From positions 45,090 to 109,089 of the forward strand of contig JAETQO010000003.1 in NCBI GenBank assembly GCA_021770655.1: a stretch of 64,000 bases of DNA. Reading direction: 5' to 3'. This stretch comes from Ruminococcus sp. Its GTDB lineage: Bacteria > Bacillota > Clostridia > Oscillospirales > Ruminococcaceae. Below the pieces are notes generated by a model. The model ran no database searches. It had not been told where the DNA came from and saw nothing but the letters and a program-made list of their open reading frames with translations. A program made the translations under genes and the position numbers. This document shows, in pieces, positions 1-64,000 of the stretch. The stretch's first letter is position 1; the number at the start of each line of letters is the position of its first letter.

Positions 1-1
1 T

Positions 2-169
2 ACGTTATTTGAAAAATACAAATCCCTATTACGATGCAGTGAAACTAAATTCATATTTAACAGCCTCAGAAATACTCTGCCCAACTGTTCCTTGGATTCA
101 GTATACCATATTAAAGAAATTCTGGCAACGGTGCATAAAAGCTTTGGATATTTAACTGCAATCCTGTAA
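2..169 (+). CDS. 3' end of an unidentified protein (partial, runs off window start)
   Basis: Open frame from base 2 to TAA at 167-169 (…KSFGYLTAIL*); no family recognised. Confidence 0.25.
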   Translation, partial: TLFEKYKSLLRCSETKFIFNSLRNTLPNCSLDSVYHIKEILATVHKSFGYLTAIL

Positions 170-345
170 ATAACGCTTTATATACTTTAAGGCAACACCG
201 CAGTTGACCGCTTAACAATATGTAAAAATATATGAACCATGTAAATTTAGTAATAATACGAATTTCCGAAAAAAAATGCTTGACAAATTACAGCGAAAAT
301 GCTATAATAATTAAGCTGAGTTCGTTAAGAACGGCAAAATGATAT

Positions 346-429
346 GCGGCAGTGCTGGAACTGGCAGACAGGCACGTTTGAGGGGCGTGTGTCCTTGACG
401 TACGGGTTCAAGTCCCGTTTGCCGCACCA
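346..429 (+). tRNA. tRNA-Leu (anticodon GAG)
   Basis: GCGGCAG…TTTGAGGGG…GGGTTCAAGTCCCGTTTGCCGCACCA: cloverleaf arms, long variable arm, encoded CCA. Confidence 0.93.
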
Positions 430-1044
430 AAAGATATAGCAAAGTTCGTAGAACAAGATTTCTGCGAACTTTGTTCTAATATCTAAAAAAGAACAAACGC
501 ATTGTTTGATTGATTCAAAGGCACTCGAACTGAATGCCCTTGAATCAGCCAAGCAAACAGCCTGACTGAATATATAAAATTATCGTAAAGATAAGATTAT
601 GTTAGTCAATATAATGAAGTTTCCCTTTGGCAAAGTCACTTTTGACCCCTCTGCAGTGATGTCATTTGACAGCGGACTGGACTGTGACACCGTAAGGTTA
701 CATCGGCACGAGGTTATTGCCCTTGCTTTGTTACTTTCACAGGTAGCTCACACCACAGTGTTTATACTCGCTGAGACTGCTCTGAGCAGTCTGTCACGGC
801 GCACATTGAGTTAGCTGTCAAAAGGCAGGCTCGCAAAGGCGAAGCTGTTACAATGCAACTGATAAAATCAGCAGTTATTAGTGATTTCGCAAAGATTACA
901 TTTCATTATTTCTTTATTATGCGTCCAGCCGATAGGTCCTCAAAAAAGTGGGAGCTTTTAGTGCCTATCGGGATATATATCAACCATATTTGGTTAATAC
1001 CAAAAACAAAAGAGTGTCCCACAGCCGTAAACTATGAAACACTC

Positions 1045-1073
1045 TTGACACTATGACAAAATCGTGTTATAAT
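1045..1073 (+). promoter_or_regulatory. Consensus sigma70/SigA promoter
   Basis: TTGACA (1045-1050), 17-nt spacer, TATAAT (1068-1073). Confidence 0.7.
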
Positions 1074-1079
1074 GAAACA

Positions 1080-1393
1080 CGATAAGTTGGCATTCACTAA
1101 ATGTTTTCATAGTTGAGGGAACAACTGTGAATTCAGGGCGTAGGGCTTTTGGTAGAAGTTCTGCGCCTATGTGGGTGCTTATTATTTTTAATAAAATACC
1201 CACATTTATAGTATACCATATATTATATAACTTGTCAATGGTTTTATGAAAAAATTTCAATTTTTATGTGTTCAGTTCATTGACAACTGAACATTGATAA
1301 GCTCGATTGATAAATAAATGCAGATCAGATGACATAATATTATAAGTATAAAAAAATAAGCCGCAGTGTTTGAACTGCGGCTTATTCTTTTTT
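1080..1393 (+). ncRNA. Candidate ~310-nt noncoding transcript between a consensus promoter and a terminator
   Basis: No plus-strand ORF >=60 aa in the track; internal hairpins include TGTTCAGTT..AACTGAACA and TGTGGGT..ACCCACA; ends at terminator 1355-1393. Confidence 0.3.
1355..1393. terminator. Bidirectional intrinsic terminator
   Basis: AATAAGCCGCAG-TGTTTGAA-CTGCGGCTTATT with A-run on the left and T-run on the right. Confidence 0.8.
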
Positions 1394-1411
1394 GTCCCGG
1401 GACAAAAAAGA
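1386..1411. repeat. Palindrome copy 1 (26 bp perfect; core TTGTCCCGGGACAA)
   Basis: TCTTTTTTGTCCCGGGACAAAAAAGA. Confidence 0.9.
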
Positions 1412-1417
1412 GGAGTA

Positions 1418-2293
1418 TTATGAAATACCATTTTTCTTAGTTAAGTCAAGTGTTTCGTCATTATCGATATATAATTGCTTATTGTCCAAACAGTGAGTAC
1501 CGTTATTTATAAGATTATCAAAAAAACGATACAAATAAATCGGTTCTGATTCTATACCACAGCGAACATTGCTATAATTTGCCCGGACAAGAGCATTTCT
1601 GAAATATAACGAGTTATCTTTGAACAAGTCATTGTTTATATCAAATCCCATAGAATTGAGATACTTCTGAATAAACAAAGCAGTGGTCCTTGTATTGCCC
1701 TCTCCAAACGGATGAACTTGCCATATTCTTGATGCAAATGTTGCTATTCGTTCAACTTGAGCTGATGCTGTCATTTTGGTATATTTCTGCGAACGCTCCT
1801 CATTAAAATCATATTGCAACGTATCAGCTATCATTCTATGATCGGCGTAAATGACAGACTCACCATTCAACACAGGCTCTTTTTTGCTTATATTGTAATC
1901 ACGAAAATTTCCTATATATTTTCCGCCCAATCCAATATCAACGCCATAAAACAAATCCTTGTGATATTGTTTCAATGTAAGAAAGCTGAAAGCAAAAGCC
2001 TTGTCATTGAGTATTCTAACCATTCTCAGAGATACTTCATCTGCTTCTTTTTCAAAAACATTCACCTTATCTTCAGGCATTTTTCTATAATAACTATTCA
2101 GATTCTCCTCAACCTTGTCATAAGACAGAGAACCTTTTATATTCTCTTTTGCCAGTGAAACCATATATTCAGACGGAACAAGATTATCTACCGCCTGCAA
2201 ACCGAACGCCGTATTCCAGTTTTCCTGTTTTAATTTTGAATTTGTACTTTCTCCGATTTTTTGATACTTTATTTCATCAAGATATTCAGCCAT
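1418..2293 (-). CDS. Fic/DOC family protein (putative AMPylase)
   Basis: Fic catalytic motif HPFGEGNTRT in a 291-aa ORF. Confidence 0.85.
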   Translation of the reverse strand: MAEYLDEIKYQKIGESTNSKLKQENWNTAFGLQAVDNLVPSEYMVSLAKENIKGSLSYDKVEENLNSYYRKMPEDKVNVFEKEADEVSLRMVRILNDKAFAFSFLTLKQYHKDLFYGVDIGLGGKYIGNFRDYNISKKEPVLNGESVIYADHRMIADTLQYDFNEERSQKYTKMTASAQVERIATFASRIWQVHPFGEGNTRTTALFIQKYLNSMGFDINNDLFKDNSLYFRNALVRANYSNVRCGIESEPIYLYRFFDNLINNGTHCLDNKQLYIDNDETLDLTKKNGIS

Positions 2294-2393
2294 TGAAAGA
2301 CCTCCTCATTTGATACCTTGCTTATATTTTACCATAAAAACAGCACATATGTCAAACGGCTATGATGTTTCTTCCACATTTTCAATATCCGAA

Positions 2394-2407
2394 TTGTCCC
2401 GGGACAA
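2394..2407. repeat. Palindrome copy 2 (TTGTCCCGGGACAA) between divergent Fic and integrase genes
   Basis: 14-bp perfect palindrome. Confidence 0.9.
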
Positions 2408-2502
2408 AATATGTCATAATATATTGCAAAATGGGAAAATGATGATATAATAATATAAGAACAATTCGTAAGGAACAGTATTCTACAGGAGGCAATATAT
2501 TA

Positions 2503-3699
2503 TTGGACGAAAATTCTTTAACGCTGGCACAATGCAAAAAAATTATTATTTTCCTTATGGATCAAATCAACAAAAAAGATGAGTTGATTGCAGAACTTCA
2601 AAAGCAAAGCTCTCAGCTCACCGCCTCATTGTTTGATATACAAGCCCGGAACAATCTTCAATCGTTGGCACAAACAACAAAAAAAGGTGAAAATAATAAA
2701 ATACAAATGACCTTCAAAGAGTGTTCCGATCTTTGGCTTGAAGAATACGCTAGAAAAAATCATAGAGGAACAACTCTATATGCAGAAGAAATACTTGCAA
2801 GAAGAGTCGTAAGCGTACTCGGGAACACGAATATAAGCGAATTTACAAGTGATGATTTGCAAAAATATATAAATAAGCTTGCTGAAAACGGGGCAAATAT
2901 AACGAATGGAAATCCGCTGTCACGCAAAACCATAAAACACCATTTGACATATCTGCACAATATTTTTAATTTTGCAGAATTTAAAAAATTTATTTCATAT
3001 AACCCTTGTGAAAAACTCTACATTCCCAAAATTGACGGAAATGGGCAGACAATGCAGTCAAAAACAATAGAAATTTACAGCTTGGATGAAGCCAAAGACT
3101 TATTAAAAATGCTTGCAAAAGCGCCATTTAAGTACCAGATCTTTTTCACACTTGCTATATATACCGGTCTCAGACGCAGCGAGTTACTGGGACTTGAATG
3201 GAAAGATATAGACTTTGTAAACAACAGGATAAGAATTCAAAGAACGTCCAATTACACGAAAATCAAAGGCATATACACAGATGTTACAAAAACAAAAAAA
3301 TCCGCACGCACTGTTGATATACCGCCAGAACTATCTAAGTTGCTGAAACTTTATCAAAATGCACAATCCAACGAACTCAAAAAGAATGCCGAAAAAGGCA
3401 TTACAATAGTAAAATCCGATAGGTTATTCGTGAAAAAAGATGGCAGCCCAATGAATCCGGCAACTCCATACAGTTGGCTTAAACGGACCTGTCAGCGCCG
3501 AAACTTCAAATTTTATGGTGTGCATACATTTCGTCATCTTAATGCTAGTCTGCAAATAAGCGCCGGAGTTGATACGGTCTCTGTAGCTGCCGTGTTAGGA
3601 CACTCAACGCCGTCAACCACACTTAACATATATAGTCATTGCTTCGACGATGCCGCAGAAAAAGCTTGTAATGCCGTTTCTGCTGCGCTCAAAGACTAG
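2503..3699 (+). CDS. Tyrosine recombinase / site-specific integrase
   Basis: SAM-like N-terminal domain; catalytic motifs TGLRRSELLGLEW, HTFRHLNAS, LGHSTPSTTLNIYSH. Confidence 0.93.
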   Translation: MDENSLTLAQCKKIIIFLMDQINKKDELIAELQKQSSQLTASLFDIQARNNLQSLAQTTKKGENNKIQMTFKECSDLWLEEYARKNHRGTTLYAEEILARRVVSVLGNTNISEFTSDDLQKYINKLAENGANITNGNPLSRKTIKHHLTYLHNIFNFAEFKKFISYNPCEKLYIPKIDGNGQTMQSKTIEIYSLDEAKDLLKMLAKAPFKYQIFFTLAIYTGLRRSELLGLEWKDIDFVNNRIRIQRTSNYTKIKGIYTDVTKTKKSARTVDIPPELSKLLKLYQNAQSNELKKNAEKGITIVKSDRLFVKKDGSPMNPATPYSWLKRTCQRRNFKFYGVHTFRHLNASLQISAGVDTVSVAAVLGHSTPSTTLNIYSHCFDDAAEKACNAVSAALKD

Positions 3700-3771
3700 G
3701 CTATTATTTGTTAGCTTCAACTTATTTTTCTTTTCTTGCCCTCTACACCTAAAATGAGATAGAAATAGCTG

Positions 3772-3791
3772 AAATTGTCCCGGGACAATTT
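3772..3791. repeat. Palindrome copy 3 (20 bp perfect; same core) after the integrase
   Basis: AAATTGTCCCGGGACAATTT. Confidence 0.9.
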
Positions 3792-3848
3792 ATTATCAGC
3801 TTCGTCCAATGTTCTTGCTCATTCTTTTTCACAGTTTTCCTCTTTCTC

Positions 3849-4094
3849 CTACTCCTGTTCGTACCTCAATCGAGATAGCTGATATTGTGTTTCCAAACAG
3901 CTCAGATCCATAACAGATACGTTATACAACCTCGAAAAAACGATAAAATACGTTGTCATTACTGTGGTCGACAGAACCTTGCCTTCTTCAACGTTCTTAA
4001 AATACCGTGATGATAAGCCAAGCTCCGCCGCCACGTTTTGCCTACTCAGACCATTGTTTTCTCTCAATTCAATCAAATATTCTCTACGCAGCAT
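3849..4094 (-). CDS. Small XRE-like helix-turn-helix protein
   Basis: LRENNGLSRQNVAAELGLSSRYFKNVEEGK HTH pattern. Confidence 0.65.
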   Translation of the reverse strand: MLRREYLIELRENNGLSRQNVAAELGLSSRYFKNVEEGKVLSTTVMTTYFIVFSRLYNVSVMDLSCLETQYQLSRLRYEQE

Positions 4095-4317
4095 AAGAAT
4101 ACCTCCAAAAAATTTAAATTTTATCTAAAAAAGAGGAAAAGGCGGCTGGAATAACAATAAAAATCAAGATCTATTGATCCTGTATAGTTATAACCAAAGT
4201 AAAATAAGACAAAGATAAAGTCTTAACCTTTTTTAGATAATAATACATAGTGGGTTATAAATATGAGGGTTCAAATTAACCACTACCCTTACACAAACAA
4301 AATTTTTGCCAAAAGGC

Positions 4318-4346
4318 TTGACAAAGTTTATTATCTGTGCTATTAT
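4318..4346 (+). promoter_or_regulatory. Strong SigA-type promoter
   Basis: TTGACA-17 nt-TATTAT. Confidence 0.65.
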
Positions 4347-4352
4347 ACAAAT

Positions 4353-4430
4353 GTGTAAAGTGGTTGACCTTATTTTTAAGGTTATAACATTGACTGTGGA
4401 GCTTAGTGTGTGTGGGCTCCACTTTTTTTT
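4353..4430 (+). ncRNA. Candidate ~78-nt small RNA, antisense to the 3' end of the HTH gene at 4403-5020
   Basis: Promoter 4318-4346; hairpin ACCTTA-TTTT-TAAGGT (4367-4382); terminator GTGGAGC…GCTCCAC + T8 (4396-4430). Confidence 0.5.
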
Positions 4431-5020
4431 ATGTTCCCAACCACTCTCAGCACAACAAAATAAGTGTTATCGGTGTAATCGCCACATCTTGTTTTCTTTC
4501 TTTGCTTTCTTATAAGTCCTTTTTCTATTAGTTCTTTTATCAATGAACACACACTGTTCTTATTTAAATTCAGAATATTTACAAGATCGTTAAGCGGCTG
4601 ATAAAATCTCGCTATATCATTGCAAATAAGCTTGCAAAATACCGCATAAACATAAAAAAGCTTAGGCTTCAAATCGGAAGAATAAGCTTTTTTATTATTT
4701 ATGTAGAAATAGTCCTTGCTCAGATCATAAGGCTTTAACGCATAGTGATACGCCCCTAAATGCCCATCAGAGCCGTCCAAACGATATTTATAAGTGATTA
4801 TGCCCATTTCCTCAAGGCGGCGTACAGAGCGTTTAACGCTTGCCACAGAGCATTTGCAGACAGCGGCTATGGTTTCCTGTTTAATGCAGACTTCATACCC
4901 ATTTTTGCTGAGTCTTGTGTATCCATTAACAAGGCTATACAGCTTACAGGCAACTGCAAAATCCGTAAAGTTGGAGCGGAACATTTCCAGAAAGCTTACC
5001 GGTATACGCATCATTTTCAC
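4403..5020 (-). CDS. Helix-turn-helix (winged) DNA-binding protein of mobile-element type
   Basis: Two HTH-like segments: QETIAAVCKCSVASVKRSVRRLEEMGII and VNILNLNKNSVCSLIKELIEKGLIRKQ. Confidence 0.6.
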   Translation of the reverse strand: MKMMRIPVSFLEMFRSNFTDFAVACKLYSLVNGYTRLSKNGYEVCIKQETIAAVCKCSVASVKRSVRRLEEMGIITYKYRLDGSDGHLGAYHYALKPYDLSKDYFYINNKKAYSSDLKPKLFYVYAVFCKLICNDIARFYQPLNDLVNILNLNKNSVCSLIKELIEKGLIRKQRKKTRCGDYTDNTYFVVLRVVGNIKKSGAHTH

Positions 5021-5118
5021 CTCAATTCTTTTTGCAATAAAAAAAAACCTGACATTTTTATTCAGGTCTTTATACTGATTTATTTTTTATAAACTTCGAT
5101 TGTTGTTTCCAGTCAAGT

Positions 5119-5223
5119 CTATGTTGCTGCTGAAACATTCGCCGCCAGAGTGGTCATTCCTATCGCCGCCGCGAGCATTGCCGCCGTGCAGCGTTTTAAT
5201 ATTTTTTTGATCTTCATTTGCAT
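5119..5223 (-). CDS. 34-aa signal-peptide-like mini-protein (MQMKIKKILKRCTAAMLAAAIGMTTLAANVSAAT)
   Basis: AAAGGAG RBS upstream of ATG; basic N-terminus, hydrophobic core, AxA-like end; below ORF-track cutoff. Confidence 0.5.
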   Translation of the reverse strand: MQMKIKKILKRCTAAMLAAAIGMTTLAANVSAAT

Positions 5224-5291
5224 TACTCCTTTGTTTTTGCAAAGAAAAAAGAGCCGAATTTTCGACTCTTTCTTTGCTTATTCAGTTGTTG

Positions 5292-6032
5292 TTAGTCCTC
5301 TGTGAGAAACCATATTACCGTGCCGTCAAAACCTACATTAAACTCAATATCGCCTGCGTATTTCAGAGCATTGTTTCCGCTGTAAATCTCCCACCTGTTA
5401 AACAGTCCGTAGTCGATGACGTGCAGGCAGTTCTCTCTTGTTTCGCATACTATACCGTATACCTCATCTTCATTTTCCGCATGGTCAATCAGCCAACTGC
5501 TGTCTGCGTCAACATATGCGTCTGTGTGAGCATATGACAGGTCTGTCATACGCTGTTTTCGTTTATGGATTGCCACTTGCGATACAGCGTATTTCTTTGC
5601 TGTGTCCCGCTCGGTAAGACCGGCATAAAACAGGTCATGGATCAGTTCCTGTTCATCTTCCGACAGCAAAGAAAGGCATTCCGCGAGCTTGTCCGACATG
5701 ATCTTATGAATTACCTGCTCATCCACAGGTTCGCTGTTATCGATCAGAATATCCGTACCGCTGAATTCATCCGTGGTGAGCATATCTACGGAAATATCTC
5801 CGTTCTGTGCCGACCGTCTGTCCAGATACTGCTGTCTGTTTTGCGCTCGGTAAAACTCGGTGTACTGCTCCTGCGTTACTTCCATAAGCATTCCATGCAG
5901 AGGGATGAATTTCCGACCTTCATAGGTTATATCCGTGTCCCGTCTGCGGCACAGCTCCGAGTAAGTGATTTCCTCATAGCCGTCCTGCGAGAGAATAAAG
6001 CATTTTGAATTGGCATATTTATCGTCTGCCAT
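5292..6032 (-). CDS. Sigma-70-like (region 4) element regulator joined to an unidentified C-terminal domain
   Basis: LSLLSEDEQELIHDLFYAGLTERDTAKKYAVSQVAIHKRKQR resembles sigma region 4; the remaining ~85 aa (MTDLSYAHTDAYVD…) do not. Confidence 0.6.
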   Translation of the reverse strand: MADDKYANSKCFILSQDGYEEITYSELCRRRDTDITYEGRKFIPLHGMLMEVTQEQYTEFYRAQNRQQYLDRRSAQNGDISVDMLTTDEFSGTDILIDNSEPVDEQVIHKIMSDKLAECLSLLSEDEQELIHDLFYAGLTERDTAKKYAVSQVAIHKRKQRMTDLSYAHTDAYVDADSSWLIDHAENEDEVYGIVCETRENCLHVIDYGLFNRWEIYSGNNALKYAGDIEFNVGFDGTVIWFLTED

Positions 6033-6047
6033 TTAGGTTTCCTCCAA

Positions 6048-6079
6048 TCAATCGTTTTGAAAAGCTGCAAAACGATTGA
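6048..6079. promoter_or_regulatory. Perfect 12-bp stem hairpin just upstream of the sigma-like gene
   Basis: TCAATCGTTTTG (6048-6059) / CAAAACGATTGA (6068-6079). Confidence 0.5.
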
Positions 6080-6266
6080 CATGGAGGGCTGCGACAGCCC
6101 ACGCTGTGAAGTGCGGGAATACCGCTAAATGCAAAAACGCACCTGCATAGCGACAAATTTCGCCGTACAAGTGCGTTTAGTTCATTGTATTTATGGTATA
6201 TAGGTTCAGGGCAAAAACCGTAATATTCCTGTAGGAAATAGTGGTTGCTTTTTAATTTGCTGCCAT

Positions 6267-6344
6267 TTAAGAACCTATGTAGGTTATAGCTTCATATTCG
6301 CTGCTCATCACAAGCAGCGGAACGCCGAGAATAGTCCAGCGCAT
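6267..6344 (-). CDS. 25-aa mini-ORF (MRWTILGVPLLVMSSEYEAITYIGS)
   Basis: GGAGGTG RBS just upstream of ATG on the minus strand. Confidence 0.35.
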   Translation of the reverse strand: MRWTILGVPLLVMSSEYEAITYIGS

Positions 6345-6529
6345 AAAAAACACCTCCAATCTAAAAAACTCGGATTGAAGGGTGTAGGCGTGTTGAATTG
6401 CCCCGTCAAAACCTTGTTTTTTTTATTTGGCGGGGCTGATACCTGTTATTTAGTTCATAGATTTACGAACTGACAGTCCATTTATAATTGAATTGTTGTG
6501 CCATTATAAAGATGGCATAAACTAGAAAC

Positions 6530-7717
6530 TTATATGTTATGGCAACAACGAACTGCTTTTTCAAACTGTTCAAGAGCCTGCTCTAAAGTTTTTCGGGGAC
6601 ATGCTAATACGATACGCTGAAACTGGTCGGAACATTTACCGAAAATATGTCCAGCATCTAACCATAGTCTCGCTTTGTTGATGATAAGCTCATTTAATTC
6701 CTTACGTTCCAGTCCTAATCTTGAGCAGTTAAGCCAAGCAAAATAAGTTCCATCAGGCTCTACCAGGAAGATTTTGGGGAGCCTGTCCCGAATAAAATCG
6801 CGCAAATAATCCAAATTATCACGCAGATAAGCCTTGCACTGCGAAAGCCATTCATCTCCCTTTTCATAAGCCGCTTTGGAAGCGACCAAGCCTAATGTAT
6901 TCAACTGAGAATATCCGTTTCTCTCCATTTCTTTTTTGACTTTTCTCCGGTATTCCGCATTAGGAATCCAAATATTCGCAATCTGCAAGCCTGCAAGATT
7001 AAAGGTTTTACTGGGTGCAGTGCAAATGATAGACTGATCTGTTAATTCGGGGCATGCTTTTGCAAACACCGTGTGCGGATGCTCCGGGAAAGCAAAATCG
7101 CAGTGTATCTCATCCGATGCAATGATAACACCGTATTTTTTGCATATTTCTCCAATTTGCTTGAGCTCCGCTTCCGTCCAGACCCGTCCTACAGGATTAT
7201 GGGGCGAGCAAAGGATAAACAGTTTCACCCGGTTTTCCTTGATCTTCGCCTCGAAATCAGCAAAATCGATCGAGTACCGTCCGTCTGCATACTCCAGTTC
7301 ATTTTCGATAAGCGTTCGGTCGTTATCTCGAATAATGGAGTAAAAAGGATAATAGACCGGCGTTTGAATCATAACGCTATCGCTGGGATTGGTGAGAGAG
7401 CGAATTGCCAGTGCTAGTGCAAAAACCACACCTGGAGTTTTCACAAGCCACTCAGACTTCGGCTTCCATCCCAAATGACGCTGAAACCATCCTGATACTG
7501 CTTCGTAGTATTCTTTTTTGACCTCGCTGTAACCGAAAATACCATGACTGACAGCCTTATGCAGGGCGTCAAGGATCGGTTCTGCGGTGGGAAAATCCAT
7601 ATCTGCAATCCAAAGCGGAAGAACGTCTGCTGGATAACCACGCTCGACTGAAAAATCGTATTTTAGGCTGCTTGTATTTCGGCGGTCTATAATTGTGTTG
7701 AAATTATATTTTTCCAT
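6530..7717 (-). CDS. patB: PatB/MalY-type PLP C-S lyase (cystathionine beta-lyase)
   Basis: IADMDFPTAEPILDAL, TPGVVFALALAIRSLT, CSPHNPVGRVWT, SDEIHCDF, APSKTFNLAGLQ. Confidence 0.92.
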   Translation of the reverse strand: MEKYNFNTIIDRRNTSSLKYDFSVERGYPADVLPLWIADMDFPTAEPILDALHKAVSHGIFGYSEVKKEYYEAVSGWFQRHLGWKPKSEWLVKTPGVVFALALAIRSLTNPSDSVMIQTPVYYPFYSIIRDNDRTLIENELEYADGRYSIDFADFEAKIKENRVKLFILCSPHNPVGRVWTEAELKQIGEICKKYGVIIASDEIHCDFAFPEHPHTVFAKACPELTDQSIICTAPSKTFNLAGLQIANIWIPNAEYRRKVKKEMERNGYSQLNTLGLVASKAAYEKGDEWLSQCKAYLRDNLDYLRDFIRDRLPKIFLVEPDGTYFAWLNCSRLGLERKELNELIINKARLWLDAGHIFGKCSDQFQRIVLACPRKTLEQALEQFEKAVRCCHNI

Positions 7718-7757
7718 TGTTAAATCTCCAACGCTTGTTTCAAACAGGGGTCAGCAC

Positions 7758-8003
7758 TTACAGCAATTCCTTTAAAGCTTTCGCTAATTGATCCGGGCAG
7801 GAAGTTCCTCTGCCGCCACAATCTATTCCTTCCAATTTTTGAATTGTGTCTTCAATTCTCATTCCTTGCACAAGCTGAGAAATTCCAATCGCATTGCCGG
7901 CGCAACCGCCTACGAATTTCACACTTTTTATAAATTCATTATTATCCACTTCAATATGTATTTCTCTGGAGCAAACACCTTTGGGTTTATAAATCACTTT
8001 CAT
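7758..8003 (-). CDS. TSCPD-domain protein (TIGR03905-like)
   Basis: VGGCAGNAIGISQLVQG…CGGRGTSCPDQLAKAL. Confidence 0.85.
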   Translation of the reverse strand: MKVIYKPKGVCSREIHIEVDNNEFIKSVKFVGGCAGNAIGISQLVQGMRIEDTIQKLEGIDCGGRGTSCPDQLAKALKELL

Positions 8004-8018
8004 ACCTTCTTTCTTATG

Positions 8019-9200
8019 TTACGACAATGTTTTATATAATATATTGCTTATAAATGATACTGCACCGTCTATTGCTTCAGGGTCAACTTTAAATTTCGGG
8101 TGATGCAGAGGATATCCTTTACCTGTACCGATCTTCAAATACAGCCCCTGTGCTTTTTCGTTAAGCTCTGTAAAGCTGCTGAAATCATCGCTAACCATCT
8201 CGGGTATAAAATTCACCGATTTCATACCTTCTTCTTTGGCGGAGTTTTCCGCCGTGTTGCAAAGTGAAGCCGAGTTTATTACAGCCGATGCACCTCTTAT
8301 CCACTGTAATTCGCATTCCGCTTCCGTTATATCCTTGAAACCTTGAACGATTCGATGAAAGGACTCTCTTATTGTCCGTCTGACCTCATCACTAAGCGTT
8401 CTAACTGTTCCTTCAAGATAGGCGGTATCCGGTATAATATTCCATGCTGTTCCGCCGTCAATATGTGTAAAACTAATAACAACTGGCTCTGACGGAGGTA
8501 TTTCTCTTCCGGCAAAATTTTGTAAATCAGACATCAATGAGGAGAGGGCGACTATGGGATTGTTTCCGAGATGCGGGGTTGCGGCATGAGTACCTATGCC
8601 TTTTACATCAATTCGGAATCGATCAACAGCTGCCATAACGCCGCCGACCTTGATGCCAGCCTCTCCGATCGACATTGCGGGGTCGGCATGAAATCCATAA
8701 AACTCCGATACATGCTTCAATACACCTGTGCCGAGAATGTGCTTTGCTCCGTCAAACGCTTCCTCACCCGGCTCAAATGCAATGTAAACAGTTCCACTAA
8801 ACTGGTTTTTTATTCTGTTCAGGCGAATTGCAACGCCCAAAGCAACAGTAGTATGAAAATCGTGTCCGCATGCATGCATGACATTCGTATTGCAGGAAGC
8901 ATAATCCAATCCGGTTTCCTCCTGAATCGGTAAAGCGTCTATATCTGCTCGCAGACATACAGTTTTCCCTTGCTTTTTTCCGTGTATTACAGCAATCAGT
9001 CCAGTTGATAAATTTGTTTCTACGATATCGATTCCGTTGATAACCAATATTTCCCGTATTTTTTTCGTTGTCTCAGTTTCCTTAAAGCCAAGCTCGGGAT
9101 TGGCATGAAACCATTTGAAAATCTCTGTCAAATTAAACTTATCCATAGAGCCTCCGTCTATTTTTATGCCGCACAATTCTATTTCGATTCCTGACGCCAT
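8019..9200 (-). CDS. M20 family metallo-amidohydrolase
   Basis: HANPELGFKE, RADIDALPIQEETG, HACGHDFHTT, EPGEEAFDGAK, HHPKFKVD. Confidence 0.9.
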   Translation of the reverse strand: MASGIEIELCGIKIDGGSMDKFNLTEIFKWFHANPELGFKETETTKKIREILVINGIDIVETNLSTGLIAVIHGKKQGKTVCLRADIDALPIQEETGLDYASCNTNVMHACGHDFHTTVALGVAIRLNRIKNQFSGTVYIAFEPGEEAFDGAKHILGTGVLKHVSEFYGFHADPAMSIGEAGIKVGGVMAAVDRFRIDVKGIGTHAATPHLGNNPIVALSSLMSDLQNFAGREIPPSEPVVISFTHIDGGTAWNIIPDTAYLEGTVRTLSDEVRRTIRESFHRIVQGFKDITEAECELQWIRGASAVINSASLCNTAENSAKEEGMKSVNFIPEMVSDDFSSFTELNEKAQGLYLKIGTGKGYPLHHPKFKVDPEAIDGAVSFISNILYKTLS

Positions 9201-10747
9201 TTTTCAAAACAATTTCTGCACCGTCGCCCGGAAGGAGTTTCACATAATCCGCCGACAGAAGTACATTTAAGCGAATCCGACATCTGTTTCCCCAGTTTAT
9301 CAGCCTCATCCACCACCTCATGAAAAGGAATAACTGCATTTCTGCCCGAAAGTGCAATATCTGAAAAAGTAATCGACATGACAATCGCAGTGATAAATCT
9401 GCTTAAGCACGGCTGATTATGACCGCCCGGTATGGGATCGCATGGCCATCCCAGTGCTGCTTGCAAAGTCAGGGAAGCCGCAGCTTCTACCTGTTCCGGC
9501 GTTCCGCCTACCATTTGAGCAATACCTGCTGCCGCCATCGCTCCGCATATGCCGCATTCACCTGCACAACCCAGCATTTCACCTGTAGGATTTGTTCTTG
9601 TATAGGCAATTGCCCCAACACCGGCAGCAACAAACAGACCGTCCAAAACTGATTCATCGTTGTACCCATATGCTTCTTTAACCGCACGCATAGCCGAAAA
9701 AAGAAAGCCGCCGCCCGTACCCATAGGACCGGGAATAAGAGGAATTCCTTTGATTAACGCCTGAACTCCAAAAGCATAATGTATCGCTTTGGCAATAATC
9801 GTACCTGCAATGGGAGTTTTGTTAGATTCGTAATTTCTCCAAGCCGCATAATGATATCCAGAATATGGAGTTTTTAAGATTTCACGATCATTCTCGTACA
9901 CTGCCTGCGTTTGCTTTTCCATAATCGTGCGGATCGTTTTCATGTATTCTATGATCTTGTTTTTCGTCCACCCCGACGCATTCTCTTCATATATGACGGC
10001 TACCTCGGACAGAGAGAGGTTTTCTTTCTTTGCGAAAGCTATCCATTCCTCGAATGTGGTAAACAACTGCTTCTTTCTTTTAGCAAAGGTCGGAACAGGC
10101 AGTATAGGATCAAGCTGGAATATAACCGATTCAAGCTGTTCTGATAGTTGCTCAAGGCGTCTTTCCGAGCGAATACAATATAGCTTTTCTCCATTTATCC
10201 CCAGAATAGATTCTACGCTCAATATGCCGTCGGCATTTTTACACAATTCCGGAACATCCACTTTTTCTGCAAAAACACAGGTGAGAAAAGAGTCTCCGAT
10301 AAAGCGATAAGGCACTCCCATAATCTGAACCGTTTCGACCATTCCTCCGCCCGTAGAATTTCCCATAAGTGTTACTATATGATCTTCCGTATCTGTCAGC
10401 ACAAATTTCACGGCATTGGGATGCGATCCTTTCGGGAAATCCACATGCTTAAACTTATAATCTATTCCTTCATCGGTCAAAATTTGCTTAATATCAAAAA
10501 TGCATTTGTCATCCGGGAATAGTCCGTATGCTCCGGCAAGCATCCCCAGGTCCTCGTTCATTAGCCCAAAAGTACCTGCAAAAGAGCCGTTTTTGTCAAG
10601 CTCTATTAAAATGTGCTTTAAAGGAGCTGTGAGGAGTCTATGAGCCATACAGCCGAGCCTGCACGGCCCAGCTGTATGGGAACTCGAACCCGGCTGCATA
10701 ACCGGACCGAATACATCATTGAAAAATTCGGGATAATATTCTACCAT
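9179..10747 (-). CDS. L-serine dehydratase-like protein, fused beta and alpha domains (Fe-S type)
   Basis: GSSSHTAGPCRLG (beta domain) and PGPMGTGGGFLFSAM…CAGECGICGAMAAAGI…GHNQPCLSRF (alpha domain). Confidence 0.82.
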   Translation of the reverse strand: MVEYYPEFFNDVFGPVMQPGSSSHTAGPCRLGCMAHRLLTAPLKHILIELDKNGSFAGTFGLMNEDLGMLAGAYGLFPDDKCIFDIKQILTDEGIDYKFKHVDFPKGSHPNAVKFVLTDTEDHIVTLMGNSTGGGMVETVQIMGVPYRFIGDSFLTCVFAEKVDVPELCKNADGILSVESILGINGEKLYCIRSERRLEQLSEQLESVIFQLDPILPVPTFAKRKKQLFTTFEEWIAFAKKENLSLSEVAVIYEENASGWTKNKIIEYMKTIRTIMEKQTQAVYENDREILKTPYSGYHYAAWRNYESNKTPIAGTIIAKAIHYAFGVQALIKGIPLIPGPMGTGGGFLFSAMRAVKEAYGYNDESVLDGLFVAAGVGAIAYTRTNPTGEMLGCAGECGICGAMAAAGIAQMVGGTPEQVEAAASLTLQAALGWPCDPIPGGHNQPCLSRFITAIVMSITFSDIALSGRNAVIPFHEVVDEADKLGKQMSDSLKCTSVGGLCETPSGRRCRNCFEKWRQESK

Positions 10748-10755
10748 TTTTACAC

Positions 10756-11280
10756 CTACTGTTTGGTGTACGCACGCAGATAATCGTCCAAATCAACCTG
10801 AAGTATTTTGTTAATAAGGTTAGTGGCAATCATAATTGTTGCAAAAGCCGTGATAGCAACAATCTGCTCTTCGTTCCAGCGACTCTTCATCTGCTCGAAA
10901 ATTTCGGTAGGAACATTATTGGCATCTTTAACGATAGCACGACCGTAGTCAATAAGGATTCGTTCCTCATCCGTAAAATCGAAGTTGTCAAAATCAATGT
11001 TCAGATCTTTCAAAATCTTTGCAAAAAATGTACCGCACAAAAGACAATCATTTTCTGTTGAAATTGCGTAGCAGAAAAAGTTTACTGCTCGCTCGCCCAG
11101 AAATGCCTCAATTGTTTCCTCAAGAGGGAACCACTCCATCAACGCATGAAAAGCGGGGAGAGAATGAAGCAGAGTAAGTTTCATATTTGTGATTCTGCCG
11201 TGGCTTTTAATTTGATTGTCAATCTCCGCTTTTACCGCATCGGATGCGTTTTCATATTTAACCTGTGAAATATATGCCAT
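10756..11280 (-). CDS. Carboxymuconolactone decarboxylase / AhpD-like protein
   Basis: CLLCGTFFAKIL CxxC motif and family layout. Confidence 0.7.
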   Translation of the reverse strand: MAYISQVKYENASDAVKAEIDNQIKSHGRITNMKLTLLHSLPAFHALMEWFPLEETIEAFLGERAVNFFCYAISTENDCLLCGTFFAKILKDLNIDFDNFDFTDEERILIDYGRAIVKDANNVPTEIFEQMKSRWNEEQIVAITAFATIMIATNLINKILQVDLDDYLRAYTKQ

Positions 11281-11313
11281 AATAAATTACCTTTCCTTTC
11301 TGTACCTTTGCAT

Positions 11314-12066
11314 TTAAATCGTATAATTGAATCTTTGAAGATATCTGTCGAGAAACTGTTTTGCCCTGTCACTTTTGGGATTGGTAAAAAACTCGTTCGG
11401 AGGAGCGCTTTCTAAAATTTCTCCATCCGCCATAAAAGCGATCCTATCAGCGACATCGTGTGCAAAATCCATTTCATGTGTTACAATAAGCATTGTGACC
11501 TTTGCTTCAGACACTTGTTTTATAACACGCAAAACTTCCTGTACAAGTTCGGGATCCAGTGCGGAAGTCGGCTCGTCAAACAGTATGATTTTCGGGTCAA
11601 GAGCCAGAGCCCGTGCAATAGCAACGCGCTGCTTCTGTCCTCCGGACAATGTTCGAGGATAATTGTTTTTCTTGTTAGACAGTCCCACCTTTTCAAGATA
11701 TTGTTTTCCAATATCATCCGCCTCTTCGACAGATTTTTTCTGAACGACTTTCAAAGCCTCTGTTACGTTCTCCAAAACGGTCTTATTTTCAAACAATCCA
11801 AAGCCTTGGAATACCATAGCGGTGCGTTTTCTGGCCTCTCTTTTAATGCGACCGTTAATATCATGTGCATCAAAATAAAAGTCTCCGATCCGAACGGTTC
11901 CTTTGTCGGGTTTTTCCAAAAGATTGATGCAGCGAAGCAAAGTAGATTTTCCCGAACCGCTTGAACCAATCAATGCAACGGTCTGCCCCTCCTCAACGCT
12001 GAGATCAACTCCTTTCAAGACCTCTGTGCTACGAAAAGATTTATGTATTCCTTTAAGTTCGATCAT
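11314..12066 (-). CDS. Polar amino-acid ABC transporter ATPase
   Basis: Walker A GSSGSGKSTLLR, signature LSGGQKQRVAIARAL, Walker [14 protein letters not shown]. Confidence 0.95.
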   Translation of the reverse strand: MIELKGIHKSFRSTEVLKGVDLSVEEGQTVALIGSSGSGKSTLLRCINLLEKPDKGTVRIGDFYFDAHDINGRIKREARKRTAMVFQGFGLFENKTVLENVTEALKVVQKKSVEEADDIGKQYLEKVGLSNKKNNYPRTLSGGQKQRVAIARALALDPKIILFDEPTSALDPELVQEVLRVIKQVSEAKVTMLIVTHEMDFAHDVADRIAFMADGEILESAPPNEFFTNPKSDRAKQFLDRYLQRFNYTI

Positions 12067-12779
12067 TTTTTGCCTTCTTTCTCATCGCGGTTAGCTCTTT
12101 TTTCAATCACTGCAACAATTCGCTCAAAAATAATGCAAATCACCCAGTAGATCAGAGCTGCGACGATGTATGCTTCAAAAAATCTCGACGCACGACCGGC
12201 AACGATTTTTGCCTGACCCATAATCTCCGGAACTGCAGCTGTGAAAGCCAGCGATGTATCTTTCAGCAAGCCTATAAAAAAATTAGCAAAAACGGGAAGT
12301 CCAATCTTAATCGCCTGCGGCAGAATAATTCTTCTCATAGCCTGAAAAGTGGTCATTCCAACAGAATATGCCGCCTCAAGCTGTACCTTGTCAATAGCTA
12401 AAATGGAAGCGCGTATAGATTCTGTAAGGTAAGCGCCGGCGCTCATTGAAAAAGCTACTAACATAAATACAACTGCAGGTATCCATGATATATCAAATGC
12501 CGTTCCAAATTTTTGATTGATGATCCGTATAAAAATTGGCACTGCATAGTAGACCAGCATAATCTGAACGATCAAAGGCGTACCGCGTATAAACGACACA
12601 TAAACGCCTGTTATTTGCTTCAACACAGGAACATTGTAAATCTTACACATAGCTCCGATAAAGCCTATAACGATACCGATTAAAAATGCTACTACCGCAA
12701 TCAGAAGGGTATACGGGATACCCTTCAATATTTGCGGAATGCATTGGATCATAAAATCAAAATCAAATATTTTACCCAT
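12063..12779 (-). CDS. Polar amino-acid ABC transporter permease
   Basis: SFIRGTPLIVQIMLVYYAVP, EAAYSVGMTTFQAMRRIILPQA. Confidence 0.93.
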   Translation of the reverse strand: MGKIFDFDFMIQCIPQILKGIPYTLLIAVVAFLIGIVIGFIGAMCKIYNVPVLKQITGVYVSFIRGTPLIVQIMLVYYAVPIFIRIINQKFGTAFDISWIPAVVFMLVAFSMSAGAYLTESIRASILAIDKVQLEAAYSVGMTTFQAMRRIILPQAIKIGLPVFANFFIGLLKDTSLAFTAAVPEIMGQAKIVAGRASRFFEAYIVAALIYWVICIIFERIVAVIEKRANRDEKEGKK

Positions 12780-12782
12780 AAT

Positions 12783-14501
12783 TTATTTACCGCTCGGCGT
12801 ATAGTCAGCACCGAACCATTCGACTGACAGCTTTGACAATTCTCCGCTCTCAATCAGATTTTTAAGGGCCGCGTCAATCTTGTCACGAAGATCAGCTCCA
12901 ACTGTGTCCTGCTTAAAAATGAAGTAAACCGGTGTTTGTTCAAGCGCTTCACCAACAGCCTTAACATCCAGTCCCTGCAGCTTTGCTTTGCTTACGGCAA
13001 CAGCAGGGTCATTAAGAGTTGCATCGACACGTCCATTTACAATATCCTGAAGAATTGTGGTAACATCTTCGTTGTAATACTGGATAGTGAGAACATTACC
13101 GTGCTCTTCATTCCACTTTTCAGCTGCTTCGTTGTGTGCGTCTCCGACTGTAAGACCGATTGTTTTTCCAACGAGATCCTCAAATGAGGTTATATCATCT
13201 CTGTCACCTTTTACTATGATCTGATTAACTGCTGTATGGTAATCCTCGGCGTTTTCAAGACCAACGGAAATACGAAGCAGATTGCTTGGAATTCCTGCCA
13301 ATTTGTGCAACTCAGGTTCAAGCTCGGAATGCGTTGTTTCCGGAGGATTAGCAATCAGAGAACGTACATCGCCGATATTTACATGGTAAGAAAAAACCTC
13401 CAAAGCATCGATAAATTTTTTCAGCTGATCCCTCGTCCCGTTGAAACCAAAGGAAAAGACAGCTCCGGCTCCGTTGGGGAAGTATTTATCAGCAAGTTCT
13501 TTATAAGGATTCCCTTCCGCAGATGGATATTTCACCCATTCAACCTCTTTCCGGCTTTCAAGATATTTTACGAGTTTTTTGGTCGTAGCAACCTCTTTGT
13601 CAAGTCTTTCGACAATTGTGCTTAGTCCTTGAATCGCAAGATATGCGTCAAATGCGCTGAGCGTTGCTCCGATAAATTCAAGATAGAATATTCTGAGAGC
13701 GGCTATTACGGGAAAATCGGGAGCAAATTCCAATGGTGTGCGTGGATTTCCGTTCAAATCGCGCATTTTGTATGATTTCTCATACAGTTGCGCGAAACGC
13801 TTCTTGTCATATTCGAAATCTCCTTTTTCTACCACAATACCGGCAATCACATTGCCGTGACCAGTTAGTCCTTTTGTAGCAGAATAAACGATAATATCCG
13901 CACCGTGTTCAAACGGTCTGAAAAGATATGGAGTGGCAATCGTATTGTCAACCACCAGTGGAATACCGTGACGGTGTGCTATTTCTGCTATCGCTTCAAA
14001 ATCATAGATTTCAATATTCGGATTGCTGATCGTTTCCAAGTAAATTGCCCGGGTGTTGTCATCGATCAGAGACTCATACTCATTGATATCATCTCTGTTT
14101 TTGACAAACTTTGTTTTTACACCAAACTTCGGCAAAAAATGTGTGAGCGTTTCCTGTGCCGCCCCATAGAGCGAAGATGAGGAAACGATGTTTCCGCCTC
14201 CCTCGGCAAGCAGAAGGATTGTATATGTAATTGCCGCCATTCCGGAAGACAAGGCAATCGCAGCGGATCCTCCGTCCAGATCACAGACTCTTTCCTCCAG
14301 TATGCTTGCTGTAGGATTCCCTACACGAGAATAAATCCCTCCGGTTTCTGCGCCCGTCCATAACCTTCTTGCTCTGTCAATATCCTCAAGGTCAAATGCC
14401 GCTGTTTGATATATAGGAACATTTACTGAGTTGAAATGCTCCGACGAATTGTATCCCGCATGGATACGGTTTGTCTCAAATTGATGCTTTTTATTACTCA
14501 C
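12783..14501 (-). CDS. Chimera: O-acetylhomoserine sulfhydrylase/Cys-Met metabolism PLP enzyme fused to the C-terminal part of an SBP_bac_3 solute-binding protein
   Basis: Residues ~1-420: YSRVGNPTASILEERV, SATKGLTGHGNVIAG, LLRISVGLENAED. After ~420: VNQIIVKGDRDDITSFEDLVGKTIGLTVGD…VNGRVDATLNDPAVAV…LIESGELSKLSVEWFG (SBP-type). Confidence 0.88.
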   Translation of the reverse strand: MSNKKHQFETNRIHAGYNSSEHFNSVNVPIYQTAAFDLEDIDRARRLWTGAETGGIYSRVGNPTASILEERVCDLDGGSAAIALSSGMAAITYTILLLAEGGGNIVSSSSLYGAAQETLTHFLPKFGVKTKFVKNRDDINEYESLIDDNTRAIYLETISNPNIEIYDFEAIAEIAHRHGIPLVVDNTIATPYLFRPFEHGADIIVYSATKGLTGHGNVIAGIVVEKGDFEYDKKRFAQLYEKSYKMRDLNGNPRTPLEFAPDFPVIAALRIFYLEFIGATLSAFDAYLAIQGLSTIVERLDKEVATTKKLVKYLESRKEVEWVKYPSAEGNPYKELADKYFPNGAGAVFSFGFNGTRDQLKKFIDALEVFSYHVNIGDVRSLIANPPETTHSELEPELHKLAGIPSNLLRISVGLENAEDYHTAVNQIIVKGDRDDITSFEDLVGKTIGLTVGDAHNEAAEKWNEEHGNVLTIQYYNEDVTTILQDIVNGRVDATLNDPAVAVSKAKLQGLDVKAVGEALEQTPVYFIFKQDTVGADLRDKIDAALKNLIESGELSKLSVEWFGADYTPSGK

Positions 14502-14536
14502 GGTAATTATCTCCTGTTCTTAAATGGTAAAGTATC

Positions 14537-14569
14537 AAAAAAACAGGAAGTCATTTTTCATTGACTTCC
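14537..14569 (-). terminator. Intrinsic terminator in the operon leader (attenuator)
   Basis: Minus strand GGAAGTCA-ATGAAAAA-TGACTTCC-TG-TTTTTTT, ~36 nt before the first CDS start. Confidence 0.75.
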
Positions 14570-14615
14570 AAAGAATGCACTCATTTGATTTTCTGTCCGA
14601 TAATGATAATTAATA

Positions 14616-14669
14616 TCACATTTGAGGCACACAACATCGAATGATATAGCAGTCTTTGTACGGCATCAT
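14616..14669 (-). CDS. Leader ORF 2, Cys-rich (MMPYKDCYIIRCCVPQM)
   Basis: ATG overlaps the stop of leader ORF 1 (TGATG); three Cys codons including a tandem TGT TGT. Confidence 0.5.
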   Translation of the reverse strand: MMPYKDCYIIRCCVPQM

Positions 14670-14710
14670 ACACATACACTGGTTGTTTTTTCACATTTGA
14701 TAGTTGTCAT
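14666..14710 (-). CDS. Leader ORF 1 (MTTIKCEKTTSVCV)
   Basis: AAAAGGAGG RBS 9 nt upstream of ATG; two Cys codons. Confidence 0.55.
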   Translation of the reverse strand: MTTIKCEKTTSVCV

Positions 14711-14819
14711 GGTAAGGAACCTCCTTTTCTCTCTGTGCTTATAGTATACACTAAAACACTCTGATCGTCCAATATCATATAGGTATAGTAGGTAATAGGC
14801 GTAGCCTATACCGCAAATT

Positions 14820-14849
14820 AAAAACGCCCCTGCATCTTACGCAGGAGCG
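14820..14849 (-). terminator. Terminator of the LysR gene
   Basis: Minus strand GCGCTCCTGC…GCAGGGGCGTTTTT overlapping the LysR stop. Confidence 0.6.
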
Positions 14850-15784
14850 CCGTCTGATTTCATTAGATTTTGCAAATATTTTTTCGTTTCTTCAATATAC
14901 AAGCTTCCCATGTTGCTTAACATCTGATTCTTTTTTACAATATACCCGATCTGCATATGGCCGTTTTCACTGCTATTATCTATATTGTCTAATGGTACCG
15001 CTATATAATCACTGCCGTTTAATTCCTCACAAATGATGCCTGAACACAGAGTATATCCATTCAATCCAACCATCAAGTTCAGCATGGTAGCACGATCATT
15101 TGCCTTGATCGTTCTCGGATATTCATTCGTGCTGAAGATTTCCTCTGCGAAATAAAATGAGCTGCTTTCTCCCTGTTCAAATGACAGACAGGGGTATTCA
15201 TACAACTGCTCTATCTTTACAGAACTTTCATTTGCCAGTGGATGTCCTTGCCACAGATATGCGTAAACACGACAGTCAATAAGTTTATGGAATTCAAGTC
15301 CATGAGCTTTCAAAAGCTTTGATATTGCCGCCTGATTAAAATTGCTCAGATACAAAATGCCGATCTCACTTTTCAGTGTGCTGACATCTTCTATCACTTC
15401 TTTTGTTTTCGTTTCGCGGATGGCAAACTCATATTCTTCCGTATCAAACTGCTTTACCATCTCGACAAAGCTTTTAACAACAAAGGAATAATGCTGAGTA
15501 GATACACCAAATTTTTTCTTTCGTTTGCCGGAATTCCCATATTTATCAAGGAGGGTTTCATACTGAGAATATACCTGTCTTGCATATGTTAAAAACTCAA
15601 CACCGTCATTTGTCAGCGTAACGCCGCGACCGCTTCGATGAAAAATCGTGATGCCGAGTTCATTCTCTAAATCATGTATCGCGCCGCTGAGGGACGGCTG
15701 TGCTACATATAAGATTTCCGCTGCCTTATTCATTGAACCGGTTTCGGAAATTGTAATAGCATAATAAATTTGCTGTAAAGTCAT
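14837..15784 (-). CDS. LysR family transcriptional regulator
   Basis: MTLQQIYYAITISETGSMNKAAEILYVAQPSLSGAIHDLENELGITIFHRSGRGVTLT. Confidence 0.93.
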   Translation of the reverse strand: MTLQQIYYAITISETGSMNKAAEILYVAQPSLSGAIHDLENELGITIFHRSGRGVTLTNDGVEFLTYARQVYSQYETLLDKYGNSGKRKKKFGVSTQHYSFVVKSFVEMVKQFDTEEYEFAIRETKTKEVIEDVSTLKSEIGILYLSNFNQAAISKLLKAHGLEFHKLIDCRVYAYLWQGHPLANESSVKIEQLYEYPCLSFEQGESSSFYFAEEIFSTNEYPRTIKANDRATMLNLMVGLNGYTLCSGIICEELNGSDYIAVPLDNIDNSSENGHMQIGYIVKKNQMLSNMGSLYIEETKKYLQNLMKSDGAPA

Positions 15785-16002
15785 CGTAAATTACCGCCTT
15801 AGTATCTAAATATACATACAATCTTGTATTTGCTTTATAACTTATAAAACCTATGTATATAATATATTATACAAAAAAATTAAGCCTTTGTCAAGATACA
15901 CTGCGCATCTGCTGGTATTAACAAACAAATTTTTGTTGTGCCTCTTGAAAACCTACTAAATATATGTTATTATAGAGTTATCGTAATAATGAGGTGAATC
16001 AA

Positions 16003-16440
16003 ATGAAAATTTCTACAAAAGGCCGCTACGCGCTTCGTATGCTGCTGGATTTAGCCGAGCATCAAAATTGTGGTTTTATTGCTCTGAAGGATATTGCAGA
16101 GCGTCAAAATATATCAAAGAAATATCTTGAGCAGATCATTCCTATTTTTAATAGATCAGGTATTTTGAAAACAATCCGTGGGTCACAAGGGGGTTATCAG
16201 CTTGCAAAAACGCCTGATAAGTATACTGTAGGTGAAATACTCCGCTTGACAGAAGGCTCGTTATCTCCCATTTCATGCGTGGAAGAGGAATCCACCACAT
16301 GCGAGCGAAGCGGTGATTGCGCTATGCTTCCGGTGTGGCAGGGGCTTTATAAGGTGATTATCGAGTATCTTGACGGAATTACTTTGCAGGATATAATGGA
16401 GCAACAAAGAGAACGGTATATGAATGATTATGTGATTTAA
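16003..16440 (+). CDS. Rrf2 family regulator (IscR/CymR-like) with three C-terminal Cys
   Basis: MKISTKGRYALRMLLDLA…KKYLEQIIPIF…GSQGGYQLA…SCVEEESTTCERSGDC; ATG at 16003 follows a GAGGTG RBS. Confidence 0.9.
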   Translation: MKISTKGRYALRMLLDLAEHQNCGFIALKDIAERQNISKKYLEQIIPIFNRSGILKTIRGSQGGYQLAKTPDKYTVGEILRLTEGSLSPISCVEEESTTCERSGDCAMLPVWQGLYKVIIEYLDGITLQDIMEQQRERYMNDYVI

Positions 16441-16460
16441 AGCATTTTTTCGATAAATGA

Positions 16461-16503
16461 AGGATCCGGTTCGAAGCACAAAAGCTCTCAGAACCGGATC
16501 CTT
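16461..16503. terminator. Bidirectional terminator between the Rrf2 and cysK genes
   Basis: AGGATCCGGTTC…GAACCGGATCCTTTT. Confidence 0.8.
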
Positions 16504-16521
16504 TTATAATATTCACATTTT

Positions 16522-17451
16522 TTATTCAGCAAACATCGGAGTAGACAAATAACGCTCACCGGTATCGGGAAGAAGTGCGACAATGACTTTTCCCTTATTC
16601 TCCGGACGCTTTGCGAGTTCTGTCGCGGCAAATACTGCAGCTCCGGAAGAAATTCCTACAAGCAATCCTTCCCGCCTTGCAAGTGTTCTTCCTGTTTCAA
16701 AGGCATCCTCGTTTTCTACGGTGATGATCTCATCGTAAATTTCGGTATTCAGAGTCTCCGGAACAAAGCCTGCTCCGATGCCCTGAATCTTATGCGGACC
16801 CGGAGTACCCTTAGATAGTACCGGAGAGCCGGCAGGCTCAACTGCGACTATCTTCACGTTCGGATTCTTGCTCTTGAGATATTCGCCGACGCCGGAAACT
16901 GTGCCGCCAGTTCCTACACCTGCAACAAAGATATCCACCTTGCCATCGGTATCTTCCCAAATCTCGGGACCGGTTGTACTGCGATGTGCTGCGGGATTTG
17001 CCGTATTGGTGAACTGACTGGGAATGAAGCTGTTCGGCGTTTCAGCTGCAAGCTCCTGTGCCTTTGCGATAGCACCCTTCATCCCCTTAGCGCCTTCGGT
17101 AAGGACAAGCTGTGCGCCGTAAGCCTTCAAAAGATTGCGGCGTTCAATGCTCATTGTTTCCGGCATGGTGAGTATAATCTTGTAACCTCTTGAAGCAGCT
17201 ACAGCCGCAAGGCCGATTCCGGTATTTCCGCTGGTCGGTTCAATAATTACGGAATCAGGTTTTAAAGCGCCTTTTGCTTCAGCTTCGTCGATCATCGCCT
17301 TTGCAATTCTGTCCTTAACACTTCCTGCGGGGTTGAAATATTCCAGCTTACCATAAATTGTAGCGCCGAGTTCTTTCTCAGCAATATAGTTAGTAAGCTT
17401 CAAAAGCGGCGTACCGCCGATCAAATCTGTAATCTTATCAAATGTTTTCAT
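16522..17451 (-). CDS. cysK: Cysteine synthase A
   Basis: [50 protein letters not shown]. Confidence 0.95.
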
Positions 17452-17494
17452 GATGATTTCTCCTTAACGATTAAATAATAATTATGAAAATATG

Positions 17495-17533
17495 CTATGC
17501 TTTCCACGGCCTACATCGTTTTATTTTATACAT
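17495..17533 (-). CDS. Candidate cysK leader peptide (MYKIKRCRPWKA)
   Basis: AAAGGGAG upstream; 12 codons ending ~44 nt before the cysK start. Confidence 0.25.
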   Translation of the reverse strand: MYKIKRCRPWKA

Positions 17534-17680
17534 ATCTGAAAGTCTCCCTTTTGAATTACCTATTATTCTTATCGGTTTTATGTGTTTGATAATACCACTG
17601 CAATTATCACTTGTCAAGGCTTTTTTCAAAAAAAGCTTGAAAATTAACAAAAAGTTGAGAATCACATATTCTTTCACCTC

Positions 17681-17709
17681 TTGACAAACCATAAATGTGA
17701 GACTATAAT
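17681..17709 (+). promoter_or_regulatory. Consensus promoter of the nifS operon
   Basis: TTGACA (17681-17686), 17 nt, TATAAT (17704-17709). Confidence 0.75.
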
Positions 17710-17764
17710 ATAACATATTAAATAGATAGGTATTATATGCTTAATTCGCAGAAATCGATAATAT

Positions 17765-17795
17765 TCGGAGCTGCTTTTCTGTAGCTCCGATTTTT
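17765..17795 (+). terminator. Intrinsic terminator in the nifS leader
   Basis: TCGGAGCT…AGCTCCGA + TTTTT, ending 21 nt before the nifS start. Confidence 0.6.
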
Positions 17796-17816
17796 AACAA
17801 GTAGGGAGGAAGATAA

Positions 17817-19007
17817 ATGAACATATATGCAGACAACGCCGCAACAACCAAAATGAGCAAAGCTGCGATAGAAGCGATGCTTCCGTATTTCGATCAAATA
17901 TACGGAAACCCATCCAGTCTGCACAGCACAGGACAATATGCGGCTGAGGCGCTGTTCATGGCAAGAAAAATTATCGCTGAGATATTGGGGTGTGATGCAA
18001 GAGAAATCACTTTCACTTCCGGCGGCAGTGAGGCGGACAATCAGGCGATCGTTTCCGCGGCGTCCATTGGTGCGAAGAAGGGAAAAAAGCACATTATTTC
18101 AAGTGCTATCGAGCATCATGCGGTACTGCACACGCTGGAAAAGCTGAAAAAACAGGGCTTTGAGATCACACTGTTGGATGCGCACGAAAACGGAATCGTT
18201 CGTCCGGAAGAGTTGGCGGCAGCAATTCGCCCGGATACCGCACTTGTGACGATCATGTACGCCAACAACGAGATCGGCTCAATCCAACCGATTGCAGAAC
18301 TCGGAAAAATCTGTCGTGAGAAAGGCGTAATATTCCATACCGATGCGGTACAGGCAGTCGGTCATGTAAAAATCAATGTGGTCGAGGATAATATCGATAT
18401 GCTATCGCTGTCCGCTCACAAATTTCACGGACCAAAAGGAATCGGCGTCCTGTATGCGAAGAAAGGGATCCCGCTTACTAATTTAATTGAGGGCGGCGCA
18501 CAGGAGCGCGGCAAACGCGCCGGCACGGAGAATCTTCCGGCGATTATGGGTATGGCGGCTGCGCTGAAGGAGGCTGTTTCTGATATCGATGAAAACACCG
18601 CAAAGCTGATTCCGTTGCGCGACAGACTGATTGAAGGGCTGCTTCAAATTCCTCATACTGTTCTTAATGGCGATCCGAAACTTCGTCTCCCGGGCAATGC
18701 CAATGTCTGCTTTGAGGGAATCGAGGGTGAATCCCTGCTCCTTCTGCTTGACAGCAAGGGAATCTGCGCTTCCTCCGGTTCTGCCTGCACCTCCGATTCG
18801 CTGGACCCGAGCCATGTTCTGCTGGCAATCGGCCGTCCGCACGAGGTTGCACACGGATCGCTCCGACTATCGCTGTCGGAAGAAAACACAATAGAAGAAA
18901 TCGACTATATGATTGAGGCAATCAAAGAAGTGGTCGCTTATCTGAGGAACATGTCTCCGGTTTGGAGAGATTTACAGGAGGGTAAAAGAAGCTATGTTAT
19001 ACAGTGA
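17817..19007 (+). CDS. nifS: Cysteine desulfurase (NifS/IscS type)
   Basis: [46 protein letters not shown]. Confidence 0.95.
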
Positions 19008-19434
19008 GAAAGTGATGGATCATTTTACAAATCCGCGCAATGTGGGCGTGATCGAAAATGCGGACGGGGTCGGCGAGGTTGGCAACGCCAAATGCGGTGA
19101 TATTATGAAGATTTATTTGAAGATTGAGAACGACATCATAGCGGATGTTAAGTTTGAAACCTTCGGCTGTGGAAGCGCTATCGCATCCAGTTCCATGGCG
19201 ACCGAGATGATCAAGGGCAAGCCGCTCTCCGAAGCACTCACGCTTACCAATAAGGCGGTCGCAGAGGCGCTGGACGGCCTTCCTGCACACAAGCTGCACT
19301 GTTCAGTACTCGCGGAGGAAGCGGTAAAAGCTGCTGTCAAAGACTATTACGATAAAAACGGCATCGAATACGATCATGCAATTTTCCCGGACTGTGCTTC
19401 CTGCGGACACTGCGAGACCGGGGAATGCCACTGA
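18994..19434 (+). CDS. nifU: Fe-S cluster assembly scaffold (NifU-N/IscU-like)
   Basis: [64 protein letters not shown]. Confidence 0.93.
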
Positions 19435-20027
19435 TTCAGAAGGAAGGGATATGTATGGCTGAAACACTGACAAGAGAGGCGGCATTGGCACTGCTGACCG
19501 AATTTAACAAAGAGCCATTTCATCTCAAGCACGCCTTAACGGTAGAAGGCGTTATGCGCTATTTTGCAAAGGAGCTTGGGTATTCCGATGAAGAGGAATT
19601 CTGGGGAATCGTTGGCCTTTTGCACGATCTCGATTTTGAACAGTTCCCGGAACAGCATTGTATCAAAGAGCAGGAAATCATGAGAGAACGCGGTATTGAT
19701 GAACGAATCATTCATGCGACAGCCAGCCACGGATATGCGCTGACAGTGGATATAGAACCGGAGCATGAAATGGAAAAGGTTTTATATGCTGTGGATGAAC
19801 TTACCGGACTGATTGGTGCTGTAGCACTGATGCGGCCGTCAAAAAGCGTATCTGATCTGGAATTAAAATCGGTCAAGAAGAAATACAAAAATGCGAACTT
19901 TGCCGCCGGATGCTCCAGAGAAGTTATTGAGCGTGGCGCGGCGATGCTCGGCTGGGAGCTTGATGACTTAATCAATCGGACGATTCTCGCCATGCGAAGC
20001 TGTGAAGAAACTTATGAAAATTTCTGA
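19425..20027 (+). CDS. HD-domain phosphohydrolase-like protein
   Basis: LKHALTVEGVMRY, GLLHDLDFE, HATASHGYAL; better start likely the ATG at 19455. Confidence 0.8.
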   Translation: MPLIQKEGICMAETLTREAALALLTEFNKEPFHLKHALTVEGVMRYFAKELGYSDEEEFWGIVGLLHDLDFEQFPEQHCIKEQEIMRERGIDERIIHATASHGYALTVDIEPEHEMEKVLYAVDELTGLIGAVALMRPSKSVSDLELKSVKKKYKNANFAAGCSREVIERGAAMLGWELDDLINRTILAMRSCEETYENF

Positions 20028-21087
20028 GATTATAGAAAAACTGCAAAATGAACGCGATCTTTCTGACAGTGAATTTAAGGGATTATTAGAAACCGATGCT
20101 TTTGACCATCTGCTCCATCAGGCTGCCGACGGGAAGCGTCGCAGTATATACGGTAGTGAGGTCTATATACGGGGACTGATTGAATTCACGAATTACTGCA
20201 AAAACAACTGCTATTACTGTGGGATCAGACGAGACAACCGAAATGCCGTTCGTTACCGATTGACCAAAGAGGATATCCTTGCCTGCTGTGAAGAGGGATA
20301 CCGGCTCGGCTTCCGTACTTATGTCCTGCAAGGCGGAGAGGATCCGTGTTATACGGATACCGTCATATGTGACATTGTATCCGAAATTCGCAGCCGTTTT
20401 CCCGATTGTGCCATAACTCTGTCTATTGGTGAAAAATCAAAAGAAAGCTATAAATCGTTCTTTGATGCGGGGACAAATCGCTACCTTTTAAGGCACGAAA
20501 CCGCTGATGATAGCCATTACAGAAAACTTCATCCGGACAGTATGAGTCCTGACAATAGAAAGAGATGCTTGTACAATCTAAAAGAAATCGGGTATCAGGT
20601 GGGTTCCGGTTTTATGGTGGGTTCTCCCTATCAAACAACCGAGAATCTGATTTCAGACCTGCGCTTTTTACAGGATTTGCAGCCGGATATGATCGGAATA
20701 GGACCGTATATCACCCATGAGGATACGCCATTTTCGTCTTTTGAGAACGGAAGTCTGAATCTCACACTCAGACTGATCTCCGTTTTACGGCTCATGTTCC
20801 CCTATGCGCTGATTCCGGCAACAACAGCACTCGGTACGATTCATCCGCAGGGGCGTGAACTGGGACTTAAAGCGGGCGCAAATGTAGTTATGCCGAACCT
20901 CTCCCCAGTAAGTGTAAGAAAGCTGTATTCGCTTTATGAAAATAAAATCTGTACAGGAGAGGAAGCCGCCCAGTGCCGAGGATGTCTTGAACGGCGTGTC
21001 AGCAGTGCAGGATATAGAATCATAACTTCTATCGGAAACGCAAAAAGGAGTCAAAGCAAAAATGACGATACGAGAACTACAGGATGA
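20002..21087 (+). CDS. hydE: [FeFe]-hydrogenase maturase HydE-like radical SAM protein
   Basis: Radical SAM CxxxCxxC (YCKNNCYYC), LQGGEDP, MVGSPYQTTENL. Confidence 0.88.
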   Translation: MKKLMKISEIIEKLQNERDLSDSEFKGLLETDAFDHLLHQAADGKRRSIYGSEVYIRGLIEFTNYCKNNCYYCGIRRDNRNAVRYRLTKEDILACCEEGYRLGFRTYVLQGGEDPCYTDTVICDIVSEIRSRFPDCAITLSIGEKSKESYKSFFDAGTNRYLLRHETADDSHYRKLHPDSMSPDNRKRCLYNLKEIGYQVGSGFMVGSPYQTTENLISDLRFLQDLQPDMIGIGPYITHEDTPFSSFENGSLNLTLRLISVLRLMFPYALIPATTALGTIHPQGRELGLKAGANVVMPNLSPVSVRKLYSLYENKICTGEEAAQCRGCLERRVSSAGYRIITSIGNAKRSQSKNDDTRTTG

Positions 21088-21979
21088 AATCATCCGATTA
21101 AAAAAAGCAAAAGGAGTCTGCATACTTGCTCATGCCTATCAAGGACAGGAAATATGGGAAGTTGCCGATTACATAGGCGATTCTTTCGGGCTCAGCAAGA
21201 AGGCGGCCGAAGTTAAGGAGCAGACCGTTCTCATGTGCGGCGTCCGCTTTATGGCGGAAACAGTGAAAATGTTATCGCCGCAGAAAAAGGTCTTGCTTGC
21301 CAATCCGATTGCAGGATGCCCCATGGCAGATCAAATGGATACTGATCTGATCGCACAGATGAAAGAGTCCATGCCGGATTATACGGTAGTGGCGTACATC
21401 AATACTACGGCAGAACTGAAAACGATCTGCGACGTCTGCGTAACTTCGTCCTCCGCAGTTAAGATCATCCGCAATATTCCGAATGATAAAATCCTGTTCA
21501 TCCCCGACTGTAATTTGGGTGACTATATTGCAAAGCAAGTACCGGAAAAGGAACTGAAGCTTGTCCGCGGCGGATGTCCGACACACTTACGAATGACAAA
21601 GAAAGATGTAGAACGTGCAAGAAAAGAGCATCCCGACGCTGAAATACTGATGCATCCCGAATGTCATCCGAGTATTGTATCAATGGCGGATTTCATCGGC
21701 AGTACGACAGAAATTATGGCATATGCAGAAAAAGGTACAGGGAGCGAATATGTTATCGGCACGGAAAAAAGCATTGTGGAACACCTTGGGTACAAATGCC
21801 CTGAAAAAAGCTTTTACCCGCTTTCCAAAGACTGCGTATGCCACAACATGCAGGCAACTACCCTGATGGATGTTTACCGTGCAGTGAAAGGCATAGGCGG
21901 CGAGGAAATCATTATGAGCGATGAGCTTATTGCATTCTCGCGGAAATGTATTGATGAAATGCTGAGGTTGGGAAAATGA
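21062..21979 (+). CDS. nadA: Quinolinate synthase
   Basis: ILAHAYQ, GDSFGLSKKAAE, GVRFMAETVKML, HPECHPSIV, CVCHNMQATTL. Confidence 0.95.
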   Translation: MTIRELQDEIIRLKKAKGVCILAHAYQGQEIWEVADYIGDSFGLSKKAAEVKEQTVLMCGVRFMAETVKMLSPQKKVLLANPIAGCPMADQMDTDLIAQMKESMPDYTVVAYINTTAELKTICDVCVTSSSAVKIIRNIPNDKILFIPDCNLGDYIAKQVPEKELKLVRGGCPTHLRMTKKDVERARKEHPDAEILMHPECHPSIVSMADFIGSTTEIMAYAEKGTGSEYVIGTEKSIVEHLGYKCPEKSFYPLSKDCVCHNMQATTLMDVYRAVKGIGGEEIIMSDELIAFSRKCIDEMLRLGK

Positions 21980-23055
21980 AGAAAGCGATAATCGCCATGA
22001 GCGGCGGTGTAGATTCCAGCGTTGCAGCTTATCTCATGAAATTACGCGGTTATGAATGTATGGGTGTCACCATGAAGCTGTTTCATAATGAGGACATCGG
22101 AATTCCAAGCGAACATTCCTGCTGTTCGCTGGACGACGTGGAGGATGCGAGAAGCGTTGCCTATGCGCTTGATATCCCATATCATGTTTTTAATTTTTCG
22201 ACTCGGTTTGAAGAAACGGTGATAGGCCGCTTTATTGCGGCATATGAAAACGGAATGACTCCGAATCCCTGTATCGATTGCAATCGGTATCTAAAATTCG
22301 ACAAGCTGTATCACCGCGCAAAAGAACTGGACTATGATTATGTAGTAACGGGTCACTATGCCCGTATCGAAAAAGACGCTTTATCAGGCAGATATCTGCT
22401 GAAAAAGGCGGTGGACGCTAATAAGGATCAAAGCTATGTACTGTATGCACTAACACAGGATCAGCTTGCACACACGCAGTTTCCGCTCGGCGGTATGACA
22501 AAGCCAGATGTACGAAGCATTGCCGAAGAAAATGGATTTATAAATGCCCGTAAGCATGACAGCCAGGATATCTGCTTTGTCAGGAATGGGAGCTATGCAG
22601 ATTTTATTGAGGAACACACCGAAAAAAAATATCCGGACGGTGATTTTATAGACGCAGATGGAAATATTCTCGGCCGTCATCGCGGTATCATCCGTTATAC
22701 GATTGGGCAAAGAAAAGGATTGGAACTCCCTTTTCCTGAGCCAATGTATGTATGTGCTGTCGATCCAATCTGCAATACTGTAACACTCGGCAAACAGTCG
22801 GAGCTGTACTCACAGAGCCTAACTGCAACAGATATTAACCTGATTTCCGTCTCCTCCATTGACGAGCCACTACGACTGAAAGCAAAGGTTAGATATCGTC
22901 AATCGGAACAGTGGGCAACCGTTTTGCAAACAGACGAAGATACGCTGCAAATCAAATTTGACGAACCCCAGCGTGCTGTCACAAAAGGACAGGCTGTTGT
23001 CCTGTACGACGGAGACACCGTTGTTGGCGGTGGAACGATTTATTCTGTAAGATAA
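21976..23055 (+). CDS. mnmA: tRNA-specific 2-thiouridylase
   Basis: AMSGGVDSSVAAYLM, TPNPCIDCNRYLKF, DSQDICFV, YTIGQRKGL. Confidence 0.96.
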   Translation: MKKAIIAMSGGVDSSVAAYLMKLRGYECMGVTMKLFHNEDIGIPSEHSCCSLDDVEDARSVAYALDIPYHVFNFSTRFEETVIGRFIAAYENGMTPNPCIDCNRYLKFDKLYHRAKELDYDYVVTGHYARIEKDALSGRYLLKKAVDANKDQSYVLYALTQDQLAHTQFPLGGMTKPDVRSIAEENGFINARKHDSQDICFVRNGSYADFIEEHTEKKYPDGDFIDADGNILGRHRGIIRYTIGQRKGLELPFPEPMYVCAVDPICNTVTLGKQSELYSQSLTATDINLISVSSIDEPLRLKAKVRYRQSEQWATVLQTDEDTLQIKFDEPQRAVTKGQAVVLYDGDTVVGGGTIYSVR

Positions 23056-23073
23056 AAAACAAAAATAATAAAA

Positions 23074-23967
23074 ATGAAAGAAGGCTTTACAATGGAAAAC
23101 AACAGATTTGAATTGAACAAAAACTTAGCGCAGATGCTCAAGGGTGGCGTCATTATGGATGTTACAACGCCGGAACAGGCAAAAATCGCTGAAGCGGCTG
23201 GGGCGTGTGCCGTTATGGCGCTGGAGCGCATTCCTGCCGACATCCGTGCCGCAGGTGGTGTTTCCCGCATGAGCGACCCGAAAATGATTAAGGGCATACA
23301 GAATGCCGTTTCTATTCCGGTTATGGCAAAATGTAGAATTGGTCACTTTGCGGAAGCCCAAATTCTGCAGGCAATCGAAATCGACTATATCGACGAGAGT
23401 GAGGTGCTTTCTCCTGCCGACGACAAGTATCACATCGACAAAACAAAATTTGATGTTCCGTTTGTTTGCGGCGCAAAGGATCTTGGCGAAGCGCTTAGAA
23501 GAATCAACGAAGGCGCTGCAATGATACGGACTAAGGGTGAGCCTGGCACCGGCGACGTTGTACAGGCAGTACGCCATATGCGCATGATGCAGTCGGAAAT
23601 TCGTCGGATCGGTTCGATGTCGGAAGATGAGCTGTCCGATGCGGCAAAGCAGCTCCAGGTTCCGTATGAGTTGGTATTGTATGTACACGAAAACAAAAAA
23701 CTTCCTGTTGTCAACTTTGCAGCCGGTGGAGTCGCGACGCCCGCCGATGCAGCGCTAATGATGCAGCTTGGCGCAGAGGGCGTTTTTGTCGGCTCGGGTA
23801 TTTTTAAATCCGGAAATCCCGAAAAGCGTGCGGCGGCTATTGTTAAAGCGGTTACTAATTTCACAGATGCGAAAATGCTTGCAGAGCTTTCAGAGGATCT
23901 CGGCGAGGCAATGGTCGGAATCAACGAGCAGGAAATTGAGCTTTTAATGGCGGAAAGAGGCAAATAA
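23074..23967 (+). CDS. pdxS: Pyridoxal 5'-phosphate synthase lyase subunit
   Basis: [60 protein letters not shown]. Confidence 0.97.
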
Positions 23968-23970
23968 ACG

Positions 23971-24555
23971 ATGCGGATTGGGATACTCGCTCTGCAAGGA
24001 GCTTTTGCCGAGCATGAGAAAATGCTCTCATGCATCGGCGTATCTTCTTTTGAAATACGACAGAGAAAAAAACTTGAGCAATCTTTTGACGGACTGATCA
24101 TTCCCGGCGGAGAAAGTACTGTGCAAGGCAAACTTCTGCGGGAATTGAATCTATTTGATCCTTTGAAGGAACAAATCCTTTCAGGACTTCCTGTGTTCGG
24201 AACCTGTGCGGGTCTGCTTCTGTTAGCAAAAGAAATCAAAAATGATAATCGCGTTCATTTTGCCGTAATGAACATTACCGCCGTAAGAAATGCATATGGA
24301 AGACAACTCGGGAGTTTTTATACAGAGTCTGAATTCAAAAATATTGGGAAAATCCCCATGACTTTTATTCGCGCTCCATATATAGAATCTGTGCATGGCA
24401 ACACGGAAATATTAGCGTCTGTGGACGGAAAAATTGTTGCAGCCAAAGAAGGAAATATGCTTGTTACCGCATTTCATCCGGAACTAAACAATGATCTTTC
24501 GGTACATAAATATTTTATCAAAATGGTTAAAGAGCATAAAGGAATCCATATATGA
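23971..24555 (+). CDS. pdxT: Pyridoxal 5'-phosphate synthase glutaminase subunit
   Basis: [48 protein letters not shown]. Confidence 0.96.
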
Positions 24556-25385
24556 TTTTTTCCGAAGAACAACTCGAACGATATTCCAGACATTTTGTCC
24601 TACGGGAAATCGGTGTGTCAGGACAAAAGAAATTATTGAATGCAAAAGTGCTGGTTATCGGAGCCGGCGCTTTAGGTTCGGCTGCGCTTATGTATTTAGC
24701 CGCCGCAGGAGTCGGTACAATCGGCGTTGCAGACTCTGACTGTGTTGAACGTTCCAATTTGCAAAGGCAGATTATTCACCGAACCGAAAATATTGGGACA
24801 CCGAAGACTGCTTCAGCAGAACAAACGCTGAAAGAAATCAACCCAGATGTTTCTGTGATTCTCCATTCTGTACAGGTAAGCGCCGACAATATCGAAGAAT
24901 TGATACTCCCATACGATTTTATTATCGATGGTACTGATCGATTTGAAACGAAATTCCTAATAAACGATGCCTGTGTTCTTTTGAAAAAGCCGTATTCTCA
25001 TGCCGGAGCGGTTCGTTTCGGCGGTCAGACCATGACCTATGTTCCGAAAAGCGGACCATGTCTTCGCTGCTTGCTTGGAAGCGTCCCTCCTCATGAACAA
25101 AATGTATCATGCTCCGAAGCAGGTGTTTTCGGTGCTGTTACTGGTGTGATTGGGAGTATTCAAGCGGCGGAAGCAATAAAGTATCTGCTTGGTATCGGAG
25201 AACTGCTGGTCGGTAAGGTTCTGAATTTCGATGCCCTATCCATGAATATTCGTATTACCAAAATGTCAAAGACGGACTCTCACTGCAGGGTATGCGGAGA
25301 AAATTCTGATATATTATCTTTGGCAGAAAATCGTGAGGAGTACGAACTACAGGGATGCCGTGCCTGCAATGGTGATAACAAATGA
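24552..25385 (+). CDS. ThiF/MoeB/HesA-family E1-like adenylyltransferase
   Basis: [46 protein letters not shown], CxxC pairs (CLRC, CRVC/CRAC). Confidence 0.93.
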
Positions 25386-25696
25386 TAAACGAGATCAGTA
25401 TATGCGAGTATATGAAAAATCGGACTGATGACAGTGACGATATTTTAGTTGATATACGGGAAAAGATGATGTATGAATTCGGTTCGATTCCCGGCGCTGT
25501 CAATATTACAATGGACAATATCCGTCATCTGTACGACTTGCCGAAGGATAAAACCATTTATGTCTTTTGTCAAGCCGGTGAGATCAGTGGAGAGATTGTC
25601 GAAATTTTATCTGACGCAGGATATACTGCGTACAATTTGATAGGCGGATACCGTGAGTATCTGAGAAACCATATAGGATTGAAAGAAGAGAGTTAA
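25382..25696 (+). CDS. Rhodanese-like domain protein
   Basis: VDIREKMMYEFGSIPGAVNI, YVFCQAGEISGEIVEIL (Cys in the active loop), GGYREY. Confidence 0.85.
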   Translation: MINEISICEYMKNRTDDSDDILVDIREKMMYEFGSIPGAVNITMDNIRHLYDLPKDKTIYVFCQAGEISGEIVEILSDAGYTAYNLIGGYREYLRNHIGLKEES

Positions 25697-25703
25697 TGCC
25701 AAA

Positions 25704-26480
25704 ATGTTGAATCAATTTTCAAGAACAGAGCTTATATTCGGAAAAGAGGCTATGGAGAAGCTTGCGAATTCCCGTGTGGCTGTTTTCGGGATTGGTGGTG
25801 TCGGCGGATATACGGTAGAAGCATTGGTTCGCTCTGGCATTGGAACAGTTGACCTTATCGATGACGATAAGGTATGCCTTACAAATATTAACCGCCAGAT
25901 ATATGCCACGCGAAAAACAGTGGGCAAATACAAGGTGGATGTTGCCGCCGAGCGTATTGCCGAAATCAATCCTGATACGGTAGTAAATACGTACAAAACT
26001 TTCTACATGCCCGATACAGCCAATCAATTCGATTTTACACAGTATGACTATATTGTCGATGCAATTGACACCGTTAAGGGCAAGTTGGAATTAGTGGAAA
26101 ATGCAAACGCTGCAGGAACGCCTATCATCAGCTCCATGGGTGCCGGAAATAAGGTCGATCCTACAGCATTTGAAGTAACGGATATTTATAAGACCTCCGT
26201 ATGCCCTCTTGCTAAAGTTATGCGCTATGAACTAAGACGCAGAGGAATCAAAAAATTGAAAGTTGTCTATTCAAAAGAACCGCCAATCACCCCTATCGAC
26301 GATATGGCGATAAGCTGTCGCACACACTGCATCTGCCCTCCGGGAACAGCAAGAAAATGCACACAGCGCAGACAGGTGCCGGGCAGCAATGCTTTTGTTC
26401 CATCCGTTGTAGGGTTGATTATTGCCGGTGAAGTTATAAAGGATTTAATTAGAATAAAAGAGAAAGGTGTATCATTTTGA
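25704..26480 (+). CDS. tcdA: tRNA threonylcarbamoyladenosine dehydratase (TcdA-like)
   Basis: FSRTELIFGKEAMEKLANSRVAVFGIGGVGGYTVEAL, DDDKVCLTNINRQ, SSMGAGNKVDPT. Confidence 0.92.
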   Translation: MLNQFSRTELIFGKEAMEKLANSRVAVFGIGGVGGYTVEALVRSGIGTVDLIDDDKVCLTNINRQIYATRKTVGKYKVDVAAERIAEINPDTVVNTYKTFYMPDTANQFDFTQYDYIVDAIDTVKGKLELVENANAAGTPIISSMGAGNKVDPTAFEVTDIYKTSVCPLAKVMRYELRRRGIKKLKVVYSKEPPITPIDDMAISCRTHCICPPGTARKCTQRRQVPGSNAFVPSVVGLIIAGEVIKDLIRIKEKGVSF

Positions 26481-26741
26481 TTTATCTTAATTAATGCTGC
26501 AGCGATTTAAAGTTATCAATGATTACTACACAAAGTAAACTTGCGTTTGCCTACGATGTGTACTGGATTTTTAATAGAGAACAAGCATCGAAGAAAAAAC
26601 TATCTTATTACAACAGAAAAGGACGGCGTATTTGGTAAAAACAGTCGAATGCGCCGCTATTCTTTTTTCTTATCGTTTTACCGACGAAAATTAGTGCTGT
26701 CTTTTTCTTTTCTGCTGTAATCTCTCTTAAAGTGGGTAGTT

Positions 26742-26799
26742 CAAGGGAGTCCACGGTGAACCGGTACTGGGTTCACTGTTTAGGCAGACTTCTCCCTTG
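26742..26799. repeat. Nested inverted repeats at the 3' end of the truncated methyltransferase
   Basis: CAAGGGAG (26742-26749)/CTCCCTTG (26792-26799) enclosing GTGAACC (26756-26762)/GGTTCAC (26770-26776). Confidence 0.6.
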
Positions 26800-27676
26800 T
26801 GAGTCGGATAAAAAGAGGTTTCGGTTCCTTGACTCGTCTGCCTTGCTGACGGACTTTCTCTCTATCTGGAGTAAGGATCGCTCTCGGCTCATCTGTAACA
26901 AGGACAGCCGAATGCTCGCCTCTGTGATTGCTGACTCCGCTGTCCTGCCTTGCCGTAATGCATCGGGCATGGTCGGTAATAATGGGATCAGTATTCATAT
27001 CAATGAAATACAGTCCTGTTTTACCGCCCCAACCGCCTGATCCAGCACATTGCGTACAGGCTACTCCGTCTGTTTCATAGACTCTTTGTCCCTGCGGTCC
27101 GGGGATAAGCTCTTTAAGATTTTCCGCATTGCCGCAGGCGAGAGGAAATATCCTTCCGGTACTTCGTCCTCCAAGACTTGCGACAATGTACAGCCGTCTT
27201 CGTTGTTGCGGGACTCCGAAATTTGCGCTGTTATGCACACACCATTCGAGATCATACACCAGCTCAGTAAGTGTGGAGAAGATGGTAGTAAGCGTCCTGC
27301 CGCCGTCATGCGATAGCAAACCGGGGACATTTTCCAACAGAAGATATGCAGGCCGTTTCGCTTCAGCGATTCGGGCAACCTCAAAGAAAAGAGTTCCTCT
27401 TGTATCGTCTGCAAATCCGAGCCGCTTTCCAGCAACTGAGAAGCTTTGGCATGGAAATCCAGCACAGATGAGGTCAATGTCGGGCAGCTCGTTTGGGTTG
27501 ATGGTTCTTGCATCTTCAAAATACAGCTCTCCTTTCGGTTCGTAGATGGCGTTGTACGCCTGATTTGCATATTTATCTATCTCGCAGTGACCGATGCATT
27601 CATAACCGCCCACAGCTTCAAGCCCTGAACGGAAACCGCCGATCCCTGCGAACATATCTAAAAATCGGATTGCCAT
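26780..27676 (-). CDS. DNA (cytosine-5) methyltransferase, C-terminally truncated
   Basis: DMFAGIGGFRSGLE, AGFPCQSFSVAGKR, LLLENVPGLLSHD, GVPQQRRRLYIVA present; conserved C-terminal motifs IX/X not found before the stop. Confidence 0.85.
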   Translation of the reverse strand: MAIRFLDMFAGIGGFRSGLEAVGGYECIGHCEIDKYANQAYNAIYEPKGELYFEDARTINPNELPDIDLICAGFPCQSFSVAGKRLGFADDTRGTLFFEVARIAEAKRPAYLLLENVPGLLSHDGGRTLTTIFSTLTELVYDLEWCVHNSANFGVPQQRRRLYIVASLGGRSTGRIFPLACGNAENLKELIPGPQGQRVYETDGVACTQCAGSGGWGGKTGLYFIDMNTDPIITDHARCITARQDSGVSNHRGEHSAVLVTDEPRAILTPDREKVRQQGRRVKEPKPLFIRLTREKSA

Positions 27677-27712
27677 AAGGCATCATCCGTTTGTTACTTC
27701 ATCATCCTTTCC

Positions 27713-28027
27713 TTAAATCATTTTCATGCCGAAATCCTGTGTTTCGTCCATTTGCTGTTCTTCCGCAAGTTCTTCCGTTGTTAATCTGCGGAAGGAGTCT
27801 TCGCCGGGAACAATGCCGAGATGTCTGCCGTTGTCAAAATCACAGTGCAGTGTGCCGATATCATCCACAACCTTGACCGTTCCTCTTGTGTTGTCCTCGA
27901 CAGGGCGGGGATCATCACCCATTTGCAAAAGCAATATCCTTGTGCCGGGCGGATAGTTATCCTTCATGCGCTGTGCAAAGCGCCGTTCCACTTCAAATTT
28001 GTTCATGTTACATTCTCCCTTCGTCAT
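27713..28027 (-). CDS. DUF4314-like mobile-element protein
   Basis: YPPGTRILLLQMGDDPRPVEDNTRGTVKVVDDIGTLHCDFDNGRHLGIVPGEDSF. Confidence 0.75.
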   Translation of the reverse strand: MTKGECNMNKFEVERRFAQRMKDNYPPGTRILLLQMGDDPRPVEDNTRGTVKVVDDIGTLHCDFDNGRHLGIVPGEDSFRRLTTEELAEEQQMDETQDFGMKMI

Positions 28028-28099
28028 AACTGCATATTTCCGAAATGAGGGCTTTCGGATACTCGCTGCTTAAAATCCGTTTCATTTTCCATGAAGTAG

Positions 28100-28846
28100 T
28101 CATCGCCGCTGTTCCAGTCCCTCGCCGAATCCATCTGCTGCCTGACCAATCAATTCGTCAATCCATTCCTGTTCCTCTGCCGGGGTTAAGGCTTCCCGAA
28201 GACCGGTGCGGATTACGCCGTACAGCTCGCCGTTCACATTTTCCACATCCCAGATGGCAGATACCAGTTTTGCCCTTGCGGATTCACTGCCGTGGAAATA
28301 GTCCGCCATATTGTTCATATCGCTGTCCTGTTCCTTTTGCAGCAATTCCCGGATTGCGTCCTCGTTAGCGATGCCATAGCCGTTATCCACCTCGTACCAA
28401 TCGCCATATTCCTCATCGGATATCTGAATTTTAAGAGGACAGTAGTAGTTGACGGTCACACCAATCAGCTCGTCCGTCATCGCCTTGATATCCGCCATGA
28501 CTGCCTGCGGAGAGTGATACTGACCGTGAACAATATGCTGTTCGAGTTCTTCCAAAAGCTCCGGTCTGGCGTTCTCCACCATGTGGGCGCACAGGTTAGC
28601 ATCATCCAGGGAATGGGTCGGCTTGAACAGCACCGCCAAGCTGTTGCCAATATCTGAGTCAGCATAGAGTTTGACCTGAATGTCCTGCTCATCCTCATCG
28701 CTGATGGGTATATCCGTAAGCCGTCGGCGGATACCAATCTGCGCAAGCTCATATTGGAGGCTGAAACGATCCATCGGCAAGGTGAGGACTGCCGTCTGAT
28801 CTTTGTGGGATATGAGAGCGTTAAGCATGGCATACCTCCGGTTCAT
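28100..28846 (-). CDS. Mobile-element hypothetical protein (possibly antirestriction-like)
   Basis: 248-aa acidic ORF between element genes on the same strand. Confidence 0.5.
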   Translation of the reverse strand: MNRRYAMLNALISHKDQTAVLTLPMDRFSLQYELAQIGIRRRLTDIPISDEDEQDIQVKLYADSDIGNSLAVLFKPTHSLDDANLCAHMVENARPELLEELEQHIVHGQYHSPQAVMADIKAMTDELIGVTVNYYCPLKIQISDEEYGDWYEVDNGYGIANEDAIRELLQKEQDSDMNNMADYFHGSESARAKLVSAIWDVENVNGELYGVIRTGLREALTPAEEQEWIDELIGQAADGFGEGLEQRR

Positions 28847-29513
28847 TCAAAACTGCTGCGCCGAAGCGGTCAATGGTGACTGCCTGCACAATGAGACGGA
28901 AGGCTCTGTCGGAAACGATGCCGCTGTCCGACAGTTCGCACAGCGATATCTGCCGTTCGCCGGTCTGCAATTCCTCGACGGATTTCCATAGAGCATAGCC
29001 GTCTGTAGAGATATCTCCAAGGTGAACGCTCTGCAAATCTACATTACCGTTTCTTTCGATGTGTCGTTTGGTTCTGATCCACAGAATATGGTCTGCCGTC
29101 AGCAGATACAGTACGGCAAGCGCCTGATTGCTTGGCTTATGCAGACTAAGTCGCTGGGTTTCAAAAATTCGCTTGTGGTGCTCGTTTTGAAAAATCATGT
29201 GTTTATCATCCTTTCGGTTATATATTTTTGAGAGCCGCCTTTGTAACGGGATATGCTTTACCTCTGCATATGCAGCTTTGACGGCTTCACTGAGAGAAGC
29301 TGCGCCGCAGGAAAGCCGGATATCCAGCACAGGACATACATCTTCGGTACAGCCAATCTTTTTTCTATAGTAAAGACAGAGCCGACAGTCGCAGTCTTTC
29401 TTTGTGTATTTGTATGGGCTGCGTTTTTTGCCACCGCCTCGCTGGCTGCCGCCGGGCGGTCGTTTCATAATTGCCTCAATACTGTTGAGGGAGGAGGTAT
29501 GGGTAAAATACAT
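28821..29513 (-). CDS. Mobile-element hypothetical protein with a Cys-rich N-terminal part
   Basis: Start chosen at MYFTHTSSLNSIEAIMKRPPGG after a GGAGCG RBS; an internal RBS+ATG (MIFQNEHHKR…) suggests two products. Confidence 0.5.
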   Translation of the reverse strand: MYFTHTSSLNSIEAIMKRPPGGSQRGGGKKRSPYKYTKKDCDCRLCLYYRKKIGCTEDVCPVLDIRLSCGAASLSEAVKAAYAEVKHIPLQRRLSKIYNRKDDKHMIFQNEHHKRIFETQRLSLHKPSNQALAVLYLLTADHILWIRTKRHIERNGNVDLQSVHLGDISTDGYALWKSVEELQTGERQISLCELSDSGIVSDRAFRLIVQAVTIDRFGAAVLNEPEVCHA

Positions 29514-29539
29514 TTTGATCGCTCCTTTTTGGTGAAATG

Positions 29540-29574
29540 AAAAAAGCCCGAAGTCTTTTGCAAAACTTCGGGCT
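29540..29574 (-). terminator. Intrinsic terminator-like hairpin
   Basis: AGCCCGAAGT…ACTTCGGGCT with T-run on the minus strand. Confidence 0.6.
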
Positions 29575-29729
29575 GTGGGTAACAAAAAACGGCTGACAAG
29601 TTTTTGATGACTTGTCTGCCGTCTATGCAGATATTTGGTTGTACGGGAGTTCAAATCCATACGCAAAGGGAAAATGGCCGTTTTATATCTACAAATATGC
29701 ATCTGAAAATCCCGGTATTTAGGCAGTAA

Positions 29730-29754
29730 AAAACCCCGATAAAATCGGGGTTTT
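29730..29754. terminator. Bidirectional intrinsic terminator
   Basis: AAAACCCCGATAAAATCGGGGTTTT. Confidence 0.75.
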
Positions 29755-29785
29755 CACGGAACATATCTTTTTTATGTTCCTATTA

Positions 29786-29870
29786 TGGTGGGAGAAGATG
29801 GATTCGAACCATCGAAGCTGAAAGCAACAGATTTACAGTCTGCCCCCTTTGGCCACTCGGGAATTCTCCC
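29786..29870 (-). tRNA. tRNA-Tyr (anticodon GTA)
   Basis: GGGAGAATTCCCGAGTGGCC…GACTGTAAATCTG…GGTTCGAATCCATCTTCTCCCACCA. Confidence 0.93.
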
Positions 29871-29901
29871 ATATTAAATTTCTGCTTTGCTTTACAAAAC
29901 A

Positions 29902-29977
29902 TGGAGCTGGTGGACGGACTCGAACCCCCGACCTGCTGATTACAAATCAGCTGCTCTACCAACTGAGCTACACCAGC
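29902..29977 (-). tRNA. tRNA-Thr (anticodon TGT)
   Basis: GCTGGTGTAGCTCAGTTGGTAGAGCAGCTGATTTGTAATCAGCAGGTCGGGGGTTCGAGTCCGTCCACCAGCTCCA. Confidence 0.95.
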
Positions 29978-30195
29978 GTATTGTTCGCTTGATTGACGAA
30001 ATATATTATACCACATATTTCGCCGAATGTCAACAGCGTTTTTCATTGTTTGCAAAATTTTAATATTTCAATACTGCACAAACAAACGCTGATAAAGCTA
30101 TAAATTGTTCTTATAGGTCATCAAAAAGTTTGCTACTGAACTAAATCAAAAGTTACAGCAAAGCCGAAACGGGCAAGCCCGCCACGGTGAATGAC

Positions 30196-30272
30196 TGGTC
30201 GAGGCGACAGGACTTGAACCTGCGGCATCTTGGTCCCAAACCAAGCACTCTACCAAACTGAGTTACGCCTCG
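30196..30272 (-). tRNA. tRNA-Pro (anticodon TGG)
   Basis: CGAGGCGTAACTCAGTTTGGTAGAGTGCTTGGTTTGGGACCAAGATGCCGCAGGTTCAAGTCCTGTCGCCTCGACCA. Confidence 0.95.
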
Positions 30273-30730
30273 TAGCTGACGTTGCACACGGTGGGGAATT
30301 ATATCGTGCCACAGAAAAAATCCAAGCTTTGTGTGCCTTGAGTTTTACGAATATTTCCGCAAAACATTTGTCTGCGTCATCAGACAGCTTTATTATTATA
30401 CTATATAGCATTTTGTTTGTCAAGCAATTTTGCAAGTTTTGTGAGGTTTAAACAAATCACAGCCAATATTTTTGTTTATGTTTAATTATTATTGACGGAA
30501 AAGATTTTACGCACATATACATTATAATAGTATATAACGGGTTATGTCTTTGAAATCGAAGAGATTGGTTTTATTATTGGTATAATTTGATGATTTTTTG
30601 GTGAAAGCGGTTGATTTTTATGTTTTTTTGTGTTATCATATATTTATATATAATAGGTATGCTCTAATTTTTATGATTCAGAAGGGATAGGTTAAACGAG
30701 ACTGCCGAGGGGGACAACGACAGAACCAGA

Positions 30731-31585
30731 GTGTTCACCAAGCAGGAGGCCGCGGAGTATGAGGAAAGGACCAGAGCTTTTTCCGTACCGAAACAGCCTG
30801 TGCACGCTGAGCAAACGGAGCAGTATGTTCAGCCTGCCGTTCAGTATAACGATACATATGAAAATCATGCGGAACAGCAGCAGTCCTATCGTTCGGGAAG
30901 CTACGACGAATACAGCGATGATGATTATGATTACGACGAAGAAGAGGATTACGAGCAGCCAGACGAGGATCAGGCCAAGAAAAAGCTGTTTGTTATAACT
31001 GCGGTCATTACCGTAGGCGTTCTTCTCGTTATTATTCTTGCGGTGGTTGCGGGATATAAGATCTTTGGTTTCGGCGGCGATGATGATTCTCTCAATTACG
31101 TTAACAAAAAGTCTTCGGTTTCGGCGGCTGATGATAAGGACGGAAACAAGGACGGAGTATATGTAGATACTCTTGACGGAGATGAGAGCAAGGCTGAGTC
31201 CAAGAAAGACGAGAAAAAGCCGGACGAGGAAAGCAGTGCCGCCGACAGTGAACAGGATACGATCACTTCCACGACTACTTCTGCGTCTACCACAACAACT
31301 ACTACGACAAAGGCGACTGAGGAAACTACTACCACTACCGACACCGAAAAAACCACAACTACAACGACTTCCTCAGAAACAACGACCACTACTGAGGCAA
31401 CAGGCAACACAGGCGACGCTATTTCGGCTATAACAGGTCAGATAAGCGGCACTGTAGAGTCGTATGAATACAGGACCGAAGATGCCGGATATATTTACTA
31501 CTATGTATATACCACTGACGGTCACGGTTACAGTGCGGCATACAACAAGACCGACGGTTCGGTAGTACTGCAACAGAATTACTGA
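30731..31585 (+). CDS. Single-pass membrane protein: acidic/Tyr-rich N-terminus, TM helix, Thr-rich linker, small C-terminal domain
   Basis: TM KKLFVITAVITVGVLLVIILAVVAGYKIFGF; TTTTTTTKATEETTTTT linker; start uncertain (GTG without a clear RBS). Confidence 0.65.
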   Translation: MFTKQEAAEYEERTRAFSVPKQPVHAEQTEQYVQPAVQYNDTYENHAEQQQSYRSGSYDEYSDDDYDYDEEEDYEQPDEDQAKKKLFVITAVITVGVLLVIILAVVAGYKIFGFGGDDDSLNYVNKKSSVSAADDKDGNKDGVYVDTLDGDESKAESKKDEKKPDEESSAADSEQDTITSTTTSASTTTTTTTKATEETTTTTDTEKTTTTTTSSETTTTTEATGNTGDAISAITGQISGTVESYEYRTEDAGYIYYYVYTTDGHGYSAAYNKTDGSVVLQQNY

Positions 31586-31602
31586 TAATATTTTGCGATT
31601 GT

Positions 31603-31638
31603 AAAAGCGCGTTCCGATTTTATCGGAGCGCGCTTTTT
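31603..31638 (+). terminator. Intrinsic terminator
   Basis: AAAAGCGCG TTCCGA…TCGGA GCGCGCTTTTTT. Confidence 0.75.
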
Positions 31639-31685
31639 TGTGCCGTACTACGGCTTTACAAAATGGTTCATGTTTTGTAAAGTCC

Positions 31686-31713
31686 TTTGCAAACATATTA
31701 CAACAGCTTTACA
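31686..31713 (+). promoter_or_regulatory. Pho-box-like direct repeats upstream of pstS
   Basis: TTTGCA-ATTACA-TTTACA hexamers with starts at 31686, 31697 and 31708 (11-nt spacing). Confidence 0.5.
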
Positions 31714-31843
31714 CACTTCGGGTTTTTGATTTTACATTGGCGATGTATCATTATTATATCACCTGAATATGAATTAAGAAAAGGAGTATAAGAAGGTGTA
31801 TATCGACAGCCGCAAGGCTGATATGGAAAGAGGTATATTTTTT

Positions 31844-32710
31844 ATGAAAACAAGAACATCAAAATTGGGAGTCATTTTAACTGCGCTGGCACTGGCAGGT
31901 TCTATGCTTGCGGGATGCGGAGGAAGCTCGGATAAGATAACGGTCATCTCCCGCGAGGACGGTTCGGGCACAAGAGGCGCGTTTATCGAGCTTACAGGCG
32001 TTGAGGAAAAGGACGCTGACGGAAACAAGACGGACAACACGAAAAAGGACGCGCTTATCTGCAAGTCTACGGATGTAGTGCTTACACAGGTAGCCGGGGA
32101 CAAGAACGCTATCGGTTACATTTCCTTCGGCTCACTTAACGACAAGGTAAAGGTACTCAAGGTTGACGGTGTTGAGCCTTCAACACAGACTATCGAAAGC
32201 GGTGAATACAAGATCGTAAGACCTTTCAACATTGCCGTGAAGGACGGTCTTTCAGACGCGGCTCAGGATTTTGAAAACTACATCATGAGCAAAGAAGGCC
32301 AGCAGGTCATTGAGGACAACGGCTACATTATGATCGACAAGAACGCTGCGGCGTTTGCCTCAAACGGTGCGTCGGGCAAGGTCGTTGTAAGCGGTTCATC
32401 TTCGGTAACACCTGTAATGGAAAAGCTTGCCGAAAGCTATCAGAAGGTAAACTCAGACGTAACTGTTGACGTTCAGCAATCCGACTCTTCGACAGGCATC
32501 AAGGACGCTATCAACGGTACTTCCGACATTGGTATGGCTTCGAGAGATATTTCCGACGACGAGCTTTCACAGGGTATCAAGTCTGTTACTATCGCTCAGG
32601 ACGCTATTGCGGTCATTGTAAATAAGGACAACGATGTTGAGGATCTTTCTCTTGACGATATAAAGGCGATTTATACCGGAGAAAGGGTAAACTGGAGCGA
32701 CGGAGAATAA
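31844..32710 (+). CDS. pstS: Phosphate ABC transporter substrate-binding lipoprotein (PstS-like, permuted order)
   Basis: Lipobox LAGCGG; SREDGSGTRGAF block precedes SGSSSVTPVMEKLAE…DIGMASRDISDDE…IYTGERVNWSD. Confidence 0.85.
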   Translation: MKTRTSKLGVILTALALAGSMLAGCGGSSDKITVISREDGSGTRGAFIELTGVEEKDADGNKTDNTKKDALICKSTDVVLTQVAGDKNAIGYISFGSLNDKVKVLKVDGVEPSTQTIESGEYKIVRPFNIAVKDGLSDAAQDFENYIMSKEGQQVIEDNGYIMIDKNAAAFASNGASGKVVVSGSSSVTPVMEKLAESYQKVNSDVTVDVQQSDSSTGIKDAINGTSDIGMASRDISDDELSQGIKSVTIAQDAIAVIVNKDNDVEDLSLDDIKAIYTGERVNWSDGE

Positions 32711-32773
32711 CCTGCAGCTGAGCAGACAAATGGTGTTTGTGAATTTGTTCGCATTACTATAATAAACATTGAT

Positions 32774-32806
32774 GAGGCGGAGCGGTCAAATCCGTTCCGC
32801 CTTATT
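32774..32806 (+). terminator. Terminator-like hairpin between pstS and pstC
   Basis: AGGCGGAGCGGTCAAATCCGTTCCGCCTTATT. Confidence 0.55.
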
Positions 32807-32915
32807 AAGAAAGCGCTGATCAAATTAAATTCTCCGGCTAAAACTTATGCGGCTGAATTTGATACGCATCACTTTGATCGGTGCATCTTTAAGGAAACAG
32901 GTTTAAATTTATGAG

Positions 32916-33845
32916 GTGATTATTACGGATACTGAAAATACTGCGGCAAAGGTGTTGACAAAGGAACTGCACTGCGGCAATAAAAGCGGCAGGATACTTG
33001 AAAAGGGCATGAAAGCGCTGTTCTTTCTGTGCGCCTGCGTTTCTGTGGCGGCGGTTGTGGTAATATGCGTTTTCATGTTTGCCAAGGGCTGTCCTGCTAT
33101 TGCAAAGATCGGAGTAAAAGAATTTCTGCTGGGTTCGGACTGGAGCCCGCGAAATGTTCCTGCGTCCTATGGAATTTTCCCTATGATAGTAGGCTCGCTT
33201 TACTGCACTGCGGGTGCGATAATCATAGGCGTGCCTATCGGACTTATGACGGCTGTTTTTATGGCGAAGTTCTGTCCGAAAAAGCTTTTTAAATGGCTTA
33301 TGCCGCCTATAAATCTTCTTGCAGGAATCCCCTCTATCGTATACGGTTTCTTCGGAATGGTAGTTGTTGTTCCGCTTATCAGAAACGTTTTCGGCGGAAC
33401 GGGAAACAGCGTTCTGACGGTTTCAATAATTCTGGGAATTATGATACTTCCGACTATCGTAGGTATGAGTGTAAGCGCTTTGCAGGCAGTTCCGGACAGC
33501 TACTACGAAGGTGCGGTGGCTCTGGGAGCGACTCACGAAAGAGCGGTAGCGACAGTGGTATTCCCTGCCGCAAAATCAGGAATACTCGCAAGCGTTATTC
33601 TTGCAGTAGGCAGAGCTATAGGCGAGACTATGGCGGTAATAATGATCGCAGGAAATTCGCCGATCATTCCGGAATCTATGCTGGACGGCGTAAGAACTCT
33701 TACGGGAAATATAGTGATAGAGATGAGCTATGCGGAGGGACTTCATTACGACGCTCTTATCGGAACGGGCGTGGTACTGTTCGTATTCATACTTCTGCTT
33801 AATCTTTGCTTTAATCTTATCACCGGCAGAAAGGATAAGGGGTGA
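32916..33845 (+). CDS. pstC: Phosphate ABC transporter permease PstC
   Basis: AGIPSIVYGFFGMVVVVPLIR, GATHERAVATVVFPAAKSGI, GRAIGETMAVIMIAGN. Confidence 0.95.
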   Translation: MIITDTENTAAKVLTKELHCGNKSGRILEKGMKALFFLCACVSVAAVVVICVFMFAKGCPAIAKIGVKEFLLGSDWSPRNVPASYGIFPMIVGSLYCTAGAIIIGVPIGLMTAVFMAKFCPKKLFKWLMPPINLLAGIPSIVYGFFGMVVVVPLIRNVFGGTGNSVLTVSIILGIMILPTIVGMSVSALQAVPDSYYEGAVALGATHERAVATVVFPAAKSGILASVILAVGRAIGETMAVIMIAGNSPIIPESMLDGVRTLTGNIVIEMSYAEGLHYDALIGTGVVLFVFILLLNLCFNLITGRKDKG

Positions 33846-34696
33846 GCGTTATGAGCGACAAAATGAGAACTTACAGATCGCACCCGATGTCGCTGGTGTT
33901 CAACATACTTACAAAGATAGCGGTAACGCTTACCATTGGCATTTTCGTGCTTATTGTCGGATATGTTATCATCAAGGGCGTACCTTATCTTAAGCCGTCG
34001 CTGTTTTCGGCGAATTACACTTCTGATAACTGCTCGATGCTTCCGGCGATAGCGAACACATTTATAATGCTGTTGGCAGCGCTTGTGATAGCCGCGCCGC
34101 TGGGGATATTCTGCGCTGTATATCTTGTGGAATATGCTAAAAAAGGGAATCGGTTTGTAAGGCTTATAAGACTTACCACCGAAACTCTTTCAGGAATACC
34201 CTCTATCGTATACGGACTTTTCGGAAATATGTTTTTCGTACTGGCTCTTAACTGGAAGCTTTCGATGCTTTCGGGCGCCTGCACGCTGGCTATAATGGTT
34301 CTTCCGCTTATTATCCGTTCTACTGAGGAGGCTCTGAAGTCGGTTGACGACAGCTTCCGCGAGGGCAGCTACGGTCTTGGCGCAGGTAAGCTGAGGACGA
34401 TCTTCGTTATCGTTCTGCCGCCGGCGATAAGCGGTATTCTTTCAGGCGTGATACTTGCTATGGGAAGAATTTTCGGAGAGACCGCCGCTCTTATCTACAC
34501 GGCGGGTACGGTGGCAAAATATGCGGGACTTTCAGATTCAGGGCGCACGCTTGCTATCCATATGTATTCGCTTTCAAACGAGGGACTTCACATGAACGAG
34601 GCGAGCGCAACGGCGGTAGTGCTGCTGGTAGTGGTATTATTGCTGAACGGTCTTGCTTCTCTTGCGGCTAAAAAGCTTTCCAAAGGAGGAAACTAA
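33842..34696 (+). CDS. pstA: Phosphate ABC transporter permease PstA
   Basis: LSGIPSIVYGLFGNMFFV, IVLPPAISGILSGVILAMGRIFGETAALIYTAG. Confidence 0.95.
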   Translation: MSVMSDKMRTYRSHPMSLVFNILTKIAVTLTIGIFVLIVGYVIIKGVPYLKPSLFSANYTSDNCSMLPAIANTFIMLLAALVIAAPLGIFCAVYLVEYAKKGNRFVRLIRLTTETLSGIPSIVYGLFGNMFFVLALNWKLSMLSGACTLAIMVLPLIIRSTEEALKSVDDSFREGSYGLGAGKLRTIFVIVLPPAISGILSGVILAMGRIFGETAALIYTAGTVAKYAGLSDSGRTLAIHMYSLSNEGLHMNEASATAVVLLVVVLLLNGLASLAAKKLSKGGN

Positions 34697-35452
34697 ATGA
34701 CACAGCCAAAACTACAGGTAAAAAACTGCGATTTATTTTACGGAGATTTTCAGGCTCTGAAAAACATAGATCTTGAGATACAGGAAAAGGAGATCACAGC
34801 CTTTATAGGTCCGTCGGGCTGCGGAAAATCAACGCTGCTCAAATCCCTGAACAGAATGAACGATCTGGTCGAGGGCTGTAAGATAACGGGAGAATTTACG
34901 CTGGACGGTGTGAACATCTACAAGGATATGGAGATAACCGAGTTGAGAAAGCGTGTGGGAATGGTTTTTCAAAAGCCTAATCTTTTCCCTATGTCTATTT
35001 ACGACAATATTGCATACGGTCCGAGGACTCACGGCATAAAAAAGAAGGCGGAGCTTGACGAGATCGTTGAGACGACGCTGAAACAGGCTTGCGTATGGGA
35101 CGAAACCAAGGACAGACTAAAAAAATCCGCTCTGGGAATGTCCGGCGGACAACAGCAGAGGATCTGTATTGCCAGAGCTTTGGCGGTAAAGCCGGAGGTT
35201 CTGCTTATGGACGAGCCTACTTCCGCACTGGACCCGATCTCAACAATTAAGATAGAGGAGCTTGCATCGGAGCTGAAAAAGAATTATACTATAGTTATAG
35301 TAACCCATAATATGCAGCAGGCTACACGAATTTCGGATAAAACCGCATTTTTCCTCCACGGAGAGATAGTGGAATTTGACGACACACATACGATTTTTTC
35401 AAATCCGAAGGAGCACAAAACTCTGGAATACATCACCGGACGTTTCGGATAA
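34697..35452 (+). CDS. pstB: Phosphate ABC transporter ATPase
   Basis: [55 protein letters not shown]. Confidence 0.97.
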
Positions 35453-35483
35453 ACGCAGTCGATGCGGAAAGGAATGAACTGAT

Positions 35484-36143
35484 ATGCGTGAAAATTTTGA
35501 CTGTAAACTCGGGGAGCTTAACAGAAAACTTCTCGATATGGCGGCGATGACGGAGCAGATAATTGCGATGTCCATTAAGTCGCTTGTTGAGCAGGACGAG
35601 GTCCTTGCCAAACAGACTGTGGAATTTGATTTGAAGATAAACGAGGCAGAACGAGAAGTGGAAAGGATATGCCTGCGGCTACTTTTACAGTATCAGCCGG
35701 TTTTTGCGGAAGATCTGAGAAAGGTTTCCTCTGTACTGAAAATGATAACCGATATGGAGCGTATCGGCGATCAGGCGGCGGATATTGCTTCGCTCAACCG
35801 TGCGCTTATCGCCAAGAAACAGAAATGGGAGCTTGACGATATTGCGGAAATGGCGAGGGCGGCGACCTGCATGGTGACACAGGCTATCGACGCTTATGTG
35901 AATAATGACGAAGAGCTTGCCAACACGGTGATAAAATCCGATGATAAGATAGACGAGCTTTTTGTTAAGACAAAGAACAAGATAATCGACGAGATTGCCG
36001 CGGACAAAGCAAACGGCGAAAAGGCTATCGACACTCTTATGACGGCGAAATACTTTGAACGCATCGGAGATCATGCAGTAAACATTGCGGAATGGGTGGT
36101 GTTTTCTATCACGGGGATACACAAGGCCGAGAAAATCATGTAA
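35484..36143 (+). CDS. phoU: Phosphate signalling regulator PhoU
   Basis: MITDMERIGDQAADIA and YFERIGDHAVNIAEWVVF repeats. Confidence 0.95.
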   Translation: MRENFDCKLGELNRKLLDMAAMTEQIIAMSIKSLVEQDEVLAKQTVEFDLKINEAEREVERICLRLLLQYQPVFAEDLRKVSSVLKMITDMERIGDQAADIASLNRALIAKKQKWELDDIAEMARAATCMVTQAIDAYVNNDEELANTVIKSDDKIDELFVKTKNKIIDEIAADKANGEKAIDTLMTAKYFERIGDHAVNIAEWVVFSITGIHKAEKIM

Positions 36144-36193
36144 TTTACACAGTAAAAAACAGACATCTGCACGATAAATGACGATTTATGCGA

Positions 36194-36232
36194 TTTTACC
36201 TAAATTTTACGCTGTCTGATTTGATATTTTAC
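36194..36232 (+). promoter_or_regulatory. Pho-box-like 11-nt-phased repeats upstream of the Na/Pi cotransporter gene
   Basis: TTTTAC at 36194, 36205 and 36227 (spacing 11 and 22). Confidence 0.5.
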
Positions 36233-36301
36233 AATTATAATGTATAATAAGCATTGAAAAGAACGTAATAAAAATGTAAAATATAATTAGGAGAGTCGTG
36301 T

Positions 36302-38080
36302 ATGGATATTTTTTCTGTATTGTCATTGATCGGCGGTCTTGCGCTGTTCCTTTACGGAATGAACGTAATGGGCGGCGGGCTGGAAAAGCTTGCAGGCGGC
36401 AAGCTGGAGAAGATATTTGAAAAGCTTACGTCTAATCCTTTGAAGGCCGTGCTGTTGGGTGTGACCGTTACGTCGGTCATTCAGTCCTCATCGGCGACTA
36501 CGGTAATGCTGGTGGGATTTGTCAACGCGGGCATAATGAAGCTTCGTTCCGCTATAGGAATAATAATGGGCGCTAATATCGGTACTACGGTGACTGCGTG
36601 GCTGCTTTCCCTTTCGGGTCTGAGCGGTGACAGTTTGCTGGTAAATATGCTGAAGCCTGCGTCGTTTTCTCCTGTTCTTGCTATAATCGGAGTGGCGATA
36701 CTTACCTTTTCCAAGAGCGGAAGGAAAAAGGATATTGCCACGATACTGATAGGATTTGCGGTGCTTATGTTCGGAATGACCATGATGAGCGACGCTGTTG
36801 CGCCTTTGAAGGATGTTCCCGAATTTGCGGAAATACTGCTGTGGTTCAATAATCCTGTGCTTGGCGTACTTGCAGGCGCACTTCTCACGGCGATAATTCA
36901 GTCTTCATCGGCTTCCGTCGGAATTTTGCAGGCGCTTTCGGCTACGGGCGCTATAACCTTCGGTTCTGCGCTTCCGATAATTCTCGGACAGAATATAGGA
37001 ACCTGCGTCACGGCTCTGCTTTCATCTATCGGTACGAGCAAAAACGCAAAAAGAGTTGCAGTGGTACACCTTTACTTTAACATTATCGGAACATTTTTGT
37101 TCTTAGGCGTATTCTATCTGGCAAACGCAATTGTGGATTTTTCTTTCATAAGCGATGTTGTGGGTGCAAAGGAAATAGCCGTTGTGCATACCATATTCAA
37201 CTTTTCCACGACCATTGTGCTTCTGCCCTTTATAAAGGCGCTGGAAAAGCTTGCTTACTTCACGGTAAGAGACGGCGAGTGCGAAGGCAAGGAGGATATG
37301 GAACAGCAGTTTCGTATTCTTGACGACAGATTTTTGCAGTCTCCTGCTTTTGCGATAGAAAAGTGCAGAGATCTTACAAACAAAATGGGCGAGCTTGCAA
37401 AGGAAAGCATTACAATTGCGCTTGAAATTTCCACGGGAAAATTCGACCGTGAAAAAGCGGAGCAGATAAACGCCAATGAGACTGCTGTGGATATGTACGA
37501 GGACAGGCTCGGCACTTATCTTGTAAAGCTTTCAAGTCAAGATATGTCCATAAAGGATTCTCAATCGGTTTCAACGCTTCTGCACGTTATCGGAGATTTT
37601 GAAAGGATTTCCGACCATGCTCAGAATATTGTTGACGTGGCGGTGGAAAAGCATGAAAAGGACGTGGAGTTCTCGCCTCAGGCAACAAAGGAGCTTAACG
37701 TGATATGCGGAGCGGTCAAGGAGATACTTGATATTTCTCTGGAGGCCTTTGAAAAGCACGATCTTGAAACGGCGTCGAGGGTCGAACCTCTGGAGGAGGT
37801 CGTAGACAGGCTCAGGGCGACGCTTAAAAGACGCCACATCAAAAGACTCCAGTCGGGAGAATGTACCATAGAAATGGGATTTATCTTTATCGACCTGCTC
37901 ACGAATCTTGAAAGAGTCTCCGACCACTGCTCGAATATTGCGGTATGTCTTATTCAGGCGGAAGACGACAGCTTTGACACTCATGAATATATAAAGATCC
38001 TTAAAAACTCGGGCGAAGGCTTTGACGGTCAGGTTAAACGCTACCTGGACAAATACGCTTTGCCCTCCAGGGAGCTTTAG
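36302..38080 (+). CDS. Na/Pi cotransporter family protein with C-terminal PhoU-like domain
   Basis: Duplicated QSSSATTVMLVG / QSSSASVGIL motifs; FERISDHAQNIVDVA. Confidence 0.93.
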   Translation: MDIFSVLSLIGGLALFLYGMNVMGGGLEKLAGGKLEKIFEKLTSNPLKAVLLGVTVTSVIQSSSATTVMLVGFVNAGIMKLRSAIGIIMGANIGTTVTAWLLSLSGLSGDSLLVNMLKPASFSPVLAIIGVAILTFSKSGRKKDIATILIGFAVLMFGMTMMSDAVAPLKDVPEFAEILLWFNNPVLGVLAGALLTAIIQSSSASVGILQALSATGAITFGSALPIILGQNIGTCVTALLSSIGTSKNAKRVAVVHLYFNIIGTFLFLGVFYLANAIVDFSFISDVVGAKEIAVVHTIFNFSTTIVLLPFIKALEKLAYFTVRDGECEGKEDMEQQFRILDDRFLQSPAFAIEKCRDLTNKMGELAKESITIALEISTGKFDREKAEQINANETAVDMYEDRLGTYLVKLSSQDMSIKDSQSVSTLLHVIGDFERISDHAQNIVDVAVEKHEKDVEFSPQATKELNVICGAVKEILDISLEAFEKHDLETASRVEPLEEVVDRLRATLKRRHIKRLQSGECTIEMGFIFIDLLTNLERVSDHCSNIAVCLIQAEDDSFDTHEYIKILKNSGEGFDGQVKRYLDKYALPSREL

Positions 38081-38166
38081 GTCGGGGTCAAAGAAATCGG
38101 TCGGACGCGTGCCGGTGGAAAAGCTAACGGCTGTGCGTACCGCATAAATGAAAGAGGTAAGAAAAT

Positions 38167-38844
38167 ATGTCGCTTATTTACTGTGTTGAAGATGATGACG
38201 GAATAAGAGAGCTGATCGTCTGCGCTCTTAAGTCCGGAGGATATGAGGCAAAAGCATTTCCAAAAGCAAAGCTTTTGTACGAAGAGATAAAAAACAAACA
38301 GCCGTCGCTGGTATTGCTCGATATAATGCTGCCCGACGAGGACGGATATACTATACTTACAAAGCTGAAAAAGGACAGCCGCACGCAGGATATTCCTGTT
38401 ATAATGCTGACTGCAAAGACGAGCGAGATCGACAAGGTATCGGGACTTGAAATGGGCGCGGACGATTATATTACCAAGCCTTTCGGCGTAATGGAACTGC
38501 TTTCGAGGATAAAGGCTGTTTTGAGGAGGACCGGCAAACAAAACAGCGAGACCGATGTGATTGAAGAAAGCGGAGTTTCTCTTGACGCTTCAAAGAGAAT
38601 ATGCTCGTATAACGGACGAGAGGTCGTGTTGACCTATAAGGAATTTGAACTGCTTATGTATCTGATGAGGCACAAATCCATTGCCGTAAGCCGCGACAAG
38701 CTTATGGAAACGGTATGGGGCTATGAGTTTGCGGGTGAAACGAGGACGGTGGATATGCACATCAAGACTCTCAGGCAAAAGCTTGAGGCGGCCGGCTGTA
38801 CGGATCTTATCAAGACGGTAAGGGGCATTGGCTATAAGGTCTGA
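38167..38844 (+). CDS. OmpR/PhoB-type response regulator
   Basis: Receiver LLDIMLPDEDGYT…MLTAKT…GADDYITKPF; winged helix VDMHIKTLRQKLE. Confidence 0.93.
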   Translation: MSLIYCVEDDDGIRELIVCALKSGGYEAKAFPKAKLLYEEIKNKQPSLVLLDIMLPDEDGYTILTKLKKDSRTQDIPVIMLTAKTSEIDKVSGLEMGADDYITKPFGVMELLSRIKAVLRRTGKQNSETDVIEESGVSLDASKRICSYNGREVVLTYKEFELLMYLMRHKSIAVSRDKLMETVWGYEFAGETRTVDMHIKTLRQKLEAAGCTDLIKTVRGIGYKV

Positions 38845-38990
38845 GGATAAGTACAACACTGCACAAACGGAGTGGCTTTATATATGCCCTGACGCCGTAT
38901 TTTCCGTCATCGTTTGGACACGGTCCGGCTGCGCGATACGCAAATGATCTTTTTGCGGTATTGCCTAAAACATGATTTGAAAAGAGGTGC

Positions 38991-40691
38991 ATGAAAATGC
39001 AGAAAAAAATATACAAGGTGATGACTGTGCTGGTTTCATGCACTCTGCTGATATTCCTGCTGTTGGTGGGTTCGCTGGGTTATTCGGCTTATCAAAGATC
39101 CACGAAGGAGGATCTGAAATCTGCGGCAAAGATCGTAACAGAAGGAAAAAAAGAGCCGGAGGAAGTGGCGAGAATACTGAAAAAGGCGCTTAACTTCGAT
39201 GTGAGGGTAACTTTTATTGCCTCCGACGGCAGAGTGGAATACGACTCGGAGACGGACGCGGACGAAATGGAAAATCACAGCGGCCGCGAAGAATTTATCG
39301 GAGCGATGAAAAACGGTTCGGCTGAGGCTATGAGAATGTCGAAAACGCTGGGCTATACGACCTATTATTACGCTGTGAAATATAACGGGGGGGTTCTGAG
39401 AATCTCCACGGACAAGGAAAATCTTGCGGGAGTATTTCTGGCAGTGATACCTATGCTTGCGGTTTTTGCGGGTGCGATAATATTTGTTACGACCGTAATT
39501 TCCATAAAGCTGTCGGAGAGCATGATAAAGCCTATAAATTCCCTTGTAAAACAGCTTGATCTGAGAAACGAAAATATCGGACAGCTTGAAACGCCCTATG
39601 AAGAGCTTGAGCCTATTATAAAAAACGCCGATGTTCTTATGAAACGTATTCACAAGAACATGAATAAGATCAAGGCGGAAAAGGAGAAGATATCCTTCAT
39701 CACCGAAAATATGGTGGAGGGAATGATACTGCTTGACGAAGATATGACTGTGCTGTCGGTGAACAAGAGCGCACTGAAGATCCTCGGAGTGAGCTTTGAT
39801 GTTGACGATCATGAAAAGATCGAAAAAATGACCGATAACGAGCAGGTTTTACGGCTGCTTGACGAAGCAAAGCAAAACGGTGCGGCAAACGGTATCGTGG
39901 CTGTAAAGAGAAGATTTTACCGTACCTTTGCCAACAAGGTATACAGCGAAAACACTCTGGATTTCGGTTTGATAATGTTCCTTGTGGACGTGACGGAGGA
40001 AATACAGAGCGAACAGATACGCCGTGATTTTTCCGCTAACGTTTCACATGAGCTTAAGACTCCCCTCACTACTATCAAGGGCTTCGGAGAACTGCTTGAC
40101 AACGGAATTTTCACAAAGCCGGAGGATATAAAGAAATACGGCGGAATGATATACCGTGAAAGCGAAAGGCTGCTGTATCTTATAAACGACATCATAAGGC
40201 TTTCGGAGATAGAGGAGCAGGAACATATTTTGTCGGACAGGATAGACTTGCTTAAAACTGCTCACGACGTGGAGGAGATTTTACAGAATAAGGCTTACAA
40301 TCACAAGGTGACTATCCACATTGACGGAGAACCTGTGGAGATACCGGGAAATCAGAGTTATATTACCGAGCTGTTTTTAAATCTTATGGACAATGCCGTA
40401 AAGTACAACCACGACGGCGGTTCGTTATGGGTAAGCGTGTTCAGAGAGGGAAACAAGGCGGTGGCTGTGTTCAGGGATAACGGCATAGGCATTTCCGAAG
40501 AACATCAGAGCAGGGTGTTTGAAAGATTTTACCGTGTGGACAAAAGCCGTTCAAAGAAAACAGGCGGAACGGGTCTTGGTTTATCGATAGTAAAGCACAT
40601 TGTATCCTACCACAGCGGAGAGGTGGAGCTTAAAAGCCGACCGGGAGAGGGTACGGAGATAACCGTAAAATTGCCGGTCGATCACGTATAA
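38991..40691 (+). CDS. PhoR-type sensor histidine kinase
   Basis: FSANVSHELKTPLTTIKGFGELL, DNAVKYN, DNGIGISEE, GGTGLGLSIVKHIV. Confidence 0.93.
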   Translation: MKMQKKIYKVMTVLVSCTLLIFLLLVGSLGYSAYQRSTKEDLKSAAKIVTEGKKEPEEVARILKKALNFDVRVTFIASDGRVEYDSETDADEMENHSGREEFIGAMKNGSAEAMRMSKTLGYTTYYYAVKYNGGVLRISTDKENLAGVFLAVIPMLAVFAGAIIFVTTVISIKLSESMIKPINSLVKQLDLRNENIGQLETPYEELEPIIKNADVLMKRIHKNMNKIKAEKEKISFITENMVEGMILLDEDMTVLSVNKSALKILGVSFDVDDHEKIEKMTDNEQVLRLLDEAKQNGAANGIVAVKRRFYRTFANKVYSENTLDFGLIMFLVDVTEEIQSEQIRRDFSANVSHELKTPLTTIKGFGELLDNGIFTKPEDIKKYGGMIYRESERLLYLINDIIRLSEIEEQEHILSDRIDLLKTAHDVEEILQNKAYNHKVTIHIDGEPVEIPGNQSYITELFLNLMDNAVKYNHDGGSLWVSVFREGNKAVAVFRDNGIGISEEHQSRVFERFYRVDKSRSKKTGGTGLGLSIVKHIVSYHSGEVELKSRPGEGTEITVKLPVDHV

Positions 40692-40712
40692 TAATGATAC
40701 GGTCACAATACA

Positions 40713-40746
40713 GCAGGGAAACGGGAAAACGTTTCCCTGCTTTTTT
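40713..40746 (+). terminator. Intrinsic terminator of the pho operon
   Basis: GCAGGGAAAC…GTTTCCCTGC + T6. Confidence 0.85.
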
Positions 40747-40844
40747 ATAGGCAACGGGTTTACATTTTTTCGGTTTTATGGTATAATGCTGTCATACGAT
40801 TTTTGAGTTGATAAGATAAATCTGAATTTGTAGGGGATATTGAA

Positions 40845-41303
40845 ATGAGCATAAAAAGAGCACAAGAATTTGATTTCGATATTGTCAAGGAAATAACACA
40901 CACAACAATTACTGAAATCTATCCGCATTATTATTCAAATGGTGCAGTAGCATTTTTTCTTAATCATCACAATGATGAAAATATAAAAAATGATATTTCA
41001 AGCCAAAATGTTTTCTTATGCTATGATTTAGAGCAAAATGTAGTAGGTACAGTTACAATTAAGCGAAATGAGATCTGCCGTTTATTTGTACTGCCAAAAT
41101 ATCAAGGTAATGGATATGGGAAAGAGCTATTAGAGTATGCGGAAATTTCAATTGCAAAACACTATGATGAAATAATACTTGACGCTTCTCTGTCTGCAAA
41201 ATCAATTTATCTTAAAAGAGGATATAAAGAGATTGAATATCACGCAATAAAAACTGGAAATAACGATTATCTATGCTATGATATTATGAAAAAGCGAATT
41301 TAA
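40845..41303 (+). CDS. GNAT family N-acetyltransferase
   Basis: CRLFVLPKYQGNGYGKELLEYAE, AKSIYLKRGYKEI. Confidence 0.88.
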   Translation: MSIKRAQEFDFDIVKEITHTTITEIYPHYYSNGAVAFFLNHHNDENIKNDISSQNVFLCYDLEQNVVGTVTIKRNEICRLFVLPKYQGNGYGKELLEYAEISIAKHYDEIILDASLSAKSIYLKRGYKEIEYHAIKTGNNDYLCYDIMKKRI

Positions 41304-41358
41304 ATTCCAATTTACGACAGAAACATTTTTATAAAACTCAGACAGGAGGATAATTTTA

Positions 41359-42456
41359 ATGGGTTGGCTTATCGGTGCGCTTGTGATATTGCTTACGGCG
41401 ACGGTCAATTTATATATCATGTGCAGACGTGCGGTTAAGACCACAGTGCCCGACAAGAGCGGCGCAGTGGTTTCGCTTGTGGGGCTGGGGGTCATGCTTG
41501 TTTTGTGCATACCCGTTTTTTTCACTCTTACATGGGTGCTTGTTCTTCTGCACGTTTCAATACTGGGACTTGTTTTTCTGCTTGTAAATGTTGTTGTAAG
41601 GCGTTTTACAAAGGACGGAAAAGACAAAATAAGAAAGTATATCCACGGCTATTCTTTATTGCCTGTTCTGATAACGGCAGCGCTTATTACATACGGTTAT
41701 TTTAATATGCGAAACATTGTCGAAACGGATTATACTGTTTCTTCGGATAAGCTTTCGGAAAATTATACGGCGGCGATGATAGCCGATCTTCATTTCGGCA
41801 CAAGCACAAATTCAGAAAAGGTCGGAGAGCTTTGCGAAAGCATTTCGGACAAGGACGTGGATATGCTGATGCTTTGCGGAGATATTGTTGATGAAAGCAC
41901 TACGCTTGAACAGATGCAGGACGTATTTGAAATTCTGGGAAACACGAAAACCAAATACGGGGTATTTTATGTTTACGGAAATCACGACAGGTCGCTGTAT
42001 ACGGCAGAACCTAACTATACAGAGCAACAGCTTGTATCCGCTATTGAGGACAGCGGCATAACTATACTTGAGGACGAAAGCGTAAGGCTTAACGACGAGC
42101 TTACGCTTATCGGAAGGAAGGATCGTTCGGACGGCGGCCGCAGGAATATGAAATCCCTGATAAAGGAAACGGACGAGGATAGCTTTATTATTGTTATGGA
42201 TCATCAGCCCTACGATTTTGTTGAAAAAGCGGAGAGCGGCGCAGATTTGCAGGTATCGGGTCACACTCACGCAGGACAGATAATGCCGGGCGGTTGGTTT
42301 ATGAAGCTTTTCGGCATCTCGGAGCTGTATTACGGGCAGGAAACCGTCAATGGTATGGACGCAGTTGTGACTTCGGGAGCGTCGGGCTGGGGATTCCCCA
42401 TCAGGACGCAAAAAAATTCGGAATATGTTATTATCAGCATTGAGGGAGAAAAGTAA
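41359..42456 (+). CDS. Membrane-anchored metallophosphoesterase (YkuE-like)
   Basis: IADLHFG, CGDIVDE, YGNHDRS, MDHQP, SGHTHAGQIMPGG. Confidence 0.92.
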   Translation: MGWLIGALVILLTATVNLYIMCRRAVKTTVPDKSGAVVSLVGLGVMLVLCIPVFFTLTWVLVLLHVSILGLVFLLVNVVVRRFTKDGKDKIRKYIHGYSLLPVLITAALITYGYFNMRNIVETDYTVSSDKLSENYTAAMIADLHFGTSTNSEKVGELCESISDKDVDMLMLCGDIVDESTTLEQMQDVFEILGNTKTKYGVFYVYGNHDRSLYTAEPNYTEQQLVSAIEDSGITILEDESVRLNDELTLIGRKDRSDGGRRNMKSLIKETDEDSFIIVMDHQPYDFVEKAESGADLQVSGHTHAGQIMPGGWFMKLFGISELYYGQETVNGMDAVVTSGASGWGFPIRTQKNSEYVIISIEGEK

Positions 42457-42758
42457 TGTACGATAGAGTTTACGAGCTTGTTAGGAAAATACCGAAAGGC
42501 AGAGTGGCGACCTACGGACAGATCGCCGCAATGCTGGGGAATCCCCGTATGTGCAGGGCGGTAGGAAACGCTTTGCACCATAATCCCGACGGAGAAGAAA
42601 CGCCGTGCTACCGTGTGGTAAATTCAAAGGGAGAGCTTTCGGGAAGCTTTGCTTTCGGCGGCGGCGACGAGCAGAAACGCAGGCTGGAGGCGGACGGGAT
42701 AGAGGTAAAGGACAATAGGGTCGATCTGAAACAGTATATCTGGGACGGTAAGATATAG
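42456..42758 (+). CDS. MGMT/ATL family DNA-alkyltransferase-like protein
   Basis: IPKGRVATYGQIA…RAVGNAL…TPCYRVVNSKGELSG. Confidence 0.9.
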   Translation: MYDRVYELVRKIPKGRVATYGQIAAMLGNPRMCRAVGNALHHNPDGEETPCYRVVNSKGELSGSFAFGGGDEQKRRLEADGIEVKDNRVDLKQYIWDGKI

Positions 42759-42842
42759 TAAGCGGAAACGGGTTCTCGGCGGTTGCAATTTTTTCCGCGC
42801 TGTGATATAATATCATTATAATATTTTTATCGGAGGTACAAA

Positions 42843-43607
42843 ATGTCTGAGGAAACAAAGGATATACAGGAAGAAAATAAAAAGGGAAATGTGCTTGCGG
42901 GCTTTGTACTTTACAAGGACGCAAATATCGACTGGCTTAGATTTAAAAAATTCCTGAAAGACGATTGGAATATCGTTGCTGATGACGAGGTAAAGGACAA
43001 CGCGCTTGTATTCAAGGTTGACGATATGCTGGTAGCTTGTTCGCTTATGCCGAACCCTGTTCCGAACAAGGAGGCTGAAGGAGCGGCGAAGTATAATATA
43101 CTCTGGAAAGAGGGTGCAAGCGAGGTAGCTAAGCATCAGGCACACGTTATGCTGGCAGTTATGAACAAGATCGACCCTATCGATCAGGCTATACTGTTTG
43201 CAAAGGTTGCCTGCTCGCTGTTAAAGCTGGATAATTCTATCGGCATTTACAAGGATCCGACGGTTTATGAGAGAGATTTTTACATAAACTTTGCCGAGAG
43301 TATAAAGAAGGGCGAATATCCTATGCCTATCCTTATTTATACGGGAATGTATCTGGCGAAAACGGGACTTTGCGCTTTTACGTCGGGAATGAGATTTTTC
43401 GGCTATGAGGAAATGGAGATAGTTGATTCTCCTAAACAGCCGAACGATCTGCTGGGATTTTTACTTTCCATTTCCGAGTACGTGCTGTCCGAGGGCGTTG
43501 AGCTTAAAGACGGCGAAACAATAGGGTTTACGGAGGATCAGAAACTGCCCATTACCCTATCGGACGGTGTGAGCGTTCCCGGAAAGACCTTGAAAATAAA
43601 GTATTGA
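42843..43607 (+). CDS. Hypothetical protein (possibly DUF4261-like)
   Basis: 254-aa ORF with good start context; family assignment tentative. Confidence 0.6.
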   Translation: MSEETKDIQEENKKGNVLAGFVLYKDANIDWLRFKKFLKDDWNIVADDEVKDNALVFKVDDMLVACSLMPNPVPNKEAEGAAKYNILWKEGASEVAKHQAHVMLAVMNKIDPIDQAILFAKVACSLLKLDNSIGIYKDPTVYERDFYINFAESIKKGEYPMPILIYTGMYLAKTGLCAFTSGMRFFGYEEMEIVDSPKQPNDLLGFLLSISEYVLSEGVELKDGETIGFTEDQKLPITLSDGVSVPGKTLKIKY

Positions 43608-43708
43608 TATATCTGAACAGCAAAAGAGCGGGTTTGAACACAAACCTGCTCTTTTTCAGATAAATTAAACTATCAGCGGAGATTTAAGGCATACCTCTGT
43701 ATAATATT

Positions 43709-44578
43709 TTATTTTTCAACGACCGGCACCCATATCTCTGTCCTGTAATCCTCCGAAGCCATATTTCCCGCCGGATAAGCTTCAATGTCCATTTCATATG
43801 TGGGCTTATAGTTTGACGTCGGGAAAAACTCCGTGCATATTCTGTGCCACAACTGCTGTATAGCCTGCGGCATCGGTCCGATACATTCAAATACCGCCCA
43901 GGTCCTCGCAGGAATCTCACTGATTCTGAATCCGTCCGGTACAGCGGTATCATCACCGCAGACTGCCGCAATAGAATAACCAAAGGTCTGAGTATTCGTC
44001 GGAGCGTGATTGTAACACACTCCTAAAATAAATTCCTTATCCGAAGTAAGCTCTAAAAGCTTATTTACCGTACCGTCCTTGCGAGAACGCTCCCAGAATT
44101 CGGGAATGGTGTTTTTGTTTTCGCTGTCATTAATACTGTGCCGCTCAAGCTTTTCGATGACCCTAAAAGCTTCTTTCTTCACAATTTTGTAGTCCATAAC
44201 ACTACCGCCTTTCAATATGATCTGCACGGAAATCCTTGAAAAGTTTTTCAGCTTACTGCCGTCCTTTTTTGCCTGTGACGGTGTAATTCCGTGAAACTTC
44301 ACAAACGCTCTTGTGAAACTTTCGGGGCTGTCATAACCGTATTTGATCGCCGCGTCAATCACCTTGATATTCTGAACAGACAACTCGCTGCCGGCAATCG
44401 AAAGCCGTCTGTTTCGGATATATTCTCCCAAAGAAAACCCGCATAGAATACCAAAAATTCTTTGAAAATAGAAGTTAGAGCAAGCCGCCTGCTTTGCAAT
44501 TTCTTCGTAATCCAGTTCTTCGGTAATATGTTCTTCAATGTAATCAAGTGCGTTCTGTATTCCGGTTATCCAGTCCAC
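43709..44578 (-). CDS. AraC family regulator with GyrI-like effector domain
   Basis: HTH AGSELSVQNIKVIDAAIKYGYDSPESFTRAFVKFHGITPSQAKK; C-terminal AVFECIGPMPQAIQQLWHRICTEFFP. Confidence 0.93.
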   Translation of the reverse strand: MDWITGIQNALDYIEEHITEELDYEEIAKQAACSNFYFQRIFGILCGFSLGEYIRNRRLSIAGSELSVQNIKVIDAAIKYGYDSPESFTRAFVKFHGITPSQAKKDGSKLKNFSRISVQIILKGGSVMDYKIVKKEAFRVIEKLERHSINDSENKNTIPEFWERSRKDGTVNKLLELTSDKEFILGVCYNHAPTNTQTFGYSIAAVCGDDTAVPDGFRISEIPARTWAVFECIGPMPQAIQQLWHRICTEFFPTSNYKPTYEMDIEAYPAGNMASEDYRTEIWVPVVEK

Positions 44579-44939
44579 AACAGTTCACCGTCCTTCCGTG
44601 TATCTATATTATAGCGGATTTTTATGTGTCATTCCTGATTTTTCATGCAAAGAAAAGACAGATTTTTTTACCCTTCAAACACATAAATTTATTGTATCAC
44701 ATTCCGCACCAAAATGTGTTATCAATTTCTAAAACCGCCTCAGAACAGACAAACGGAAAATCCGGCAATAGAAATGTTCATATTCTTGTGATAAAATAAA
44801 TTGAGTTAAATCTCATAACTTAAATCAACACTAAACAGGTTCTGCGTTGTTCACTTTGTACGAAAGATACCGTATAATTAAATCATCGGGTACGGAAATT
44901 GTACTTTGAAAAAGTTTATTTATTACGGAGGTTATCATT

Positions 44940-45296
44940 ATGAACACGGACAAAATTTATGCAGAATCTATTGCCAACGAGTACTCGCCTAAGGATACTT
45001 CAAAGGTCGTTGCCCTTAAAAAGCTCGACCAAAAAGCCAAGCTCCCTTCTGAGATCTTTACTTATACTTTCGGTATTGTTGCTGCGCTGATCTTCGGACT
45101 GGGAATGTGTCTTTCCATGAAAGTTATCGGTCCGGGTACGACGGCGGTCACTGCAATCGGAATTGTAATAGGAGTGATCGGTATGCTTATGGTCGGTATA
45201 AACTACCCTATCTATAAAAAACTGCGTGAAAAAGGCAAGAAAAAATATGCATACGAAATTGTACAGCTTGCAAAGGAAATCAGCGAAAAACAGTAA
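44940..45296 (+). CDS. Small two-TM membrane protein
   Basis: Two hydrophobic segments; acidic/basic flanks; adjacent to the TetR gene. Confidence 0.7.
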   Translation: MNTDKIYAESIANEYSPKDTSKVVALKKLDQKAKLPSEIFTYTFGIVAALIFGLGMCLSMKVIGPGTTAVTAIGIVIGVIGMLMVGINYPIYKKLREKGKKKYAYEIVQLAKEISEKQ

Positions 45297-45313
45297 TAAT
45301 TAATCGAAAGCCG

Positions 45314-45907
45314 GTGGAGCGATTGAACAAAGCAGAAAGTAAGTATTTCAACACAGCCGTAAAAATGGATAAAGCATTTTTGGATATTCTTGAAAAAAAG
45401 GATCTCGAATATATTACGGTAAAAGAAATCTGTAAATATGCAGGCGTTAATCGTTCAACATTTTATCTCCATTATGAAAATATCGGAGACCTGCTTAACG
45501 AAAGCGTGCAGTATATGTTTGATCGGCTTCTTACGTATTTCCCGGACAAGGACGTTTCTGTTATACATGACATTGAAAATGCTGATCTGAATGAGCTTTA
45601 TCTAATTACGCCGAAACTTCTGAATCCCTATTTGACGTTTATTCTCGAGCACAAAAAGCTGTTCGCCACATCTTTGTCAAAGTCGGATTCTCTCAGGCTT
45701 AACGAAAGCTATGATAAAATGGTTACTAATGTTCTGAGCCGTATACTCGACAGATTCGGAATTTCAGAAAATCGGAAAAATTATATGCTCACATTTTATA
45801 TTCACGGAATTATAGCGGTCATAGCCGAGTGGCTTAAAAATGATTGTACGGAGTCTATCGATTTTATTATCGATATAATTTCGGAACAAATACCGAAAAT
45901 AAAGTAG
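45314..45907 (+). CDS. TetR family regulator
   Basis: LEYITVKEICKYAGVNRSTFYLHYENIGDLL. Confidence 0.88.
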   Translation: MERLNKAESKYFNTAVKMDKAFLDILEKKDLEYITVKEICKYAGVNRSTFYLHYENIGDLLNESVQYMFDRLLTYFPDKDVSVIHDIENADLNELYLITPKLLNPYLTFILEHKKLFATSLSKSDSLRLNESYDKMVTNVLSRILDRFGISENRKNYMLTFYIHGIIAVIAEWLKNDCTESIDFIIDIISEQIPKIK

Positions 45908-46013
45908 TATATGCCGCAGTGTGTTTAATGCAGTAATAAATATTGATGAAGTTATTCTTGTATAACCTCCTGTTTTTGTGCGGCAATAGCTTGCTCCATT
46001 CTTAACGGCGAAA

Positions 46014-46049
46014 GGCCCGCAAAGATTTAAAAGTCTTTGCGGGCTTTTT
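46014..46049 (+). terminator. Intrinsic terminator
   Basis: GCCCGCAAAGA…TCTTTGCGGGCTTTTT. Confidence 0.85.
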
Positions 46050-46163
46050 ATTTTTGGATACGGAGAAAAAACAGCACCGATTTAATTCAAAATGATGCTG
46101 TATATTTATTCGATTTTAGCAATGATAGCTTTCGTAAAGTAAGCCTTTTGACTGTATAAAATC

Positions 46164-46838
46164 TCATTGTATGTTTTTTTCATCATCAGACCGTAAAATC
46201 AAAAGGGTGCAAAGCAGACCCAATGCCGCTAAAATTACTGCTTTTGTACCGATGAGATCGGTCATCAGCGCCCCAAGGGCGGCGCCGCCGATAAAAAACA
46301 TTATTATCCCATAGTATTGCAGTGCATTTTTTAACTTGTCCTTGTTTTTGGTTTTGAAATACTGAAAGAGATTATCTGTAGCGCTTCTGAGGTTTCCGGT
46401 GCACATAGTCGTTGCAAACGGGTTGCCGTTCATTTTCCTAAACGCTTCTACCTGCATTGCGCAGGTAAACGATACAAGCACATTGGCTAATGAATTAAGA
46501 TTTCCTTGGGGAATAAAACCGACGATCAGTATCACACCGATCTCTATCTCAAGGATTATCCTGTGCCAATGTATCTTAGGATGCTCATTGAATTTTGATT
46601 TTATCATTTCAACAATAAGCACGCCAAGGAAAAAGGATAAAATAGGTACAAAATAGGAAAAGACTTTTAACCGGTTACCGCTGCGGAGATTTAATGCAAG
46701 AAGAACCATATTTCCCGTCTGAGCGTTGGCGAAAACACCGTCTCTTGAAATATAGGTATATGCGTCAAGGAATCCGCCGACTATTGCAAGAACTACTCCG
46801 ACTCCGTAAAATTCGGCAATATGCCTTCCGTTTTTCAT
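46164..46838 (-). CDS. YoaK/DUF1275 family membrane protein
   Basis: [40 protein letters not shown]. Confidence 0.9.
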
Positions 46839-47779
46839 TTAACATCACCAACATCTTGGTCAAGAGGCACAAGCTCGTTCAGATCATACGGAGTCTTCTG
46901 ATAGATACAATAATTGAGCCAGTTGGAATACAGCAGATTCGCAGAACAGCTCCAGTTGAAAATGGGCTTGTTTGCAGGATCGTTATCAGGAAAATAGTTG
47001 TAAGGTATCTCAATGTCAATATCCTTTTCCTTGTCACGGAAATATTCTTTTGCAAGCGTTTCTCTGTCGTATTCCCAATGACCAAACAGGAAGAATTGAC
47101 GCTGGGTCTTATCCGAAACAAGATGAACTCCCGCCTCGTTGGATTCTGCAACGACTATAAGATTGGCGACTTTCTCAATATCTTCTCTTCGGATTTCGGT
47201 ATGTCGTGAATGAGGGCAATGAAAAACATCTCCGAAACCTTTAAGAATTATGCTTTGAGTAAAATTGATATGATGTTTGAAATTACCGAACATTTTTTTC
47301 TCAAGAGGGTGTTTTGGCACTCCGTAGTGATAATACAGTCCCGCCTGCGCGCCCCAGCAGATATGGATCGTTGAGAAAACGTTGGTTTTGGACCATTCAA
47401 AAACTCTGCAAAGTTCATTCCAGTAATCGACCTCTTCATAATCCATTTGTTCGACCGGAGCGCCGGTTATAATAAGACCGTCGTAACGGTTTTCGCATAC
47501 CTCGTCAAAGCTTTTATAAAACGCAAGCATATGCTCCTGAGGAGTATTTTTTGAAACATGGTTCATCTGTACAAGGTCAATATCAACGTGCAGAGGCGTG
47601 TTGCTGAGCAGTCGGAGCAGTTGTGTTTCCGTTGCAATTTTATCAGGCATAAGGTTTACTATAGCGATTTTCAGCGCTCTGATATCCTGATGTGCGGCTC
47701 TGTCGTCGGGTATAACAAATATATTTTCGTCCTCCAGCGTCTGAAACGCAGGCAGGTCGTTCGGAATTTTAATAGGCAA
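46835..47779 (-). CDS. metA: Homoserine O-acyltransferase (MetA)
   Basis: [72 protein letters not shown]. Confidence 0.96.
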
Positions 47780-47873
47780 TGTTTATCCCACCTTTAAATT
47801 ATACTCTGAAATATTATTATAACACACTTGACAGCTTAAATCAACGAACGGGCTTGCTTGTTCACAATTTATT

Positions 47874-48041
47874 TCATTTTGTCCGCATTTCCAGCCACGC
47901 ATTCTTAGTCAAAATATAGTATTTTGCTGTTACCTTATTATCTTGTTTGTTTGCTGTTTCCGAAGTGTGACTGTACTGTAAACCGCATTTCTCCATTACC
48001 TTTCCCGAAGCCGGATTGTTAATATCGTAGCAGGCGGTAAT
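47874..48041 (-). pseudogene. C-terminal remnant of a GNAT acetyltransferase
   Basis: Minus-strand ITACYDINNPASGKVMEKCGLQYSHTSETANKQDNKVTAKYYILTKNAWLEMRTK* resembles a GNAT C-terminus; no start found. Confidence 0.6.
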
Positions 48042-48086
48042 TTTCTCAACTCATTTTTATGTCGTTGTATACCCAAAACAACAGAA

Positions 48087-49179
48087 CTATTTAAGACTTT
48101 TAAGTTTGTCGGAGAGACAATTTATCTCGTTTAAATAATTCTTGAAGTCGGCGGTATCACGCATAAAATCAAATGCGTCATTTTTAAGCGTTTCCAAAAT
48201 GTCCTCAAACAACGTATTCTCATCGGTCTTGGTCGAATCGCTTTTTATGTCCTCGATAAGACCAAGCCAACACGGAGCGTAACGACTTTTCTCGGGGCGA
48301 AATTCAAACTGTTTGGCATGTTTCAAAGCAAGCCGCAGATGTTCCATGGTTTTTTCACTGTCCCTTTTTTGGGCAAAAATTTTTGCTAATACACAATGAT
48401 TACAACTAATAAATCCGTTATAAAAAACAGGATTTTCACCTAATAGCGTAGTGGTCATAGTATTTGCTGCCGTGTAAATTTCAGCTTTTTTTTCGCTGTT
48501 TTTTTCGTGACGTGCTATCGGAATAAATTGATTATTCAGCAAACCAACAATCATCAGAATATTATTTTGACGCAGCCTGATCTGTTCTTCTCCCTCGAAA
48601 GACTCGGGGGTACAACACATCTTTGCAGCAAAACAGAGGATCAAGCGTTTCTGCAATTTCCTTAACTTTTTCAAACTCGCCGCATTGCGAATACACAAAA
48701 ATGAGCAGCTGCTTTGCTCCGCTGGTGATCTCCCGCTTTTTCGACGTATTAACAAGCATATTCGCGGTTGAGATAAGCTCACTGTCATAATTGTTACTAT
48801 TCTCATTTAAACGCAGAGTATAAAGCTCATACATCAGATTATAAAGAGCGTCCTCATCGCAAGGATATTTTTTCAGCATCTCACGGGCAAGAGCCAACGC
48901 TTCGTATGTTTTACCGTCATGACACAGCGCCAGCCGCTTCTTTTGATAGAGTTCCTTTTCATCATCCGGACACTGCTTGACTACGCCGAGCAGTTCGTCA
49001 ATCGTCACATCAAAATATTTTGCAATTACAGGCAACAGTGTAATATCGGGATATGTTGCGCCCGTTTCCCAGCGGCTGACCGCCTGAGGCGACACGCCGA
49101 ACTCATAGGCAAGCTGCTCCTGCGTGATCTGCTTTTTTGAACGGTATATTTTCAGATTTTCACCAATGTTCAGTGTCAT
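48087..49179 (-). pseudogene. XRE family regulator, frameshifted (G5/C5 tract at 48606-48610)
   Basis: ORF 48562-49179 (MTLNIGENLKIYRSKKQITQEQLAYEFGVSPQAVSRWE) loses frame after CCKDVLYP; continuation ESFEGEEQIRLRQNN… in the adjacent frame. Confidence 0.75.
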
Positions 49180-49400
49180 ATCAATTCTCCTTTTTTATTT
49201 TTTCAGAAGCTTCTGTAATCAGTATAACACCGGTTTTTGCAAAAATCAACGGCATAGTAGTTGTTGGAAGTAAACCTAAATGAGAATTTTATGTTTAAGG
49301 CAGCATCATTACCTTCACGGTAAAAGCCGTGCGTCCGGCTGATTCTGGCGGATGGTCTTTTATGATGAATTCACCGCTTATTGTTCCTCGCCCGGCGGCG

Positions 49401-49503
49401 GAGCTGTCCATCTATCCGAAAAAGGGAAAACGAATCCCCGATTTCGGAGAACAGAAATGGACAGCTCTGCATCCGACATCAGAGCTGTCCATTTATCCGA
49501 AAA
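49401..49503. repeat. Short repeat cluster (GAGCTGTCCATYTATCCGAAA, two direct copies and one inverted partial copy)
   Basis: 49401-49422 and 49482-49503 direct; 49455-49467 inverted (AAATGGACAGCTC). Confidence 0.7.
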
Positions 49504-49625
49504 TAAAAATCAACCACCGCTGCACCAAAGACAAGGTTTTATGATGAACTTTTCTCAAACCTCGATCTCTCCGGGTTTCCCGAATCGACTGCGAAACGGG
49601 CTGAAAAGGCTTCTCAAAACGCGCT

Positions 49626-49796
49626 ATGCTTCGTGCAGCTATCGTTATGAAATGCGAATGCTTTCAGTATATCACTGAACTTTGCGATTACCTTGAAAAC
49701 AATCTTATCATCGCTCGTTACTGCGTCTTTGACATTGCTTATGCGGCTAAAGGTCTTTTAGGCGTGATCCTTTTGTTGCTGTCATTCGGCGTTTGA
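49626..49796 (+). CDS. 56-aa putative small membrane protein
   Basis: MLRAAIVMKCECFQYITELCDYLENNLIIARYCVFDIAYAAKGLLGVILLLLSFGV; hydrophobic C-terminus; no strong RBS. Confidence 0.3.
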   Translation: MLRAAIVMKCECFQYITELCDYLENNLIIARYCVFDIAYAAKGLLGVILLLLSFGV

Positions 49797-50037
49797 TTAT
49801 AAGGAGAATTTTGGTAAGGGTTTTGCTTTTTGCTGTTTTTATACAGTCTTGACTATTATAATTATATCACACTTACTATTCTTAGGGCTAGCGCATTTAC
49901 CTGCATATTTTTATCAGAGCAAAAGAAAAAAGCCCGATAAAATCGAGCTTTTCATGTGGTGTGATTATAAAATAGATGAAAGTTCTCTCAGTGTGAACAA
50001 ACTAAAAAATACAAAAACGGCAAGTATTATGTGCTTG

Positions 50038-51949
50038 TCAATAAGTCAGTCCATATCCCTTTTCCAGCCAGTAATTATTTGTGCCGATCTGTTCAACGCT
50101 GCTGTACCATGGAGACGGAAGCTTTCCACTGAAACCGCTGCCTCCGCAAAGAACGTCCGCTACTCCCTGACCCTCAGAACCCGGGAGATAGCACATTACA
50201 ACACTGTCCCAGCTATTGTAAAGTTCGTCGTCGATTATAACGTTTCTTCCCGCTACAATGCAGGTCACGATAGGCTTTCCAAGAGCCTCAGCTTCATTTA
50301 TTGCATCTCGGTTTTCATCAAGACCGAGTGCGCCGCAGAGATTCAGATCCTCCGTGTCTCCGTTCCATTCGGCATATGCTTGTTCTCCGACTACGAGAAG
50401 TATGATATCGGCTTTGTTTGCCTCGTTTTCATCTGTTATTACCGTGATGCCGTAATCATCCGCTTTCGCTGTAAATCCATCAAGTATAGTAGTAACACCC
50501 TCAATATCTTTTTCAGGACTGCTGTTCCAGTCGATTGTCCAGCCGCCGCACTGCGACTGTGCATTGTCGCAGGCAGGTCCTGTAATATATACAGAGGTAT
50601 TTTCTTTTTATCGGCAAAATATTATTTTCATTTTTAAGAAGAACAAGACTTTCCTCAACCAGCTTTTCAGCAACGGCACGATATTCCTCAGAGCCTGTAG
50701 AATCCTTTTCAGTCTTTATATTCTCGCAAAGCGGATCGTCAAATATTCCGGCGTCAAGTTTTACCCTGATTATTCTTTCAACAGCGTCATCGATTCTTTC
50801 CGATGAAATGTCGCCGCTTTTTTGCGCTTCAATAATTATCTGCATTGCTTGATCGTAATCATCGACCTCCATAAGCATATCTATACCTGCATTTACGGAA
50901 TTGATGATCTGTTCCTTATAAGTTGAAGCCGATGTATTCTGAACAGAATTCCAGTCGCTCACTATGAAGCCTTCAAAGCCCATTTCACTTTTAAGCTTTT
51001 GAATATACTCCGCATTTTCATGCATTTTCAAGCCGTTAAGAGAGCTGTGACTTATCATTATAGTCTGAGCGCCTGCATCGATCTGCGCCTGATAAACCGA
51101 CAATAACTCAGCTATTTCCTCTTCGGATAAAACGGCGTCTCCCCTGTCGATAAGCCTTTCAACGTCAGAATTTTCTCCGGTTCCGAACAAAACGTTTCCG
51201 TCGGCAAAAAAATGCTTCGGACAGGCAATAACGCCACCGTCAATAAGCCCTTTTGTATATTGCGTACTTAAATTCTTGATCATTTCTAGATCTGATCCAT
51301 AGCTTTCATATGTTCTTCCCCAACGCGGATCGACAGACTGTGCAACACATGGTGCAAAATTCCACAGCATGTGGCATAGCTTTGCCTCGTCAGCTGTTAT
51401 AAGTCCCATCTGGTACATAAGCTCGGGATCGTTAGCCGCTCCTAAGCCGATATTATGCGGAAAAATAACCGAATCAAGACAATAATTCACACCATGAACA
51501 TCGTCCTGTCCGTAAATATAAGGTATTCCCGACTCCGACTTAATTGCCGACTTCTGAAAACCGTCAACGATATCTTGCCACTTATCAGAATTAACTGACT
51601 GATATTTCGAGAGGATGCTGCCGTAATCATTTTCTTCCATCTGGTATTCATTAACCGAATAAACCGCCGGCTGAACCATTTGAGCCGCTTTTTGTTCGAT
51701 AGTCATTGAAGCGACAATTTCCTTCGCCGACATTGATGCATAAGCTTTATATTTAGGCTCATCGTCTGTATTTTCGGCTGAGGAAACAGTTTGCGAATCG
51801 GTTTCGGAAGTCTTGGAATCTGATTGTGAAGCTCCCCCGTCATTGCCGGCGCATGAAGTAGTTAAGATCAAACTCGAAAGAATTATTGCATACAGACTTT
51901 TTTTCACAAGTACCCCTCCATAAAAAGATTGTTCAAATGTTTTACTCAC
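50038..51949 (-). pseudogene. Glycoside hydrolase family 3 (beta-glucosidase-like) lipoprotein, frameshifted near 50600-50609
   Basis: Lipobox LTTSCAG; SMTIEQKAAQM, GIPYIYGQDDVHG, CPKHFFADG, IVSDWNSV; frame changes after NNILPIK and continues SVYITGPACDNAQ…YGLTY. Confidence 0.8.
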
Positions 51950-52200
51950 TATTGCTCCACGGGGTTAAAACTTGCCAAAAGACGAAGCCGAAAAGACAAC
52001 ATATCCATGCGCAATCGAAGGCATACTGTCATATGTCGAGATTTGTAACGCAGAGATTTTGACTTTACGGCGAATATTACAGGCAAGGTTTAGCCCCGGG
52101 GGTCAATAACATTCAAGTTTATTATAACACACGTCGCCCTGATGGTCAAGAACAAAAACGATCAGCGCAGCAGGCAGTAAAGGTATATATAAAAAATATG

Positions 52201-52232
52201 CCCTGTGCAAATATTTCACAATTCGCACAGGG
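52201..52232. repeat. Inverted repeat hairpin
   Basis: CCCTGTGC…GCACAGGG. Confidence 0.6.
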
Positions 52233-52289
52233 CTGGCAAAAAACATACGTATCAGAAAAAGTTAAATATGAACAGCCGTTCGTAAATAA

Positions 52290-52323
52290 CAAATGCCGCA
52301 AGCGGCGTGTTTACGGCATTTTG
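52290..52323. repeat. Inverted repeat hairpin
   Basis: CAAATGCCGCAAGCGGCGTGTTTACGGCATTTTG. Confidence 0.55.
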
Positions 52324-52598
52324 TGTTTTGCGAATATAAAATGTATACTCCTGCGTTACGGCATAAAAAAAGCCGGCACCGCAAAACGATGTCAGGAGTT
52401 GTACCGTCCGTACTAGGACTGTGAAATGTTGACAAAAAAGATTTTCTTTCGTTTTAAGAAAAATTAAGGCGGAAATGAGACAATAAGTAGCGATAACGAA
52501 TTCAAAAACGTTATTATATTGCCAATTATTTCAATTGCTCCATGCTAATTTATGGTATAATCGATATCTTGGTAGAAAAACGGCACACCAGGATATTC

Positions 52599-53597
52599 TC
52601 ATTCTGTTAGAACAGGCAAATCAAAATCCAATCTGCCAAATTTCCTCAGTATGTCCAAGTCACGTATAATAAAATTACTGCCCCAATAATAGTTCCCAAT
52701 CGTCTGTTCGGCTACACACCACTGCTTGCCATCCGGATGGGGATTGTTTTGTTCATATGCTTCAAGTTCCTCGGCAGAAGGAAGCTGAATCTCGTGTGTG
52801 CAGAGAAGTGAGTCAATAATTGTGTCCAGATTCATATTCACAGTACGTTTGCATTCCGAATAAAAACTGCTTTCCGGCGAATTGACAAAATACACCGGAA
52901 GCGGCAGCCAAGAAGGATATGTTTCAGGGTCAAAAGCTTTAATATTCAATGCTGCCGGATTGTAATCGGGATAACCATGGAGAAGAACCTGCCCGCATTG
53001 TCCATACCGTTCTTTCAAAGCTTCAGCCTTACAATAGAGGTTGCTGTCTTTGTCTGCGTATTTGAGAATGAAGTCCGCAAGTCGCTTAGTAACTCCGATA
53101 TCGGCTTCTTCTGCTTTTCCAGGATCGAAATGAAACCATGGCATATGTGCGAAGTCATTATTACTGGGGATTCCCTGCATTCCCACCCAGCCGTCATCCA
53201 ACAAATATGCCCCTGAGTTCAAATATTTGACGATATCCGAAATGATTTTGCTCTTTATGTTGCTTTCGTAATCACCTGTCGTATCCAAATAATCCAGTGC
53301 AATGCATGCTGTATATGGAGAGGAGTTGGGGTTCCAGTTGTTGCACTCAATGTTGTGTCCAAAACCTCCGTCTTCATTTTGGTAGCTGGACAGAACCAAC
53401 AGAAAATCGTCACAGCTGCCATTTTCAAAAAGAAATTTCCATTTTGTATAGTCAAGGGGTCTCGCACTGCGATGAACCAGCTTTCTTAATCTCAAAAATT
53501 CATCAAGGGATATTTTTTTCAATGTCATAACCTCAACTTTCTTTTCGCTTTTCGATTTTGTGTTCCTCAACATACATGGAATCAAATGTTGGAACAA
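52599..53597 (-). CDS. Hypothetical protein with prenyltransferase/terpenoid-cyclase-like toroid repeats
   Basis: YQNEDGGFGHNIE…NSSPYTACIALDYLDTTGDYES; start likely at MTLKKISLDEFLRLRKLV (53528). Confidence 0.55.
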   Translation of the reverse strand: MFQHLIPCMLRNTKSKSEKKVEVMTLKKISLDEFLRLRKLVHRSARPLDYTKWKFLFENGSCDDFLLVLSSYQNEDGGFGHNIECNNWNPNSSPYTACIALDYLDTTGDYESNIKSKIISDIVKYLNSGAYLLDDGWVGMQGIPSNNDFAHMPWFHFDPGKAEEADIGVTKRLADFILKYADKDSNLYCKAEALKERYGQCGQVLLHGYPDYNPAALNIKAFDPETYPSWLPLPVYFVNSPESSFYSECKRTVNMNLDTIIDSLLCTHEIQLPSAEELEAYEQNNPHPDGKQWCVAEQTIGNYYWGSNFIIRDLDILRKFGRLDFDLPVLTE

Positions 53598-53725
53598 TAC
53601 ACTTGTGCTTTTTGTAACAATGTGACTAAAAAATTTTTTGCATTAAAGAATCAAACAAAAATTTAAACGACAATCTTCTGTCGAAAATTGTCGTTTTTTG
53701 AAAGAGAACTATAATTTTGATACAA

Positions 53726-53788
53726 TGCACCCCCTTTGGAAGTTAGGGGGTGCAGAATTACTTAGGGGGTGCAAAGCAAACGGTGCAG
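53726..53788. repeat. AGGGGGTGCA repeats at 19-bp period (first copy inverted)
   Basis: TGCACCCCCT 53726-53735; AGGGGGTGCA 53745-53754 and 53764-53773. Confidence 0.7.
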
Positions 53789-53878
53789 GTCAACTCCCTG
53801 GAGGCTGAACAAAATTATTTGCTTTTAGCTTGATAATCTAAAAGCCACTTATCAAAACAACTGCGAACAATATTGCTC

Positions 53879-54544
53879 CTAAACCCACTCAAAGTTTTCT
53901 TTTCCTGCACCGACTTCAAAGTGATATTTCCCGATACCCAGGTCGATTCCGGAAAAATGGCCTTCGCCTGCGGTGAGAGTTACTTTATTGCCGTCACCAG
54001 TTACCATATACGGCTGCTTATTCAGTGCTGTCGGAGCGCAGAGCAACGCTTCTACACCGTCCTTGAACCACTGGGGTTCATTGCCGTTATAGCGGCTGAT
54101 TTCAGCAGCGGTTTTGGATTTGTGGGGAACACCCTGTGTTTGACCGTAGCCGATAGCAATAACGCCATTTACCCGAACATCGGCATTTTGAAGCTGCTTT
54201 CGTGCAGCTTTGCTGTTGAACATACCACCGCACCACCATGTGTTCAACCCCAGTGTTTGTGCATAGAGGATTAAATCTGCACCACAATAGCCCAGCTTCT
54301 CGTCCAGAGTTGCTTGGTCTTTTCCTGCGAGGATGATGTAATTATATACACTTCTGGTCAGCAGGAGCTTTGCCAATCCTCCGATGCCGTCAGCATTGCC
54401 CGTGACCAATTTCATACTTATATCGTATTCGGTGTTACTCTTTTCAATTCGTTCATTGAGTTGCTTAACCGTTTCTGCTGAAATCGTCTTATCAATGTAC
54501 TTGCGAACCATGTGTCTTTGCATGACTGCTTCTTTGATTGTCAT
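53879..54544 (-). CDS. Nitroreductase family protein
   Basis: AVMQRHMVRKYIDKTIS…YCGADLILYAQTLGLNTWWCGG, AIGYGQTQGVPHKSKTAAE. Confidence 0.88.
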   Translation of the reverse strand: MTIKEAVMQRHMVRKYIDKTISAETVKQLNERIEKSNTEYDISMKLVTGNADGIGGLAKLLLTRSVYNYIILAGKDQATLDEKLGYCGADLILYAQTLGLNTWWCGGMFNSKAARKQLQNADVRVNGVIAIGYGQTQGVPHKSKTAAEISRYNGNEPQWFKDGVEALLCAPTALNKQPYMVTGDGNKVTLTAGEGHFSGIDLGIGKYHFEVGAGKENFEWV

Positions 54545-55005
54545 AGTGACCTCCTGTTTTCAGAAGATGCTTTCAGAGCATCATTCATTTTTTCAATTAT
54601 TGCCGTAAATTGCAACGCATCCGATTCTCCCATATAGGAGATGATCTCGGCAATGCGTTGATCTACTTCTACACTTTTTTCCTTTAATGCGATACGCCCG
54701 GTTGAAGTCAGGGACAAAATCAGGTTTCTCCTGTTCTGCGGATCTACTTCCCGATTGATAAGGCCACGCCTTTCTAAAGAGGAAAGCATCTGAGAAACTG
54801 CCGCTTTGCTGATGGCGAGAAATTCTCGAATACCAGTCAGGTCGGCATTCCCACTTTTTGCTTCCGATGCTTTTTTCATAAGAACATATTCTTGCATACT
54901 CAATGTCGGACGATCTGACTTGCCGCTGTTTCCAAACTCTGCCCCAAGAAGACTTTTCAGCATGAAAAGAGAATGAAGAAAATCGAATGCTGACACGGTA
55001 TCCAT
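54541..55005 (-). CDS. MarR family regulator
   Basis: LAISKAAVSQMLSSLERRGLINREVDPQNRRNLILSLTSTG. Confidence 0.92.
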   Translation of the reverse strand: MDTVSAFDFLHSLFMLKSLLGAEFGNSGKSDRPTLSMQEYVLMKKASEAKSGNADLTGIREFLAISKAAVSQMLSSLERRGLINREVDPQNRRNLILSLTSTGRIALKEKSVEVDQRIAEIISYMGESDALQFTAIIEKMNDALKASSENRRSL

Positions 55006-55184
55006 ATTGCGCCTCCAATCGTTTATGTATTTACCGTTAAGATATTAACAGTATAACATAGAAAAACGCAAAATGCAATAGGATTACAGCGTTAAATCTC
55101 AGTTTCCTCTCAACATGATGATTGTCTTTGCAGCGAAGTCCTCCATGCAAAAAACGCTAAACCTAAAGGGATACATTTTGGGTA

Positions 55185-55209
55185 AGGGGGTGCAAAGCAA
55201 ATGGTGCAG
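55185..55209. repeat. Second copy of the 25-bp repeat AGGGGGTGCAAAGCAAAYGGTGCAG (other copy 53764-53788)
   Basis: 24/25 identity, adjacent to the serine recombinase 3' end. Confidence 0.75.
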
Positions 55210-55258
55210 TTCATATCGCAAACTGCACCATTTTTCATAACGATTCTTTGATTGTGTC

Positions 55259-55543
55259 TTAAGCGGTTATCTCTGCACCGTTCTTAAAATTAAAAACCAG
55301 TCGTCCGTCCTCGTGGGCTGTGACTGTGTCAATAACCGTCAGCCAGAGCCGATCATCAAATTCGGTGAGCGGTTCGTCCTGCTCCGAAAGACTGAACATA
55401 AAAGCTCCGATACTGTCCGCTTTTGCTTCCCGCTCCTTTTTTGCCTTATCCAACCCTTCAAGGCGGTCGGCTGCCCGATTGTAGCGTTCCACCAGGGATT
55501 CATGCGGTCGTTTCAATGATCGCATGGCACACGCCATGTCCAA
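55259..55543 (-). pseudogene. C-terminal fragment of a large serine recombinase (prophage integrase)
   Basis: LVERYNRAADRLEGLDKAKKEREAKADSIGAFMFSL…DDRLWLTVIDTVTAHEDGRLVFNFKNGAEITA; catalytic N-terminal domain absent. Confidence 0.7.
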
Positions 55544-55661
55544 TCAATACCTCGACTGCAATTTTGGGATCTGCTTCGGCGGCATATGCTAAATCTACAA
55601 TCGCACCTGCGATACGGTCTGCCACCTTGTCCGGGTGTGAGGGATTTACTTTTTCAATCAT
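55500..55661 (-). pseudogene. N-terminal fragment of phage S-adenosylmethionine synthetase
   Basis: MIEKVNPSHPDKVADRIAGAIVDLAYAAEADPKIAVEVLIGHGVCHAIIETTA*. Confidence 0.7.
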
Positions 55662-55665
55662 GCTG

Positions 55666-56214
55666 TTATCCTTTCCGCGCCGTCAGAAGGCGCTCCATCA
55701 AATCGTCCTGCGGGTTTGCTCCACTGTACTCGGTGGAGCAGTTCTCCTTGACGATTTGGTATATCTCGTTCCACAGGCGGTTTGCCTGATTCATGTAATT
55801 GATGCCGATGTTGATGAAGGGTGACGGGATCGGCTTGCCCGTTGTCGGGTGCTTGGAGAGATAGCCGAGCGTACTGGTCATCTCCTCGCACTGAATCCAT
55901 CGGGCGGCGCACATGGCGTACCGCTCCAAAAGCTGTGGAGAAACCACAGCGGTACAGCCGATGGTTTTCAGCCAGTTCCAGGTTTCCTCGTAGATTTCCT
56001 TTGCCTGAAGCTGACCACCGTCACGCTGGGTGGCAGAGAGAAAATCATGGGGCTTCGGCATATCCACACCGTTTACATCGGGGATATCCAGCACCTTCAA
56101 TGTTCTGCCGCCGGGGTTTCCACTTTCCACCTTGTCGGTGAGGGCTTTCTTTTTGCGACCTGCGCCCGGTCTGGCGCCGCCTTGTCCGCCCAGATTATTT
56201 GATTTTGTCGGCAC
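55666..56214 (-). CDS. Phage terminase small subunit-like protein
   Basis: GGARPGAGRKKKAL…ATQRDGGQLQAKEIYEETWNWLKTIGC…FINIGINYMNQANRLWNEIYQIV. Confidence 0.8.
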   Translation of the reverse strand: MPTKSNNLGGQGGARPGAGRKKKALTDKVESGNPGGRTLKVLDIPDVNGVDMPKPHDFLSATQRDGGQLQAKEIYEETWNWLKTIGCTAVVSPQLLERYAMCAARWIQCEEMTSTLGYLSKHPTTGKPIPSPFINIGINYMNQANRLWNEIYQIVKENCSTEYSGANPQDDLMERLLTARKG

Positions 56215-56344
56215 ACTTTCACCGCCTTTCAGAGTAAGATTTGGGGTTGGGTTTAATTACCCTTTTGATTTCGCCCTTTTTGCACACGAAGCCCCGGGCC
56301 GCTGCACGGGATAAAAGGTCCCGGAGATTTGAACCGCCCCTGGG

Positions 56345-56755
56345 TCAGTCGTCAAAGCTGTGAGGCAACCTTGTTCCTAAAGCACCGTGTGCCTTCATGT
56401 GGCAGGAGCGGCAGAGGGAGATGAGATTGTTTCTGTCGTGTGTGCCGCCGTCAGCCAGCGGCAACTTGTGATGCACCTCTTCGGCTGGCTTGTAGATGCC
56501 ATGATTCAAGCATTCCTCACATAAAGGATGCTCACGGATATGGCGGTCACGAATCCGCTTCCAGGCTCTGCCGTACCGTTTCTTGGTTTCCGGGTCACGG
56601 CGGTAGTGGTTGTACTCGTAGTTAGCTGTCTTTTTGTGTGCCGAGCAGTAAAGCTCACCGTCATCAGCAAGGTTCGGACAGCCGGTCATACGGCACGGTC
56701 GTTTTGGTCTTGTAGGCATAAGTTCACCTCCTTCGGGGCATAAGAAAAGCCCCAC
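56345..56755 (-). CDS. HNH endonuclease (phage)
   Basis: KRYGRAWKRIRDRHIREHPLCEECLNHGIYKPAEEVHHKLPLADGGTHDRNNLISLCRSCHMKAH. Confidence 0.92.
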   Translation of the reverse strand: MGLFLCPEGGELMPTRPKRPCRMTGCPNLADDGELYCSAHKKTANYEYNHYRRDPETKKRYGRAWKRIRDRHIREHPLCEECLNHGIYKPAEEVHHKLPLADGGTHDRNNLISLCRSCHMKAHGALGTRLPHSFDD

Positions 56756-56836
56756 AGGATTGCTCCCATGAGACTCTCGGTATTCATTTTCGCTATTGTA
56801 ATGATACCATAGACCGCTTGTGTTTTATAATGGCTT

Positions 56837-57259
56837 TTAGTGGCGTGTTGCGGAATCCGGCACACGAATTTCATCAAGCGCCCGTTTATGTATCCGATAA
56901 AGCCATCGTAAATCATAGCCCATATCCACGGCAATCTTCTCCCAGGTGAGAAAGCACAGATACCGCTTTTCCAAAAGTGTCTGATACTCCGGGTTTTCAA
57001 TTGCCTTAATAACGGTCACGATTTCACGCTTCAGATCCACCAGACGGTCAATGTCACGATTGATCTCATTTTGCAGATCAATGATTTTTCCAACGGCATC
57101 CGCCATAGTGGAACTCGCACGGTTCGGATTTCTCGGCATTCCCGTCAGCGTGGATGTACATTTGGTTGCCAGATCGTTCAGCGATGCGACCTGTTCAATC
57201 TTGCTGTTGATACGTTGGTCCAGGCGGTAAGCCTGACTGAGATATTCCTTTGCTGTCAT
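56837..57259 (-). CDS. DUF1492 / sigma-like phage protein
   Basis: MTAKEYLSQAYRLDQRINSKIEQVASLNDLA…LLEKRYLCFLTWEKIAVDMGYDLRWLYRIHKRAL. Confidence 0.85.
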   Translation of the reverse strand: MTAKEYLSQAYRLDQRINSKIEQVASLNDLATKCTSTLTGMPRNPNRASSTMADAVGKIIDLQNEINRDIDRLVDLKREIVTVIKAIENPEYQTLLEKRYLCFLTWEKIAVDMGYDLRWLYRIHKRALDEIRVPDSATRH

Positions 57260-58659
57260 GTATGCACCTCCAGGTTTGCTTTGACCGCATCAATCAGTGC
57301 AGTCTGTGTTTTATCTTTTTTGAGAAGAGCGAACATGATCCGCTCATCAATGGTGTCCTTTGCGATGATGTGGTGGATGACGACCGTATCGGATTTTTGC
57401 CCCTGCCGCCACAGCCTGCCGTTGGTCTGCTGGTAAAGTTCCAGGCTCCAAGTAAGTCCAAACCAAATCAGCGTGGAACCTCCAGCCTGCAAATTCAAGC
57501 CGTGTCCGGCAGATGCGGGATGGATGAGCGCCACGGGCAGTTCACCGTTGTTCCATATGCGGATGCTGTCGGAACTGTCAAGAAAACGAAACGGAATGTG
57601 GAGTTTATGAAGCCGTTCGCTTATCCGTTCAAGGTCATGCTTGAACCAGTACGCCACAAGCACGGGCTTTCCATTAGCACCTTCAATCAAATCTTCCAGC
57701 ATATCCAGCTTGCGGTCGTGTATCTGAAACACACGCTTATCCTCTCCATAGACAGCGCCGTTTGCCATCTGCGACAGCTTATTTGCAAGAGCGGCGGCGT
57801 TTCCGGCGTCGATTTCTTCGCCTTTCAGCGAAATAACCAGATCTTTTCTCATGGCGTCATAGGCTTTCCGCTCTTTTGGGGACAGCGTCACAATAGCGTC
57901 ATTGTGAAAGCATTCCGGCATCTTCAAATGATCTGCGGCTTTCATGGAAATGGTGATGTCGGAGATAGCGGCGTAGATTTTCTCCTCCGCACCCGGCAGC
58001 GGCTTATATGAAAACACTACCTGTCCATTACGCTTGTCCTGCTGAAAGTAGGCGTTGCGGTAGTGGGTGATGAATCTGCCCAGCCTTTTGCCCAGGTCAA
58101 GGATTCGGAATTCTGCCCACAGATCCATCAGACCGTTGGAAGAGGGAGTGCCGGTCAAGCCTACAATGCGTTTGATAAAGGGGCGAACCTTCAAAAGACT
58201 TCTGAACCGTTTTGCCTGATAGCTTTTGAAGGAGGACAGCTCATCGATAACCACCATATCGTAGTCGAAGGTCAAGCCGCTTTCCTCAATCAGCCACTGG
58301 ACATTCTCTCTGTTGATGATATACACGCTGGCTCTTTGCATAAGGGCGGCTTTTCGCTCCGCTTCGCTGCCGACTGCTACCGAGTAGGACAGTCCATTCA
58401 GATGATCCCACTTTTTGATTTCAGCAGGCCATGTGTCTCTGGCAACTCGCAGCGGTGCGATCACCAGTACCTTGCGGACAAGGAAGCTGTCCAGGCAAAG
58501 GTCAAAGATGGCGGTCAGTGTGATAACGCTTTTTCCAAGACCAAGGTCAATAAACACGGCAGAGACAGGATGTTCCAAGATGAAATCCGTGGCGTATTCC
58601 TGGTATTTATGAGGACTGTATTTCATCAAGTATCCCTCCAATCTGCTCCGGTCTGTCAA
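57256..58659 (-). CDS. SNF2/DEAD-type helicase (phage replication module)
   Basis: LDLGLGKSVITLTA-type Walker A (FIDLGLGKSVITL), VIDELSSFKS, GLTGTPSSNGLMDLW, NGRLWRQGQKSDTVVIHHI. Confidence 0.92.
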   Translation of the reverse strand: MTDRSRLEGYLMKYSPHKYQEYATDFILEHPVSAVFIDLGLGKSVITLTAIFDLCLDSFLVRKVLVIAPLRVARDTWPAEIKKWDHLNGLSYSVAVGSEAERKAALMQRASVYIINRENVQWLIEESGLTFDYDMVVIDELSSFKSYQAKRFRSLLKVRPFIKRIVGLTGTPSSNGLMDLWAEFRILDLGKRLGRFITHYRNAYFQQDKRNGQVVFSYKPLPGAEEKIYAAISDITISMKAADHLKMPECFHNDAIVTLSPKERKAYDAMRKDLVISLKGEEIDAGNAAALANKLSQMANGAVYGEDKRVFQIHDRKLDMLEDLIEGANGKPVLVAYWFKHDLERISERLHKLHIPFRFLDSSDSIRIWNNGELPVALIHPASAGHGLNLQAGGSTLIWFGLTWSLELYQQTNGRLWRQGQKSDTVVIHHIIAKDTIDERIMFALLKKDKTQTALIDAVKANLEVHT

Positions 58660-58933
58660 TGCAGTACACTGAAAAGCCGAGTGCTTCTAACTGCCTTTTT
58701 CGCCTTACTTGCAGAGGACGGAGCGTTTTGCCCTCTGCTTTCAGTTCGATAAAGGCGATTCTGCCTTTCGGCAGGAGTATTAGACGATCCGGTACTCCAT
58801 CAAAGCCGGGGCTTATAAATTTCGGTGCAAGACCGCCAAGTGCTTTGACGGCTTTCACCAGCTTGTTTTCAACTGTTTTTTCTCTCATGTAGAACTCCTT
58901 TGTTGCCGATTGCTGTTGCCGATGAAGCGTCAA
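58607..58933 (-). CDS. VRR-NUC domain nuclease
   Basis: VEKALVK-like KTVENKLVKAVKALGG…GVPDRLILLPKGRIAFIELKAEGK; ATG at 58888 is the likely start. Confidence 0.9.
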   Translation of the reverse strand: MTLHRQQQSATKEFYMREKTVENKLVKAVKALGGLAPKFISPGFDGVPDRLILLPKGRIAFIELKAEGKTLRPLQVRRKRQLEALGFSVYCIDRPEQIGGILDEIQSS

Positions 58934-59128
58934 CCTTTTCTCGCGTATGCGTATATGCGCTGCCGATTTCTATTCTTTTTCTTTACTCACAACCTTTAAG
59001 TAAGCAATCGGCAACAAAGGCAACATACTGCGAAACCACCCTACCGGGCGGGGCTTGGGTTGTTAACGGTCAAGTTACAGACCTCTCCAACGGCAACCAC
59101 CGGCAACGGTTATTTTGTTACGGCGGCG

Positions 59129-59842
59129 TTACCATCGGCAACACGGATATACTACACCCGGTTTCGTCAGCGGATCGGTCTGTTGTGCAATGCTGCGGCG
59201 TACCGCTTCGGACTGACGGGAGGATACGGGCCAGGTGGATGCATCCCGCCAATCCTGATAGCGGTTCAGATATTGATCGGGATCAAGGTCTTCACCGTCC
59301 TTGGTATGATAGAAAAACTTGCCGTTTGCAGAGGTGGAAGGCCAGTACATCAGGCGGCAGGCTTCATAGGTGGTATCGTCAAACAGGTCGATGCCGATGT
59401 CCTTTGCCACCATTCGGGCGACTGCCGGGTATTCGTCCTCGGTAACCTCACGGGAAAGCGGGATAATCATGCGAAGCCGCGGGTACTCCGGCGTGTGTTT
59501 ATGGGTGGAATAGACGCAGCACTTGAAATCGTGGAGCATCAGAACTTCCTCCCAAATGCCCGGTGTGCCATAGTCCATATCCAGCGTCAGCATGGAACGG
59601 CACAGTACCATGCCGTTTTTGCGCCTGCCTTCCCGAAGGTGACCGCCTACAAAACCGCCCACATCCTTGATGGAATCCTGCATTCCTTTTTTCAGCTTGC
59701 GGTATTCCTCCACGGTTTCGGTGGTACGCTGGGTAGTGCTGACTTTGGTGCAGAACTCTTCCCAGGAGATTTCACGGTTTTTCCACTTCTTATCCATGCG
59801 ACTGTTGCCGACTGCTATTTTCATTCTCTGACCTCCTTGCAA
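59129..59842 (-). pseudogene. VapE/primase-like phage protein, N-terminal part only
   Basis: LTLDMDYGTPGIWEEVLM, YSTHKHTPEYPRLRMIIPLSRE, YEACRLMYWPSTS; ends abruptly as TKPGVVYPCCRW* with no helicase domain. Confidence 0.75.
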
Positions 59843-60246
59843 TCCGCAGTGAAGTAGCGGATCAGTTGTCTTTTGCGCTTTGCTTTTTCAATTTCAATGC
59901 TCATACCTTGGGAGATGGTTTCTCCGAACACCCACAGTTCAGCGCACTTGGAGAGCAGCGCTATATCCATGAACAGTGCAAGACTGCGTTCTTTCTCATT
60001 TTCATCCGACATAAACTGCGGAAAAAACAGATGCGGCGCAATAGGAATGTATCCGCTGTCAACAGCGAAGCGGCAGTAACGACGGGCATTTTCCTGGTTC
60101 TGCTCCACATTGCCGGACAAGGGAGAGCAAATATATATAATCGGGCGAAAGGCATAAAGAACCTTTGCTTCCTTTTCTATCGTGGTGAGGGCTTCATAGG
60201 CTGTGGGGTCTTGATAGCCTTCAGAATTGAATTTATTGATATGCAC
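59821..60246 (-). CDS. DUF4406-like phage protein
   Basis: IYICSPLSGNVEQNQENARRYCRFAVDSGYIPIAPHLFFPQF…ELWVFGETISQGMSIEIEKAKR. Confidence 0.85.
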   Translation of the reverse strand: MHINKFNSEGYQDPTAYEALTTIEKEAKVLYAFRPIIYICSPLSGNVEQNQENARRYCRFAVDSGYIPIAPHLFFPQFMSDENEKERSLALFMDIALLSKCAELWVFGETISQGMSIEIEKAKRKRQLIRYFTADCKEVRE

Positions 60247-60255
60247 ATTTTCACC

Positions 60256-62196
60256 TCAATCCTTCTTGTAAAAATCGCAGACATACCCGTCTGCACGGAG
60301 CAAAAGTCCATTTGCCCAGGCAGGAGTCTGACCCATAATGGCGCAGATATCTGAAAGGTCGGTATCTGGCGGCGCATCAATCACCGCCTCGTCATGGACG
60401 TGCATCACGATCTTATATCCGTCAGCGTTCAGTCGAAGCATGGCTTCCGCCAGAATGTCACGGGCAGTTGCCTGCACAATGTTCTCCACAAACTTGGGAC
60501 CGTAGCTTTCCAGCCGCAGCCACTTTTTCTGTTCTCCCACGCCCTCGTATGTAACGGACTCCTTGCCGAAGCGGTTCAGTCCCATTTTCGGCTTCACATA
60601 CACAAGTTTTCTGCCGGAGGGCAGCACAACGAACATCATCCCGCTTTGGTAATAAAAGCGGATGCCGTATGCTTCTGTCGAGATTCGTTCTCTGACACAG
60701 GTGGACGCCGCCTTGTCTACATCCCACCACAGTTTTACAATGTGGGGATTGGACTGCCGCCAAGCGTCCACCAGCGGTTTCAGTTCTTCTTCCTGCAAGC
60801 CGTAGTTCATTGCGCCCATGGCCTTGAGAGCACCCACCGAGCCGCCGTAGCCGAGGGCAAGTTCTGCGATTTTGCCTTTCTGACGAAGATGGCTGTTCAC
60901 GCCGTGCTTTTCCACAGGGACATGAAACATCTGAGAAGCCGACGCACAGTAGATGTCTCCGCCATTTGCAAAGACCTCCTGCCGCCAATGCTCTCCGGCG
61001 ATCCATGCGATGACTCTCGCCTCAATAGCGGAAAAGTCCGCCACATAAAAGCGGCATCCGGGTTTCGGCACAAAAGCGGTGCGGATCAGTTCTGACAGCA
61101 CCAGCGGTACGGAGTCGTAGAGCATTTCCACAGCGTCAAACTGTCCGCCCTTGACAAGGCTTCTTGCTTTGTCAAGATCGGGCAGATGGTTCTGCGGCAG
61201 ATTCTGCACCTGGACGAGTCTTCCGGCATAGCGCCCGGTTCGGTTTGCACCGTAAAACTGGATAAGACCTCTGGCACGGCTGTCTGAACCAACGACTGAC
61301 TCCATAGCTGTGTATTTCTTGACACTGCTCTTGGCAAGCTCCTGCCGCAGAGACAGCGCAAGTTCAACCTCGCCGTCCGCTTTTTCAAGGAGTTCCAGAA
61401 CGGCAGTTTTGGAGAGGGAGTCGGTTTTCACGCCTCTTTCGGCAAGCCATGCTTTCAGCTGTGCAGGAGAATTGGGGTTATCAAGCCCGGTAACATCCCG
61501 TGCCTGCTCCATATGCGTCTTTTTGAATTGTTTGTCACAGTGAATCGCCTGTGAAACAAGGATTCGGTCGAGCATAATGCCACGGTCGTTGATCTGCTGG
61601 TCGAGAGTGTAATTGCGCCATTCCGATTCAGTCACCAGGAATTTGGACAGCTTCTGCTGTACTGCCATTTCCGTCTCTACATCACGAAGGTTATAGGCTT
61701 TGAATTTCGCCCATTTTTCCGGGTAATCGGAGGGATAATGCCGATATTCCGTGCCGTCCCGGCTTTTAGCCGGGGTGCAGAACCAGCGGATAAGGTCTTT
61801 GCCTTCCTTCAGCTTTTGCTTTTCCAGTCCGAGAACGGAGCCTACGCCCTCAAGAGAAAGTGGAAGTCCCAAGGTTGCCGCCCAGACCATCGTGCAGTGC
61901 CAGGAAGCGGGATCGAGATATTGTCCCACGGGGTACTCCAGATACCGCGACAGACACACACGCTCAAACTGCGCATTGAACGCCCATTTCGTGACGGTGG
62001 GATCGGTCAGCGCAGAGCGAATATCAGCAGGAAGCGTTTCACCTGCGGAAAAGTCAATCATCTCAACGGGTGCGCCGTCCGCCGAGTAACCGAAAAGGAG
62101 AATTTCAAAATCCGGTGCTTCAGCATAGCGATAAACCCCGCTTTGAGCGAGGTTTATGCTGCTGAATGTCTCAATGTCGATACTGAGTGTCCTCAT
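60256..62196 (-). CDS. Phage DNA polymerase (family A, with exonuclease-like N-terminus)
   Basis: LSIDIETFSSINL, FYVADFSAIEARVIAWIAGE, GYGGSVGALKAMG, MHVHDEAVIDAP. Confidence 0.95.
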   Translation of the reverse strand: MRTLSIDIETFSSINLAQSGVYRYAEAPDFEILLFGYSADGAPVEMIDFSAGETLPADIRSALTDPTVTKWAFNAQFERVCLSRYLEYPVGQYLDPASWHCTMVWAATLGLPLSLEGVGSVLGLEKQKLKEGKDLIRWFCTPAKSRDGTEYRHYPSDYPEKWAKFKAYNLRDVETEMAVQQKLSKFLVTESEWRNYTLDQQINDRGIMLDRILVSQAIHCDKQFKKTHMEQARDVTGLDNPNSPAQLKAWLAERGVKTDSLSKTAVLELLEKADGEVELALSLRQELAKSSVKKYTAMESVVGSDSRARGLIQFYGANRTGRYAGRLVQVQNLPQNHLPDLDKARSLVKGGQFDAVEMLYDSVPLVLSELIRTAFVPKPGCRFYVADFSAIEARVIAWIAGEHWRQEVFANGGDIYCASASQMFHVPVEKHGVNSHLRQKGKIAELALGYGGSVGALKAMGAMNYGLQEEELKPLVDAWRQSNPHIVKLWWDVDKAASTCVRERISTEAYGIRFYYQSGMMFVVLPSGRKLVYVKPKMGLNRFGKESVTYEGVGEQKKWLRLESYGPKFVENIVQATARDILAEAMLRLNADGYKIVMHVHDEAVIDAPPDTDLSDICAIMGQTPAWANGLLLRADGYVCDFYKKD

Positions 62197-62741
62197 GCCA
62201 GAAAGTCATCGTCAAGATCGGTTGCGAAATCGTCAGCCGCCGAGGTTCTTCCGCCGAGCGGTTCACCGTCCTTGACTTTTTGGATATTCCCAAGTCCGCA
62301 GGCAATGCCGCGATTACCGTTTGAGTTGAAGGCATAGAAGTTTACAGAGACTCTCGCATAGCAGCCGGAATACACCTCTGCACGGTCGAGGATCGGCTGA
62401 ACGCTGCGGTCAACGATCTGGGGAGCGGTAGTGCTGTTGGCATTGACGAAATAAGAGTCTTTGTACGCTTCATCCTCACGCTCGATGTCACCATCGCGAA
62501 GCGGCAGTTTCAAAGCTGCCTTGTTCGGAATTTTACCGCCGAATTTCGCAGCACCGTCCTTGATAGCCGCATCCACGGCCGCATTGATGGCGTCGATTGT
62601 TTTCTGATCGGATTTTGGGATAATAAGAGAGACGCTGTATTTAGGGGTACCGCCGTTAATGGAAGCGGGCTCCCATACATTTGCGTAGGAAAGGCGAACA
62701 ACGCCTGTAACAACCTTGGTATTGGATTTCTGATTAGCCAT
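62193..62741 (-). CDS. DUF2815 family phage protein (ssDNA-binding-like)
   Basis: RLSYANVWEPASINGGTPKYSVSLIIPKSD…FYAFNSNGNRGIACGLGNIQKV. Confidence 0.9.
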   Translation of the reverse strand: MANQKSNTKVVTGVVRLSYANVWEPASINGGTPKYSVSLIIPKSDQKTIDAINAAVDAAIKDGAAKFGGKIPNKAALKLPLRDGDIEREDEAYKDSYFVNANSTTAPQIVDRSVQPILDRAEVYSGCYARVSVNFYAFNSNGNRGIACGLGNIQKVKDGEPLGGRTSAADDFATDLDDDFLA

Positions 62742-62746
62742 TTTAT

Positions 62747-63892
62747 TTATTCCTCCGTAATTTCAGTAAAGTCATGTTCCGCACCTGTGGATGTAATTGC
62801 AGGACGCCTGTCGGATACGGAAACAAGCGTCGGTTTGCCCTGGGGCTTGATAACAAGTCCGCCGAGAATTTCAGAAAAGGTCTTTTTGCCCATAAGCCGT
62901 TCCATCTCGGTGATGGAAATGAGGGATTTCTTGAAGATGTCGGTATAGCCTGCCGAGTGGGCAACTTCGATAACGGCATCCTCGTCTGTGTACTTGCGGT
63001 TAGTTCGGCTTTCCACCAGCTTAAAACCATGCCACACCTTTCCGTGATTGACGGCGGCGTCCTGGGCGTAGGCTGCGATCTCATTTGCCCATTTGGTGAG
63101 GTCGTCCAGCTTGCCGAGTATTTCCTCAATCTCCTCATCCGAGAGGAGGGGCGGCTGTGCAAACTCATATTTTGCAAGCTGCAGCTTCTCTTCTGCTCTG
63201 GCACGGCACTTGACTGCCGCCTTGCAGAACTGACACCAGTTTCCGGGCGCATATTCACCTTCGCCTTTATAGGCAAGTTCAGCCTTGGGTTTCAGTGTAT
63301 TTTCCGCCCAATTCATAAGATCAGAGACACTGATTGTCCAGGTGGACACATTCTCACGCCTCGGCTGATAAATGGTCATGGATACCGATTCAATGTCATA
63401 GAGGGAGTCGAACAGCCGCAGAGCGCCCAGGGCATACAGCATCATCTGCGGATTTTGCTCGGCTTCCACCAAAATTCCCTGACCGTATTTGAAGTCGATA
63501 ATGTGCAGGAGTTTATCCGCCACGATCAGACAGTCGCCGGTGCCGAAGCCGTCCGGCACATAACAGGAAAAATCCAGCTTCTTCTCGATCAGCACGAGCG
63601 GGTCGGAACAGTTCTGTTTTGCTTCATTTAACTGCTCCAGCACAAATTCCACATAGCCGTCTGTGTATGCATCCATTTCATCACAGTCGTAAGTGCTGAT
63701 CGGCTTTTTGGAGCGCATCTTCAGCGCTTTGCGGAGCTTATGCTCACAAAGGGCGTGGGCGGCGGTTCCTTCGGCGGCAGCCTCTGTTTCATAGTCTGCA
63801 AATTCCTGTTCCAGTCGTGCAGAGGGGTTGCAGTTCAGCCAGCGATGAGATGAAGATGCTGATAGGATTGCGTGTTTACTTGGAGGCATCAC
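62747..63892 (-). CDS. DUF2800 family phage protein (RecB-like nuclease fold)
   Basis: HAILSASSSHRWLNCNPSARLE…GTAAHALCEHKL…GTGDCLIVADKLLHIIDFKYGQG. Confidence 0.92.
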   Translation of the reverse strand: MMPPSKHAILSASSSHRWLNCNPSARLEQEFADYETEAAAEGTAAHALCEHKLRKALKMRSKKPISTYDCDEMDAYTDGYVEFVLEQLNEAKQNCSDPLVLIEKKLDFSCYVPDGFGTGDCLIVADKLLHIIDFKYGQGILVEAEQNPQMMLYALGALRLFDSLYDIESVSMTIYQPRRENVSTWTISVSDLMNWAENTLKPKAELAYKGEGEYAPGNWCQFCKAAVKCRARAEEKLQLAKYEFAQPPLLSDEEIEEILGKLDDLTKWANEIAAYAQDAAVNHGKVWHGFKLVESRTNRKYTDEDAVIEVAHSAGYTDIFKKSLISITEMERLMGKKTFSEILGGLVIKPQGKPTLVSVSDRRPAITSTGAEHDFTEITEE

Positions 63893-64000
63893 AACACCTC
63901 CGCATCGACAAGCAATGCCTTATAATGCTTGGGGTCAACCGCCGACAGCTTGGACGCACCGTATTTTTGCAGCAATCCCCGGACAGCGTCCGTCTTTCCG

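What the first reader, a model, noticed from the sequence alone, without database searches (positions are those of the whole stretch)
12783..14501. In-frame chimera of a cytosolic PLP sulfhydrylase with the C-terminal part of an extracellular solute-binding protein
Seen: one uninterrupted 572-aa ORF. Residues ~1-420 are a complete O-acetylhomoserine sulfhydrylase-type enzyme ending in the usual RISVGLEN(A)ED. The next residues read YHTAVNQIIVKGDRDDITSFEDLVGKTIGL…, the interior of an SBP_bac_3 binding protein. Its signal peptide/lipobox and first half-lobe are missing. The matching permease and ATPase follow immediately, and no other SBP is in the operon. Inference: a deletion between adjacent sulfhydrylase and SBP genes (junction near 13230-13245), leaving the transporter without its receptor, or a functional fusion acting as a cytosolic ligand sensor.
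Basis: partly seen in the sequence, partly recalled or inferred. Interest (0 to 1): 0.75.

Follow-up and report, generated by a model that had tools for sequence, protein, structure and literature searches.

The report
Deletion-made enzyme and receptor fusion gene
In one draft bacterial genome a roughly 1.3-kb deletion has apparently joined a sulfur-amino-acid enzyme gene in frame to the back half of a cystine-type uptake receptor gene, removing the receptor's export signal and front lobe and probably a reductase gene between them; it looks like a recent one-off mutation, not a designed sensor.

Summary
One open 572-aa ORF (window 12783-14501, minus) is a MetY-type O-acetylhomoserine sulfhydrylase up to residue 420, followed (421-572) by the back half of an SBP_bac_3 receptor. 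In every relative found the two parts are separate genes. Relatives' sulfhydrylases end 14-18 aa after the junction point; their SBPs start 112-163 aa before it. Where flanks are readable the sulfhydrylase gene is usually followed by a short-chain dehydrogenase (SDR) gene, and in Kineothrix the SDR is directly followed by SBP, permease, ATPase and CMD genes. The window has that order minus the SDR and the SBP front half, so one in-frame deletion of about 1.2-1.4 kb is the simplest explanation. No other genome searched carries the fusion, and its own assembly holds no close SBP or SDR homologue. The SBP part shows no excess substitutions: the deletion is recent or the part is still constrained. 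Most likely the enzyme still works, the receptor half is inert cytosolic baggage, and the permease and ATPase, which resemble cystine importers, have lost their cognate receptor. A selected sensor fusion is not excluded but unsupported; reads could not be checked. Low to moderate interest.

The parts
13242..14501 (-). Sulfhydrylase part, residues 1-420 (MetY/OAH-OAS sulfhydrylase type); PLP lysine in SATKG present; last 14-18 aa of the normal enzyme missing
13241..13242 (-). Fusion junction GAG GAT | TAC CAT; no repeat beyond about 1 bp can be inferred from relatives
12783..13241 (-). C-terminal part of an SBP_bac_3 receptor, residues 421-572 plus stop; signal peptide, lipobox and N-terminal lobe segment absent
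12063..12779 (-). Permease, best NCBIfam match the cystine permease model (below cut-off); begins 3 nt after the fusion's stop codon
11314..12066 (-). ABC ATPase, best NCBIfam match TcyN (below cut-off)
10756..11280 (-). CMD/AhpD-like protein (name inferred; weak YciW-related match), 71-82% identical to relatives' copies
9179..10747 (-). Serine-dehydratase-like (alpha plus beta-like) protein, conserved with the transporter in relatives
8019..9200 (-). M20 amidohydrolase/deacetylase
7758..8003 (-). TSCPD-domain protein, end of the gene run
14837..15784 (-). LysR-type regulator upstream; a LysR gene also follows the gene set in L041
14546..14569 (-). Terminator-like hairpin (8-bp stem, T run) between leader and fusion gene

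Best explanation
A single in-frame deletion of about 1.2-1.4 kb in an ancestral operon of the order sulfhydrylase - SDR - SBP - permease - ATPase - CMD removed the last 14-18 codons of the sulfhydrylase gene, the whole SDR gene, and the signal peptide and N-terminal lobe segment of the SBP. The product is a cytosolic protein: a sulfhydrylase core, probably still active, with the second lobe and C-terminal segment of a formerly exported receptor trailing behind. The receptor part cannot be exported or form a two-lobed binding site, so the transporter has lost its cognate receptor and is idle or depends on a foreign SBP. Keeping the frame preserves translation up to the permease start, 3 nt after the stop. 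Shown: the ORF, the junction, separate parent genes in relatives, absence of a close SDR and full SBP in this assembly, lack of decay. Inferred: the deletion as the route, enzyme activity, an inert tail, loss of transport.
For: Separate genes in relatives: sulfhydrylase alone in L036-L041 and L007; full-length SBP in L037, L041, L042, L043, L083. Sulfhydrylase is directly followed by SDR in L036, L037, L039, L040 and L041, and SDR directly by SBP-permease-ATPase in L042, L043 and L083; the window has SBP'-permease-ATPase-CMD in the L042/L043 order. No other SBP of this family (best 27% over most of the protein) and no SDR above 35% identity in the assembly. No second genome with the fusion among 29 of the genus, 398 of the family, 392 of the class, and 397 of the family of L037's genome. 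Fused SBP part evolves no faster than intact ones (window branch 0.12 against 0.17-0.18 for L041; 5 of 94 otherwise invariant sites changed against 9 of 98 in L041 and 6 of 95 in L037). Sulfhydrylase part keeps 84 of 85 invariant positions.
Against: No relative with the exact inferred ancestral order (sulfhydrylase-SDR-SBP in one run) was found; it is pieced together from two groups, and L037, L038 and L041 have other orders. Only one assembly carries the fusion and no reads could be checked. The preserved SBP tail is equally compatible with recent origin and with selection.
Confidence: 0.75

Rival explanations
1. The fusion is kept by selection: the SBP second lobe acts in the cytosol as a regulatory or scaffolding domain on the sulfhydrylase, for example sensing a cystine-like ligand or tethering the enzyme to the transporter.
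For: In frame, no stops; the tail shows no accelerated change; the cut falls just before the conserved YHTAVNQ stretch, which by general knowledge of this fold is near the start of the crossover into lobe two, so that lobe could fold by itself.
Against: Only one genome has it; the N-terminal lobe segment is gone, including the conserved TDERR stretch before the hinge that should hold the ligand-carboxylate arginine of this SBP class (identification from memory, not tested); the same event also removed the neighbouring SDR, as expected of a blunt deletion.
Confidence: 0.08
2. Assembly or strain-mixture artefact: the chimera exists only in the assembly, or only in a minor strain of the sampled population.
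For: Draft genome of 92 contigs; no read data; no other copy known.
Against: No long shared repeat at the junction, judged from relatives, so a k-mer collapse has nothing to act on; exact reading frame kept; no leftover intact SBP or close SDR elsewhere in the assembly.
Confidence: 0.13
3. A variant of the best explanation: the deletion is real, but the transporter is still fed by another, unlinked SBP, so uptake is intact and only the cognate receptor was dispensable.
For: The assembly has at least two other SBP_bac_3-type receptors, on C10 (L075) and C16 (L076).
Against: Both are weak matches (27%, and 32% over a part); the C16 one has its own permease next to it; the C10 one lies at a contig end.
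Confidence: 0.2

Closest known systems
MetY-type O-acetylhomoserine/O-acetylserine sulfhydrylase (TIGR01326; PDB 8sf5, 7kb0)
   Same: Residues 1-420 match over nearly the whole fold; PLP lysine and 84 of 85 invariant positions kept
   Different: C-terminal end replaced and 152 aa of receptor appended; scores below the TIGR01326 cut-off, but so does the unfused relative L036
Cystine-type ABC importer TcyKLMN / YtmK of the ytmI operon (Lmo2349 4gvo, YtmK 2o1m; PMC9239247)
   Same: Relatives' SBP is closest by sequence to these solved receptors; permease and ATPase are closest to cystine permease and TcyN models; LysR regulator nearby
   Different: Other gene content than the ytmI operon; one permease gene here; substrate untested; the receptor in the window is truncated and cytosolic
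Gene fusions made by deletion between genes of one operon
   Same: In-frame joining of two co-directional genes with loss of the DNA between them (general knowledge)
   Different: Joins a cytosolic enzyme to the interior of an exported receptor

Membership tests
O-acetylhomoserine/O-acetylserine sulfhydrylase (MetY, TIGR01326) | Near full-length Cys/Met PLP fold with catalytic lysine | tested here: met
   Pfam PF01053 9-422; TIGR01326 covers 1-414 of 418 model positions; SATKG with K210
O-acetylhomoserine/O-acetylserine sulfhydrylase (MetY, TIGR01326) | NCBIfam curated score cut-off | tested here: not met
   445.6 bits against 495.1; the unfused relative L036 also misses it at 447.0, so this is a divergent subgroup rather than an effect of the fusion
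O-acetylhomoserine/O-acetylserine sulfhydrylase (MetY, TIGR01326) | Sulfhydrylase activity | not testable with these tools
   Needs enzyme assay
Extracellular solute-binding protein family 3 (SBP_bac_3) | Two-lobed receptor with both N- and C-terminal parts | tested here: not met
   Only the C-terminal part is present; 112-163 N-terminal aa of relatives missing
Extracellular solute-binding protein family 3 (SBP_bac_3) | Signal peptide or lipoprotein signal for export | tested here: not met
   Translation begins with the sulfhydrylase; relatives L037, L042, L043 have a hydrophobic start with a GC lipobox-like site, by eye
Cystine-type ABC importer | Permease and ATPase of that subfamily | tested here: inconclusive
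   Best NCBIfam models are cystine permease (198 bits, cut-off 300) and TcyN (309 bits, cut-off 406), both below cut-off

The most novel reading that the evidence does not exclude
A selected fusion in which the second lobe of a former uptake receptor, now cytosolic, regulates a sulfhydrylase or tethers it to its own transporter.
Probability: 0.06. Interest if true: 0.7.

Novelty: new member of a known kind. Interest (0 to 1): 0.28.

Why it matters
It is a clear, probably young example of a deletion fusing a cytosolic enzyme to the interior of an exported receptor, with the lost pieces identifiable from relatives. If real in the population, it gives a natural test of whether a cystine-type importer can run without its own receptor and of how long such chimeras last. 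As a sensor or a new system it has no support, so the main value is as an annotation warning and a small evolutionary case.

Tried and rejected
Fusion as a normal feature of the enzyme family: rejected, relatives and listed plasmid hits end at the usual point; one plasmid record with at least 80% of the query covered was not among the 60 listed and was not identified. Structure prediction of the fusion places residues 418-433 as a helix, as if the receptor's hinge stretch replaced the enzyme's C-terminal helix, but in alignment A3 the SBP rows were misplaced, so the tail model is worthless; a control model of an intact SBP from five sequences was also poor (mean pLDDT 44). Fold search only confirmed the MetY fold. 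SAM-II riboswitch hit inside the coding sequence: 27.9 bits against a gathering score of 44, chance. A junction-pattern scan of viral contigs failed twice for technical reasons. Literature searches for a published fusion of this kind gave nothing relevant.

Full report
What is there. The minus-strand ORF 12783-14501 is open for 572 codons from a GTG start. Residues 9-422 match the Cys/Met PLP enzyme family (E 4e-112); the nearest solved proteins are MetY-type sulfhydrylases such as 8sf5 and 7kb0. Residues 421-572 match receptors of family SBP_bac_3 and are 70-76% identical to the C-terminal halves of full-length receptors of relatives. The receptor relatives are closest among solved structures to Lmo2349 and B. 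subtilis YtmK.

What relatives look like. A scan of one genome per species brought in six loci by the sulfhydrylase part and two by the SBP part. L036: sulfhydrylase (438 aa) overlapping the start of an SDR gene, then CMD. L037: sulfhydrylase, SDR, CMD, SBP, permease, ATPase, M20. L041: SBP, permease, ATPase, SDH-like, sulfhydrylase, SDR, CMD, LysR. L039 and L040: sulfhydrylase, SDR. L038: sulfhydrylase followed by a nitrogenase-like gene, no SDR. Kineothrix alysoides L042, L043 and a third genome L083: SDR, SBP, permease, ATPase, followed in L042 and L043 by CMD, M20 and SDH-like. L007, from the same genus as the window, has a 60% identical sulfhydrylase with a normal end and no SBP next to it. 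So the two parts of the fusion belong to one recurring gene set but are always separate genes; the SDR usually follows the sulfhydrylase and, in the Kineothrix group, precedes the SBP.

What was lost. The window has fusion, permease, ATPase, CMD, SDH-like, M20, TSCPD. It lacks the SDR and the first 112-163 residues of the SBP, and the sulfhydrylase lacks its last 14-18 residues. Adding these lengths from relatives gives about 1.2-1.4 kb. The assembly has no SDR above 35% identity and no second SBP of this family; the best others are 27% over most of the protein and 32% over a part. Junction DNA reads GAG GAT | TAC CAT; relatives suggest no more than about one shared base.

Is it chance, decay or selection? 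An in-frame join of two co-directional genes is expected in one of three random deletions, so the frame by itself proves little. The frame may have been kept because the permease starts 3 nt after the fusion's stop, as it starts 2 nt after the SBP stop in L042, so translation into the permease would suffer otherwise (inference). The SBP part shows no sign of decay: triplet branch length about 0.12 against 0.17-0.18 for L041, and 5 of 94 otherwise invariant sites changed against 9 of 98 in L041 and 6 of 95 in L037. The sulfhydrylase part keeps 84 of 85 invariant sites. This fits a recent event or continued constraint and cannot tell them apart.

How widespread. Only the window's own genome carries it among 29 genomes of the genus, 398 of the family, 392 of the class at a strict threshold, 397 of the family of L037's genome and three further genera.

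How it most likely works. The sulfhydrylase core has its conserved positions and should still fold and act; in the predicted model residues 418-433 form a helix where the enzyme's own C-terminal helix would be, but confidence there is modest. The receptor part has no export signal and no N-terminal lobe segment, so it cannot serve the transporter. The permease and ATPase are closest to cystine importers (ytmI-operon background in PMC9239247) and are probably without their receptor. A regulatory role of the tail is possible but nothing found here supports it.

Limits. No reads, one assembly, no genome with the full inferred ancestral order, and no usable structural model of the tail because the receptor rows were misplaced in the alignment used.

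Noticed in passing
window 14616-14710 and 14546-14569, minus strand: Upstream of the fusion gene: short ORF MTTIKCEKTTSVCV with a good ribosome-binding site (14710-14666), an overlapping Cys-rich frame MCMMPYKDCYIIRCCVPQM (14675-14616), then a terminator-like hairpin. L036 has MSAIQLSLCRCFT in the same place. Possible cysteine-responsive leader-peptide attenuator; no Rfam family matches.
   Followed up: partly
L038:6430-7095: Next to a sulfhydrylase relative in a rumen Lachnospiraceae MAG there is a nitrogenase-like protein and, upstream, an NMT1-type SBP, permease and ATPase: possibly a nitrogenase-like sulfur salvage cluster (recognised by eye).
   Followed up: no
window 15994-19434: An Rrf2 regulator, a PALP-family enzyme (cysteine-synthase-like), a cysteine-desulfurase-like and an IscU-like gene (the last two by eye) lie beside the operon, so the whole region looks like a cysteine/sulfur regulon.
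   Followed up: no
L036:1837-2643: The SDR that is missing in the window scores 295.4 bits in this relative, just under the cut-off of 300 for mycofactocin-coupled SDRs (TIGR03971), unexpected for these bacteria.
   Followed up: no
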